64,000 bases of DNA from Siphonodentalium dalli (Eukaryota > Mollusca > Scaphopoda > Gadilida > Siphonodentaliidae), in assembly GCA_032622095.1 (NCBI GenBank), contig CP136069.1, positions 184,999,122 to 185,063,121 of the forward strand, given 5' to 3'. Both the position numbers and the translations under genes were made by a program. Shown here piece after piece: positions 1 through 64,000 of the stretch. How positions within the stretch are numbered: the stretch's first letter is position 1; the number at the start of each line of letters is the position of its first letter. The notes below the pieces were generated by a model. The model did not search any database. It was given only the letters and a program-made list of their open reading frames with translations, and was not told the DNA's origin.

Positions 1-875
1 TTTTTTCTCTTAACATTTAAATTACACCTCAAAAACCTCATTTTGGGTTACAACCCCCGGGAGTGCCACAAGACATTTCTTTTGATATATGTGTACTTTT
101 ATATAAGAGATATTTATACCATAATTGGCTATGCTACTGTGTGTATAACACCTGTTTTGTAAATTTCATCTTTACACCCTACTCTGGGTATAATGATTCC
201 TACTATTGGTACAAATTTCTACTGTTGTGTATATGTTTCAACGGCACTTTATGTGTTAAAAGTTTATACCCATAGTAGAACGACCCGTCATTTGACCTCT
301 GGTGACCTCGCTGTCGAAATTTAGCCCATTTTTCGTCACGCCCGCTTCGCGAAGTAAATACACAATTTTTCCGACTCAAAACACACTGAAATGCGATAAG
401 TGGTCTAAACACAGAGATATATACTATCCAATTCCATTTACTGGGTTTACATGTCCAAAAATGACACATAAAGTTAGTTTAAAGATGTTTTATGCTAGGT
501 GCATGCATCGACAAATTACACGTTTTATACAGGTCGGCGATAGCTGTTGAAAATGTTAACAAAACAAACGCACGTGTTCGTCTGCCTTTCCGTGTTTAAA
601 GCGAACGACGGCTTACATTTTGAAAACAACGTATAGATTGTTAATGGTATCTGCAATGTGGGAAATCTGAATGTGTGTTCACATCAGCTGACAGATGCCC
701 AAGAAAGTGGCGGATCGCCGAATTTCCTAGAAATATGTATTACTACGCGTGACCCACATTCATGATAGCTTAACATATTTGGGTCACTCGGTGCACATAC
801 ATGTTAACAGTCACCAACAGAGTAGCAATACATTTACGAAGCGACCGAAGAATAATAATTATGGTATAAACAAAA
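1..875. other. Intergenic, no gene recognised
   Basis: This stretch holds only short open frames on both strands, with no recognisable domain, splice-flanked exon or clear repeat. It is treated as non-coding. Confidence 0.5.
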
Positions 876-1024
876 TACACCCATAGTAGCCGAGAATAAA
901 AAAAATTCACCACTCGTGGAATTGTGGTTTTAACTACTCGCCAAAGGCTCGTGGTTAGGCGAGTAGTTAAAACCACAATTCCACGAATGGTGAATTTTTT
1001 TTATTCTCGGATATTATGGGTGTA
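876..1024. mobile_element. Foldback MITE with TA flanks
   Basis: Two nearly perfect 67-bp inverted arms (876-942 and 958-1024) enclose a 15-bp loop, so the whole unit folds into one hairpin. Reading from inside the flanking TA dinucleotides (876-877 and 1023-1024), both ends begin CACCCATA. A TA target with long TIRs and no coding capacity fits a Tc1/mariner-type MITE or foldback element. The arms contain the block CCGAGAATAAA and its complement. The hairpin is read directly; the superfamily is inferred. Confidence 0.8.
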
Positions 1025-1177
1025 TTCTATATATATACTCTAGCAAATTTAAGAAAATACCGTCGCTACAATTTCTGGACAAATGGAATGCACAAAAACT
1101 ACAAATTTTCTGAAACTGTTTTCAAAAATAGTTTCAATTCCAAAAAGGGATCTTTTTAGAACAGGATGGAATTCAAA

Positions 1178-1192
1178 CCCCCCCCCCCCCCC
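1178..1192. repeat. Poly(C) run
   Basis: Fifteen consecutive C residues on the plus strand. The length should be treated with caution because homopolymers are error-prone. Confidence 0.9.
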
Positions 1193-1414
1193 GTGTTGAT
1201 TCAATCGAGATATAATATCAGATCAGGTGGTTAATACTACTAATGTATTATCCAAAAAAGAGGTTCATTGTATATTTGTATTGTTGGTGAAGGTCATAAC
1301 AGTATCGCCTTGCTGTACCAACGGCATATATAACAGCTACACAGAAACGAATCAACAGCTGCTGTACCAACGGCATAGCTAACAGCTACTCAAAAACGAA
1401 CCAACAGACATCTC

Positions 1415-1760
1415 ACCCATATAAAAATGTACCTGGGTAAATCTTGGTGTTTACCTAGGTATACCCCTGATGAACCCCGGTACATATAGGTTTTACCCTG
1501 GTTCCACCTAGGTCACACCCAGGTTACACCCAGGTAAATCAGGGCTTTATATAGATTTACCCTGGTGTTTTCTATATATGTTAGGTATAAACCCCAGTTT
1601 ACCCGGGTTTTTATGGATATAATTTAGAAAAACGCTGTCACACCCGGGTATTTAGACCCAGGTTATCCGGAGTATTTACACCCAGGTATTTACACCAGGT
1701 TTTCGCCCAGGTATTTACTACAGTGTTCACCCGGATATATACACCCGTGGTATTTTGTTA
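1415..1760. repeat. ACCTGGGT/ACCCAGGT-rich inverted-repeat element
   Basis: ACCCAGGT and its complement recur in both orientations. The left edge (CCCATATAAAAATGTACCTG, near 1417) is matched by an inverted edge near 1605-1622 (CCCGGGTTTTTATGGATAT). The same edge appears inverted at 11970-11990, at the end of the large array there, so the two loci belong to one dispersed family. No coding potential was seen. Confidence 0.6.
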
Positions 1761-1775
1761 AACTGTATAATCTGC

Positions 1776-2395
1776 ACTTGAAGTTACCTTATTAACCCGT
1801 TCTATATTACAGCATCATTGGCGTGTAGTTGCCTTATTAACCATTCTATATTAAAGCATTAATTGACACGTAGTTACCTTATTAACCCTTGATATAGTAA
1901 GTAACATTGGTGAGTAGTTACAGTATTAACACATTATATATTAAAGCATCATTGACATGAAGTTACCTTATTAACCCTTTCTGTATTAAAGCATCATTGA
2001 CGTGTAGTTACCCTATTAACCCTTTCTATATTATAGCATCAGTGACGGGTAGTTGCCTTATTAACTCTGTATATACCAAAGTATCATTGTCGTGTATAGT
2101 TACCTTATCCATTTATATACTAAGTACCATTGGCGAGTAGTTACCTTATTAACCCTTTCTATATTAAAGCATTAATTGACAGGTAGTTATCTTATTAACC
2201 CTTTATATACTTAATATTATTGGTGAGTAGTTGCATTATTAACCCTTTCTATATTAAATCGCCATTGACGGGTAGTTACCTTATTAACCATTTTGTATTA
2301 AAGCATCATTGACGTGTAGTTACCTTATTATAACCCTTTCTATATTAAAGCATCATTGACGTGTAGTTACCATATTAACCATTACCGGTATTTAA
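1776..2395. repeat. Minisatellite, ~45 bp x ~14
   Basis: The consensus starts GTAGTTACCTTATTAACCCT and continues with TTCTATATTAAAGCATCATT. AGTTACC or AGTTGCC anchors recur about every 43-48 bp from about 1780 to 2365, some 14 times, with substitutions and small indels. It is not coding. Confidence 0.85.
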
Positions 2396-3033
2396 TATTA
2401 AAGGGATACAAAATAAAGATATTTCTAATTATCAGTAAGAATTATTCTCTAAGTGATACTTATTATTTCAAATAAATGATAGCGTATACTATAGTAGACC
2501 ATATACCAACAGGAAAATATTAGTGAATACAATTATTGTGTTTCAAAATTCGTTTCGTTTCTGCAGCCAAATTACAATCTTAACTTTTAGTTACCGTTAC
2601 TTCGAAAAGAAGCGCTAAGAATTCCTTGTGGTATTTTGAGTTAATTTTGTCGCGAATCAACGCGAAATGACAGAAGGAAATGGTGTATTGGCTACAAACC
2701 GATAAACTGTGGACCTATATATAAGATTCGCCGATTTTGTCCGCATGGATGTGCGCAAATATCGAAAAAGACTGAATTTCATGTGACAAAAAATATCCCT
2801 ACATACCAGGAGGACGCGGCATTGAAACTTGGTACAACAGTTGTTACACGACAAAGAAAATTATCAACAAGTTCATGGTAACAATTGTTACAATTTACAA
2901 ATATTTAAGGATTAAACTAACCTTTGGTGGAAAACAGCAAACTAATGAAAATGATGAAACCCAGACTCAACATCAAGACTACATGTGCATGCATAAGTGA
3001 CGGTTCAATGATTTTGACTCCATCAGATGATAT
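2396..3033. other. Intergenic, nothing recognised
   Basis: A+T-rich sequence without a supported exon, repeat or RNA gene. The minus-strand open frame at 2657-2854 shows no domain or splice context. Confidence 0.4.
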
Positions 3034-3036
3034 TTA

Positions 3037-3425
3037 GGCGACCCCAATTTTTAAGTCTGGTTTACGATAATGTGGGGAGAAAAAAAAGTAGATGCAGGAC
3101 AGTGCAGGAGGGAAAAAAATAAAAATAAAAAAGATTGTCCCCCCAATTTATATCAAGTAAATCGTGGAATTTCACATAAATTTTACAAAAATTGTGAAAA
3201 AATGTTTTTGAATAAAATTCTGAACCAAACAAGACATATCTTGTCATGAAATACATGAAAATATGGATATGTAAATGATCGTAAGCAGAACCGGATGCGA
3301 CAACACATGAAAAAATCAGTACACATGTAAAATATTTTGGGAGAAAACAGTTTTATTTTTTTTCATGAAATGGACAAAAAGTTGTAGGAGGTGTTCGTAA
3401 ACCAGACTTAAACATTGGTGTCGCC
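3037..3425 (-). mobile_element. Harbinger-like MITE, copy 1
   Basis: A 389-bp non-coding element with TIRs of about 30 bp. The outer end reads GGCGACCCCAATTTTTAAGT and the other end is its inverse, ending in GTGTCGCC. It is flanked by TTA on both sides (3034-3036 and 3426-3428). A 3-bp TWA duplication with GGC-starting TIRs is typical of PIF/Harbinger MITEs. A related copy lies in the opposite orientation at 6402-6765. Confidence 0.8.
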
Positions 3426-3428
3426 TTA

Positions 3429-4617
3429 GGCTCATGTTAACACAGGTTCACATATTCTCAAAATAATTGTCTCCCTCAACCGTACTAGTATTTATATCTG
3501 ATAGAACCTCATTGAGACCATGTTGAAAATTACCATCAATGCAGTTCCAGTGTTGACGCAACGTGGTCGTGTTACTTCAAACCAGTTGAAATGTTCCTTA
3601 GCATGGTAATTCGTGAAAATAAAAGTCAATGCAACTTACTCTCGGGCTCCAAATAAAGGTGCAGGCCCAAATAATAGTTCAGGGGGGGAATTCCATTGAA
3701 AGTTAATAAAAGTACAGACCCAAATAATAGTGCAGGAGGAACTCTGAGCAAAACATCAACTGTGGTTAACCAAATAATTTTTATAGATGGTATGTAGTAC
3801 AGGTACATGTACATGTATGTATCATGTGGTGTTTTGGTATGCCACATACTTGAATATGTACTAGTAATGTTTGCAACAGCGATGTTGTCGATTAATCAAA
3901 ATACCGTAAATACTATGAGGCATTGCAGCGGTGAGCGGCATTGTAATTGAATGTGGTTGAACAGTCAAATACCGGTGGTCAATCTTGTTGCGGGGTGGGG
4001 TCATTTAATTAGGACATAGCTATATTTATGTTAAACTAGTCTCTTGTGTAGTTTGGGTTACTATTAATAAGATATTTTAGTGAATGTTTGGAATGTATGG
4101 TAGCATTCTTACTAGTACCTGGATAAACATATGCCATGCACAACGCTGGTCATCATATCATCACCACTGCGGGCAATAAACCCCGGCGGGCATCAGTAAA
4201 CCGCTCATCGGGCTATACAAATTAGAGTTTTCCATACTAGGGTTAGTCTAATCAGTTAAAATTAGTCAATTTAGAGGTTATACCAACCAGTGGAAGACGT
4301 ACATGTATATTCAGATATCTATCAGTTTTCGAGAAAAACCCATCTTAGTCGAGCAGACTTAGAATATCGGGGTAAACTTAAATTTCATTCAGCAAAACTT
4401 TCACGGCAGAATAAAAAAATAGTACATTATAATCACTTACAGTATATGTACATGTAGCCCATGTGCAGTGCTAAGCTATATACTACCAAAACTTTTGGTC
4501 GGTTTCTCGATGCCTGACACTTGTAAACGCTTGAACGGGTATATAGTACATGTATGTGAATTAAATATCTTATTAGTGACACAACACTTCACAAGAGGCT
4601 AGACATACATTTGTAAC
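3429..4617. other. Intergenic, nothing recognised
   Basis: No exon-like or domain-bearing frame was found. ACATGTACATGTA-type motifs begin to be frequent here (for example near 3800-3820). Confidence 0.4.
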
Positions 4618-4619
4618 TA

Positions 4620-4774
4620 CAGTAATGCTCTAATTAATCGACTCACAGCAGAATTATGGGTAACTCGGGGAGAGCTTTCCGATGAATGACAACAAGCCAT
4701 ATTTCCGACTAAATCCTGAAAAGTTACACATAATTCTGCTGTGGTTAAGGGGTCAATTACTTAGGACATTACTG
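4620..4774. mobile_element. Small TA-flanked TIR element (MITE)
   Basis: A 155-bp element whose ends are inverted copies: CAGTAATG at the left and CATTACTG at the right. The inner arm CACAGCAGAATTATG at 4644 pairs with 4723-4743. TA dinucleotides flank both sides (4618-4619 and 4775-4776), fitting Tc1/mariner-type target choice. A partial relative of the left end lies near 5690-5712. No coding capacity. Confidence 0.75.
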
Positions 4775-5280
4775 TACCTGTGTTAGTGCACATCAAATTG
4801 ATTTGTTGTATTTCCTCTTGTAATTTGTCTTTGAATGTGTTCGCCATTTCGATGGACTACATGTACTGACATCAATGACTGAAATGAGTCAAAATTTAGC
4901 AGTGCATTATATATGTAGCAGTGCATTATATATGTAGATAAACATAATTAAATAGCATCCAAATTCCAAATGACCATAAATGATAAAACAAACTTTATTG
5001 AGCACATTTTTAATACTAGTAATTACAGCTACAATGAAAGCATACAGTTTGAGCTTCTTTATAATACCACTGAGTTAGGTGATGTTTTGATATTTTGGTT
5101 TGGGCACCTACATGTAATAAAAATTCTAAGTTTGGTAAAACTGTCTGTATACAAAGTTTATCTGACCGTGATGAATAAAACTTATAAATGGGATCATATA
5201 CATGTATGTTAGATATCATTACATGATTATTTGAAAACACGTATCCGTATGGGAAACAAACTATTTTACCACTGGCCAAG

Positions 5281-5396
5281 TGGTCCTGCTAATATGCTAT
5301 TATGCTGGTGGTCCTGCTGAATTGCTATGATGCGGGTAGCGCAATTCATAGCAATTCAGCAGGACCCAACCGCATATCATAGCACATTAGCAGGAA
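5281..5396. repeat. Nested inverted repeat (order U-U-U'-U')
   Basis: A unit starting GGTCCTGCT and ending near GCTATGATGC occurs twice in direct orientation (5281 and 5311) and twice inverted (5347 and 5372), so the segment is a palindrome whose arms are themselves tandem duplications. A lone copy of the unit lies at about 12801-12830 inside the EGF gene intron. It could be a foldback element; no target-site duplication was identified. Confidence 0.75.
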
Positions 5397-5399
5397 CAC

Positions 5400-6398
5400 T
5401 TGAACAGGGGTATATTTACAGTGTCAAATCGAATGGGCATCTTTTAACAATATTTTTTAACAATTTCCTAGAAGTGTTTGAAAATTGAGAACTGAATTTA
5501 TATTTGTGTTTATGAGGTTTCGATTGAAAAATTTCTAACTTAGCTCATCAGGATTAATAGACTACCGGTATGTTTGGTATATTTTTCTGTAATCGACACC
5601 TGCTGACGTGGGGAAATATCATCCATTTTCGCACAGCTATATTCTCTTTCTCAACAAAGTCCATAGAACATACATGTAAAATTACAGCTATGCTTTAATT
5701 AATCAACTCGCCTTATAAAGGTTGACATCGGGTATTACTGCAGTATTCAGGTGTGTTCATGCGATCAAACACAGTCAGTTATACCGCTGCAGAATGTGGT
5801 CCACCTCACATTTGCAGTTAGGTTGTATTTTTCATGCGATGTTTAAATGAATTTGTTTTTTAAGTTGACATTGTAACCACACCAGAATTTGTTTTTATTG
5901 TTTCAAAATGTCTAGACAGAATTCAGAATTTCTGTGGTAAAACAATTAACTTGGTTATCACAGTTAACACATATTACTGTGGTAAGATTACTAGCGGATA
6001 CCGCATGTCAACAGGGACTGCATGCTCTAATTATTATCAGGTTTAACATGTTTATACTGGATACAGTTCATCGAGACTTAATAGTGGCCCAGAAAAATTT
6101 GACGAGCCGACGGTCTCAGACCAAATTGCAGATGAAGATGGATAACTCTAAAATCAAGAGGCTTTGCGTTGATAATGAGGCCAAACTTCGTCGAACAGCA
6201 TGTTGATAAATATAACGTATCAGGCAATTTTATACTATACATGTAGTTGACAGTGGTTAGCATTATTTTTGGGCAATTAATCGATTCTGATAACTGAAGC
6301 ATCATTTCTAAAAAAAATGTTGTTGGAATCTGATTATATGGGGACCATCGAATCTGATTGAGCACCTTTAATAGTTAACTATATGAGTTAAATACACA
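5400..6398. other. Intergenic
   Basis: The open frames at 5934-6206 (+) and 6078-6365 (-) overlap on opposite strands and show no domain. A fragment near 5690 resembles the end of the MITE at 4620. Nothing else was recognised. Confidence 0.4.
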
Positions 6399-6401
6399 TA
6401 A

Positions 6402-6765
6402 GGCGACACCAATTTTTAAGTCCGGTTTACGAACACCTCCTACAACTTTTTTTCCATTTCATGAACCCAAAGAATTTACACGCATACTGATTTTCATGTG
6501 CTGTCACATCCGGTTCTGCTTATGATCATTTACAGATCCATATTTTCATGTATTTCATGACAAGAAATGTCTTGTTTGGTTCAGAATTTCATTCGAAATT
6601 TTTTTTTTCACAATTTTTGTCAAATTTATGTAAAATTTCAAGATTTACTTGATATAAATTGGGGGGACATTTTTTTAATTTTTATTTTTTTCCTACTGTA
6701 TCTACTTTTTTTCTCCCCACATCAGCCCACATGTTCGTAAACCAGACTTAAAAATTGGTGTCGCC
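6402..6765 (+). mobile_element. Harbinger-like MITE, copy 2
   Basis: A 364-bp relative of the element at 3037-3425, in the opposite orientation. The ends are GGCGACACCAATTTTTAAGT and its inverse, flanked by TAA on both sides (6399-6401 and 6766-6768). The internal sequence, including the stretch around TTGTTTGGTTCAGAATTTCA, aligns to the reverse complement of copy 1. It is non-coding and non-autonomous. Confidence 0.8.
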
Positions 6766-6768
6766 TAA

Positions 6769-7319
6769 TAGACTTTTAAACTTTGAAAATTGCAGGTTTT
6801 GCTCTAAATTTACACATTCCCATCTTTAAAAATTATTTTATTTCCTGTATCGCAATACACATGATATCATGATATGCGTATCATTGATAGTGTATCCCAA
6901 TACAATGCATGAATTCGCTATGAATCATTACAGTCCCACAAAAATGGGAACTGCAGTTATCTCTCAGTGATTTTAACTCAATAACCACATAGTAAATTGG
7001 AAGTTTTCCATGGAAATGTGTGTTGTCGATTAGTCTACTTCGACTTGATTTTTTACTATGAAAAACCCAAGCCATTTCAACACTAATGCAGTATCTGCTG
7101 GTATTCAATCTTACTGCAGTCATATTTTTGTTGTAACCAAGTGAATTACTGCAGTGTTTCAACCACGGTAAACCGCATTAATTTTTCTCATGACCGCCTT
7201 TCAGCCAGATCATTCTTTACAGTACTTACCATGTACATGTACGATATGTTCTATTTGGGGATAGACCATGATATGTCACTTTGTGGGTTTAGTTTATAGA
7301 ATTGGTGCAGTTGCACACT
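6769..7319. other. Intergenic
   Basis: No supported gene. The minus-strand frame at 6881-7162 has no domain, Cys pattern or splice context. Confidence 0.4.
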
Positions 7320-8585
7320 GCATCACTGCCTAACTCATTGCAAATGGAGGTCTCTTAATACATTTACATGTGTATAGTTTCTCAGTGCAATTTGGCTTTT
7401 TGGATGAAAACCAAAACTCGATAAGTCCATACAATGGGGACAATTTGATTGAAATTTAAAGCAGAAATATAGCTTGGAGCAATTCATAGGGTCACAGAAC
7501 CATTACCGCAATTATGTACATTATTGCATGTACCTCAATCATATTTATGATGATTCAATGACAGTGCGTTAGACCGAGTGGTCATTACTAGTAGTCCGAT
7601 GGGTTCGATTGTCAAGAAGTTCAATGTTTGAGGGTTCAATAGTCCAAAGGTTCAATGGTAACCGGATTGAGAGTATCGATTACTGTAGTACAAAGTTATT
7701 TACTTGAGACATAACATGTATTGTCGATACACATGTACACAATGAATGTTTTATCCAATTGATATTTTATGAATACATCTACTCACAAGCACCTGGTGAA
7801 AAATACAATAATACCAATATGGACTATACCAGTGACTGGTATACTCACCGTATAGTCTATATTGGTATTTCAGTTTTTTTCCCCAGGGGCCTGTGTATGT
7901 AGATGTACTCATAGATGCTTTGGGGGAGATATTTTGTGTATAATTGGGTGTCTACTATGTTACCTACATGTAACTGTCACTATAAACTGGGCATGAATAT
8001 TACAACTTGGGAGACTATTATTATTGCGGCCTCATTGCAAATGGGGGCCTCTTGGACGGTACATGTGTATGGTTCTTCGTTGCAATTTGGATAATAACAA
8101 AAAATCAGTGTCGATACAATTGGAACAATTTAAAGGACATTTACTAGTAAAGCAGAAAAATTACTTGGACCAATTCCTGAGGTCACATAACCATTAACTC
8201 AATCGTGTACATGTAGTTCGATGGGTTCGATTGTCAGGAAGTTCAATAGTTTGAGGGTTCAAATGGTCCAAGGTTCAATAGATGGTACATAGGTTTGAAA
8301 GAATCGATTGTGTTTTACAACACATTAATTTAGTCAGTTATATACATGTATGGTAATAGTATTACCCTCTTACAAAATAAATTACCCGAGAAATAACATG
8401 TACCGGTATTACCCATGAAAATATACACAAATTAATGCAATATTTATGCAATTTATAGTTTACACATACATGTACTGATGCTTTGGGGGAGATATTTTGT
8501 GTGTAAATGGGTGGCTATAATTAGACCTAACATGACTGTCTCGCTATAAACTGGGCATGAAGATTACAAATTTTGAGACAATGTA
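7320..8585. repeat. Diverged direct duplication (~600 bp)
   Basis: Sequence at about 7330-7990 reappears diverged at about 8032-8585. Shared landmarks are CATTGCAAATGG, GGTTCGATTGTCA, GATGCTTTGGGGGAGATATT and TATAAACTGGGCATGAA, in the same order. A small inverted repeat (AATACCAATATGGACTATA, near 7809, pairing with 7851-7869) lies only in the first copy. Non-coding. Confidence 0.75.
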
Positions 8586-8974
8586 CACTCTATAATAACC
8601 AAACACCCAGGTTATCAGACTCTCGGACTAATGCACAGTACTCATGATTTCCGCTTGGATCTCACATATTTGAAAATAAAAAAAATTGTTAGGTGAATCA
8701 GCTACATGTACTTGTACAGGTACATGTACTTGTAAATGAAGTAATTTGAAAACATTGATGCACAATTTTCAGGTGGCATGCATGATTCATACCCCTCTGC
8801 TAATTTGGTAGTCGTGATTCGTTTGCGCAGTTTAACCGGTATTCCGGTATTCAGGATTCAACAAAATGGCTGGTTCGCAGCTTTTCTAGCACAAAATTAA
8901 TTTTGTTTTACTATTTTCCAGCCCAAATGACATTTATGATGTAATTGTAGCCAGTGTCGGTCCGTATGTCTGTC

Positions 8975-9530
8975 CGGAAATGGTTTCCAGATGATAACTT
9001 TAGTTTCGGTTATTAGATCAAAAGAAAATTTGGTATGTGAGTTTATCAGACCAAAATAAAGATCAAGTTCCAATATGGGTTTGCTCTGCCCATTTTTGCG
9101 AGAGTTATGGCCCTTTTTTTTACTTAGAATTTTGTAATTTTCTGGTTTCCGGATGATAACTTCAGTTTGTGTGATCATATCTGAAACAAATGTGGTAAGT
9201 AAGTTTATCAGACCAAAATACAGGTCAAGTTTCGAATATGGGTGTGCTCCGCCCATTTTTGCGAGAGTTATGGCCCTTTTTTTACTTAGAATTTTGTAAT
9301 TTTCTGGTTTCCGGATGATAACTTCAGTTTATGTGATCATATCTGAACCAAATTTGGTATGTGAGTTTATCACCCCTATTAACAGGTCAAGTTCGAATAT
9401 GGGTTTACTCCGCCCATATTTGCGAGAGTTATGGCCCTTTTCCGACTTAGAATCGTGTTAATTTCTGGTTTCCGGTTCATAATTTTAGTTTGTGTGATCA
9501 TATCTGAATCAAATTAAGTATGATAGTTTA
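8975..9530. repeat. Tandem repeat, ~170 bp x ~3.3
   Basis: Three consecutive units each contain TTTCTGGTTTCCGGATGATA, then GTTTATCA, then GCGAGAGTTATGGCCCTTTT. The period is about 170 bp. The open frame on the minus strand here reflects the repeat, not a gene. Repeats with a GCGAGAGTTATGGCCC core are, from general knowledge, common in marine invertebrate genomes. Confidence 0.8.
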
Positions 9531-11160
9531 TTATTCACCATTTCACGTGACACTGGTTGGATTGTTCTGAAATGTAGTATCGGATTTAGGGTCCTTGATA
9601 TTTTTTTCAGACAAGCTGATGCCCCAATGAAGCCACTTTTTCGGGGGACACTGGCCGGGCGTCCTTTTATTCAATCTATTATCTATAGGTATGTAGAAGT
9701 TATGGATACAACTTCAGCAAATACTAGTATATGTATATGAAAACTATATTATTAGTGTAATATTAGTTTTCATTCAATATTTCCTTACTTGTAACTGGTA
9801 CGCATGATTCAACCTTTTACATTAACTGGTATTGGGGCCAGGGAGGTGACGGGTGGTGACACCTTCCATACTGGTGTATTCAAAATTGTAAGTGGCCTTT
9901 ATGAGGGTGTTACCCCTACTCTCACCCATGAATACTGAATACCAGTTCACAGTTTTCTCACATTTGCTGAAATAGTATCCAAAACATCAACATATCAAGA
10001 GGTATTAGACTGAATTAGATAAAAAATATATCACTTGGGTCTGTTTAGGCTGGAAAATACTCAAAATTTGTATAATTTTCTGCTACCGGTATTATATCTG
10101 CATACTAGCCTTTTTGCTGAATCATGAATGCCGGTTATATTACCGTGTGAAATCCTGGTACCAGATAACATTGGGTATGTATATAGCATACCACCTGAAA
10201 ATGGCCTGAATATCGCATACCAAAGCGAGGTGGGGGTGTGTGTGACACCCTCCTTGATCATAGTCTGTATTCTACAGGGTATGTTAACTTTTTCGAGTTG
10301 GTGCAATTAATGTGATTGTTTAAACTCTACTATCTGAAATCTATTTTTTATAGCATATTTTGCTATCTGATCAATTGCTAATGATATAAAAAAGGATAAA
10401 GATGGTGTGTCTCTTTCCCAAATGTTCTGCTTACATGAACATTTGGGGGTTTATGAGTCAAATAATAATAGGCAACATGTCATTCTAACACTAAGAAATG
10501 ATGTGTTCTTATGAACCAGGACAAAATATGACTATTTCTGGAGCATTACAGCACACTATTACAAATATATATTTGTAAGCAGTGAGATAATGACAGGAAA
10601 CATGTCCTTAGACTAAGAAATAATTGTTTGGTGTCTATTTCACATCACAGCTCATGTGTATACTCACATTAGTTTATGTCATTCAAAGGGAGAAACCCAT
10701 TTAGAAAGTTTAAATGAGACAAAACTACCTCACTGTAGATGTAGTTGCAAGGTACAACATGTACATGTATGCTGGTAAATGACATTGGAACTAAAATAAT
10801 GATTTTGTGTCCACCGGTATGTCATGTACCGGTATACATTGCAACTACATGTACATGTAACTTGCCTAACATACCATATACATGTATGCAGAGGGAATTT
10901 GCAAGTGTTTTTAATCAAAATTTTAACCCAACTCTTGTTGTCAGTAAGTTTTAACCCATGCAGTTTAATGAGTTTATATATTTATGTATTACATGTGTTT
11001 CTATACATGTATTTTATCTTTAGTTAGTTTGTTGTCCTTGAATAAACTTGTATTGCTGCACAATCAGTTTCCTTAATGTTCTATTATACTAAAACAACTC
11101 CATTGATAACAATACTCCCGCATCCCATCCAAATATACTTCATTGCCATCCTCATCATTT
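9531..11160. other. Intergenic upstream of the EGF gene
   Basis: Overlapping short frames (10061-10310 and 10730-11027) fall on both strands and look random. ACATGTA and ACCGGTA motifs are frequent. No signal-peptide exon for the EGF gene could be identified. Confidence 0.4.
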
Positions 11161-11164
11161 CACT

Positions 11165-11995
11165 TTGGTATCCCCACCCAGGTGTACCTTGGTGTCATTC
11201 ACCCAGGTGTTCCTTGGTGTTTCCTACCCATGTGTACCTTGGTGTTTCCCACCCAGTTATACCTTGGTGTTTTCTTACCCAGGTGTACCTTGGTGTTTTC
11301 CTGCCCAGGTGTACCTTGGTGTTTCCTTACCTGTGTGTACCTTGGGGTTTTCTAACCCAGGTGCATCTCAATGGGAAATCAACCTGGGTAAGAAAACACC
11401 AAGGCACACCGGCGTAAGAAAACACCAAGGTACACCTGGGTTGGAAACATCAAGGTACACCTGGGTGGGGAACACCCAGGTAGGAAACATCAGGGTACAC
11501 CTGGGTGAATAACACCAAGGTACACATGGGTGGGAAACACCCAGGTATGAAACATCAGGGTACACCTGTGTGAATAACACCTAGGTACACCTGGTTGGAA
11601 AACACCCAGATAAGAAACACCAGGGTACACCTGGGTGAATAACACCAAGGTAACCTGGGTTGGAAACACCCAGGTAGGAAACATCAGGGTACACCTGGGT
11701 GAATAACACCATGGTACACCTGGGTGGGGGAAACACCCAGGTAGGAAACACCAGGGTACACCTGGGTGGGAAACACACAGGTAGGGTACACATGTGTGTG
11801 GTCACCTGGGTAAATACACCCAGGTTTATCCATACCAGGGTTTTGATCCAGTTTCATGTGGGTAAATCATGGTAAAACCTAGGTTTCAGGGGGTCTTGAT
11901 GGTTGGTGGATATCTTGGTAGATAGATTTATACCTGGGTTTCGGCCCAAAAAACCTGTGTGGATTTACCCAGGTACATTTTTATATGGGCAGCAT
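11165..11995. repeat. Palindromic minisatellite array (ACCCAGGT family)
   Basis: From 11165 to about 11375, eight or so units of about 26 bp read CACCCAGGTGTACCTTGGTG. From about 11385 to 11800 the same unit runs in the opposite orientation (CACCAAGGTACACCTGGGTG), so the array is head-to-head. The right half also shows a higher-order period near 68 bp, marked by AGGAAACATCAGGG. The outer edge at 11970-11990 matches, inverted, the edge of the element at 1417. The long open frames across it on both strands come from the repeat. Confidence 0.85.
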
Positions 11996-12051
11996 CGTAT
12001 GGATTTAGTGTCAACATGTGGGATGTATCTCATTTCTGATATTCATTACAG

Positions 12052-12243
12052 GGAGGGCACCTGGTTATTCCTGCAACTTTTATTATCCCAGCGAGAATGA
12101 ATGTGTGGAGAACGCCGTTTGTCAATCTACCTACCACCTACACCAAGGCCGTAACGTGGCCAACGGGAACCAGGCATACATCAACTACGCCATATGCTTG
12201 TGTATGCCAGGGTACCATTCTACTGGGCATGCATGCGAGCCAC
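12052..12243 (+). CDS. EGF-repeat gene copy 1, EGF module exon 1
   Basis: An internal exon of an unnamed secreted or membrane EGF-type protein. The acceptor AG is at 12050-12051 and the donor GTAAGT at 12244-12249; both boundaries are phase 1, as expected for a shuffled EGF module. The translation has six cysteines in an EGF order: C-x9-C-x5-C, a long loop of about 25 residues, then CLC followed by MPGYHSTGHAC. The C-x-C-x2-G-Y core is diagnostic of EGF-like folds, which form three disulphides outside the cell. No signal peptide or start codon was found, so at least one 5' exon is missing or lies upstream. The function of the protein is unknown. An extracellular matrix or adhesion role is inferred only from domain content. 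Confidence 0.75.
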
Positions 12244-12690
12244 GTAAGTTTACGTTATGCTGACAAGCCAAGTATGTTTAGATGTTTTACTATGTTCAGG
12301 AGCCAAGTAAGTTTAGACCTCTTGCTATGCTCATGAACCAAGTAAATTTAGGTGTCTTATGAGGTGTCTTATGTCCATGAGCAAAGTAAGTATATCTGCT
12401 CTGCTATGTGCTCGAGCCAAGAATGTTTAGATGTCTTAATTGCTAGTTCTAGGAGCCAAATACGTGCATGTGTCATGCTATGCTCACGAACTGAGATTGT
12501 TTAGGGTCTTGGTATGGTCACGAACCAAGTATATGTATGTTTCTTGGTATGCTCACGAAACAAGTAAGTTCATGTGTCGTGGTATGCATACGCCAAGTCT
12601 AGGTGTCATGGTGACGTGTTATGGTGCACCAAGTAGGTTTAGATGTCTTGATATGGTCACGAACCAAGTATGTGTATGTGTTGTCCTGCA
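12237..12690 (+). repeat. Intron 1 minisatellite carrying splice-donor-like sequence
   Basis: About 12-13 degenerate units of about 35 bp run from the exon 1 boundary into intron 1. The real boundary reads GAGCCACGTAAGTTTA, and successive units read AGCCAAGTATGTTTAG, AGCCAAGTAAGTTTAG, ACCAAGTAAATTTAGG and so on. Each unit therefore resembles the last bases of exon 1 plus its donor. Strong donor-like AGTAAGT copies remain near 12305, 12383 and 12561. The array may have grown out of the exon/intron junction. Confidence 0.8.
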
Positions 12691-14273
12691 CTATACATGC
12701 ATGGTCACATGCGCGGAAGTTTGCATGTCATTGTCTGACCACGTGCATCATCATAGAATACTAGAACAACGTCTTATGTATGTGCACACCCACGGTCAAC
12801 AGGTCCTGCTAATGTGCTATGATGCCGGTAAGGTAAACTGACTTTTGTTTTGGATAGTCTTTATTCATTCACCATTGTACATACATAAGTGTTTTATACA
12901 TGTACTGGTATTATAATATATGGAATTATAGGTAAAACGGTCAGTACCCAACAACAATTTTGAAATAGAAAAGAAAGTGATGCGGCGTGCAGTGAGTAAG
13001 TTATCCAGGAGAGCAGATTGCAGTTTCATTAATAAGTCTGATAAACTTACATAACTTTCTCATAATATTTGTCTTACTATTCGCTAACAGAATTTTGAAT
13101 TTCTTTTCATTGTGATTTCTGACATGATTTTGGTAAATAAACAAAAAGTGCATTTCCGATTAACACACGATGTGTTGTTCCAACGACCAATTTCCACTGG
13201 CAGGAAATGATTCGCTGTTCTAAACCTTGCTAATATATAAATATCTTTGCGGCGTTATGATAAGTATACCGTTATTTTGTCTAAACTTGTCATTCTTGCG
13301 ATGTTCGGATAATCTTAACATATATCAGGAAAAGCCATTATGAGTATCAAACATTCAAAAACATACTGACACGAAACATGTTAGTACTTGCTGTATTAGC
13401 TGCTACATATCGGCTATAATCAAGATGGCTATTCACACCGTTTTGTAAACACCGGTCAAACCTTTTTAATTTTTTTTCAATAAAATACATGTTCTTGAAT
13501 GTTTCAGATACTGGCTTTTACTCAATTTTTTTTTAGCAAAATACCGCGAAAATGACAACTTTAGAAAAACATAACGGTATATTTCCTTAACATCATCAGT
13601 TTGTCCTAGCATCATCATATATCAATTCGAAAGGAAACAGCGGCATCGTGGCACATTACCAGGACCAATTGACCAGTGCATGCCACCGTACACGTTACAA
13701 CTCTATTGGAATAGCATAAGCGTTTTGCACTCCATCTCGTCTCAGAGACTTGTTTTCATAGAGACAAGTGTATTATGGTTTTATATGAATTTGCTGGATT
13801 ATTTGTTTTCCACAGCGTGTCATATGTGCAAAGGCTTTCACAGATCCAAACATGGTTGATGTCAAATATGACGGGCCATTTGTAACTATTTATTTATTAA
13901 ATATTCGGTTTTGGGTACTTCACTTAGGAATAGTTCATATGATTAGTAGGCTGAAGAAAGTTGTTTGGTTGTATTTATTATCTAGACATTTCCCACCAAT
14001 GGATATATAATTATGCTTCTTGTATTGTCTGTTCTTATGTTTCTCTTCAGTTCATATTTGATGGCCATCCATCTAATTGAATAATATACAATTTCAATGT
14101 CTATGTTTGCAACTGGATTGATTAATACATGCATATCCATCCAGCAAAGAAAATGTTAATAGACCAACCACGCGAAGCCATCATGGTACATGAATAAGAT
14201 AGTATACCCATTGGCCCTGCACGCGCAGTGATTCCGTTTGCTCATAACAACCGGTCACGCGTTCTACTTACAG
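12691..14273. other. Intron 1, remainder
   Basis: No further exon was recognised between the EGF exons. It contains a lone copy of the GGTCCTGCT unit at about 12801-12830. From about 13930 onward it is clearly homologous to 28205-28540 upstream of copy 2 (shared TTGTTTGGTTGTATTTATTA), which marks the left side of the gene duplication. The acceptor TTACAG ends at 14273. Confidence 0.6.
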
Positions 14274-14459
14274 GTATCGATCTCGGCGGACCATGCGACT
14301 ACCGCGAAACCATGTGCAACGAGTGCCGCGACACCGGCGACGGCCATTGCAAAGAGCACGCGGCGTGCAGAACGCATGTTGACGATAGCGGCGTCACAAC
14401 TCATATCTGCAAATGCGTCGAGGAATTCTACGTCGAGCGTGCTGGCGTCTGTGTGAAAG
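14274..14459 (+). CDS. EGF-repeat gene copy 1, 8-Cys EGF-like exon 2
   Basis: A 186-bp exon between acceptor TTACAG and donor GTACAT, phase 1 on both sides. It encodes an EGF-like module with eight cysteines rather than six. After GGPC come C-x2-C, then a Cys seven residues on, the segment CKEHAAC, and a C-terminal CKC core followed by a final Cys (GVCVK). The additional cysteines suggest a fourth disulphide. G+C is higher than in the flanking introns, as expected for coding sequence. The exon is strongly conserved at 28544-28729, where most changes keep the cysteines. EGF-like classification is by motif; the ligand or partner is unknown. Confidence 0.8.
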
Positions 14460-15107
14460 GTACATGTACTTAACTAAATATCTAGTCTGTTTTGTAACGT
14501 CCATACAAGCATGATAATTAACGTGAATCTAGAATACGATCCCGATCCTAATATAAATGCGTCTTATTGAGGAACTGTATATGCGGACATTTGGTCTAAA
14601 AGGTACGTCAAAAGAAAACTAACAGCTGTTAAATAACAATCAAGAAACAATTTCCAACTTAATATTATTCGTTTTCAAATAACAATACGTCAAATGGAAT
14701 TAATGGATGCCAAAGAACAACCAATGGCTCAATACCAACATAATAAAAGTCGTTTCAAAATAAAAATATACGTCAAATGAATGTCAGTAAAACTGTTGAT
14801 TGCAAATGACATAAATATAATTATGTTGTGCAAACTAATAGCATACATATATGCAAGACGTCACGCACGTTTTAATATAATTATGTCACGAGAGGGCGCC
14901 TTTAATGTAACTTACTGGGAACGAACTCTATCGTATATATATGCTATAACCAATTGTGAACATGTGGACATAATGAAAACACACGATACATATAGTTCTT
15001 TCCTCACTACATTACATTAAAAGGTCAAAATACAACGTATGTCACCTTAACCGCATCATGTGCATACGTGATATACTTGTTTTACTTATTTGACTCTCAT
15101 TTCACAG
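14460..15107. other. Intron 2
   Basis: The intron begins GTACAT and ends TTTCACAG. It shares islands with the copy 2 intron, including AGAGGGCGC followed by TTTAATGTAA (14892 here, 29006 there). No exon or mobile element was recognised inside it. Confidence 0.6.
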
Positions 15108-15245
15108 AAATTCCACTTGGTGGGACCTGCAACTTCTACGGAGAGAATGAGTGTGTCACAGAAAACGCAGAATGTGTCGTCAAGGACGGAAAATCAACCT
15201 GTTGGTGTTCAGATGGATACGAACGGAACAGAAGTCATGCTTGTG
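15108..15245 (+). CDS. EGF-repeat gene copy 1, EGF module exon 3
   Basis: A 138-bp exon after acceptor TTTCACAG. It encodes a compact six-cysteine EGF module: C-x7-C-x6-C-x8-C-x-C, then SDGYERNRSHAC. The spacing and the aromatic after Gly match canonical EGF repeats. It ends in phase 1 at 15245; the donor is GTTAGT, weaker than the GTAAGT kept in copy 2 at 29447. If the donor failed, the next codons read straight into TAG. The donor region is repeated four more times at once downstream, which may affect splice-site choice. The module lacks the DxNE-type calcium-binding start, so calcium binding is not predicted. Confidence 0.82.
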
Positions 15246-15410
15246 GTTAGTATCGCGATATCACATAACGGAAATCGTGCTCGTGGTTAGTATCGCGATA
15301 TCACATAACGGAAATCATGTTTGTGGTTAGTATCGCGAAATCACATAACGCAAATCGTGCTTGTGGTTCGTATCGCGATATCACATAACGGAAATCGTGC
15401 TCGTGGTTAT
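15241..15410 (+). repeat. Intron 3 minisatellite repeating the exon 3 donor, 40 bp x ~4.25
   Basis: Perfect 40-bp periodicity: TTGTGGTTAG at 15241 recurs, with small changes, at 15281, 15321, 15361 and 15401. The repeated unit includes GGAAATCGTGCTTGTG, which resembles the end of exon 3, followed by GTTAGTATCGCG, the donor and intron start. Donors in successive units are GTTAGT, GTTAGT, GTTAGT, GTTCGT and GTTATT. The copy 2 locus has only one such junction. Confidence 0.9.
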
Positions 15411-15454
15411 TATGTAGCTTCAAACGGTTTATTGTTTGCTTCCGGGTTTTATTT

Positions 15455-15890
15455 TTTGTCGCTACGATCTGGATATTGTTCGAGTGTAAGAGTGTTCCCC
15501 GTATATACATGCATGCATGTGCTATTACACACATATGACAACCAAACACACCACACCGTGTTTATAATATTTCCATGTAGTGGCTTCATGCATACTAAAC
15601 CGGAGAAAATGTTTTTTATAAATCCGTGCGACAATTTGTCTCGGTTTCTTGTATATATCAAGTTGTATGCTTTCGGGTTTGTTTAGCTATACGATCCGGC
15701 GTTTTTTTATGCCGTGTGTTGAGCGTGCGAGACTGCATGTGTTCCCCGTATATGTGATATTACACACAGATGACAACCAAACAAACCGGACCGTGTTTAC
15801 AATAGGCCTATAGCTAGTGGCAACACGTGTAAGATACATTAGCAAATGCTGACATAAGTTCGATTTCTTTATTCTAAATTGGCATGAGTA
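15455..15890. repeat. Diverged tandem duplication (~220 bp) in intron 3
   Basis: Two successive blocks share GTGTTCCCCGTATAT, ATTACACACA, GATGACAACCAAACA or a close form, and CCGTGTTTA in the same order. Open frames across them are not coding. Confidence 0.65.
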
Positions 15891-16076
15891 CCATATATAT
15901 GTCACGGACCTTTGTGTAGAATATCATTGTTTAGGTGTGACTATACACATTTCCGGAGTCAACGTTTTACACGATCTTGTAGTTTATGTCCGAATGGGCT
16001 CTACGAATGTATGCAATACCTATACTCTACTTGATAATTTTCCATTTGACTGCATGCAAGTTACAATAGAGATGTT

Positions 16077-16280
16077 CCGGTTCCATAGATTGTCCGTGTG
16101 CGGGTTGATAATAGAGAGATTCCGCTTCTAATGATTGTTCGTGTGCGGTTTTATAATAGAGATATTCCACTTCTAATGATTGTTCGTGTGCGGGTTTATA
16201 ATAGAGATATTCCACTCCTAATGATTGTTCGTGTGCGGGTTTATAATAGAGATTCCGCTTCTAGGGATTGTTCGTGTGCG
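16077..16280 (+). repeat. Minisatellite, ~45 bp x ~4.5, in intron 3
   Basis: GATTGTTCGTGTGCGGGTTT, then ATAATAGAGATATTCCACTT, recurs about every 45 bp. The repeated open frame on both strands is explained by the unit. The remainder of intron 3 shows no other recognised element apart from the microsatellite at 16930. Confidence 0.85.
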
Positions 16281-16929
16281 GATGATTGTAGCTCTTCGAA
16301 GACAGTGGGTCCAATTAAGTAAATATTCCAAAATTTATAATGTTCTGCACACATTGCACACCATTGTATGACACTGCTGTTAATTAAAGAAATATTTAAT
16401 CATATTATAAAACTAAAACTGTCTAAACAATGAATAACTTCATGACTTAACTGGAATGTTCATATCAATGTAAATATAAATACATGTATAAGTTAAAATC
16501 TAGATAAATGATTGCATTTCTCTGGGTTGATGTCATTCTCACATTCGCCTATTAAAATCATCTTCACAAATATAATTCATTTCAGTCAGTTTTGAAATAA
16601 TTTTAACTTGATAATTATAGTTGAGATGTATACAAATAATAGTTTAACTCCATTATATCTCATGTGATGTAATCATAGCATGAACACTTCGTTGATGTCA
16701 GATATGTTCATAAAAGCACTATGTATCTTATTATTTTGGTTTTTAATGAGAAACATATACTGTATTTATTTTTATTTTATTTGTTTTAATCTAGTCTCAT
16801 TTTGTATTTTTGTTTTAGCCGGATATCCTATGATATACATACTTTTTTCACTTGTGTGTGCTTTTATTTTATGTTCTTAGTAGTATTGTAAAGCGCATTG
16901 AAACTAAATATTGTAGAATGCGTTCTTTA

Positions 16930-17002
16930 AATATAAATATAATAATAATAGTGATAATAATAATAGTGATAATAATAATAGTGATAATAATAATATAATA
17001 AA
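16930..17002. repeat. (AATAATAATAGTGAT)n microsatellite
   Basis: About four units of a 15-bp motif built from AAT triplets with GTGAT interruptions. Confidence 0.9.
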
Positions 17003-17556
17003 AAAACACCATGCTGAGTGAAAGTCGCATTTCAATGGGTTGAAAGCATACACAACTTCTTCGGATAAATAGTTCAACATTAGAATTACTTCCATCTTAT
17101 TTTATTGATACTTCTGTTCCGTCGTTCACAAGTATATTACAAGTAACAGTATCGACTTCTATAGTCTCATCGACATGATACACATGAACATGTACACACC
17201 GGTAGTAGAGTGTCACCAACGATACACACGTATAGAAAACGTACACTCCCTAGAATCGCTTGAAACGGAATCTATCTAGTGTACTCATATTCCAGTGGCC
17301 AGAATTCTACTGGGGCAAGGAATAGTGAATGATCATGATTTCAACATAGTGATCTAGCACATGATACTTCAGTATATTTGATTTGATCGTGAATATAACT
17401 GTATATGAGAATCCATGTTACTAAGAGTCGTATTAATTACATGATAATTCGTCTTATTTGGTTTGATACTGAATATAACTGTATGATAATCCATATTAAT
17501 TGGGGGAGTCGCAGTAAATTTGAAGTATAATACATACATATGTTGTTATCTTTCAG

Positions 17557-17666
17557 TTGTTTCTACCAACGATCAAGGTAATGGTCGTGGCAACGGTCAT
17601 GGTTACGGTCAAGGAAATGGACAAGGCAATGGACAAGGAAGTGGGGAAGGAAATAATAAAGGGTAG
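17557..17666 (+). CDS. EGF-repeat gene copy 1, terminal Gly/Asn/Gln-rich exon
   Basis: The acceptor TCTTTCAG ends at 17556 and the exon reads in phase 1 from exon 3. It starts VVSTNDQGNGRGNGHGYG and continues as alternating Gly with Asn, Gln, His or Ser, ending NNKG and TAG at 17664-17666, about 35 codons. The tail has no cysteine or membrane segment, so the product would end as a low-complexity extracellular or soluble tail. Gly-Asn repeats occur in some mollusc shell and matrix proteins, which is only suggestive here. The copy 2 homologue has a different repeat length and composition, as expected for a slipping repeat under loose constraint. Confidence 0.75.
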
Positions 17667-18540
17667 CATTTCATACAACGACGAGATGAAAACAAACAGT
17701 TAAGAACGGCGACAAGTTCGAACAGAGAAGTTCCATATAGCCGCTGTCCACAACAATACAATGAATACACCACTATGAAACCACCACCCCTCCCCTCCAT
17801 ACGCAGAATGCTGGATGTTTTAAAGCCGTATGGTGATTTCGAATATTTTAACTTACACCGGATTGCATAAAGTGATCTCGTTTCCAGCGTTATTTTAGTA
17901 TTCAATAATTTAATTTTCATATTTTCTGCAAATTCCAGGCTTTCCGAAAATGTAAATGAAATAGGACGTTGCATGCCACTAATTATAGAATGTAACGTAG
18001 TTCATTCTGAGAATCCGATACCTTATTTACGTGTTATCCGATCATCTACTAGACGTGTATCTCCTCTAATTCATTACTCTGAACCATATGTTCCCTGTCC
18101 TTCTTAAACCAGGAGTCCGTATCCCCGGGGTGGTGGTTTATGCCATTGATCATGAGAACGTTGCTATCTTGTCTTGTTTGCCGATTTGTATTAAAATGTT
18201 TTCTGGCATGAGTTTTCCAGTATCTTCAAAATCCATCTCCAAATATTAGACAAACATGCGGGAATCTGATGCCTCATTTATTCAAAGCGAGAAATTTTCG
18301 GATACCTATTTTATGGTATAGGGTACTATTTTTGCCTAGCATTTTAATCAGGGACTATTCTTGGAAAATTGTCTGTATTCACATGCATTTTGGAATATAG
18401 GTGACATCCTGCACATAAAAACTAATAATTTTGAGGTTATAACGCTATATTGCAGCATCATGTTACCTTGCGTTATTTCTGTTGCATGGAGTTAACCGTA
18501 GATCAGGATGGGGAAACGTTTGCGGGTACAGTCTATTCGG
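17667..18540. other. 3' flank of EGF gene copy 1
   Basis: Sequence to about 18260 is homologous to 33360-34030 behind copy 2 (shared ATCTTCAAAATCCATCT and TTTGTATTAAAAT), so the duplication includes 3' UTR and flank. The minus-strand frame at 17609-17974 overlaps the coding exon and is a shadow. No certain polyadenylation signal was assigned. Confidence 0.55.
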
Positions 18541-18548
18541 CTGTTGCT

Positions 18549-19291
18549 TTGTGTTCGGTATTCGACGGATTTCGGTATTCGAATATTCGGTTCGAATAAC
18601 GAGCGAATATTCGAATAGTATTCGAATATTTAGATAAATTATAAAATTATATAGATAACATATTTTGGAAACAATTTATTATTTAATGAAATAGCATATT
18701 TATCCATGCACATGCTATACGCAAAAAAAAAAGAGAGAAAAAAAGTCTTTTGGCTTAATAGCAAGAGTTTATCTGTTTATGAAGTTCAAGTTGCCAATGT
18801 CCCATGCATGGTTCCACAAGTTGGTCGTAGTGCCACAATAACTAAGAACATGATCTGGATTGAGCTTGCAGGTTGCCTTTTTAGTTTTGGCATCCAACGA
18901 GAAGTGAGTCCATATATCTGATTTCTTCGAATTTGACGCCATATTATACACACAAGTGACAACGCGCAAACAAAACAAAACGATGCCTTATAGGTCCGCT
19001 TCCCATGACCACATGCAAGCACGGTCTGGTTTACACCTAGCCAATAAAATTATTTCGACGTCATGACGCCAATAAAATCAGTACGTTACAGTTACGTCAT
19101 ATTAATTCGTTTATGGTCAGTGGAAAATAGACTATACTTTTAACAGACCCTCAGACTAATAACAAACCAGGAAACAATTACCTGGAGATTATTCTCGAGT
19201 ATTCGAATAGTCAAATAATTATTCGAATATTCGAATATTTATTTTTACGAGCGAACATTCGAACATTCGAATATTCGGACAGAACACTACA
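18549..19291 (-). mobile_element. hAT-like relic with BED zinc-finger remnant
   Basis: A segment of about 740 bp bounded by imperfect TIRs rich in ATTCGAATATTCG, with candidate outer ends TTGTGTTCGG and the inverse of TGTAGTGTTC. The 8-bp flanks CTGTTGCT (18541) and GTGTTGCT (19292) match at 7 of 8, a candidate duplication. On the minus strand, residues encoded around 18920-18790 read KKSDIWTHFSLDAKTKKATC, then a GTTTNLWNHAW stretch, the pattern of an N-terminal BED finger in hAT transposases. The second zinc Cys and the final His appear lost, and no catalytic domain follows, so it is dead or non-autonomous. Confidence 0.65.
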
Positions 19292-19384
19292 GTGTTGCTA
19301 CTGAAACCATCTTATTGGTGTGAATACATGCACGTGTATGGATCCAATGGATAACACACTAAAATTGAGGTTGTAGGCTAATTG

Positions 19385-20180
19385 TTGTGGGGACAACATC
19401 GTGTCCCCGGCACCGTCGTGTGGTACATGGGGATATGGTACTAGGACGTCTCATTTTGAACCCCGTCCGTCGTCCGTCCGTCCGTGGACACAAATTTGTC
19501 CGGAGTTTTTCTCTGTCGTTTTTTGATCAATTTCCGTGAAACTTGGCACAGACATCAATCACCATGGGAACCTGCAATTATGACGTCTGTCGGACTTTTT
19601 TTGGTGGAGTTATTCCCCCTTTATCGAATTAGAAAATTTTCGCAACATGTATAATTTTGTCCGATCTTTTATTCCTACATTTTTAGGTAATTTTTGTTTT
19701 ATCTTGGCACAGATATTTAGTACCATAGGAACCTGTGCACCTGCGATTATGACGTCTGTCCGACATTTTTTGGTGGAGTTATCCCCCTTTTTCGTCATAG
19801 AATTTTTTTTGCAACATCCCTAATTTTGTCCGAGCTTTTATTCCTACATTTTTAGGTTAATGTTTTTTAATCTTGGCACTGATATTTAGTATCATGGGAA
19901 CCTGCGCCCCTGCGATTATGATGTCTGTCTGACTTTTTTTGTGGAGTTATTCCCCTTTTTCGACTTAGAACATGTTTGCAACATGCATAATTTTGTCCGA
20001 GCTTTTATTCCTACATTTTTCGGTCAATAGGTTTAAGATTAGGGTTAGGGTTGTGCACCTGCAATGGGAACTGTTATTTTATTATTTTAACTAAATGTTT
20101 ACTTACATGTGAAATATCTTAGTATTTTAAAAACACGGGGGTATCCATAGTCCCATTGGGACAATCACACCTCTAGTTTT
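19385..20180. repeat. Tandem repeat, ~180 bp x ~3, with GTCCGTCCG start
   Basis: The segment begins with a CCGTCCGTCGTCCGTCCGTC tract and continues with three units containing CTTGGCAC, GGAACCTGC, TATGACGTCTGTC and GGTGGAGTTATTCCCC. It ends near CCATTGGGACAATCACACC or similar. A widespread non-coding repeat type in marine invertebrates. The minus-strand frame at 19610-19798 is part of it. Confidence 0.75.
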
Positions 20181-20799
20181 TACTATATCGTGTCTGATTA
20201 ATGGGAAACTTTCGAGTTGTCGCCGACCAGTTCACGCGACCATTCACATGTACACAGGTTGACGATTTGGTTAAAGTTGGTCCACCTTACTGGCTGGACA
20301 ATTTTTTAAATATTGGTCGGGAATCATAATCATCGTATTATATAGTCATGATGGTTATAGGTCCCCGACTATTTTTGTTCCGAACTCGGGGACGAAATCG
20401 CATTATGTGCATGAATAAACTTTCAAAAGAGGCAGTATTGTCAGGTCTCAATTTTGTTGGCAACTAAAGTAAAAAGATCGCCCATGATAACTGACACAAT
20501 AACAAGTGTGGTTAATTGCCTTGAACATTGTACCTGTAGATTAGATAAGACTTTTTGCATTTCCAACGATATATATATGTATATACAAAGTTGTATACAG
20601 AAGTGTGGAAGTGTATACAATGATGGATTACATAACAGTTACATGTGCAGTTTAAACAAAATTAAGAAAACAAGCGGTCGCCGATGACGGTACTCCCACC
20701 AATGTGGGCAAAATTTGGGGTTGGCAGTTTCGAAATACGCTAAACACTACTTTATATAAGTTAATAGCTATCTTAGTTCGAGCTTACACTTTAAATTGC

Positions 20800-21260
20800 A
20801 ACGCCAACAAATTACAATCAAAGGGCCTACACTCTGGTAAAAAATTATTACCGGGTCTAATTTACGAACTCGTTTCAGAAACTCCTGATAATTGTTCGAA
20901 ATAAACCCCGGACAACTGTTCCTGGGTGCTAAGCGACAAACCATAATTGACAATCAAAGGGCCGTAACTGCGTTAAATGTAAGGCCGGGACTAGTTTGCG
21001 AACTCCTTTACTAAACTGTTCTTGTGAACTAATATACCAACAAATTTACGGACGGGCTTGGTTTGCAAACTTGTTTCAGATGCTAATTTTGCGAACTCAT
21101 ATACCAAGTCTTTGAGATCCATTGAAAATTATTCAATGTAACCCCCGGACAACTTCTCGTGTGTGATAAAAGCCGAAAAAATTACAATCAAATTAATTCA
21201 GGTGAACATTTGGGGCCGGGCCAATAGTTTGAAAACTCGTTCCAGATACAACACATATAA
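20800..21260. repeat. Degenerate tandem repeat, ~150-200 bp
   Basis: ACAATCAAAGGGCC, CCGGG, TTTACGAACTC or TTTGCGAACTC, and CCCCGGACAACT recur in order two to three times. Strongly diverged and non-coding. Confidence 0.6.
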
Positions 21261-21749
21261 CATACTATTCACTTTCGTAATTAAACCGTTTCAGCGGCGT
21301 CCGTCATAAATTCCGGACAAACTCCGCGCACCGTTTTCAGGCTGTCTTTATATCGTCATCAGAGGAGCAGCGGTGTAGCTGTGACGATCTTTTCCAGCAT
21401 GTCATCTGTGTCGCCCGTCATTTTTGACATCAGACGACTTAAAGGGGCTTATATTATCAACAAAGAGCGTTCCTTATCAGCTTAGAATATATGTAGGAAA
21501 TTGGTACACATTGGTTACATGGAATTGTCATGGGATAGGCGCCTTTGACCTCAGATGACTTGAAGGGGGACATATAAATTGCATGATTAATATATTAAAG
21601 AGCGTTTATTATCAGCTCAGAAAAATTGGTGCACAGAGGTAACATGACACGGAAAATGTCACGGGATAGGTGCCGTTGTCCCCAAATGAACTAAAAAGGT
21701 ACATATAATTAGTAATAACAATACACTAAGAAAAAGAAACAACATTTAA

Positions 21750-22270
21750 AGGCACGGGCGCCGTTGGTTGCAGAAATATTCATATTTGTTCAAATCGCCA
21801 TCAACAGAAGAAATATTAAAATATATATAGTTTTGTTCATAAGCCAAACATAATCAGCGCGTAATTAGTATATTGTCGCCAAGACGTACGATGGTGTGCG
21901 TAAACAAGAGCCTGCTCGTGTTACAGAAGTTTTGCTTCTGTTAACATAACTCGGCTCAATTCTATTGGTTAATCACACACAAATGATCTAAACGCTCTTT
22001 ATTATTTCAATATCAGGAAAACAGTAACTAATAACGCTCTTTATGTTTACCATATCCGGATCTAAACAAAGGCCAGGTTCTGTAACGTTTTTTTGTTTTT
22101 GTTTACATAACAAAGGAAAAATCATTTGACAATAACATACTGTTTATGCCATATTCTGATTGGTATAAGAACAAGGTCTGTCTATATTTTACTATTATTT
22201 CTGTTTATGGCGGTTTTTGACGGAGGTGAATATTTTAATAGCATACCCACCGCGAACGCCGCCCGTATCT
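21750..22270 (+). mobile_element. TTAA-flanked TIR element, copy 1
   Basis: Ends AGGCACGGGC and GCCCGTATCT are inverted repeats, flanked by TTAA at 21746-21749 and 22271-22274. TTAA targets are used by piggyBac and Kolobok families; the internal sequence has no transposase, so it is non-autonomous. Internal sequence is shared with the adjacent copy (for example GACGTACGATGGTG). Confidence 0.75.
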
Positions 22271-22274
22271 TTAA

Positions 22275-22694
22275 AGGCACGGGCGGCGTTGGTTGCAGAA
22301 ATATTCATATATGTTCAAATCGCCATCAACAGAAGGAATATTAAAATATATATAATTGTGTTCATATGCCAAACATAATCAGCGCATACATAGTATATTG
22401 TCATCAAGACGTACGATGGTGCACGTAAACAAGAACCTGCTCGTGTTACCGAAGTTTTGCGTCTGTTTACATAACACAGCGCAATTATATTGGTTAATCA
22501 CACACAAACGATATAAACGCTCTCTAATTTTTTCATAGGAAAACAAATTTTACAACAGCATTCTGTGTATGCCATATTTCTGATTTGTATAAGAACAAAG
22601 TCGGTCTATATTTTACTATTCTTTCTGTTTATGGCAGTTTTTGACGGAGCTGAATATGTTAACAGCATACCCACCACCAACGCCGCCCGTATCT
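22275..22694 (+). mobile_element. TTAA-flanked TIR element, copy 2
   Basis: A shorter relative (420 bp) directly abutting copy 1, sharing the TTAA at 22271-22274 and followed by TTAA at 22695-22698. The ends are AGGCACGGGCGGCG and CGCCGCCCGTATCT. About 100 bp present in copy 1 is missing here. Non-coding. Confidence 0.75.
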
Positions 22695-22698
22695 TTAA

Positions 22699-24480
22699 TT
22701 GTCTGCCATTCATGTAGATCTAATATGTCTCTTTAAAAAACTTGGAACTACTGTGGCTGCGTTAGGGTCACAAGTTATCGTCCTTGTTTGATAGATAAGT
22801 TGATTACTAGTATTGCTTGATCGGCTTCAAGAAATACTACATTCATTCTTTTAAGAACATTGCTGGTAAATTATCAAGCCCATGCAGTGGCGTTATATTC
22901 ATTCAGTTTCAAAACAAATTCTAATATATTTCCCCCGGTTACATCTTACAAATCAAAACTCGTATTTGATCTATATTCTCCTTCGTCGAATGTGATACCT
23001 TTACTTTGATATAAGCACTTTGGAGAATTCATCATGTTAAGGTGATTTCTGTACAAGGTGAGATGCAATTATGGGAAAAAATAAATGCATCTATTAGCTA
23101 CTCTTAAAGGGGACTGTACACTAAATCCGGCCATTAATGGGACTAACTACTTTTTTCTCAACATAATTATGCAACAAGTGAATGAATTTGAACCATGTAT
23201 TAGTCCAAAATACACTCATGTGTTCTAAGAATATGCAAACAACATGCTATTAAAATGAACTTGTTGGTTGCATCGTTCGTAGAGCACACGAGTGCATTTT
23301 AAACTAATCCATATTCATTCTTGTGTTGCATATATATTATGTTGAGTATAATAGGAGATGGTCCATAAATGTCCGAATTTATTGTACATTAACTTTTTAA
23401 TTTATCATAAACTAGTTGCGCGTCACCTTCAAATTTAAGACCAACATCAAAACTATTCAATTGATACCTTTTCGATGGCATTTGGATTGGATTTATATTG
23501 TTTCAATTAGCGACTAAATAACTTTCTTTTGGTCTTCTGCGTCTCATTCTTAACTTTATTTCTCAATTTTTTTAAAGCAGAGTTATTTTGATCTGATCTG
23601 GCGATCTTAAATTTTATTAAAGCTTTGTGCCTTTGTTCAATCAGCTCTATAGTGTTGTACAATTCGTCCAATCATCAGTTCGATGCTTGATATAATTATT
23701 TTGTTTGGGAGCTGCCGTATCACGCACCTTAATGCAGTGTTCTTTAAAACTCTTCCAAGCCAGTTCAGTATAAGTAATATTACAAAACATGTTCCAACAT
23801 GGTCTGACAAACTTTCATGTATTTGTTCATGTAGCTAGCTACATTGCACAATTGCAAGTGATATATTATGGAATTGCAGAATAGGTATATATCTTTATGG
23901 TGATGAAATGTCATATTTCTGCACGGTTGATTCGTGCCATATATATGATAATAACGATGGAGCTTACATGTATATAGCGCTTATCCCCGCGAGGGCCATA
24001 AGCGCTTCACATTATTACCCCAGCTGTTGATTAATGCCTTCTGCATGCTGCCATACTGGCGCTTCACAAGATTGTTCTCGGCTTTCACTTACCCAACAAC
24101 CAGGTCCCTATTTCTCGTCTAGGTGCGACGAAGCGAGCACAATACAAGTGACCTTGTCGTTATAAGTATGTGCCATAGCTAGCCATGTTTCCCGCTGAGT
24201 TTCGCCACAATGAGACGACTGGACCAATTAACCCATTGCGTTTAACCAAGGTTGATGTCTACTATTTACGTTTTGCTACATTGTTTTCTCTACGATATAT
24301 ATAATTGCACGATCGATCATCTAGAATTGTGTTTGACCGTGGCAATCCCCCATTCACTGACATATGGACGTAGTACCGTTTATTGATATGATCTCAATGC
24401 ATGTTTATCTAATTATATTAATTTCATACGTAAAAGACAGTTCACCAATTGCATTTTTTTAATTTTGCGACGTTTAGTTC
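22699..24480. other. Intergenic
   Basis: No exon was recognised. Around 23965-24100 there is a dispersed-repeat-like segment (ATATAGCGCTTATCCCCGCG, then AAGCGCTTCAC), a type often seen scattered in marine invertebrates. The rest is A+T-rich without visible structure. Confidence 0.4.
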
Positions 24481-24508
24481 TACGCATAATTCCGTTAACA
24501 GTATCATG

Positions 24509-24655
24509 TTGGCCGCTGAAGCTAAGTTGGAACTGATAGAGGAAATGCAGCTGCGAGAAAGTATCTGGAATAAACAAATCGAACTATACAATGATCAAAA
24601 CAAGAAAAAGGCTGGAAGACTCATTGTGCGAATATGCAGCGGGCGACATGGCTAG
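24509..24655 (+). pseudogene. MADF-like domain fragment
   Basis: The frame beginning at the ATG at 24509 gives an acidic and basic helix-rich stretch, LIEEMQLRESIWNKQIELY, then DQNKKK and a short run to TAG. This resembles the first half of a MADF domain (Leu-Ile-x-x-Val, Trp, Tyr, then a Lys-rich turn), found in DNA-binding adaptors and in proteins associated with Harbinger transposons. Only about 45 residues are present, and the expected second Trp-containing helix is not clear. It could be a first exon, a transposon relic or chance. No upstream promoter was identified. Confidence 0.35.
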
Positions 24656-24867
24656 CTGTGGCATATTAATTATGACGACCAATTGTCACCAAACTCCACA
24701 ATAATAAATTTCCACTTCTACTATGCCATCGCTACTGTGGTCCGTGTCCGCAGCCATTGACTCGTTTACCCCTTCCTGTACTGAATGTAGTATCCGATTC
24801 CGTTATAACAGTATATATTGGAATGCACTATTATTCAGCGGAATTATTCATATTCATTGGTGACAAA

Positions 24868-25246
24868 TGTTCAGATAATAAATTCAACAAACGACCTATG
24901 GTCTTATTATGGTCTTATTATCTGAACATGTTCTAATGGAACTACTCGTCGATGAGTACATGGTATAGAAAGGGTTAAGCAATAAAGAAGGCAAACCTTG
25001 ATATAGTGAGCCTATCATTTGCAGAATGAGGTCCCCATAGGGTGAATTTAGTGATGCTATCCCGCACAGCGGGCTAGTATCACCAAATTCACCCTCTTGT
25101 GACCTCATTCTGCTTAGGCCTTAGCAGAATGAGGTTCCCAGAGGGTGAATTTGGTGATGCTAGCCCGCTTTGCGGGATAGCATCACTAAATTCACCCTAT
25201 GTGAATCTCATTCTGCAAATGATAGGCTCACTATTTCAAGGCTTGC
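24868..25246. mobile_element. Composite palindrome element, copy 1
   Basis: Three modules in order. First, an inverted repeat: TTCAGATAATAA near 24868 pairs with TTATTATCTGAAC near 24916. Second, a short palindrome TACTCGTCGATGAGTA near 24943. Third, a 256-bp palindrome of palindromes at 24991-25246: 30-bp outer arms enclose two hairpins (25021-25113 and 25124-25216), each starting GCAGAATGAGGT and folding at a CCCGC/GCGGG tip, separated by TTAGGCCTTA. The same module order occurs at 36200-36589 with unrelated hairpin sequence. Confidence 0.75.
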
Positions 25247-25677
25247 AAGAATGTACGTTTCTGTTCTCACACAGGTCACCATGCATGTGCTGTGAGTATA
25301 GCCTGACCGTACATATGATCCATATGTGGGTAATGATACATATGTGGGTAATAAAGGTATGCTTGTATGCTTGTAAATTAAGTTGTTAATTTTTATTTAC
25401 AATCGACCATTATGTTTCGCTGTTGTCGTTCAGATCATGATGTTAACTTAAATGTGATTTTATTTCCTCCATCTTGTGCTGCCTCTACTGTTGCGACATT
25501 GGCCTTCCATCATAACTTCTATCCATTGTTGTTACCGTTGCCGTTTACTACAACTAAAATAAAAACAATTGTGTTAAATTTGTTTGTTTTATAGAACACT
25601 GCAAAACCTGTCTGAGAATACAAAATATGTCGCACCATTTGCTTCCTCGTGCAAACAATGCCTAGTCAGCGATTATG

Positions 25678-26007
25678 GGCATCGGTGGCTCAGTCGGTTA
25701 GGGGGGCAACTCCAAGCCGTCTCGCCCTCAACCGCTGGCGATGAGGGTTCAAATCCACAACGTTTCAGTGGACGTTGTAAACTCAAGTTTCATGGACTGT
25801 GTAACTCGAAATCGTTATCTGGTGGAGTTGCCAATTACTCGCCGATGACCGGTTGTTTGTCGCACATGGTCGACGAGTTTATCAGCCATTGACATCACTG
25901 TTAGATTATCCGTATGTGCGGATTTCCTCCACCGCTAAAACTGGCAATGTCATGATATGGCATTGGTTGCTGAAAGCGACATTAAACCCCAATCTATTAA
26001 TCAAGCA
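25678..26007 (+). mobile_element. tRNA-derived SINE
   Basis: The head contains pol III promoter boxes: A box TGGCTCAGTCGG at 25686 and B box GGTTCAAATCC at 25746. A body of about 200 bp follows, and a tail GCTGAAAGCGACATTAAACC near 25970 runs into an A+T-rich end. The tail resembles those of SINEs and LINEs common in bivalves, from general knowledge. The tRNA-like head cannot fold into a normal functional tRNA because the arm lengths are wrong. Confidence 0.8.
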
Positions 26008-27239
26008 ATAGGCAGCGATTTGACACACCTTTGAGTTTGAAGGCATGTACCCATGTTATCACGTAACACATTTTACAGAGTGACTTCGACTTAGAGTATC
26101 TTCCGAAGTGAAATAATTTTTTTTTAATTCGGTCCTCGGTAATTGAGCCAATCACAAACGGAATACAGCGATAACGATCAAGTTATAAAACATAATGTCG
26201 AGTTGCAGAGAAGTAATACATTGATGGACTTTTAAGCTTCATCTATGGAATATTGGTATCTCAATTGAATTTACGATGCTGCATGAGTTGAAACTCCCTA
26301 CCGGGAGACGATTCTGTCAATTAATATTGATTTTATTTCGATATTATTTCATTATAATGTGACCAATATAGTATAAATGTGTGGGGGTATATGTGTTACT
26401 ATATTTAGAAGTTTATATATATGCCTCCAGCGTGATGCTCCGAACGAATTTGAGCCGCAAAATGTCTTCAATTAATTGGTTATATTGTAATATTAAGAGC
26501 TAATCAAATATGTAAGACCAAGAGTGTAGCATATGCTTATTTCAATAATTAAAATTAACTAAAACACAGAAATATAAAAGACGGTTGTGAACGTCAAGGA
26601 CCATTATTGAATGCCACAAAGTTATTTTATTCCAATCAATGTTAATTGATAGACGCGTTTCCAGACAGGGGTCTTCGATTCATATTTATTATTGCATACC
26701 CACACTGCAAATAATGTGGGGAACCAAATAAGCTTAGTTGGTTCTAAAAACTGTCCCACTGACGGAACCAACATAGTTGGTTCTTCACAGTCGAAGTTTA
26801 TATAGAAGGTGAGAAAAACCTACCTCTTACCATCTATACACCAGTCCGTTCCAGCGTTGCACCTGACATCGCATATCAGAGTTACCATTCGTGATATTCA
26901 CACATACATCATTGAGGGTAAGATTTGATGAAGTGTTGATGGCGACGTTTCGACTAATTTGATATTGTTTTATCAAGTGATAAACCTATATTATTTCGGT
27001 AAAGTCTCATCAGAGTATATTTACACACTAAGTGTTGTCATCACTAAATCCAGCATTCTGGTTGGTCGGCGTCCACGTGGCTAGTTGCAGTTATTTCTCG
27101 GTGAATGCGCAACGCCTCATAAAACCAAGCTCATAACACCATCGATACGTCATAATGTTTTGGGCACATTTGGACTCGCGCAGGATTGACTTAATACATC
27201 ATCGGGTTTCAATACGAAGAGAAATTGTTCCTATTAACT
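26008..27239. other. Intergenic
   Basis: No exon was recognised. A small inverted repeat built from GAACCAA/TTGGTTC lies near 26720-26790. The lost exon 1 of EGF copy 2 was sought here and not found. Confidence 0.4.
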
Positions 27240-28025
27240 TTTGCCAAGGGTGCTATTGGGTATTTTGGGCTGATCTTGATATATCGAATGTAAACTTAAG
27301 GAGGTCATGAGCGTTATTAGCAATTTCGAAGAATTGGTTAATTTCTTGAATATCACCTGAAAATAAGATAAGGCCGTCGTCGCGGAAGCGCTTATGGGGT
27401 AATATTTTGTTTTTATGTTCAAATTTGTCGAGAAGCTGGATGATATGCTTGTGTATAGCAATGTCGCAAATTTCCGGGGATGGGATGGCTCCCATTGAGG
27501 CTCCAATTATTTGTCGGTAGCAGTGGCCATTGAATGTGAATTCATTCTTTTCCAGGATGATTCTTGCCATTTCAACTAATTTTTCAGTAGGGGGTCCAGT
27601 GATATCATATGTAATTGATGAGTTTGCTTCCAGGGCTTCACGTAGAGCGTTCAGGATTTCATCAAATTTGAGATTCGTATACAGGGAAGTGATGTCATAG
27701 CAAACTAGGAGCGTTGTCTCTGGTATTGGCATTTCTTTTAGGATATTGAGAATTTCTATAGTATCTTTGAGGTGGGTATCCTGTTGTTTGGTGATAGGGA
27801 GTAGAAAATAGTCTAAGAATCGTCCGATTTTCGCTGTCGGCCCTGAACATTGTGAGATTATTGGTCTCCCGGGTGGGATGATTTTAATTTCACTTCCTTT
27901 GAATGCAGGGTCGATGGTCGCTAGTAGGGACCAATTTTGTGTATTTTTGGAAGAAAGTAGATGTGGGGTGTTTTTATCTCATCTCCTCTGTTAAAAAGGA
28001 AGTCGTAGGTGTATTTGTCTATCGA
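27240..28025 (-). pseudogene. Penelope-like element reverse transcriptase fragment
   Basis: Minus-strand sequence encodes part of a Penelope-type reverse transcriptase. From about 28015 the frame shows DFLFNRG, then IYFLPKIHK near 27950; the reading then shifts by one base near 27940. It continues with GRPIISQCSGPTAKIGRF, motif A DITSLYTNL, a motif B-like GASMGAIPSPE and catalytic motif C FRDDGLILF. The frame ends at a stop near 27253, before any GIY-YIG endonuclease. The element lacks its N-terminus and 3' half, so it is a dead fragment. It lies about 200 bp upstream of the start of EGF copy 2 homology and may mark the insertion or break that removed exon 1 there. Confidence 0.85.
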
Positions 28026-28543
28026 TTAAGTGTATGTACAAGCTATTGTGTTTGATACACATCAGCTACTTAATATCGTTTGGGTTTTCATATAGAAAAG
28101 TCCATTGTGGTGGGTTTCACAGATTGAACATAGTTCTGTCTAATAAGATGGGCCATTTGTAAACAATTCTTCATATTCTGACCAATGCACTGCTGGGTAA
28201 TTGTTAAGATAATACTGTATCAATGCGTTGAACAAAGTTGTTTGGTTGTATTTATTATCTTGACATTTCCCATCGATGGATATAAATGCTTCTTTTATTG
28301 TCTGTTCGCATGTTTTTCGCCAACTCGTATTTCATGAACATCCATCTAAATGAATAATCGACCATTCCAGTGTGTATGTTTGTAACTTGGTGGAAGAATC
28401 CGCCCAGTTAATACATGGTTAACAGACAGATTCCGAAGCCAAACATACCATAATAGTCTCAGGTACATCTAGTTTACCCCTTGGAAATGCACGCGTAGTT
28501 ATGTCGCTTACTAATAATATCCGGTCACGTGTTCTACTTGTTG

Positions 28544-28729
28544 GTATCGATCTCGGCGAACCATGCGTCTACCATGAGACATGGTGCAACGAATGTCGCG
28601 ACTCCGGCGACGGTCAATGTAAAGAGCACGCCGCCTGCAGAACGCATGTTGACGCTAGCGGCACCACAACTCATATCTGCAAATGCGTCGAGAAATACTA
28701 CGTCGAGCATGATGGGGGTTGTGTGAAAG
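28544..28729 (+). pseudogene. EGF-repeat gene copy 2, exon 2 homologue
   Basis: Same length (186 bp) as 14274-14459. It encodes a near-identical eight-cysteine module, with all eight cysteines kept and the core HICKCVEKYYVEH. The donor at 28730 reads GTACTG. The acceptor is changed from TTACAGG to TTGTTGG, so the invariant AG is TG and normal splicing into this exon should fail. The frame is open upstream to an ATG at 28501, which would add about 14 residues lacking a signal-peptide profile, so a new start is possible but weakly supported. The coding sequence itself is not eroded, which suggests recent loss or alternative use. Confidence 0.75.
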
Positions 28730-29308
28730 GTACTGAACTAAGTATCTAATCTGTTTTGTAACGTCTATACAACCATTTAACCCGTGTATATTATACATTC
28801 CGTTTCCAGTCAAAATGTGTCTTTTGAGGAATTGTATGGGCAGCCATTTTGTCTAAATTACGTCAAATAGATATTAATAGTTGTTGAGCTGATATGTACA
28901 TATAAAGTAAATATGCAATCAATGGGCAAGAAGAATATTGTATACATTAGAAACAATGGACAAACAGAATTGCATTGATAACGCGAAATGTTTAATATAT
29001 GCCACTAGAGGGCGCTTTTAATGTAATGTAGTGGGAAAGAACTCTATTGTATATATTGTAATCAAATGTGAAAACACAATTCAATAGACGTCACCCAAAA
29101 TTGTTGGCTAGTTTCTTTTCAATCGATATGTCAATTCCAATTTAATATACATCGTTTAAATTAAATTACGTTTTTCCACAATTTGTTATCATATATACGA
29201 ATGAGTTTATTCCGCACAAAATTATATGAACATTAAGAGCGCCAAATGTGTTGGCTTCTCTCAAATCATGTGCATACGTGCTATACTTATCTGACTCTCA
29301 TTTCACAG

Positions 29309-29446
29309 AAATTCCATTTGGTGGAACCCTGCAACCACACCAGAGAGAATGAGTGTGTCACAGAAACGCAGAATGTGTCGCGAAGGATGGAAAATCAACA
29401 TGTGGGTGTTCAGATGGATATGAGCAGGACGGAAAACATGCTTGTG
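29309..29446 (+). pseudogene. EGF-repeat gene copy 2, exon 3 homologue (frameshifted)
   Basis: Aligns base for base with 15108-15245 and has the same length because one extra C near 29327-29329 is offset by one missing A near 29364-29366. Between these sites the frame is shifted and an in-frame TGA occurs at 29350-29352, removing the middle cysteines. After the second indel the frame returns to CVAKDGKSTCGCSDGYEQ. The acceptor CACAG and a strong donor GTAAGT (29447) are intact. Sequencing error is possible but would need two events in 40 bp. Best called a pseudogene exon. Confidence 0.75.
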
Positions 29447-31011
29447 GTAAGTATCGGGATATCACTCTTGAAGAACGACAAAAACAAAACAAACATACAA
29501 ATACACAAATAAACAAAACACATATGACGCTGACACCTCATATGTAAGGTGTGTGATGTACACAGTGTAGGTGGCGTCATGAGTCTGTGTTGGAATGCTT
29601 AATTAGAAATAAGAATTGTTTAATGTAATCAAATGGTGCCCATATAAAGGGGATATATCGCTTACTTATTCCAATGTATCCATAAATGCGCATCTGTTAC
29701 TTAACATTTTCCAGTGTTTATAAAACCTTGGATATTCCAAGTTCAAGTTTGAACGCATCTGAGTGAGATTTGACTTCACTTGACCAACAGTTTCGGGTGC
29801 GATCAATCGTCGCAAGTATGTGCCATGAGAGTATCAATTACACCGTATATCGAATTTAGACGTATGAGGATTTTTATTTTGTTTGTTAAAGATTATCTAC
29901 CTCTTCCGGACCAAAATTATTACACCAAAAACAACTTATTTGTTAAAAAACCCGATTACCATAATAAAATTACCATTTTCTGTGAATAAATCAGAGACTA
30001 AACTGAAGACTATTTGTCTTTAAAGCACAATATAGTGATTGATTCCTACAATATATATGAAACGAAATGATATTTTTTCTTGATGGAAAGTTCTAAAAGA
30101 TATGGTTCTCCCTCTTGTTGCCCCGAACGTTTCCGATAGAACAAGTTTCTTATCTAAAAATATCCAGTAAAACTGTTACTAGTATACATAGGTATTGTAC
30201 CAGACAAGACAAACTTGGAATAAAATCAATATTAGTTCATAGAAGCACTTCCGGACAGTTGTCTTCGATTGATGTTTCTATTTAATGCCCCTGAAACTAT
30301 GTAACACTTGTTAGAAAGAGACAGAACATTATTAAGGTTTAACATCCATTTGGTCGCTAAGCCATATCACGCCAAACGAATGAACACAAATAATTACGTG
30401 TGTAATTGTGATGAGGCAGTGTTGAGTAAGTGACGACAAGAACACAATGATGATCATCTGGCCACGTCACTGTCCGACTCGCGGACTCTATACTAGTTAT
30501 TTTCTGGGGGTTTAACCAACTTGGACCTACTCTAAAGGGTTCTGTTTAATATAATAATATACACAACCAAATCATGCATACAAAGTAACTTGTCTTTTCT
30601 CGTTCTCTTACAGTGCCTTTCTGGTCAATCGTGGACGATTTACTGAACTTATTTTATTACGAAATGAAATACGAAAGCATATGTTACGGACAAGTAGATA
30701 TAAGTTGGTGATATGCTTTAAAATGGACGTAGCACAAAGCTATCGGTTGTCGAAAATACCAAGCTTAATAAATTTGTTGATTTTGACAAAATATTTCAAA
30801 TAGTTTGTATTGAACTTCGTATACAAGTCATATCTCAACGGAAATATACATCTGAGTTTGAAAATAATCCTGCAAGTACTATAATTTAAATGGGTTGAAA
30901 TTCATTGGTAATTATTTCTATTAAACACTATCGTTTCAACCCTAGCGATCTGTGGTGTGGATCTGAACCACTGGAATTCATATACCGCATTGGTCCTGGC
31001 ATGAAATTTAC
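29447..31011. other. Intron of copy 2, first part
   Basis: No exon was recognised. The open frame at 29780-29989 has no domain and no splice context. Homology to copy 1 intron 3 is weak here. Confidence 0.4.
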
Positions 31012-31122
31012 GTTTATCTGCGGCTAGTTAGTCACTTACGTTTATCTGAGGCTAGTTAGTGACTTACGTTTATCTGACGCTAGTTAGTCACTTACGTTTA
31101 TCTGACGCTAGTTAGTCACTTC
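31012..31122 (+). repeat. Minisatellite, ~28 bp x 4
   Basis: ACTTACGTTTATCTGACGCT, then AGTTAGTC, repeated four times with few changes. Confidence 0.9.
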
Positions 31123-31194
31123 AGTGAAATCAATTCAGTTTCGGTGGTAGCTTCTGTCGAAAATACTAGCAACAATATCCATTTCGGCATGGCA

Positions 31195-31520
31195 TTATTG
31201 TGGCTCGCCAAGTGTCGTCAACAATGAGCTGAACCAGTATCAATGTACCCTCTGTAATTTAGAACTGGGCGATGAATACAACATTATATTTAAGTGCTCA
31301 CAAATTTACGAGTTGAGACTAAGATATATTCGCCCTTATTATTTTCGAAAACTCACATAAGTTACTGCAATTATTTAACTCCCGAAATGAAAATACCACA
31401 AGGAACCTGTCGATTTTCGTCGGAAAGGTCTTAGACCTGTTTAAGTCCTCTTGAGGCTAAGTAACCCCACTAACTGGACCACATTGATCAAATCTAATGT
31501 TATTATTATTATTGTTACCA
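31195..31520 (+). pseudogene. Non-LTR retrotransposon 3' fragment
   Basis: The plus strand encodes a short Cys-rich C-terminus typical of CR1/RTE-like LINE ORF2 proteins: YQCTLCNLELGDEYNIIFKC, then a Leu/Arg-rich run. After a frameshift near 31360 a second piece, NLSIFVGKVL, resembles the usual final residues. The fragment ends in a (TTA)n tail near 31500, as expected for target-primed insertion of a truncated LINE. Related to the fragment at 47400-48240 on the minus strand. It lies in the intron of EGF copy 2 and has no equivalent in copy 1. Confidence 0.65.
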
Positions 31521-32466
31521 TCTAAAAGCAACAATCATCAACATTACTATATTTTCGTATATATGTGCTCTATATATTATAACGCAGGTGCATGGATATA
31601 TATATATATAATGTATCTGATTCTGTAATTCTATCTGTAATATCACAATATGATAACCAGAATAAATAAATTGGATCGAATTGAATTAGGATGTATGGCC
31701 AGACAACATTTTTCCAGGCCGATATGACACAAAATATAGGTGGGCATTACATAAAGTGTTTCGGTTGCTATGGCAACTATTTTCGAAAATATCCAGAAAT
31801 TGGTTATTTTTTACTGATATTTCAGGGAGTTTTTTGTTTGAAATATGCAGTTTCCTCCAATGGAAAATAAACATAAACCACATTGCATTGGAAATATATC
31901 TTATATATCTTGAATATATAGCATTATAACTTGAATTCCATTCATATATATAGTTTATTATTGGCAAATAAGTCATAAAGCATGATGATTTAAACCCAAA
32001 ATAAAAACAATTCGAATACAAGTCACGCAGCTAGAGCCTGTGTGTCATTTTAGAGAATTCGTTAATTTTTAGATTCACAATGCATACAGGTGTAATGTAG
32101 GTATTACTTTCAGAAAGCAATCAGTTTAGATAATCTTGTTTTCTCTCATCAAGTGCGAAACGATTGTCAGATTGACAAGTAAATCGAATCCATCGTAGAA
32201 AGATATAAATGTTCAAGACCATCTGTATCATATCACAAATATTACCAATTAGATTGGTTAGTTCTAGCTGAAGGAAACGCACAATTTGGTGTAAACAATA
32301 TTTATTTCAACAATCAAACATATCACACAAACACAATACACATTTAGGTACATAGAGATTTAGAAAGAGGATTGTACTACAAGCAAATGCTTTCTTAAAG
32401 TCCTCTCCTCGTGGAACAAATGTTACGTCTTGTGACAGAAATATCACTTGAGGTAAAGCAGACGGG
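31521..32466. other. Intron of copy 2, nothing recognised
   Basis: A+T-rich sequence with a short (AT)n near 31595. The minus-strand frame at 31686-32021 has no recognisable domain. Confidence 0.4.
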
Positions 32467-32596
32467 ATATATAGTTTTGTTTTATTGGAATATTATTACA
32501 TGTTTAGGATTGAGATATGGGTATAACATTGTAATACGGGAGTTAAGGGTGAGGGTGAGAGATATAATAACATTCCAATCAAACAAAACTATATAT
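32467..32596. mobile_element. Small TIR element
   Basis: A 25-bp inverted repeat: ATATATAGTTTTGTTTTATT at 32467-32491 pairs with 32572-32596. It encloses about 80 bp of non-coding sequence. A likely MITE; no clear target duplication was seen because the right flank is a GA microsatellite. Confidence 0.65.
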
Positions 32597-32666
32597 CGAG
32601 AGAGAGAAAGAGAGAGAGAGAGAAAGAGTGATAGAGAGAGATAGTGAGAGAGAGGGAGAGAGAGGT
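32597..32666. repeat. (GA)n microsatellite
   Basis: About 70 bp of GAGA with AAAG and GATA interruptions, abutting the right arm of the TIR element. The open frames through it (Arg-Glu and Leu-Ser runs) are artefacts. Confidence 0.95.
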
Positions 32667-33276
32667 TTGACACAACATACATTCGATACAAAACAACACA
32701 ACAGTATCCGTTCAGTGGGGAAATCACTTGTACGAATGCGTCACGACCACGGAGGAGAAAAGGCGATTCATGCAAATGGAATCTAGCCGCGTCACCTGAA
32801 GTAATCTATGAGCAATGACTACCCACATTTTGTTGTATCTATCGCGATAACCAGTTTTCCACATGATAATTATACTGGGTCATAACGTGCAAGAAACCGG
32901 AGCAAATGTTAATATAAATCCCGTTTCTTGTGAACAAATTGTCATAAGACCCATATATCGCAGGTATATTTTAGAACACGATTGCTTACGCCTGACTACA
33001 CATTTGCGAAGTCAACTTTTTACACGGCCGTAGACGGAGTGTGTCTGACTGGGCTACACACATATATGCACTGCATACATATAGTTTTACATTTGAGAAC
33101 ATTCCAGTACAATTTACTTTCAAATAAACGGCAATTTATGGATGTATTATTCAAATGGTTGCAATTCTACTGGGCAAAGGAAAAGTGCATGGTCATGATT
33201 TTTTCATATTATATAGCACTGCCACATCACAAACATTTTATAATATTCATGCATGTGTGTTCTTGATATATTTCAG

Positions 33277-33359
33277 TCGTTTCGACCGGCCAAGGCAACG
33301 GTAATGACAACGGTAATGGCAACGGTAATGGCAACGGTAATGAAAACGGCCAAGGGTAG
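33277..33359 (+). pseudogene. EGF-repeat gene copy 2, terminal exon homologue
   Basis: The acceptor TATTTCAG ends at 33276. In phase 1 the exon reads VVSTGQGNGNDNGNG, then further Asn-Gly pairs, ENGQG and TAG at 33357-33359. It is nine codons shorter than the copy 1 exon and more strictly Asn-Gly. This exon is intact in itself, but the upstream exons of copy 2 are damaged. The upstream intron (32940-33276) and the sequence after the stop both match copy 1. Confidence 0.7.
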
Positions 33360-34334
33360 AATGCCAGCCAACAAGAGACTATTTGACAGGCAATTCATCA
33401 GATGACAACAGCAGATAAGTAATGGCGACAAGTGCGCCACCATGCAAGAACTGAATATGGATGTGCCATGTAACCGTTGTCCACAGCGAAGATCTTGACC
33501 GACATACCACTGAGACCACCATTCCCTCCCCTTTCACCTCCAAAATTCCGGACGCGTTAGGTCGTTTTCTGTTCTTATCTGTTTTGAACATATTTCATAC
33601 TTTCCGAATAATTATGTAATTTAAATATTTCGTTGCATGCCGACTAAGGTAGTTCGTTCCCATATTCCGCGAGCATCATCTAGACGTTACCTTCCTCTAA
33701 TGTATGACACATGATCTCACTTCAACATCACTATTATGTGTCCCCCGAATTACACTGTTGTGGACATGAAGCCTTTATTTTGTCAAATATATACTACATC
33801 TAATGTTTGTTTTTCTCATGATATTATTTTATCACTCAGTGTCATTACACTGCATCCTGTATTCCGTGTTCTTCTTAAAACGAAATTCCGAATCCCAGGG
33901 GACGGGGTGTGGTTTCCACCATCGATCATGAGAGAGTGTTGTTCTTGTTTGTCGAATTGTATTAAAATTTTGTTTCTGATGTGGGTATTCTATTATCTTC
34001 AAAATCCATCTAAAATATTGCACACACATGGGGTCGATGACATGGGTTGGCTAGGCGTCACACCGCGACTGGCACACCATATTCAACTCCACGCTCCATC
34101 GATGAATACATACTTTGATATTTATCCATGTAATTGCACGTTTTCTATATCGTGGATATAGAGGGTCTCCGTTGGTCGGAGTTCACCTTGCATTTTCCAG
34201 CTACATCTCCTTGAACGAAACCAAACTCACAAGATCGCTAAATAATTCAATTAGAACTCCTTCTTCTTTGGGTAAGATTTCCCCAGTTGATACCACAACC
34301 ATTTTTCTGATATTTTATTCTCAAACTGTTATAT
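33360..34334. other. 3' flank of EGF gene copy 2
   Basis: Homologous to 17667-18260 up to about 34030, including AATCCCAGGGGACGGGGTG-like and CTTCAAAATCCATCT landmarks. Beyond that no homology or gene was recognised. Confidence 0.55.
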
Positions 34335-34760
34335 ATACCATAAGAGAACACAATAATGACGCCTCTCGACCTGCCCAACCAATTTATATACGTACAAATG
34401 TATATATAACACTTCCAGAAGGTGCAAATAATCATAATAATCGTAAATGTATGGACAAGTCGAGAGCGCCGAACCGTTCCAATTGTTGACTACATTTCCA
34501 ACGCCCATTAATTAAAGTCGGAAATTTTCCAACTGATTCCATTTCATTATTTTGACCAAATGAGGAAAATTATGCGAATTTTGGCCTAAAAACTGCTAAT
34601 ATATACTGGTTATAAATTAAAATCATTGGAACAGTTTCAACCTATTTTCAACATATGCTGTGTCAAGCCTGACATTTCCAACTGTTGAAACTGATAACCA
34701 AAGTTGGAGGAGAAACACCACCAAAACTCTCTGTCCAATTCAGTAAAACAATGAGATCCA
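34335..34760. repeat. TTTCCAAC dispersed element, copy A
   Basis: Non-coding element shared with 37835-38230: ACACTTCCAGAAGGTGCAAA, GTATGGACAAGTCGAGAG, TTTTCCAACTGAT, GACCAAATGAG and CAAAGTTGGAGGAGAAACAC occur in the same order. GTTGGAAA and TTTCCAAC recur in both orientations. Confidence 0.75.
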
Positions 34761-34989
34761 TATATACACTATAGTCGCTCCATGGGCGATTGTCATGCTC
34801 AAATATAGACATACACACGAGGCATTTATGTCAGGATATAAATTTGGTCAGGTGCTTACAACTTAAAAGATCCCTTGATTGGCTTTGCACATTATATCAG
34901 AATTGAGAATTCGAAGGTTCAGATTTGAGACAAGACCACGGAGAGGCATGACTAGACAAATGCGTGAGTCGTGATAACTCAACAACCGG

Positions 34990-35719
34990 CGTCGCATCAG
35001 AACTATAAGGTCGTAACTCCCATTTTCAACTTTCCGAGAAAATGAAGGTAGATGTGTTCAGACAATATTTCTCATAATGTTGATAAGCATGACGTATTGT
35101 TGTATTTATCACAATGAAAACTGGCATTAGCTGTTCACTGAACCACATATTTCTTGTCTGTTTACTCCCTCGTTTTCTTTTAAAAAGCAATAACTTATTT
35201 GGAGATAAGACCTTTTGCGTACGCCAACGGCGATTGGTTTCCGTGCTATAAGGAAGGTGTGCTAATAAAAACAGATTAAGCTAAATGTGGTGGCAATCGC
35301 ATGTGTCTATGAACTAAAAAGTGCCTATTGTACATTATGCATATTCACTCATGTTCATCATCATACAGAAATTTGTGGAACAATCACAAAATTTAAATCA
35401 CCAAATGATCACGTGACTAACATGGAGATACGACCATATAGCCCACATTTGAGAATTTGCAAACACAAAAACAGGAGTCACGTGGACAAACTGAAGCATC
35501 CGATTGGCTGCTGTTGGACATACGACCTTGTAGCCCGAATAATTGTGAAGATAGCTGGAGATACGACATTTGTGTCACTGGTTTTTTTGTGAGAATATTT
35601 GTCATCCAATGCAAAAGGAGTTTGGCCCATCGGATTGGATTTTTTCTCACGATTCGAATGATAGCAAATACTCATTTCCCGCCAAAACGGAGTTACGACC
35701 TTATAGTTCTGATGCGACG
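34990..35719. mobile_element. TIR element with subterminal TACGACC repeats
   Basis: A perfect 31-bp inverted repeat: CGTCGCATCAGAACTATAAG at 34990-35020 and its inverse at 35689-35719 bound about 730 bp. Copies of the inner TIR motif recur inside (ATACGACCATATAG at 35426, ATACGACCTTGTAG at 35521, ATACGACATT at 35560), each next to GGAGA or GGACA. No transposase was found; the open frames at 35287-35759 overlap on both strands and are not convincing. The superfamily is unassigned. Confidence 0.75.
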
Positions 35720-36199
35720 AACCGGCCTCGAGGCATCACATGACCAAAGTGAATCATGATCTAACCGCACCCGTTTACTGCAGCTCACAAACAATCCCCA
35801 TTCACGTTGAACAGCAAAGGTCTGTGGCATTTAATAAATTAGTAGTTGCTTTTTCTGTTAAGGGCATTCATATATATCACTGCATTGCATATTTGAATAA
35901 CCATTGATTAAGTGGAATATGCGATATTGTATTTAAAAAACTTTGTACCTCTAGTACGTCAAACCAACTAGATATGAATTATATATTAGCATTGATTGCG
36001 AATTGGAAATTGGAATTGGCTTGTGTATCTTAATTAATTTAATTTGATACCTGAAACAACATCGTAATAATGATAGCGCCATAGCGGCGTAGTGCGTGAC
36101 ATATTTCGCCTGCTATCAGTGTATCCCAGTCCAGCTATAAACTGATATGATCCGATGGCCATTTTGGAAGCAATCTTAAGAGCTGTAAAATTCCAAAAC
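35720..36199. other. Intergenic
   Basis: No supported gene or repeat. Confidence 0.4.
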
Positions 36200-36589
36200 G
36201 TTCCAGATAATACTTTCAACACGTTTGTTGAACTTATTATCTGAACATTTTCTAAGTACTAACTACTCATCAATGAGTATTGAGTATAAAACAAATAAGT
36301 TGAAAATGGAATTAGATGAATCGATATGTTCTTATCAGCTATTGACATTCATATATATTATTACATTGATTAACCGTTTCATGACTGGAGATTCCTGAAA
36401 TTTTCCGAAAACCCTGTGCCAATGCATTCTCTTAAATATGCGAGTCTCCCATAGGGAGCCTCGCATATATAAGAGAATACATTGGCCTAACAGTATTTAC
36501 ATTGACCGTGTAAGCCAGTGCATTCTCTTATATATGCGAGGCTCCCTATGGGAGACTCGCATATATAAGAGAATGCAGTGGCATAGGGT
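36200..36589. mobile_element. Composite palindrome element, copy 2
   Basis: Same module order as 24868-25246. An inverted repeat ends in TTATTATCTGAACAT (near 36235); a palindrome TACTCATCAATGAGTA follows near 36265. After a spacer of about 130 bp, a nested palindrome lies at 36410-36589: 57-bp near-perfect palindromes at 36424-36480 and 36520-36576, each starting GCATTCTCTTA and folding at CTCCC/GGGAG, within outer arms ACCCTGTGCC/GGCATAGGGT. Non-coding. Confidence 0.75.
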
Positions 36590-36817
36590 ATTTAATGATG
36601 CACTAGCGCAGCTCCCGTCATGATTATATGAAAGAACAATGGGATTGGGTAATAAGCGATGTTTGTATTTGAATCACATCGTCCCTAGACAGTCGGATGG
36701 CTCTAGTTGGGTGAAAACAAAATAGATGTGAATTATATAATTGTATGCTATTAATTATATTGCGTACCAATCACTTTGAAATGTTATCATCACCAATTTG
36801 AAACTTAAAACATGTGA

Positions 36818-37831
36818 TTTTAATCAGAAAGTTGTGGCTATGTGAAATTAAACGCATCGAGTCATATCACAGTCTAATGGAAGTCATTTTGCATATTATG
36901 TGAGATAAACATCTTATGTCGGAAAAGTAAAAGTGGTTTCTTTAATGTTGTAATTAGTAGTGGCGCCGGTGTCTCTTGTGTGATCATGGTGCTAATTGAT
37001 TTGGCTGCCACAGGTAACCACGAAGTCATGGCTATGTCGCGCAAACTGCAGTTAAACGAGCCCAGGCATACCACAATATAATGGGAATCATTCTCCATAT
37101 AGTTCGAGATAACATCTTATGCAAAAATGGAAACATGGTTTCTTTTCAGGTGCAATTAAATAGGTGTCGGTAATTCTTTGATCATCATCATAAATGTATG
37201 CGCAACTGGCCATTTTGGGTGTATTTTACATTAATTCTTATCTTATCTTATCTGATCTTATCTTGCCGTCATCCTATTTGAATTTTCTACTTAGTGAATA
37301 TATTTTAATGCAATTATATCTATCAAAATCAAGGGGAGCGAAAATAAAATAAATTATAAGTATCTTATAAATATATCGGCGGGACGCCCCAAAGTCAGTT
37401 GTATCATCAAACGCCACAGAACTCACGTCGATTTCTGCACTGAATATATACTCCGAACTACCTATTCAGCTCAGTAATAGCATATTATTTGAAATTCAGC
37501 TGAAATATGATTCTTATCCAGATTTCGGTAAGTATATTCCAATAGCCAACATACATGTAGATCATGCATTCATAGTCCGCTATGCATTCTCGGCCAGTGT
37601 CTAGTTGAACCGCTGTCGATTGAGTGACGATGGATACTCAATTTGCTGTCAATGTTATATACAGAAAATAGACTCATAGTTTATATAACGATCAACCGTT
37701 TGGTGTAACTACAAATGTTTCCGTAATGTAAACAATTTGCGAATATGATATATGTGTTCACAATAATTAATTACAGACTTTGACTCATGCGGCACTGCTC
37801 AAAATGACGCTAATATTAATTATGGACAGTA
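36818..37831 (+). repeat. Segmental repeat block, copy 1
   Basis: Shares ordered, nearly identical stretches with 48689-49560: TCAGAAAGTTGTGGCTATGT, CGGCGGGACGCCCCAAAGTC, ACTCCGAACTACCTATTCAG and CAAAATGACGCTAATATTAA. Homology stops abruptly at ATGGACAGTA (37831 here, 49560 there). The interval 37140-37320 is absent from the second copy. Non-coding. Confidence 0.8.
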
Positions 37832-37834
37832 CAC

Positions 37835-38230
37835 ATGTATATATAACACTTCCAGAAGGTGCAAATAATGATAATAATCGTAAATGTATGGACAAGTCGA
37901 GAGTGTCCCTATTTATAAACACGCACCGAACCGTTCCAATTGTTGAAAATGTCCATTCTAACACCCACTGATTAAAGTCGGAAAATTTCCAACTGATGGC
38001 CATTTCAATATTTTGACCAAATGAGAAAAATTATGCGAATTTTTGCCTAAAAACTGCTGAATACTTGTTGTAAATAAAAATAAAAAGAACAGTTTCAACC
38101 TATTTTAAGCTGCAAATTTTACAACATATGTTGTCTCAAGTCTGACATTTTTGACTGCTGAAACTGTTAACCAAAGTTGGAGGAGAAACACCCCCAAAAC
38201 TCCCTGTGCAATTCAGATAAAGCTAGTCCG
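37835..38230. repeat. TTTCCAAC dispersed element, copy B
   Basis: Diverged copy of 34335-34760 in the same orientation, starting exactly where the segmental block ends, so it may be inserted there. Contains GTCGGAAAATTTCCAACTGA and CAAAGTTGGAGGAGAAACAC. Confidence 0.75.
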
Positions 38231-39169
38231 TAGAAGTTGTAGTAAGATGGTCCAAAAGATCTAGAGATCTTCTCCTTTACTCCCCATTTATTTTGTTGAT
38301 ATCTTGCATACACAAAACCATCACAAGTTTTTTGTTTTTAAATGTTTATTACCCAAAGATATACATATATAAGCAGTCATTTTACATACATGTGTGCATT
38401 CAAACATTTATCAATGGGCCGTGTGGGTGAGGGGTGACCAAACAAATTTACATTTATGCATACATTTGACTGGCGCGCGCGTTCCAAACGACCACATGTA
38501 TTGTGCGTGTGCGCGTCTGGCCTACGTACCACTGGTGGCAATATAAATGATGTTGTAGAAGAATGGTTACTGTAATATATCAGTTGCTGGTAACGTTGTC
38601 TGATCTCCACCTTGACATAATATCGATCTTAGGGCGCGTACACATGAAGCTGCAAGAAAATATATGCAAGAAAATATCAGGTACAATTGTACTCTGATAT
38701 TATCTTGCTGCACAGATTACGCCCGTGAGAAATCGGCGGGTTAGTTGACGTTGATTGAGCTCAATGTGACTAGTGTTAGTCGTTTTTGTTGAAGTGAATT
38801 ACTGCGGACAAACAACCTATAGTCCATATCGAATATTCATAGAGTTATAAAGTGCTATGGAAAATTTTAAATGCCACCTATTTTAACGAGAAAGAACGCG
38901 CCCTCTATGCATACAGTCCAAATTAAAGTAAAACAACTAAATCAAGGCATGTGAGGTACCAAATTATAAAGCACCCCCATACACGCAGAGGGTTTCCATT
39001 CGGGGGTGTCCACGTTGGGAAATTCTAACTGCACCCGCCACCCCCCCCCCCCTTTTTCCATAATTCCATTTGCACCCCCCTTGCACCTCAGTGCTCTTAG
39101 GCCTAATATTAGACCATGGTTCGGCCCGTAATCAGAACAAGAAAATCGCAAAATCCTACCATCTAGACT
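38231..39169. other. Intergenic
   Basis: No supported gene. A C-rich tract lies near 39036-39052. The minus-strand frame at 38942-39268 overlaps the edge of a TTTCCAAC element and shows no domain. Confidence 0.4.
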
Positions 39170-39640
39170 TAGCTCAATCATTCCTAGAGTTGGAAATTTC
39201 AAACCTGACACCCCACTTAGGTTTGAAAATTTACACCTGATGACAATTCCAATGACAATGTTGACCAAATGTATGACAATATTGTTTTCTTAAATTAACT
39301 AGCAGTTTTTGACTTTTGACTCAGGCTGGCCACGGGGGAACGACCAGGACACAAGTTTTCAAAGTGTTGGAAATTTCCAACCTGTCACCCCACTGAGGTT
39401 GGAAAGTTTCCAACTGATGACCATTTCAGACCAAAATTTTTACCAAAAATAGGAAAATATGCAAATATTGGTCCAAAAACAATTAATTCCCCCAAGAATT
39501 TTTTTGAAAATCAAACTACAAGAACATTTTCAACCTATTGTTGCTGTGAAATTTCCAACTAATGTTTTGGCAGGTATGAAATGTCCAACTGTTGAAAATA
39601 TTGACCAAAGTTGGGGCTGAGACACACCAAGCCCCCCCCC
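39170..39640. repeat. TTTCCAAC dispersed element, copy C
   Basis: Contains GTTGGAAATTTCCAACCTGT-type palindromic blocks, AACTGATGACCATTT, and ends near AAGTTGGGGCTGAGACACA with a C run. A relative lies inverted at 51625-51935 inside another element. Confidence 0.7.
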
Positions 39641-40189
39641 CCCTTGTCGCCACGTCTCTGTACACGTATATACATGTATATATAATACATAAACGGTTCT
39701 GACAACCAATGTAAAATGTAAATTCGTAGTAAGTTGAAACAGACGATACTATTGATGGATCATAACTCGAGTGCTTGAAATGTTACGATCATATCCCTGC
39801 GAGATTAGTTAACGGATACCGATGGCCACCTATCAAGATGAACACATATCACCAATTGGCGATAAAATATCAGCGCGCTGCCTTCGTCGGATATTTTCCG
39901 GTATTATTTATTTCATTGGTCAAGTAAGTCACATGGGGCATACCTGATATTTTCTTGCTGACCATGTGTACGCGCCCTTAAGGAGGTCTAACAATAGGCC
40001 GGTGCAAATGGCTTTTTATTTTATTTTGAGAAATTCGTCATGGTTGTCGATTGAATTAAGTCGTTTTTGTACCACATTATTCTATAAGTCTGGAGTCTAG
40101 ATGATTGGACGAAATATGTAGTTATTATCTTACAGATGATTTTCGGTTTGCCCGGATAATTGGAATGTATTTGTTGGTGGGCATATTAT
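39641..40189. other. Intergenic / LINE 3' flank
   Basis: No gene. TTTTATTTTATTTT near 40013 could be the complement of a LINE tail but this is uncertain. Confidence 0.35.
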
Positions 40190-43100
40190 TATATGAAGGC
40201 TAGTGCTTTCTCCAGAATTAACAACTTCTGTTGAAATGCTGTTATTTCCATGTTGCATCGTGCCCATAACTTATCACAGTCATAACGTAATCTGAGATCA
40301 TTAAAAAATTCGTTCAAGCCGAGTGATTTCGCGGAAAACTTTGCTTTATAAAGATATTGTTTTAAAATAAGTAAAAAATAAGTTATCACGCTGTTTGGTT
40401 CCAATGGGATAGCTCCAAGTAGCATGGTCTTTTTCAAAACATGTAAGTCGACGCCTTTGTCAGTTCCCCATTTGATCAGTTTGTTTAAGAAAGACTGTAC
40501 ATATCTACAGTCCCAAAATATGTGTGAAATTGTTTCAATTTCTGTTTTGCATCTTTCGCATCTATCATTTTGTCTGAGCTTTATTATATTAAGAAATCGA
40601 TTGGTCGCAAGGATTCGAGTGTTTATTCGATATTGTAACCATTGTAGTTTAGTGTCAGGCGTCGTGGTGAACGGTAGTTTAAAGTGAGTGTCCCAAGAGT
40701 TGATTACACCTAGTTCTTGTTCCCATTTTCTGCATGATTTTGGGGTGGGGGAAGTTGAATTGAGAATTCTGTAAAATTCTTGTCCACCTTTTTGGTCGCG
40801 TACAGTAGTTACAAAATTGTCTGGAAGAAATGGGCTAGCAATTCGTCTCAGTGGTTGGTCTAATTATTTCGATATTTCCAATATTTGTCGAGTGATACTG
40901 GTTAAAGTAATAAAGTTTGTTCTTATATTATACGTGCTTAACATTGGCTGTGGCGTGTGAAACCTTCCATCGCTCTGGATCAAATCGTTGATGAAAATTA
41001 CTCCCTTTGCCCTCCATGAGTTGAAATTGATGTATCGCCCATAGATATAGTAATTTCTGGATTATTCCAGATCGTTTCCGACAAAACATTTTGATTTTTA
41101 GAGTTCAATCTTAAATACTCACACCATGATGAAAATACATCTTTCCAAAATGGATTTGACAGCACGCTTAAGTGTTGTAATTTATATATTCTGTCATAAG
41201 TGAGGTACAGGGGGTCATCTAAAATAGGAAGATCCTATATGAGAGGTGCCCATTTGCATTGTTTTGTAATGAGGCGTCGTATACAAGTGATTTTAATTGA
41301 TGAATTGAATGTCTCCACATTAATCATTTTCAAGCCACCATCTGATATGTTACTGCAAATCTGTTGTCGACTGACTCGATCTCTTTTCGAATTCCATAAG
41401 AAGTTATAGAGCAATGCGTTTAGCTTTTTTATAAAATTCGCGGTGCGGATTAGGAAGAGTTAGAAATAGATGTGTCAATTTGGGGAGAATTAATGTCTTG
41501 ATGACTATTAATCTACCAATAGGTGTGAGCAACCGGTGTTTCCATAATGTGATCGTCTTTCTTATTTCGTCCATTTTATCGTCATAATTACTTTGCATTT
41601 TTGGCAAGTCAATATTAAAATGGATCCCTAAAAAGGTAAATTGTTCAGTTACTGTGATACTTAAGTCGCGAATGAAGTCTGGTCTATCGTAATTGCGGAG
41701 CACCACCCACGCCGCCTATCACTTGTCTGGGTTAATTTTTAAACCAGATATCCGGGCAAAAACATCAAGCGTAGAATATGCTTCGCGTACACTCCTTTCT
41801 GAGCCGTCGAGAATAAGCGTTGTATCGTCCGCGTATTGTGTGATCTTATATTCTGAGCTGCCGAGATGTATACCATTTATATTCACATTCTGTCTTACCA
41901 TTAGTGCTAGTATTGCTGCACACAGGAGAAAATATACGGCGATATTGGGTCACCTTGTCGACAGCCTCTTGATAGCTTAAAAGTTTGTGAAATGTGTCCA
42001 TTTAAAAGTACAGAAGAGCTCGAGTTTCTATAGAGGATTGTAATCAATGTTTCATGTCCACTCCAAAATTGAAAAAGTTTAAACATCTTTCTAAAAAACG
42101 CAACGATACAGAATCAAAGGCCTTTTCAAAGTCTACGAGGAGCAGGAGTCCCGGTATTTTGCGTTCATCAGATTTGTGAATAAGATCGTAAATTAGTCTG
42201 GTATTATCTCCGATGTATCGCCCAGCTAAGAATCCGGTCTGATCGTTTTCAATGATGTGGGGCAGTACTTTTTTCAGTCGTTCTGCTACACACGCCGACG
42301 CAAGTTTGTATGATGTATTCAATAAGGAGATTGGCCTCCAATTTTTAAACAGTTGTCTATTTTTATCCTTTTTTGGTATAAGTGTGATGATTCCTTGTTT
42401 CTGAGTAATAGAAAGTTCTCCGGAAGAAAAAGAAGTATTTAGGGATTCGACTAATAAGGGATCTATGTCTGACCAGAAGAATTTGTAAAATTCATATGTA
42501 TATCCTGTAGGGCCCGGGCATTTTCCGTTTTTTTGTATTTTTGAGAACGTATGTTAGTTCCTCTAGTGTGATTGGGCCTTCGATATTTTTGGCCTGAGTA
42601 TCGGACAAATGTGGATGATTTCCGTTACAAAACTGTTTCAGATTTATTTCTTCAGTTGGCTTCTCTGAGTAAAGATTCGCACATAAATTACGTGTGTGGG
42701 TCATGATGGCATTTTGATCTGTTATTTTGTTTCCATTTTCGTCGATCAGACTGGTAAAAGTTTTTGATATGAAGTTCCGTTTTTCTAAATTCAAAAAGTA
42801 TTTAGTTGGCTTTTCCCCTTCCTCGATCCATCTGGCACGAGATCTAATCATTGCACCACGTATTTGTTTTTGGCGAATTTCGCGATGTTCAGATTCAATG
42901 TTTTCAAGCTCATTCATAAAAGTATGCTTTGTTTCGTAGTTTGCAGAAGGAGAATCAATATCTGTCATTAAAGTTTCATTCCTTGCGTTTAAAGTATTTT
43001 CGTTTTGGATGGTCTGGCGTTTTTGTTTTGATGAAAAATGGATTGTAGCCCCCCTTATATCCAAAAGAGCAGCATCTAAAAATAATTTCTTGTTTACCGT

Positions 43101-43340
43101 TGTATCGAATTATATTTGTTATATTTGTAGCGGACATTATATTCTTCAATAATGTTTTTAACTATAGTTGAGTATTCTTTAATTTGGAGGAGGGAGTTAT
43201 TAAATTTCCAGAAGCCTCTACCTGTTTTTATTTCGGTAATGTCTACCGCCAGCGAAATAATAGAGTGGTCTTTGTGTCTGGTCGTGGAAAAGTTTGATTG
43301 GATAGAGCACACGAGCTTTAATGCGGGATAAAGTTTCAAG
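40190..43340 (-). pseudogene. Tx1/L1-like LINE ORF2 remnant
   Basis: A minus-strand non-LTR retrotransposon, 5'-truncated in the endonuclease domain and broken by several frameshifts and stops. In order from 43340 down: the end of an APE-type endonuclease (DHSIISLAVD, then GRGFWKFNNSLL); a linker with WIEEGEKPTKYFLNLEKRN; a frame change near 42505, after which GYTYEFYKFFW is read; DQTGFLAGRYIGDN; RT motif A DFEKAFDSVS near 42115; GCRQGDPIS in a shifted frame near 41960; catalytic YADDTTLIL near 41835; FTFLGIHF near 41620; and a C-terminal part to about 40190. Motif order and wording fit the Tx1/L1 group. A complete ORF2 would be about 1,200-1,300 codons; this one cannot make a protein. Confidence 0.88.
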
Positions 43341-44779
43341 TTTAATCATTCATTATATCTCTCTCTCTTCATATTTGTGATAAGAGAGTATACACAATAA
43401 AGTGAGTGGCATAATACATATATATACATACATGTATAATGTAAGTAACAATACATAAATGCATTAATATGAATGTAACATCAGATATACATGTATATAT
43501 TCAGCTTACTATGACCACCCACGGATGCACTCCCGGTCATTGGACATTTATAGATTACTAGCAGGGTTAAAGTGATGTGAAACCCTCTATGGATATTTGG
43601 TGGGAATAGAGAATACCCTTGCTCTCAAAGTGTTACACGTATTCTCATAAATTGTATATCCAAATGGCATCACAAAATATTATTCTTATAAGTAGTGGCT
43701 CACCTTGTCAGGTCGGAACAATTATCATTTTGTTTATCGCGTTTAATCCGTCCCACCAATTAAGAAGTATTTATTTATTTACAACGGCGTATACTTCAGA
43801 CTTTATAGCATGAAACATGAACATCATAAATATATAAGTTCGAAAAAATAAAAGACGACAATTGTGTTTTACATAGATCAATCAATCAGATCTAGTTTAT
43901 CATATCTTCATGAAGATACAGATGTTTTAAAGATATTTCCAGATGCTCCTCTGTTCTCGTGCTATATACTGGCTAATCATTTTCAGTTTAAAAGAATTGA
44001 TGTTATACAAGTATAGCAGCTACATGCCCGACACATCGAGATTTTGAGTTGTTTATGTTAGGCGATGAGTCTGTTCTAAAAAAATGAAAGAAATCCTCTG
44101 TATCGGGCAGATATACCCCTGACAGATATTGGACGATTCCGAAATGCCATGTGCTACGGACTGCGTTTTCCTTGATGTCAGAAGTAACCATATTTTACTG
44201 CACAGTGTGACCCCTATTTTTGAACAGGCCTGCTCTACATTTCATATCTCTTGGAAATTGTAACTTTTCGTGTGGAAACTATATTGAATGGGACAGACTC
44301 AATCGTGTTATAATATATACATGAGTCATTCTAATATGCAATCGTCTGACGATTCAAGGTCCCTCAGTTTGAATGAATATATGTATATCTTAAATATATT
44401 GATATAAATATACTTTTAATGCTTTCTTCTATGTATCTGTGTTGCTAGAACATTATCGGAATGCCCTGATTTCCACCCCATATACACATGACAGTTGAGA
44501 AGATATATAATTGTTCAAGTGACTTAATTATGTCACCATTTGTCGAGATTGTGAAATTGGAATGCCAACAACTCCTTAGAACGACATGGTGATGGCCTGG
44601 GAGATGACTATATATTACTTTGTTGGATATCGGCGAATTGAACAATCTTATAAATGCAAGTGAATCTCCTCTCGCCATCCATGACTCAAACGACCCCAAA
44701 TGTGATTTAATTCACCATATCATTAGAGAAGAACGTGCATGAATTTGATAGAATCAGTGCTAATTATATTTGTATCAAC
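43341..44779. other. Intergenic
   Basis: No exon was recognised. A+T-rich with ATACATGTATA motifs near 43420-43500. The frames at 43619-43813 (+) and 44445-44699 (-) have no domain. Confidence 0.4.
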
Positions 44780-46300
44780 TTTGGTGCAACTCCACTCATG
44801 CATGACTTGAACCACGTCACTTTTGACATATCTAAACCACGTCTATTAGACTCATACATGCATTACATAATGGATATGATTTTATATAAGTTTGGTGGTA
44901 ATCGGCAACTAAACAAATTCTTATCATTTTTATTACCCCCCCCCCCATCTCACCCAAACGGCACCAATTTCGGATCATTAAATCACACGTTTATACTCCT
45001 CTCATCGCGGAGAAGAATAATATATCAATTTGGTCGAAATCTAAAATAGCCCCACCCCTGACACCAACAACGTCACTTTAGAAAATTTTAACCCGCACTA
45101 TGATCTTACTCGTAAGAAGTTAACCCTGTTAGACCGCCTTGGTGCCATCTCGATTGTACCCTTAAAGTTATATATAGAAAACAGACATATATTCGCAAAT
45201 ATTTAATTCATTGTATCATTTGAGAAAAACGAGTATGAGTTTGATGGTAATTGACACTAAACATATTTTTATAAGTTTTTGGTGACCCTCCCGTCCCTAT
45301 TTCTGACTCAAGCGGCGCCAATTTTGACATCATTAAGCCACACACTTAGACCCATGATAGAGATGAATATATATACAATTTACGAAAATTGGCGTGTATA
45401 CAAATTCTTATCAAATTTAGGGCCACCATTGCATATCTCTCACCCGAAAGGCACCAATTTGGAGCATTTAAACCACACGATTAGATTATTCGTATCACGG
45501 AGAAGAACATGTATCAATCATGTGGAAATCGGCGCTAAACATATTGTTTATCAATGTTTGTGTCCCTCTCATCCTCTAGGCACCTCAGACTCGAATTGCC
45601 CCACTTTTGACATCTTTAAACCACACAATTAGACTGATATCATGGAGATTATTGTTTGTAAGTTTGGTGCTAATCCGCGACTAAACAATTTTTTATCAAA
45701 TTTAATGCCCACCACACCCCACCCCCATCTCTCACCAAAGCAGCACCAATATGACGTCTTTAAAATCACACGATTAGATTCCTCATATCATGGATAAGAA
45801 TGTGTATCAATTTGGTGTAAATTGGCGCTAACAATATTCAGTATCAATTTTGGTGCCCCTCTCCCTTTCAGTGCACCCCTGACTCGAATGACGCCACTTT
45901 TGACAACCTTTAGCCACGCCATTAGACACTTCATACCATGGGGATAAATTTGTATAAGTTTCGTGGCAATCGGCGACTAAATCAATTCTTGTCATATTTA
46001 GTACCCACCCACCGCGCCCACCCCAAATCTCTCATCCCAACGACACCAATTTGGCGTCTTTAAATCACACAATAAGATTCCTTGTATCATGGATAATATC
46101 TCAGAAGAATGTGCATCAATTTGGTGGATTTCGTCGCTAAAATTATTTTAAAACAATTTTGGTACCCCTCTCCCCTTCCGGTTATCTCTGACGCGAACGG
46201 CGCGACTTTTGACGTATTTAAACCACACCACTAGATTCCTCATGTTATGGGGATGATTATATATAAGTTTGGTGGCAATCGGCGACAATTTTTTTTCTGC
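44780..46300. repeat. Tandem array, ~148-bp period, ~9 units
   Basis: The anchor TTTAAACCACAC(A/G)ATTA recurs, diverged, near 44837, 44979, 45332, 45464, 45611, 45758, 45912, 46060 and 46216. Most intervals are 132-156 bp, with one gap near 45080-45300 where unrelated sequence or a decayed unit lies. Alternate units share CACCAATTT, ATCAATTTGGTG and CGGCGACTAAA blocks, giving a weaker dimer period. Non-coding. Confidence 0.75.
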
Positions 46301-47399
46301 CTACCCCTCCCCCTTTTCTGCCCCTGACAACAACGGCGTCACTTTAGAAAATTCTAACCCTCGCCATTATCTTTCTCGTAAAAAGTTACCCCTATTAGAT
46401 CCCTTTTGTGCCATATAGGTGGTCCCCTGTGAATTTCTATAGAACACAGACAGACAGACAAACAGACATTCGCTATAGATATAGATCAATGTTTGAGGTG
46501 GTTACAATTTCGCTGTGGCTTCAGGGGGGGGGGGTCGTGAGAAAATTTACACGTACATGGCCCAAAACAAAATTTACAGCCCTTTTGCTACCAACCCACC
46601 ATTTTTGTGCAAAAAAAATATTTGTTTCCGCCTGATTTTTTAGGACCCACCCCCTAAAATAAGAAACAAATCATTTTAAATCTATTCAAGACCAAATCAA
46701 ACAAAATCAAAGGTAAGTTTTAAATTGGTTCGTTTCTGGCAGATTCCAAGTGTTCAAACAATTGAAAAACTATCAACGGTTATGATGTTGTTTTCGACAT
46801 TGAAAAATTCATTTTGAAATAAAAAGTGTTTTATTCTACAGTATGCACAGATATTGTGAGGTAATATTTATAGTGCCAATAAGCCAACTCTTTGGAGCCA
46901 AATAAACAGGCTGGCAGAGTGAAAATGCCAGCACTATCAGGCACTATTCAATATTAATTTGAGGTGAATTGCAAACCAGCACTCCTATTCAGTCATCACG
47001 TTTATTTGGCACCAGAGAGTGCTTTATCTTATACCTACATATGTTCTTAAGTGTTGGTTAAGGTCATAATCTATGTTAGAACACTTTTATTAATGAAAAC
47101 AACTTAAAACAATGTCCATAATGTGGGGCCTCTGAGATGCACCCACCCCGCCCGGTATAGGTATGTTTTTGGAAGATCTCCCCTGTATTACTTATATCTT
47201 ATACCTACCCTGTTTCTAAGTGTCTGTAAAGGCCATAACCTGCCTTAGAACACAATTATTAATGAATATATTTGAAAACAACTTAAAACAAGGGAAAAAA
47301 TGTGAATAGAAAAACATTTGCACAAACTCATTTTTTCGGGCCTCTTCGGACCCACCCACCCCGGCCCTATATGATAAAACTTTTGTGCGAACCCCCCTG
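46301..47399. other. Intergenic
   Basis: Contains a short (CAGA)n near 46447 and a G run near 46526. A segment at 46840-47100 is repeated diverged at 47160-47300 (TTATACCTAC, GGTCATAA/GGCCATAA, AACAACTTAAAACAA). No gene. Confidence 0.45.
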
Positions 47400-48240
47400 G
47401 TCGCTTTCTTAATAAATATCGCGAGATTATAGACCGTTTCTTCGTCGTGTGTATTGCATAACTTAATCAACTTTGATATGGTCGGGTCGTTATAGAACTA
47501 GCTATCAATATATTTTTTCTCTTAGTTCTTTAAGAATTTCACACGTGAGAAAAAAATGGCATTCATCACCAATGCCTTGCTCACATAGGGAACAGACTCG
47601 CTGCGAGTGACTTATGTTATTCCACGCTCCGGTTTTTATCGCTAACTTATGATTTCTGGTTCTGAATTTCATCAATATTGTTACACAACTGATACATGGA
47701 AGTGACAAGTATTTAGGTCTAGTAAAATCGCATCTGATCTGATTGTAGAAATTACATTTAGTAAAGGATCGTATATTTCACATCCATTGAAGTATATAAA
47801 GGTAATGTATCTTCATCTTACAGGCTTCGTAAAACCAATTAATGTTTTGTACATGTTGATATGTCCATATTTATATCATGCCAAGTTCACATAGCGTTTT
47901 CACATAGTCGATCCAATGACATTCGATTTGGTTAGAACCATGAAGATCATACATCATACAGTACAGTCTATATGCTAATTTACAACGATTTCCCATAATC
48001 AGTCTCCCCCAATAGCCAAGGCACCTTAGTTTTATTTTTAAATCGATAGGGTATACACCTAGCTTCCCATAAACAAAAACATTTGCTGTTGTCTTTTTTG
48101 AATGACAAATAAATTTCAAAAACCAACGTTCTAACTTACATATTCCTCAATATTTTCAAATCCCCATATTTCCGAGCCATAAAGTACAATAGGCACAAGG
48201 CTTTCCCATACATTTCTACTATACTCCCAATATCTATTTG
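47400..48240 (-). pseudogene. CR1/RTE-like LINE 3' fragment
   Basis: The minus strand encodes the C-terminal part of a non-LTR ORF2. From 48240 down: LVPIVLYGSEIWGFENIEE, a stop, then KKTTANVFVYGKLGVYP, a Trp/Arg-rich stretch and HWIDYVKTLCELG. Near 47700 comes MKFRTRNHKLAIKTGAWNN and the terminal Cys motif VCSLCEQGIGDECHF; the end near 47400 is NLAIFIKKA, the usual last residues. No reverse transcriptase catalytic motif is present, so it is a 5'-truncated dead copy with at least two in-frame stops. Confidence 0.82.
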
Positions 48241-48539
48241 TGAGGGGTGCCCGAGGTGTCCCTTTAAACGTTTATGTTAATGATGGTGCTGACCGAGCCA
48301 TGCGTGGTGTTCTGAAATGAAGAACGGGGACGGTGTTAAAACCATATATATACACGGATGCAGCCAGACAATTGCAAAATAGATACTTCCAATAATATGA
48401 GGCCTAATCAGAATGCGTCCCAAGACGGGACATATATTGATGCTAGTGACATTGGAAAGAAGAGTTGTGAGTATTTGAGATTATAAGTGATTGTCACAAA
48501 AAGTTCCATTTTCGATTCAGAATAATAATGAGATAGACG

Positions 48540-48632
48540 GTGTATACTAGTCTACTAGTCGCTTCGTGGGCTGTATACTAGTCTACTAGTCGCTTCGTGG
48601 GCTGTATACTAGTCTACTAGTCGCTTCGTGGG
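48540..48632 (+). repeat. Triplicated 31-bp unit
   Basis: GTATACTAGTCTACTAGTCG, then CTTCGTGGGC, three times in a row. The sequence after it (TTGTTATGCTCAAATATAGA) matches the diverged single copy at about 34770-34815. Confidence 0.9.
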
Positions 48633-48688
48633 CGGTTGTTATGCTCAAATATAGAAACACAGAAGAGGCACTTATGTTTTTAATCAGA

Positions 48689-49560
48689 AAGTTGTGGCTA
48701 TGTGAAATTAAACGTATCGAGTCATATCACAAGCTAATGGAAGTCATTTTGCAAATCATGCGAGATAACATCTTATGTCGGAAAAGTGAACGTGGTTTCT
48801 TTAACTTGTAATTAATAATAGCGTCGGTGTCTCTTGCGTAAACATGGTGTTAATTGATTTGGATACCCCAGGTAACAGAAGAGGCAGTTATGTTTTTGAT
48901 CAGAAAGTTATGGGAATATATTTTTATGTAAGTCACGACAAATGATATCTATCAAAATCAAGGGGAGCGAAACTAAAATAAATTATAACCATCTTATAAA
49001 TAAATCGGCGGGACGCCCCAAAGTCAGTTGTATCATCAAACGCCACAGAACTCACGTCGATTTCTGCACTGAATATATACTCCGAACTACCTATTCAGCT
49101 CAGTAATAGCATATTATTTGAAATTCAGCTGAAATCTGATTCTTATCCAGATTTCGGTAAGTATATTCCAATAGTCAACATACATGTAGATCATGCATTC
49201 ATAGTCCGCTATGCATTCTCTGCCAGTGTCAACATACATGTAGATCAATGCATTCATAGTCCGCTATGCATTCTCTGCCAGTGTCAACATACATGTAGAT
49301 CAATGCATTCATAGTCCGCTATGCATTCTCTGCCAGTGTCTAGTTGAACCTGCCGATTGAGTGACGATGAGCATTCAATTTGCTGTCAATGTTATATACA
49401 GAAAATAGTTTATATAATGATCAACCGTTTGGTGTAACTACAAATGTTTCCGTACTGTAAACAATTTGCGAATATGACATATGTGTTCAGAATAATTAAT
49501 TACAGACTTTGACTCATGCGGCACTGCTCAAAATGACGCTAATATTAATCATGGACAGTA
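48689..49560 (+). repeat. Segmental repeat block, copy 2
   Basis: Copy of 36818-37831 (see that entry) with a deletion and a local triplication at 49165-49341. The abrupt right end is followed by the repeat mosaic that fills 49.6-63.2 kb. Confidence 0.8.
49165..49341 (+). repeat. ~60-bp unit triplicated
   Basis: CAACATACATGTAGATC, ATGCATTCATAGTCCGCTAT and CATTCTCTGCCAGTGT repeat three times; the homologous site at 37545-37605 has one copy, so the expansion is specific to this block. Confidence 0.9.
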
Positions 49561-50129
49561 CTCTTTGAACAAATATAATTCGCTGAATATTCGCTTTACT
49601 TCCTGTTTTATACGAAACATACTCCAAGTTCTTGTGTGGCTCTTTGTGGCTAAGGGTGGATACACACATGCATGTAATTTCTGTATGTAAAATACAGATA
49701 CAATAATTGACAACATTAATCACCTGCGCGCGAGCGGTTCATTGTTAACAGGTTAGGCAAGTGAGTGGTGATAAGCGAAGTCAAACTGTCTGCTATCAGG
49801 ACATTTAAGGCCAGTCAAAAACATGTCTTCTCTTACGGATGCGGAAAATAGTCAAGTATGTGTGATATCTGGCATTTTATTAATACACGAACACCAGAAG
49901 CGACACGTCTGCCATATACGGACTTGATATAGAACATGTTCGACCATGATGCTTGTTTGGCGTGGGGTCTCGAAAGCTTCAAATCGCTAAGGGACTTAGT
50001 TGAATGTATCTGTCGGAATAATCTGGGCAATAAGGGACAATATATTATGTTTTACTAAAATATCTCAGAGTTAGCCAACCCGCCTGGTAGCTTTCATGGT
50101 CATATATAGCCCCAAGTCGGGGAAATGCT

Positions 50130-50705
50130 GATCCACCATACACAGCTATAAATATCAAGAGAGGACTGGTAATTATTTAGATAGAACGGCCACCATATGG
50201 GTTATCCCACGAACAATTATTTTAAGTGGCCTGGCGACACGGTCCAATATAGCGGCTTCTCTACATTCCGACTTCATTTGAACTAGAACTGAGTGCGGTC
50301 AACACGTCGGCAATGATTGGATTGTCAGTGGACACATATTACATTGTCTGTATGATCCATGTATAACGCAAAATACACGATAATTACAGAGATTACATGC
50401 AAGTGTGTATCCACCCTAAGACACTACGGGTGGATATACACATGCAATCTCTGTAAATATCGTGTATATGGCGTTTTACATAGATCATTCAGAATGTGTA
50501 ATATGAGTCGGCTGACATCTCAATCATTGCGGCTACGTTTGACTAAGGTGGGTCAAGCTCCGAACGTGCAGAGAGCTGTTGACTGGACGAAGTCGTCAGG
50601 CCGCTTAAAATAATTGTTCGCGCGATAACCCAAATGGTGGACGTTCTGTTAAATCATTGTCAGACTTCTCTTGATTTTTATACCACCGATGGCCTCAGGA
50701 ATTTC
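50130..50705. repeat. Large inverted repeat, arms ~230-280 bp
   Basis: A left arm to 50416 and a right arm from 50428 pair around the loop TAAGACACTAC. Paired landmarks: ACAGAGATTACATGC/GCAATCTCTGTA, CCAATGATTGG-type inner blocks, TTATTTTAAGTGGCCTG/AGGCCGCTTAAAATAATTG, and CCACCATATGGGTTATC/GATAACCCAAATGGTGG. The right arm alone reappears at 53656-53945. Confidence 0.8.
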
Positions 50706-50723
50706 ACTGCATATTTCGTCGAC

Positions 50724-50746
50724 GGGGGGGGGGGGGGGGGGGGGGG
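50724..50746. repeat. Poly(G) run
   Basis: Twenty-three consecutive G residues on the plus strand, at the point where the paralogous block at 53945 has ordinary sequence. Confidence 0.9.
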
Positions 50747-51218
50747 TCATGCAGCACATGAGTCCTGACCCCCTGCATCCACTCCTGATTTATAAATATT
50801 GTAGTTGACAGTTATGTCTGTCGTGTCTGTTTGCTACGAGTGATTAATCTATTATGCAGCAACTTAAGCTTTTAATATAATTATGAACAAATTATTACAG
50901 CTTTAAATTTGAAGGTACAGAATGTGGTGTTGCTGTGTGTCTTCATTCGGGAAAAGGTTATTCTAGCTACGAGTTCACAACTAGGTCACCTTTCCTCTCT
51001 TGTGCTATACATGTATACGCAAAATTTACAACTATGGAATATTTAAGTGATACATTATATTGTACATTCTTGCCCAGATAACCCAGGGTGATACATTCAA
51101 CAAAATCCCTTAGTTATTCGAAGCTTTCGAGAATCAGCCCCTCCCTAATCATGGATTATGGTTGAAAATGTTATAATTCAAGCCTTTGGAAGCTAAAATT
51201 GTGTGACAGTAACCCTTG

Positions 51219-52700
51219 GAACAAACGTTGCACTACCGACGAATTGAATTCAATTATTTTAATTAGATTCGTCGGTAGTGCGACGTTTGTTGCAAATAAA
51301 TGCGAGTAGACGCACTACTGACGAAGAATGCGTGTGGTCAACACGAATTTAATTGCTGATGCGTCTGAGATCCGTGTTTGAAACAAACGTCGCATCACCG
51401 TCGACTCGAATTTAATTCGGAGACATGCAAACGAGCTGCATAATGATATGCTAATGAGGGAATTCCAATTGAAACTGGAAAACACCAACGTGCATGACGT
51501 AATTTGGTGGTATTTGAATTCGATTCTACGAAAGTGCGACGTTTGTTTCAAATTAAATGCGAGTAGACGCACTAAATAAATATTTATTCCGTTTGGATAT
51601 ACACGCTATACTGTGCATGGACGTGTGCAAATTTAACATCAACGATGGGTTGAAATTGTTCTTGTAATTTGATTTTCCAGCAATGAATTATTGGGGAATT
51701 TGTTGTTTTTAGACCAACATTTGCATATTTTCCTACTTTTTGGTCCAACATTTTGACTGAAATGGCCTGTGTCCTGGTCCCTCGTGACCCCCGTGGCCAG
51801 CCAACAAAAATGCTAATTATTTCCCTATGCTTCTGTTCAAAATTATGAACTTAAATGGTCATCAGTTGGAAATTTTCCAACCTTCGTGGGGGTGTCAGGT
51901 TGGAAATTGTCAGCACTTGGAAAGCTTGAGGCCAGTCTAATGCTATATAGGTTTTTGCGGTTTTCATGTTCAAAGTTTTCCCCCGCTGTGCCAAAGTATG
52001 ATCGGATTTTCAGGTTCTGATTTTTCTTCTACTGGCAGAACCGTGGTCCGCCCACTGCATGATCACAAGTCTACTGATCCATTCAGAATAGGCTATTATT
52101 CAGGCATGTGAAGGAACAGCCAAGGGGGTGCAAATTGAATTACGCAAATTTATTAGCCCCTCCCAACCGAGACCATATAGCCGTACGTCCCTGCCCGCCA
52201 TGGTTATTTTACCACGTGGTTTTAGATAGGCATACTGACGCAATATATAGTGATATAGCGCGTTGACCTCAACTTGCTATTAAATTGTTAAAACGGTACA
52301 ACGTTTTCGTATACAAATAAACTGGACCTGATTTCTTTCAGACAAGTTCAAAGCAAAATACCACCTAAAGAATCATGTCCGACCTAATATATGTATCAAA
52401 TACCTACGAAATAGCGATATAAAACCAATAATTTCCACTCCTCAGAATAGTAACATTAATTTCGTCGCTTGGAAGTCAAAAGCTACATTTTCTCACTAAA
52501 TTTTACGTTTTAGAATTGATATAACACTTCCTATTTTAGCCGTTTTGACGAAAATCCTTATGAACGCTTTATGCCATTTTAAGAAATCAGTTAGATTCGT
52601 CTTGAATTAAATGCGACGTTTGTTTCAACAGACGAATTATGAATTAAACTCGAGTCTAATTCTAATTGAATTAGATTCGTCGGTAGTGCGACGTTTGTTC
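51219..52700. mobile_element. Inserted TIR element with GCGACGTTTGTT repeats
   Basis: A 1.48-kb segment bounded by GAACAAACGTTGCACTACCG and the inverse end GGTAGTGCGACGTTTGTTC. The left end (51219-51292) is itself a hairpin. GCGACGTTTGTT or its complement recurs near 51280, 51385, 51530, 52608 and 52690. The paralogous sequence near 54065-54105 runs from CTAAAATTGTGACAG to TTGAGAAACATATACTG without it, so it is an insertion. It carries an inverted TTTCCAAC-family segment at 51625-51935. No transposase; target duplication unclear. Confidence 0.72.
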
Positions 52701-53440
52701 AGGACCTTGCTCAACCTGTGGATTGAGAAACATATACTGTTCTGTAAATTCTGGGTGAAAAATGGGGGGGGGGGGGGTGTGACTCTTTTTAATTTCAACA
52801 CTGTACCTACATTAATTTTTTTTGTTTCGAACTGAATTAAAACTCGTGAAAAACAGCAACATAATTATATCAGACAGGATTTATTCATTTCGGCATCCGT
52901 GAAACAAGACACGTTTATGACTGGCCTGAAATTTCTTGATAGCAGTTAGTTTGAAGATGGCTTATAACTACTAACTGGTCTCGCCTGTTGAAAAGGACCG
53001 ATGGCGGACAGGCTATTAATGCTACCAATGATTGGTGTGACCATGTCAAATACATGGAATACATGGATTTTACAAACACAAATTATATACAAGTGTGTAT
53101 CCAGCCTACGGTTTTGTTGACTTACCAAGAAATCAACGAACCAACGTCCGAGAAATCAACAACACACAATTAGGTGTCAGTTATGCTGAGTTAGCTAAAT
53201 ATACCTAATGTCTTGATGTGGTCACTTCGATCCTAAGAAATAATCGGAAAATAAACTTTCCAACGAAATGCCTCATCAAGTTGGCTGAAGTAATATCCTG
53301 AGTTAAAATGTCCAAATTAAGAGTTTATTTTGGAAATATTGTTTGGCGAATATACATGTAGTGAGTCAGGAATAATGAATCGCATATAATCGTGAATCAT
53401 ATAATCATGAATCGTCTAAATTTCATAGATCGTCTCACTC

Positions 53441-53535
53441 GTGTCTTCATAATTATGAAGGGTGACGTTAGTCTTGAATGGGAGTTAATAACTCACCAAA
53501 AAGACTGACGCCACCATTTTTAATTATGAAGACAC
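53441..53535. repeat. Inverted repeat, 35-bp arms
   Basis: GTGTCTTCATAATTATGAAG at 53441 pairs with the segment ending at 53535. A decayed version lies near 63085-63135, in the sequence that continues this repeat family after the 5-kb palindrome. Confidence 0.7.
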
Positions 53536-54553
53536 CCTTTAAGATGATCCATCCAATACACAGTAGTACACAGAAACGACATTCGCTGAATATTCGCTTT
53601 ATTTCCGTTTTTAGACGATAGAGATTTTACGGTTTGTTGTGTTATATGTGGATGTTAAGGTGGATACACACATGCATGTAATCTCTGTAAATATCGTATA
53701 ATTTGGCGTTTTACATGGATCATACAAACCTGTAACATGTGTCCGTTGACAACCCAATCATTGCGGCTATGTTTGACCACAGTGAGTCAAGCTCTGAACG
53801 CGCAGAGAACCGTTGACTCTGACGAAGTCGTCAGGCCGCTTAAAATAATTATTTACGCGATAGCCCAAATGGTGGACGTTCTGTTTTAATCATTGTCAGT
53901 CTTCTCCTGATTTTTATACCAGTGATGGCCTCAGGATTTCCCCGACGCGGGAGCTATGATAACAACATAGGGGCAATATTATCCCGGAAGCTATATCGAA
54001 CCAACCCCCTTCCCAATCATGGACTATGGTCGAAACTGTTATAATTCAAGCCTTTACAGGCTAAAATTGTGACAGTTAGGAACCTGTTCAACATTTGGCT
54101 TGAGAAACATATACTGTTTGTTCTGTAAATTCTGGGTTAAAAAATAGGGGTGTCACCCTTTTAATTTAAACGCTGTACCTGCATTAATTTATTGGAGCTG
54201 TAATGGATATTTGCATGGCAATTCCAATTGAATGTTATCACACGAGCTCGCTTTCAAATTATCAGAGCATTTTCAACAAATCAGTATCGTCATAAAAGAG
54301 CTTAAAATTTTGCATATTTTATTTTTGTTTTGGATTACCCTGTTTCCAAGTAATAACGAGAAAAACCAAGTATACAATCGACGGACTCAAATCCACTTTT
54401 CGAAATGAATTAAGACTCGTGAATAACAGCAACAGATATCAGTCAGGATTTATTCGTTTAGGCATCCATGAAAGAAGACATGTTTATGACCGGCCTGAAA
54501 TTTCTTGATTGCAGTTGGTTTGATAATGGCTTAGAACTACTCACTGGTCTCGC

Positions 54554-56576
54554 CAGGGGCCTGTACTATAGATTACCAATAGCCGTGTTTGAACACGTGG
54601 ACAAACTGTCGAATACTATGAATACGGTAATTTACAAGAGAGAGATATTTTATTCCTCCATATCAACGGAGATTACATATATTACAAATATATACAACAA
54701 AATAATGGAGGCGAACGCTTGTTAATAGGTAAAGGCAAATTACTTTAATATCATACATAAATGGATAGTAATGCCTACATATATATATATATATATATAT
54801 AATATATATATATATTTGAGTCAGTTGGCGAGTGGTTTAGTTGATGTATAAAGTCAATGTTATGATAGGCAATGGGGAACATGAAAACTACTTGCGATCA
54901 CCACAATCCCAATGGCACAAGAATCGCGAAAATACACAAATTCTTACAACATTTTACGCTGAACACGAGTACAAAATATCATAAGCGAAAACGCTCTTTA
55001 TAAGAGATAGATGTTTTATTGACCTACATCATAGAAGACAATATATAGCTTTTCATGACTTTCCTTGTATTTACATGGTTCATGGTCAAATATATTTAAC
55101 GATGTATGTACGAACACAAAGGGATAGAGACGGATAGAGTGATCACAAATAAACCCCATCGACAGAAAAACCCACACAAGGTGATTATAGTGTCAGATTG
55201 AGCAGGGAAATTTTAACTGGTTGTCGTATACGTACGATTTCGATACATGTACAATGTAATTGAAAACAAACTGAATTGCCGGAGATAATAGACTGATAAA
55301 AATATTTCCAAGTTAAAAGTGTGAAAATATATATTTCAAGTATATTTTCCAAAGGGTCGGTGTAACATTTTGTTTAAGGAGAAACTTAGATTTAACAAAC
55401 AAAATTACACTGAATGTAGGAAAACATCATACTGGTGGTATCAAGTATAATTTGCAGTTACATTAGCTGGAAAATTTAGCCATTGTAATGATTACAACCT
55501 ATTCTCCAGTCTTAATTTTCAAATTCAGTGCCATTTTCTACCATGGAATCGCGGGTAACATTCACGTATAAGGTCTCCGCTGTCCGAGTGCACCTCCTCC
55601 CTGAACCAGATATTATTTCCGAGTCCGGAAAACTATATTTGCACCCATTCGGTTGAAAATCTGCAATGGTTACTCAAGATTTCCAACTATTAGAAATCCC
55701 CAACCCAACAATTCCAACCAATCGAAACTTAGAACTCAACTAATTGCCATTTAACTCCATAAATCAATCATCACGAACTTTGGAACGAAGATTATGGTGA
55801 TGCGCCAACATCCATCAACACGTCCCTGCTTGAAATTCCCAATTGTTGAGTAATTTGGTGAGAATCGCCCCTGTCACAACATAATTTATATGGAAACCCT
55901 TATTTATCAAGGCCAATGTGTCTGTTTATGAACCCCATCTCAAAATATTTATATCTACGCCCATGCATAATTTGAACCCATCATCCCAATATGACTACGA
56001 TTTTATTGACCCCGTGAAACTTCGCACGTCGACAAAGGGTTAATGCATGAGTGCGCAATACACCAAGCGATAATCCGACATATCGACATTCGCATGCGTT
56101 TCATTGCGGTGACTACCACTAATTCAGCCTCGTATACTTGTAATGTTAACATCGTGTTCTATCCGATTTGTGTTATTTCTGTACTATGGAACTCCCTAAG
56201 TTGGTAATTTATCAGCCCGTCAAGCGAGTTCTTGTTTTTCCCCAAGTTAGACAATTCGAGTACTATAGAATAACAAAAATATGCAGCGTTGGAACACTCC
56301 ATTCACCACAAAAACCGAGCAGCTTGCTGCTGAAATAAATCCCAGTTACAGAATGGCTCTCCCAGAATATTATATAAGTCAGTTCACAACGATGTATGGT
56401 GTGAAAAAGGGTAATCGCCTATTGTTAAATTCCAATATCCAATGCAAGGAATTTACAAGAATACAATTGCTCGAGTACTATAAAACACAAGTCTAGCTTT
56501 ACAATACTAGGTATTTCCGACGAACGCTGTCCGCGTGTTCAAAACGGCTATTGGAAATCTATAGTACAGGGCCCTG
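54554..56576. mobile_element. Inserted 2.0-kb element with ~50-bp TIRs
   Basis: Ends CAGGGGCCTGTACTATAGAT and its inverse ending GTACAGGGCCCTG form imperfect TIRs of about 50 bp, continuing through CCAATAGCCGT and GAACACG. The paralogue at 52985-53000 reads CTCGCCTGTTGAAA straight across, so the segment is an insertion. CAGGG-type ends are common in hAT-like elements, but the 8-bp duplication was not visible. It contains an (AT)n tract at 54779-54816 and one open frame of 71 codons at 56281-56496 without a recognisable domain. Confidence 0.75.
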
Positions 56577-57299
56577 TTGAAATGGACCGAACGCGCGCAG
56601 GCGATTAATGCTATCAGTGATTGGTGTGACCATGTACAAATTAATACATGGAATACATGGATTTTACATATGATATTTTTCGAGCGTTTACTTGGATTAG
56701 CAAGAAAAAATTGTATTCACAGTACATGAGTTAACGTAAATTGGGGGTAGAGAGATCATTGTCATGTCGACCAATGAGAAGTTGTTATTAGATAGTTGTT
56801 GACAGAGGATTATAGTTTGGTGAGAGTTCATTCTAGCCTAACCAGTCGAGTCAGCAGGTCACATTTATTTTTATATAAGTGAACACGTAATAGAACATGC
56901 AAGCTTATAGTACATAAACAAATTAGTTATTGGCAACGTAGAACATATTGCATTGTTTGTGTTTTTGATACATTGTCATTGAGAATGAATTTTGTCGCTG
57001 CGTACGAATGGGGTTTCTGAAAACAGGTTTCCGCCTTGTTTTTCCCCCAGAAAATAAAGGGGGTTTTTACCTAGGCGGTTTTTCCTGGCCGACCGCGCAG
57101 TTTTCTCGATATGTACAATAACCTGTATGTCCAAATGTGCCCACAATATTATCTGTAAACATGAAAACCTTAATAAACGCTGACTTACGACTATGGATCG
57201 GCTCATTTGCAATATTTCGAGTTGTTTATTGTAACGTCGAATTGGGAATACCAGAAATTACAAACAAGTGTGTATCCACTGTTACTGGCTAAGTCACTA

Positions 57300-60200
57300 T
57301 AGTCCAGGAGATATTGGTAGACCTCTGCACCCCCCCCCAGGACTTAACTTCACCCCACTAATTTTCTTCCTTACGGTCTCCTCTAATTTTTTTCACTTGT
57401 TAACAAGAAAAAAAAGTGGCCGCAGAGACTCCAGACAAGATGGCGTCCATCATGGCGGCCATTTGTTGTATATGCACCAGGTCTCTTTGATCGCCGTTAT
57501 AGTAAAGATGATGTCACATGCGGTCTTGTTTTCCGTTCGATTCGTTATGGTAATATACAACCCTTACAAATTAGATAAAAATCCGACACAAAAATCCAAT
57601 ATGGCGGCCAAGATGGCCGCCGAAATATGAAAAATTGCAATTTTTCGGACATTTCACCACCTTTCGTTTGTCTCTGTGGGAAAATGTTGGCACCTTGACG
57701 CGATTTTATACATTTATCGTCTAGAAGAGTCATTGGCGAACACACGGGGACCATAATATACATTTCTTGACGGATATTTTTGTCCGATATCACGTTTTCC
57801 CAAATGCCGGTATAATCCGGTCAAAGCCAAAACGACGCTAATAACGCAATGTCTGTTTCGAATCAATGAGTGTTATTGCTATTATTACTCCAGCCATGAT
57901 TATATATGTGCAGTAGATACTCGGGCTAGGATTCCTCTTATACCTGAATTGAGGAATATTCACCCAAATCCAAGATGGCGGCCAAAATGGCCACCAGAAA
58001 TAGAAAAATCACCGAAAATCGCTGATTTTAACATCAGTGAGAGTTATTGTCACGACAACTCCACACCTGCTTACTATTGTGAGTTGGGAACACTTAGTTG
58101 AATAACTTTCCTTATATTGCATCCAAATAAAAGTCCCCCAAATCCAAAATGGCCGACAAATTTTGAAAAATCACCGAAATTCCCTCATGTTCACATCATT
58201 GGGCATTATTGTCGAGAAAACTCCACACATGCTGACAGTTGAGTTGTAAATACTGAGGTTAAGTAATTACCTTTCATCCCATGCAAGAAATGGTTTTCCA
58301 AATCTAAGATGGCGGCCAAAATGGCGACCGATATTTGAAAACACGCCTACATTCCTTTACTTTCTTACGATGGGCGTTACTGTTTCGCGAATTCTACCCA
58401 CCATCACATGTTGATATGGAATATTGGTATGAAGTATTCATTTGATACTCAAGGTCAAGATGGCAGGTAAACTGGAGGCCAGAAATTGAAAAGAAATCGA
58501 TATATTCACATACAAATTTCAACTTTTTGTCATAGTATCGATATGTATGGACGAAACTATACACAAACCATATATTAGTTCAACTTAAAACGTATCAAAA
58601 CGCATAACATTGATCGGGTCCTTCTGGAAGTACGAAAACCCACACTTAATATAGCGATGTGTCATTTCGAAATCCATTTGACACTTCGCGCCGATAATGG
58701 CCGTAACCGTAGGTGCGCCGAATAGCCACATTAGAACAATTACCTGGTAAAAGATTCTGATTTGCCACGTCCTTAATGATCTGGACCAGTTTCCATTTCT
58801 TTGCCTGATAAATCTAGGTCGCTCACACCGACAAAGTATTCAACACTTCCTGTGAGAAGGGTCCCTTTAATCATAACGTTTCAAACAATTAATTTCCCGG
58901 TGTCTGGCTTAAGATTTTAGATGCTTTCTAAATATGGGATTTGTTCGTCATCTTGAACTATAAAGGCATATGGTCGATAAGTATACAAGCTTACAGAAGG
59001 TCATCTCTATGTATGTCTTTCTCATACCCCGTGGGGATAATGACATGTATACATGGCGAACTTCCCAGTTAACTAGTCACTTCTCAATAGATGGTTCAAC
59101 TCACAAACGTAGCGAACGTATTGGCATACGTGGACAACTTCGGCAGTGTTTCGGAGGTAGCTAGCTGTCTCATTCCCTTGGACAGATGCCTATCTGCTAA
59201 GGAGAAGACCATAATGTACCGACTACCCACACTTCTTGATCATGATCATAAGCAAACTGTGTGACGTCCCGCAGTCGTCTCGTCGAATAGCTCCCAGCAG
59301 AGAACAATACTCGCGGTGCTAGTTTGTGGACATGCGCCATGACAGTGGGAATGAAATGGGACACGGTATACAACCCTACACCAGGTGCATGTTTCAATAT
59401 AGAATGTCATGCGTGTTGGTATTTTTGGTGTGGTAAGATTGTATTTCCTCATCCGTTTCAAGGCCGTTCTGAATCAACATGACCAGACGTATAATTTTGT
59501 CTGGATAATACTATCCTAGCCAGTCGGATGGGCTAAAGGATAATGTCTTTATGGAATGAAGGTATGCATTGATGTTATGATCTCTCAGGGTTAGTGTCAG
59601 TATGTGGACGGTATTATTCAAGAAAATGTCAGGAACTGTGGTGCATTTATTTCACTGTGTGTTTAAAGAACAATTTATAGTCTCGATGGCAATGGATGTG
59701 GACGTTGGTGAACGTGACCTTTATGATCATATAGCTTTATATTATATAACTTTAGAATATAGTAGTTAAGATGTCTCATGTAGGACAATGGTTTTGAATG
59801 GTGATGTTACCAATAAATCACTTGGTGTACCCAACGTAGGTTAAACTGAATGCAAGATCTCATCAAAATAACATTCCTCTAGACGTTCTTCGCGTTGAAC
59901 ATTTCACCCTTGTGTTGATGGCATTGTACTTTCTTGAACCATACCGACCACCACCCAGCGTGAGTATGACATATTATCGGTAACTATCAAATGCATCGTC
60001 CTGAAGACTACATCCATCCCAGTCTGGTGGGACTTATATAGTAGTAGCCAATGGTACACGTCTGGTTCGTTGATTAAGAACGGCTTCCAAGCGGATTGAA
60101 AGATACAATCTTAGCATACAAGGAAAGCAAAGCCACATGAGATCATGTCTGAATCTAAAACATACCCAAAGAAGGGGCGGTGCAGTCATGGTCCAATTTC

Positions 60201-62362
60201 ATTTCCACTATCATGACACATGCCCACAAACTAGCACCGCATGTATTGTTATTATCTGCTTGGATCTGTACGGTGAGACGATTGATGGACGCCACCAGGA
60301 CTGTTCTTATGACCATGGTCAAGAAGTGTGGGTATATTATGCATTATGGTCTTCTACGCCTTAGCAGAAAGGCATCCGTCAAATGTTAGGCTTTCAACAT
60401 TCGAAGCCATATACAGAAGTTGTCCGGCTACGTCAGTACGTGAATATGTGAATTGGTGAACCATATATTGAGAAGTGGCTGGATGGGAAGATCACCAGAT
60501 GTACAGTTTGGTATCCACATTAGATAACCAAATCTGAAAAAACGCAGATAGAGAGATCCTTCTGAAAGCTAGTATACGCATCGACCGCATACCTTTGTAG
60601 TTTATCACGCAAGATGACGCTCAGATCCAATATGTAGCATCTGAATTATACCATAAGCTACCACGAATGAAGCTCGCCAAGAATAAGGATAAGAATTCCC
60701 AGCTTTCGAGACAAACACGTGAGCTTGACACTGGCATATGTGTTGTTTGAAACATTCCGATTAGTGGGACCCTTCTACCAAGAAGTGTGGAATACTGTGT
60801 TGGAGTGAGCGAGATAGATTAATGTGACGAAACGGATGCTGATCCAGATAATGCTGAATGTGGCAAATCAGAATAAGCTCAGGTACTGTTGTTTTGATTC
60901 TTGGAAGTCATAATATGACTATTCGGCGCACCCATATACGGTTACGGCCATTATGGGCGCTTAGTGGAGAATGGATTTCTAAATGCCACATCGCGATTAT
61001 TGTGGGTTTTCATCCTTCCAGAAGGCGACGACCTATGTTGGAACTAATAGATGGCTTATGTACCGTTTCGTCCAATGCATACATATTGATATTATGACAA
61101 AAAGTTGAAATTAGTATGTGACAATTTCGACTTCTTTTCAATTTCTGGCCGCCAATTTGGCAGTCATCTTGATTGTGAGAGTTGGCCAAACTCAAATGAA
61201 TACTTCATAGCAATGTTCCATATGAATACTTCATATCAATGTTCCATATGGGTAGAATTCGCGTAACAATAACGCCCATAGTAAGAAAGTAAAGGAATGT
61301 AAGCTTGTTTTCAAAGTTCGGACGCCAATTTGGCCGCCATCTTCGATTTGGAAAACAATTTCCTTCATCAGATGCAAGGTAATTACTTCACCTCAGTATT
61401 TACAACTTAACTGTCAGCATGTGTGGAGTTTTCTCGGCAATAATGCCCAATGATGTGAACATGATGGAATTTCGGTGATTTTTCAAAATTTGTCGGCCAT
61501 TGTGGGCGCCATTTTGGATTTGGGGGACTTTTATTTGGATGCAATATAAGGAAAGTTATTCAACTAAGTGTTCCCAACTCACAATAGTAAGCAGGTGTGG
61601 AGTTGTCGTGACAATAACTCTCACTGATGTTAAAATCAGCGATTTTCGGTGATTTTTCTATTTCTGGTGGCCATTTTGGCCGCCATCTTGGATTTGGGTG
61701 AATATTCCTCAATTCAGGTATAAGAGGAATCCTAGCCCGAGTATCTCCTGCACATATATAATCATGGCTGGAGTAATAATAGCAATAACACTCATTGATT
61801 CGAAACAGACATTGCGTTATTAGCGTCGTTTTGGCTTTGACCGGATTATACCGGCATTTGGGAAAACGTGATATCGGACAAAAATATCCGTCAAGAAATG
61901 TATATTATGGTCCCCGTGTGTTCGCCAATGACTCTTCTAGACGATAAATGTATAAAATCGCGTCAAGGTGCCAACATTTTCCCACAGAGACAAACGAAAG
62001 GTGGTGAAAGGTCCGAAAATAGCAATTTTTCACATTTCGGCGGCCATCTTGGCCGCCATATTGGATTTTTGTGTCGGATTTTTGGCTAATTTGTAAGGGT
62101 TGTATATTACCATAACGAATCGAACGGAAAACAAGACCGCATGTGACATCATCTTTACTATAACGGCGATCAAAGAGACCTGGTGCATATACCAAAAATG
62201 GCCGCCATGATGGACGCCATCTTGTCTGGAGTCTCTGCGGCCACTTTTTTTTCTTGTTAACAAGTGAAAAAAATTAGAGGAGACCTTAAGGAAGAAAATT
62301 AGTGGGGTGAAGTTAAGTCCTGGGGGGGGGGGTGCAGAGGTCTACCAATATCTCCTGGACTA
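57300..62362. mobile_element. ~5-kb palindromic (foldback) element
   Basis: Two arms of about 2.3-2.4 kb, ends TAGTCCAGGAGATATTGG and the inverse, meet at a short unpaired centre near 59650-59950. The outer 1 kb or so of each arm is very similar; the inner parts are more diverged but still collinear (for example ATCATGATCA/ATGGTCATAAG with CACACTTCTTG, and GTGGCAAATCAG). CTA flanks both ends (57297-57299 and 62363-62365). The flanks resemble the uninterrupted repeat at 53100-53150 (ACCAAGAAATCAAC follows in both), supporting insertion. Inner-arm frames at 59197-59397 (-) and 60137-60389 (+) are homologous to each other but not recognised. Confidence 0.82.
57590..58470. repeat. ~165-190-bp tandem units with ATGGCGGCC motifs (left arm)
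   Basis: Within the palindrome arm, AAGATGGCGGCC or AAAATGGCC-type motifs recur near 57600, 57972, 58146, 58308 and 58458. Each is followed by TGAAAAATCACCGAAAT or a related stretch and by a block with CATTGGGCATTATTGTCG or similar. The same series is mirrored at about 61140-62060. Confidence 0.7.
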
Positions 62363-63184
62363 CTACGCTTGTGTTCATTTACCAAGAAATCAACAAAACA
62401 ACACTCGAGCATTCAACAACAGAAATTAGGTGCGAGTTGTGCAGACACTCGAATTGTTGTTGGTTGGTTGCTTAATAAGTTAATCACAAGCTGTCAATCC
62501 ACATTATTCTGTAAAACCATTGGTTGTCACACATTTAACTCTTAAAGATATTTCTCGATAACCTAAATTTTGTTATTATGTTCCCCGCCGCAGAGTGACC
62601 ACGCATATGCCGCGTGCCTAAAAATGTATTTGGAAACTGTTCGATTTAACATGAAATTATGGTGCTGCGTCATAATTCCTTCGGGTATGACTGTATTGAC
62701 AATAGCCGTACTAGATGCTAACATTCAGTGCAAAAGTAACCAGACAAATCAACAAGATTGAACAATGAAATAAAAACCAACACGGGCTTGTGTCATCGCG
62801 TTCGAATATATATCAAAACCACGTGCAACTATACAGCTGCCCGGCGCGTGACAATTAGTTGCTAATAGCCATTTTGTGTGGTTCTCTGCCTGTGAAATGA
62901 CGGATTAAATTATAAGAAATAACTCTTGTTTCGATTAAGGTTATGAGTTATAACCGAACATTCGGAAGAAAAATTTTCTATAACTGCGCTACGCAGTTAC
63001 AACTACATAACAAATTCGGAGTTAATTTGGAAATATTGCTTGGACGAAATTGTGACAGTCAGGAATAATCGCACGTGGTCGTGAATAGAGTTAACAACTT
63101 CTAATCAGGACTAACGTCACCTTTCTTAATTCTGAAGACACTCGCTGAGATGATCCATCCAATGCGTCTCGTCTTATTTGAATG
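62363..63184. other. Continuation of the repeat mosaic
   Basis: From 62380 (ACCAAGAAATCAAC) to about 63160 the sequence is related to 53125-53565, including TTTGGAAATATTG, CAGTCAGGAATAAT and GATGATCCATCCAAT. The open frame at 62570-62761 shows no domain. Confidence 0.55.
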
Positions 63185-63814
63185 CAACCTCATTTGTTAC
63201 TGATAGATAGTACACCTCCCCGCCATCAACCTCATTTGTTACTGATAGATAGTACACCTCCCCGCCATCAACCTCATTTGTTACTGATAGATAGTACACC
63301 TCCCCGCCATCAACCTCATTTGTTACTGATAGATAGTACACCTCCCCGCCATCAACCTCATTTGTTACTGATAGATAGTACACCTCCCCGCCATCAACCT
63401 CATTTGTTACTGATAGATAGTACACCTCCCCGCCATCAACCTCATTTGTTACTGATAGATAGTACACCTCCCCGCCATCAACCTCATTTGTTACTGATAG
63501 ATAGTACACCTCCCCGCCATCAACCTCATTTGTTACTGATAGATAGTACACCTCCCCGCCATCAACCTCATTTGTTACTGATAGATAGTACACCTCCCCG
63601 CCATCAACCTCATTTGTTACTGATAGATAGTACACCTCCCCGCCATCAACCTCATTTGTTACTGATAGCTAGTACACCTCCCCGCCATCAACCTCATTTG
63701 TTACTGATATATAGTACACCTCCCCGCCATCAACCTCATTTGTTACTGATAGCTAGTACACCTCCCCGCCATCAACCTCATTTGTTACTGATAGATAGTA
63801 CACCTCCCCGCCAT
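63185..63814. repeat. Minisatellite, 42 bp x 15
   Basis: Exactly 15 units of 42 bp starting CAACCTCATTTGTTACTGAT. Units 1-11 are identical; units 12-14 vary at the GATAGATAG segment (GATAGCTAG, GATATATAG, GATAGCTAG). Because 42 is divisible by three, long frames stay open on both strands; these are repeat artefacts. Confidence 0.97.
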
Positions 63815-64000
63815 CAATTCAATTCAATTAGTTTATTCTCTTAAACTCATATTACATTTTCATGAGTATTGAGACATAATATATACAACATTTACAATAG
63901 AAGAACATTGTTATATGCAATAGCTATTATGTACACAGATCCGAATCAGCCGGTCAATCGAAGCCGGTGTCACGTTAACCCTTTACCCAACAGAACGGCC
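63815..64000. other. Intergenic, window edge
   Basis: A short (TTCAA)n remnant at 63815-63828, then unremarkable sequence to the end of the window. Confidence 0.4.

Follow-up and report, generated by a model that had tools for sequence, protein, structure and literature searches.

The region 57300–62362 of the window (the whole 64 kb stretch of Siphonodentalium dalli DNA that was analysed) forms a 5,063 bp inverted repeat, which is likely to be a single inserted copy of a foldback-type, non-autonomous DNA transposon whose outer ∼1 kb was homogenised after an old inverted duplication. It is a real, large and well bounded foldback-type element with exact ends, flanking CTA, an unoccupied paralogue, two tiers of arm identity, repeated motifs and no recognised coding sequence in the tested frames (Table 1). 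As far as our searches could tell its sequence is new, and its kind is already known.

Global alignment confirms the ∼5 kb palindrome of the preliminary description, with arms of more than 2 kb that run nearly to the centre. The arms (∼2.33 kb on the left and ∼2.43 kb on the right of 5.06 kb) are collinear to ∼300 bp from the centre, up to left position 59629, and ∼300 bp remain centrally; the long inverted repeats thus make up most of the element. The termini are exact, with TAGTCCAGG... at the left end and ...CCTGGACTA at the right. The mirror match starts at 57300 and 62362 with 39 identical nucleotides (57300–57338 and 62324–62362). Further arm-to-arm blocks comprise 512 nt at a rounded 100%, within which the gapped alignment has two substitutions, 315 nt at 98% and 257 nt at 92%; smaller blocks that keep the register are 78–91% identical. 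Even the innermost pair tested (59440–59700 versus 59930–60110) scores 40.1, whereas 200 shuffles averaged 3.5 and peaked at 10.2. Folded as a single strand with DNA parameters, the palindrome has a predicted energy of −1993 kcal/mol, against −592, −573 and −551 kcal/mol for three dinucleotide shuffles, and 1,941 of the 2,140 predicted pairs lie within 250 nt of the mirror register. The very large hairpin that had been proposed for the single-stranded state is therefore what the model predicts along the palindrome axis.

Table 1. Features of the palindrome and its unoccupied paralogue (positions in the window).
Feature	Coordinates	Strand	Remark
Paralogous site without insert	53091–53189	+	Single CTA at 53106–53108
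Left CTA	57297–57299	+	Probable 3 bp target-site duplication; direct reading
Left arm, outer tier	57300–58273	+	98.7% identical to mirror
First ATGGCGKCC-type motif pair of left arm	57437–57463	+	
Left-arm subrepeat region	57590–58618	+	∼170 bp units with AAGATGGCGGCC motif
Left arm, inner tier	58274–59629	+	∼76–82% identical to mirror, many indels
Central spacer	59630–59930	none	No clear mirror; borders approximate
Right arm, inner tier	59931–61375	−	Inner border approximate
Mirror of subrepeat region, right arm	61027–62070	−	
Right arm, outer tier	61376–62362	−	
Right CTA	62363–62365	+	Probable 3 bp target-site duplication; direct reading

The arm alignment spans 2,242 columns with 273 substitutions and ∼50 gaps, and the substitutions are distributed very unevenly. 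The outer tier has 13 substitutions in 973 aligned columns, while the inner tier has 260 in 1,269 (79.5% identity, a value that varies between 76 and 82% across four alignment scoring schemes). Identity per 100 bp is 97–100% over 57300–58199, 90–91% up to 58399 and 73–87% beyond. This profile thus bears out the earlier observation that identity is high outside and lower inside; the gradient that had been described is mainly a step near 58274. A single step at this position (BIC 1448.2) fits much better than a logistic gradient (1489.0) or a uniform rate (1668.7), and we reject a smooth gradient. A two-step model (58241 and 58768) equals the single step (1448.3) and three steps are worse (1458.4). 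The gain in log-likelihood from one step is 118.0, compared with a maximum of 10.7 among 500 permutations, and three of the four scoring schemes place the break at 58274, the remaining one at 58260. A slight inward fall of identity persists within the inner tier (LR 7.8). Transitions account for 114 of 264 substitutions further in and for two of nine in the outermost 847 bp, which are too few to read. A tandem duplication of 26 bp (61196–61250) occurs in the right inner arm and is a single copy in the left arm, which indicates that the inner arms evolve separately. Palindromes in the window do not generally have homogenised ends: in only five of nine other, smaller ones is the outer third more similar than the inner third.

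The arms carry internal subrepeats marked by a short motif. All ten AAGATGGCGGCC-like sites of the entire 64 kb window lie within the element (0.09 expected), as do 18 of the 23 sites that follow a looser pattern (3.65 expected). This motif, which we take to be similar to the vertebrate YY1 site, gave no literature match in combination with 'transposable element'. Clear homology between the subrepeat units is limited to 57964–58446, where three adjacent units are clearly homologous (72% over 179 nt for 58144–58320 versus 57982–58160, E 1e-19); another match covers 120 nt at 77%. The outermost and innermost units are tied to the others mainly through the motif. From outside to inside, the five units are identical to their mirrors at 0.98, 1.00, 0.94, 0.88 and 0.82. 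In a tree each unit pairs with its own mirror (five of five), with the caveats that off-mirror identities (0.61–0.74) overlap those of shuffled pairs, which average 0.64 and reach 0.74, and that the tree program issued a long-branch warning. This pairing suggests that the units were already distinct before the inverted duplication.

CTA adjoins the palindrome on both sides, as originally noted, and is present once in the paralogue. A flanking repeat of 3 bp arises by chance about once in 50–60 cases. The proposed empty-site paralogue holds up in that the insert is absent and the right flank (62363–62445) matches 53106–53189 at 79.8% over 84 bp (E 1e-12), which places the right border well. On its left side the claim is weaker: the match is just a short stretch around AAGTGTGTATCCA, a level that 280 of 20,000 random stretches also attain for the site at 53091, and in the filled copy 16 extra bases separate this stretch from the insert. 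Judged by these flanks, the empty site is real but not clean. As the left side is short and the 16 bases intervene, a 3 bp CTA target-site duplication is probable, not proven. A second unoccupied copy at 50401 is suggestive at most, its left-side match being equalled by 225 of 20,000 random stretches; this repeat copy has bases that resemble the 16 extra ones, in a weak match.

No Pfam family reached the cut-off in six reading frames drawn from the palindrome, out of 94 stop-to-stop frames of at least 40 amino acids listed over 56500–63200. The only two matches, both below the curated cut-off, were to Herpes_UL52 (E 0.047) and Defensin_int (E 0.08), and the longest of the stop-to-stop frames that overlap the element runs to 131 codons. 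We also considered, and rejected, a coding sequence concealed in the inner arms: codon phase is not steady across seven blocks, and of 51 gaps 16 have a length divisible by three. No relatives of the element were present in plasmid and phage collections, and a 21-base end pattern had no match in genome_contigs. An 18-base end pattern matched eight viral contigs, the best of which extends over 25 bases with 23 identical (E 0.002); we take these matches as chance, with no longer shared stretch above E 1. Rfam and tRNA scans of the 64 kb window gave no match. A search of the 64 kb window at E 1e-3 for other copies, which the preliminary description had called for across the genome, gave none.

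These observations would fit the following scenario. The TAGTCCAGG... ends, and perhaps also the repeated AAGATGGCGGCC motifs of the arms, would be recognised by a transposase provided in trans, and the element would be excised and pasted at a new site, with a 3 bp CTA duplication as the result. We infer this mobility from one known copy, the only one in the window. In its history the subrepeats would have formed first; an inverted duplication would then have created the long arms, these would have diverged for a prolonged period and homogenisation confined to the outer ∼1 kb would have come last. As one inverted duplication predicts even divergence of the arms, the step suggests that the outer part was homogenised later. 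Given this reading, we lean slightly towards a repair process in which the ends or their vicinity are broken and one arm serves as the template for the other. Copying is favoured over selection by the abrupt inner boundary, by conservation that is equal within and outside the motifs, and by the great length. The gene conversion at the ends that had been suggested earlier is thus supported as far as homogenisation goes, with exchange with another copy as the main alternative to it.

In such an exchange both outer ∼1 kb segments would have been acquired from a younger copy of the family, so that young ends would enclose an older middle. A sharp break like that near 58274 is what a point of exchange would produce, and Galileo copies whose ends belong to one subfamily and whose middle belongs to another appear in the available part of the published description (PMC3573991). 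It would however require either exchange at mirrored positions in the two arms or conversion of both, and the window offers no donor, which makes it rather doubtful. The preliminary description also raised selection on the termini for transposition; acting through the binding of transposase, it would keep the ends alike while the middle drifts. Repeated motifs are indeed present at the element ends, and the long terminal inverted repeats (TIRs) of Galileo hold multiple transposase-binding sites according to the portion of PMC3688188 at hand. Yet the sequence between the motifs is conserved equally, and the two arms are no more alike at the motifs than at other positions: mismatches number 3/143 versus 6/704 in the outer part (Fisher p 0.18, with few differences and low power) and 15/115 versus 43/355 further in (p 0.87). 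Near identity over ∼1 kb with a sharp end is also far wider than a binding site, and the motif units beyond the break, U4 and U5, have fallen to 88% and 82% mirror identity. We find no support for such selection and regard it as highly improbable.

It is scarcely more plausible that the palindrome arose as an inverted segmental duplication of the host, or from two elements inserted head to head, and is not one mobile unit. The lack of coding sequence and of a second copy in the 64 kb window would suit this rival, and the part of the literature at hand describes sex chromosomes with palindromes that undergo arm-to-arm conversion. The CTA on either side, the exactly mirrored ends and the unoccupied paralogue argue against it, and independent copies placed head to head would leave the step unexplained. 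A false inverted duplication created by assembly or sequencing should have uniform, near-perfect arms, whereas the inner arms differ by ∼18–24% with ∼50 indels and the left and right flanks differ from each other; its probability is negligible. The single foldback-type insertion with later homogenised ends therefore remains our preferred reading.

Judged by analogy, the closest precedents of this element appear to be Galileo and Tetris. The comparisons with Galileo, a member of the P superfamily in Drosophila, draw on the available parts of the published descriptions and are made by description, not sequence (PMC3573991). Like the palindrome, Galileo has long TIRs that contain tandem repeats and are nearly identical within a copy (98–100% between the two), inverted arms that are extended in non-autonomous copies, and copies whose ends and middle differ in origin. 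Its TIRs grow when internal sequence is duplicated in inverted orientation, the middle parts of some copies have been exchanged, and both arm-to-arm copying and exchange between copies are described (PMC3573991); gap repair and template switching are named as mechanisms in the accessible text of PMC4168063. In contrast to the palindrome, with arms of ∼2.3–2.4 kb that reach almost to the centre, Galileo TIRs measure 18–1,250 bp or so, and its target duplications are of 7 bp, in the same excerpts (PMC3573991). Tetris, a foldback element of Drosophila virilis, is likewise described in the portion consulted as non-coding, with long TIRs containing tandem units and a variable middle (PMC4079207). 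There its TIRs reach 1,735 bp with ∼220 bp units, compared with ∼170 bp here, and its target duplications are of 8–10 bp, compared with 3 bp (PMC4079207).

The 3 bp repeat at the palindrome borders also departs from the 7 bp target duplication of Galileo and the P superfamily. FB elements of Drosophila and TU elements of sea urchin have a foldback architecture with arm subrepeats, in which the palindrome resembles them by description, not sequence; their target duplications are longer than 3 bp. A duplication of 3 bp is found in the CACTA superfamily, and to our knowledge the TAGTCCAGG ends match no known terminus. PIF/Harbinger elements also duplicate 3 bp, as stated in the available part of PMC2213677, and the CTA/CTA flanks, a probable duplication, have the length found in both superfamilies. 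The six palindrome frames contain no Pfam family at the cut-off that would correspond to the DDE/DDD transposase of PIF/Harbinger, an absence that is expected in a non-autonomous copy.

On its own the element is an ordinary repeat, though large and well preserved. Long-armed foldback elements are hot spots of inversions and conversion, and here an old inverted duplication and young homogenised ends can be distinguished within one sequence. Further copies would allow the tie between arm conversion and transposition to be tested. A bolder and quite unlikely proposal is that the element represents an undescribed foldback family with a 3 bp duplication, in which end-initiated break repair regularly rewrites one arm from the other. 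Outer arm identity would then date the last mobilisation while the middle retains older history, giving a two-speed clock.

A diverged repeat copy at 52701–53557 corresponds to 54078–63163, the latter being interrupted by three inserts: 54554–56576, about 56677–57264 and the palindrome. The first of these has 36 nt terminal repeats at 92% (CAGGGGCCTGTACTATAG...) and no evident target duplication relative to the unoccupied copy at 52985. A near-complete palindrome of 536 bp lies at 50147–50682 and a partial inverted relative at 53655–53957; GTGTGTATCCACC is common to both and to the left flank of the large palindrome. Just past the right flank, 63185–63817 is a tandem array of 15 copies of a 42 bp unit (98% matches), which is open for more than 150 codons on both strands because 42 is a multiple of three. 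The 64 kb window as a whole contains reverse-transcriptase fragments, many interspersed repeats and few long reading frames. LINE-type remains occupy 40192–43109 on the minus strand (RVT_1, E 1.5e-15; zf-RVT, E 2.7e-6). A reverse-transcriptase-like frame of 241 codons at 27256–27978, also on the minus strand, matches RVT_1 below the cut-off (E 0.0074) and is presumably Penelope-like.
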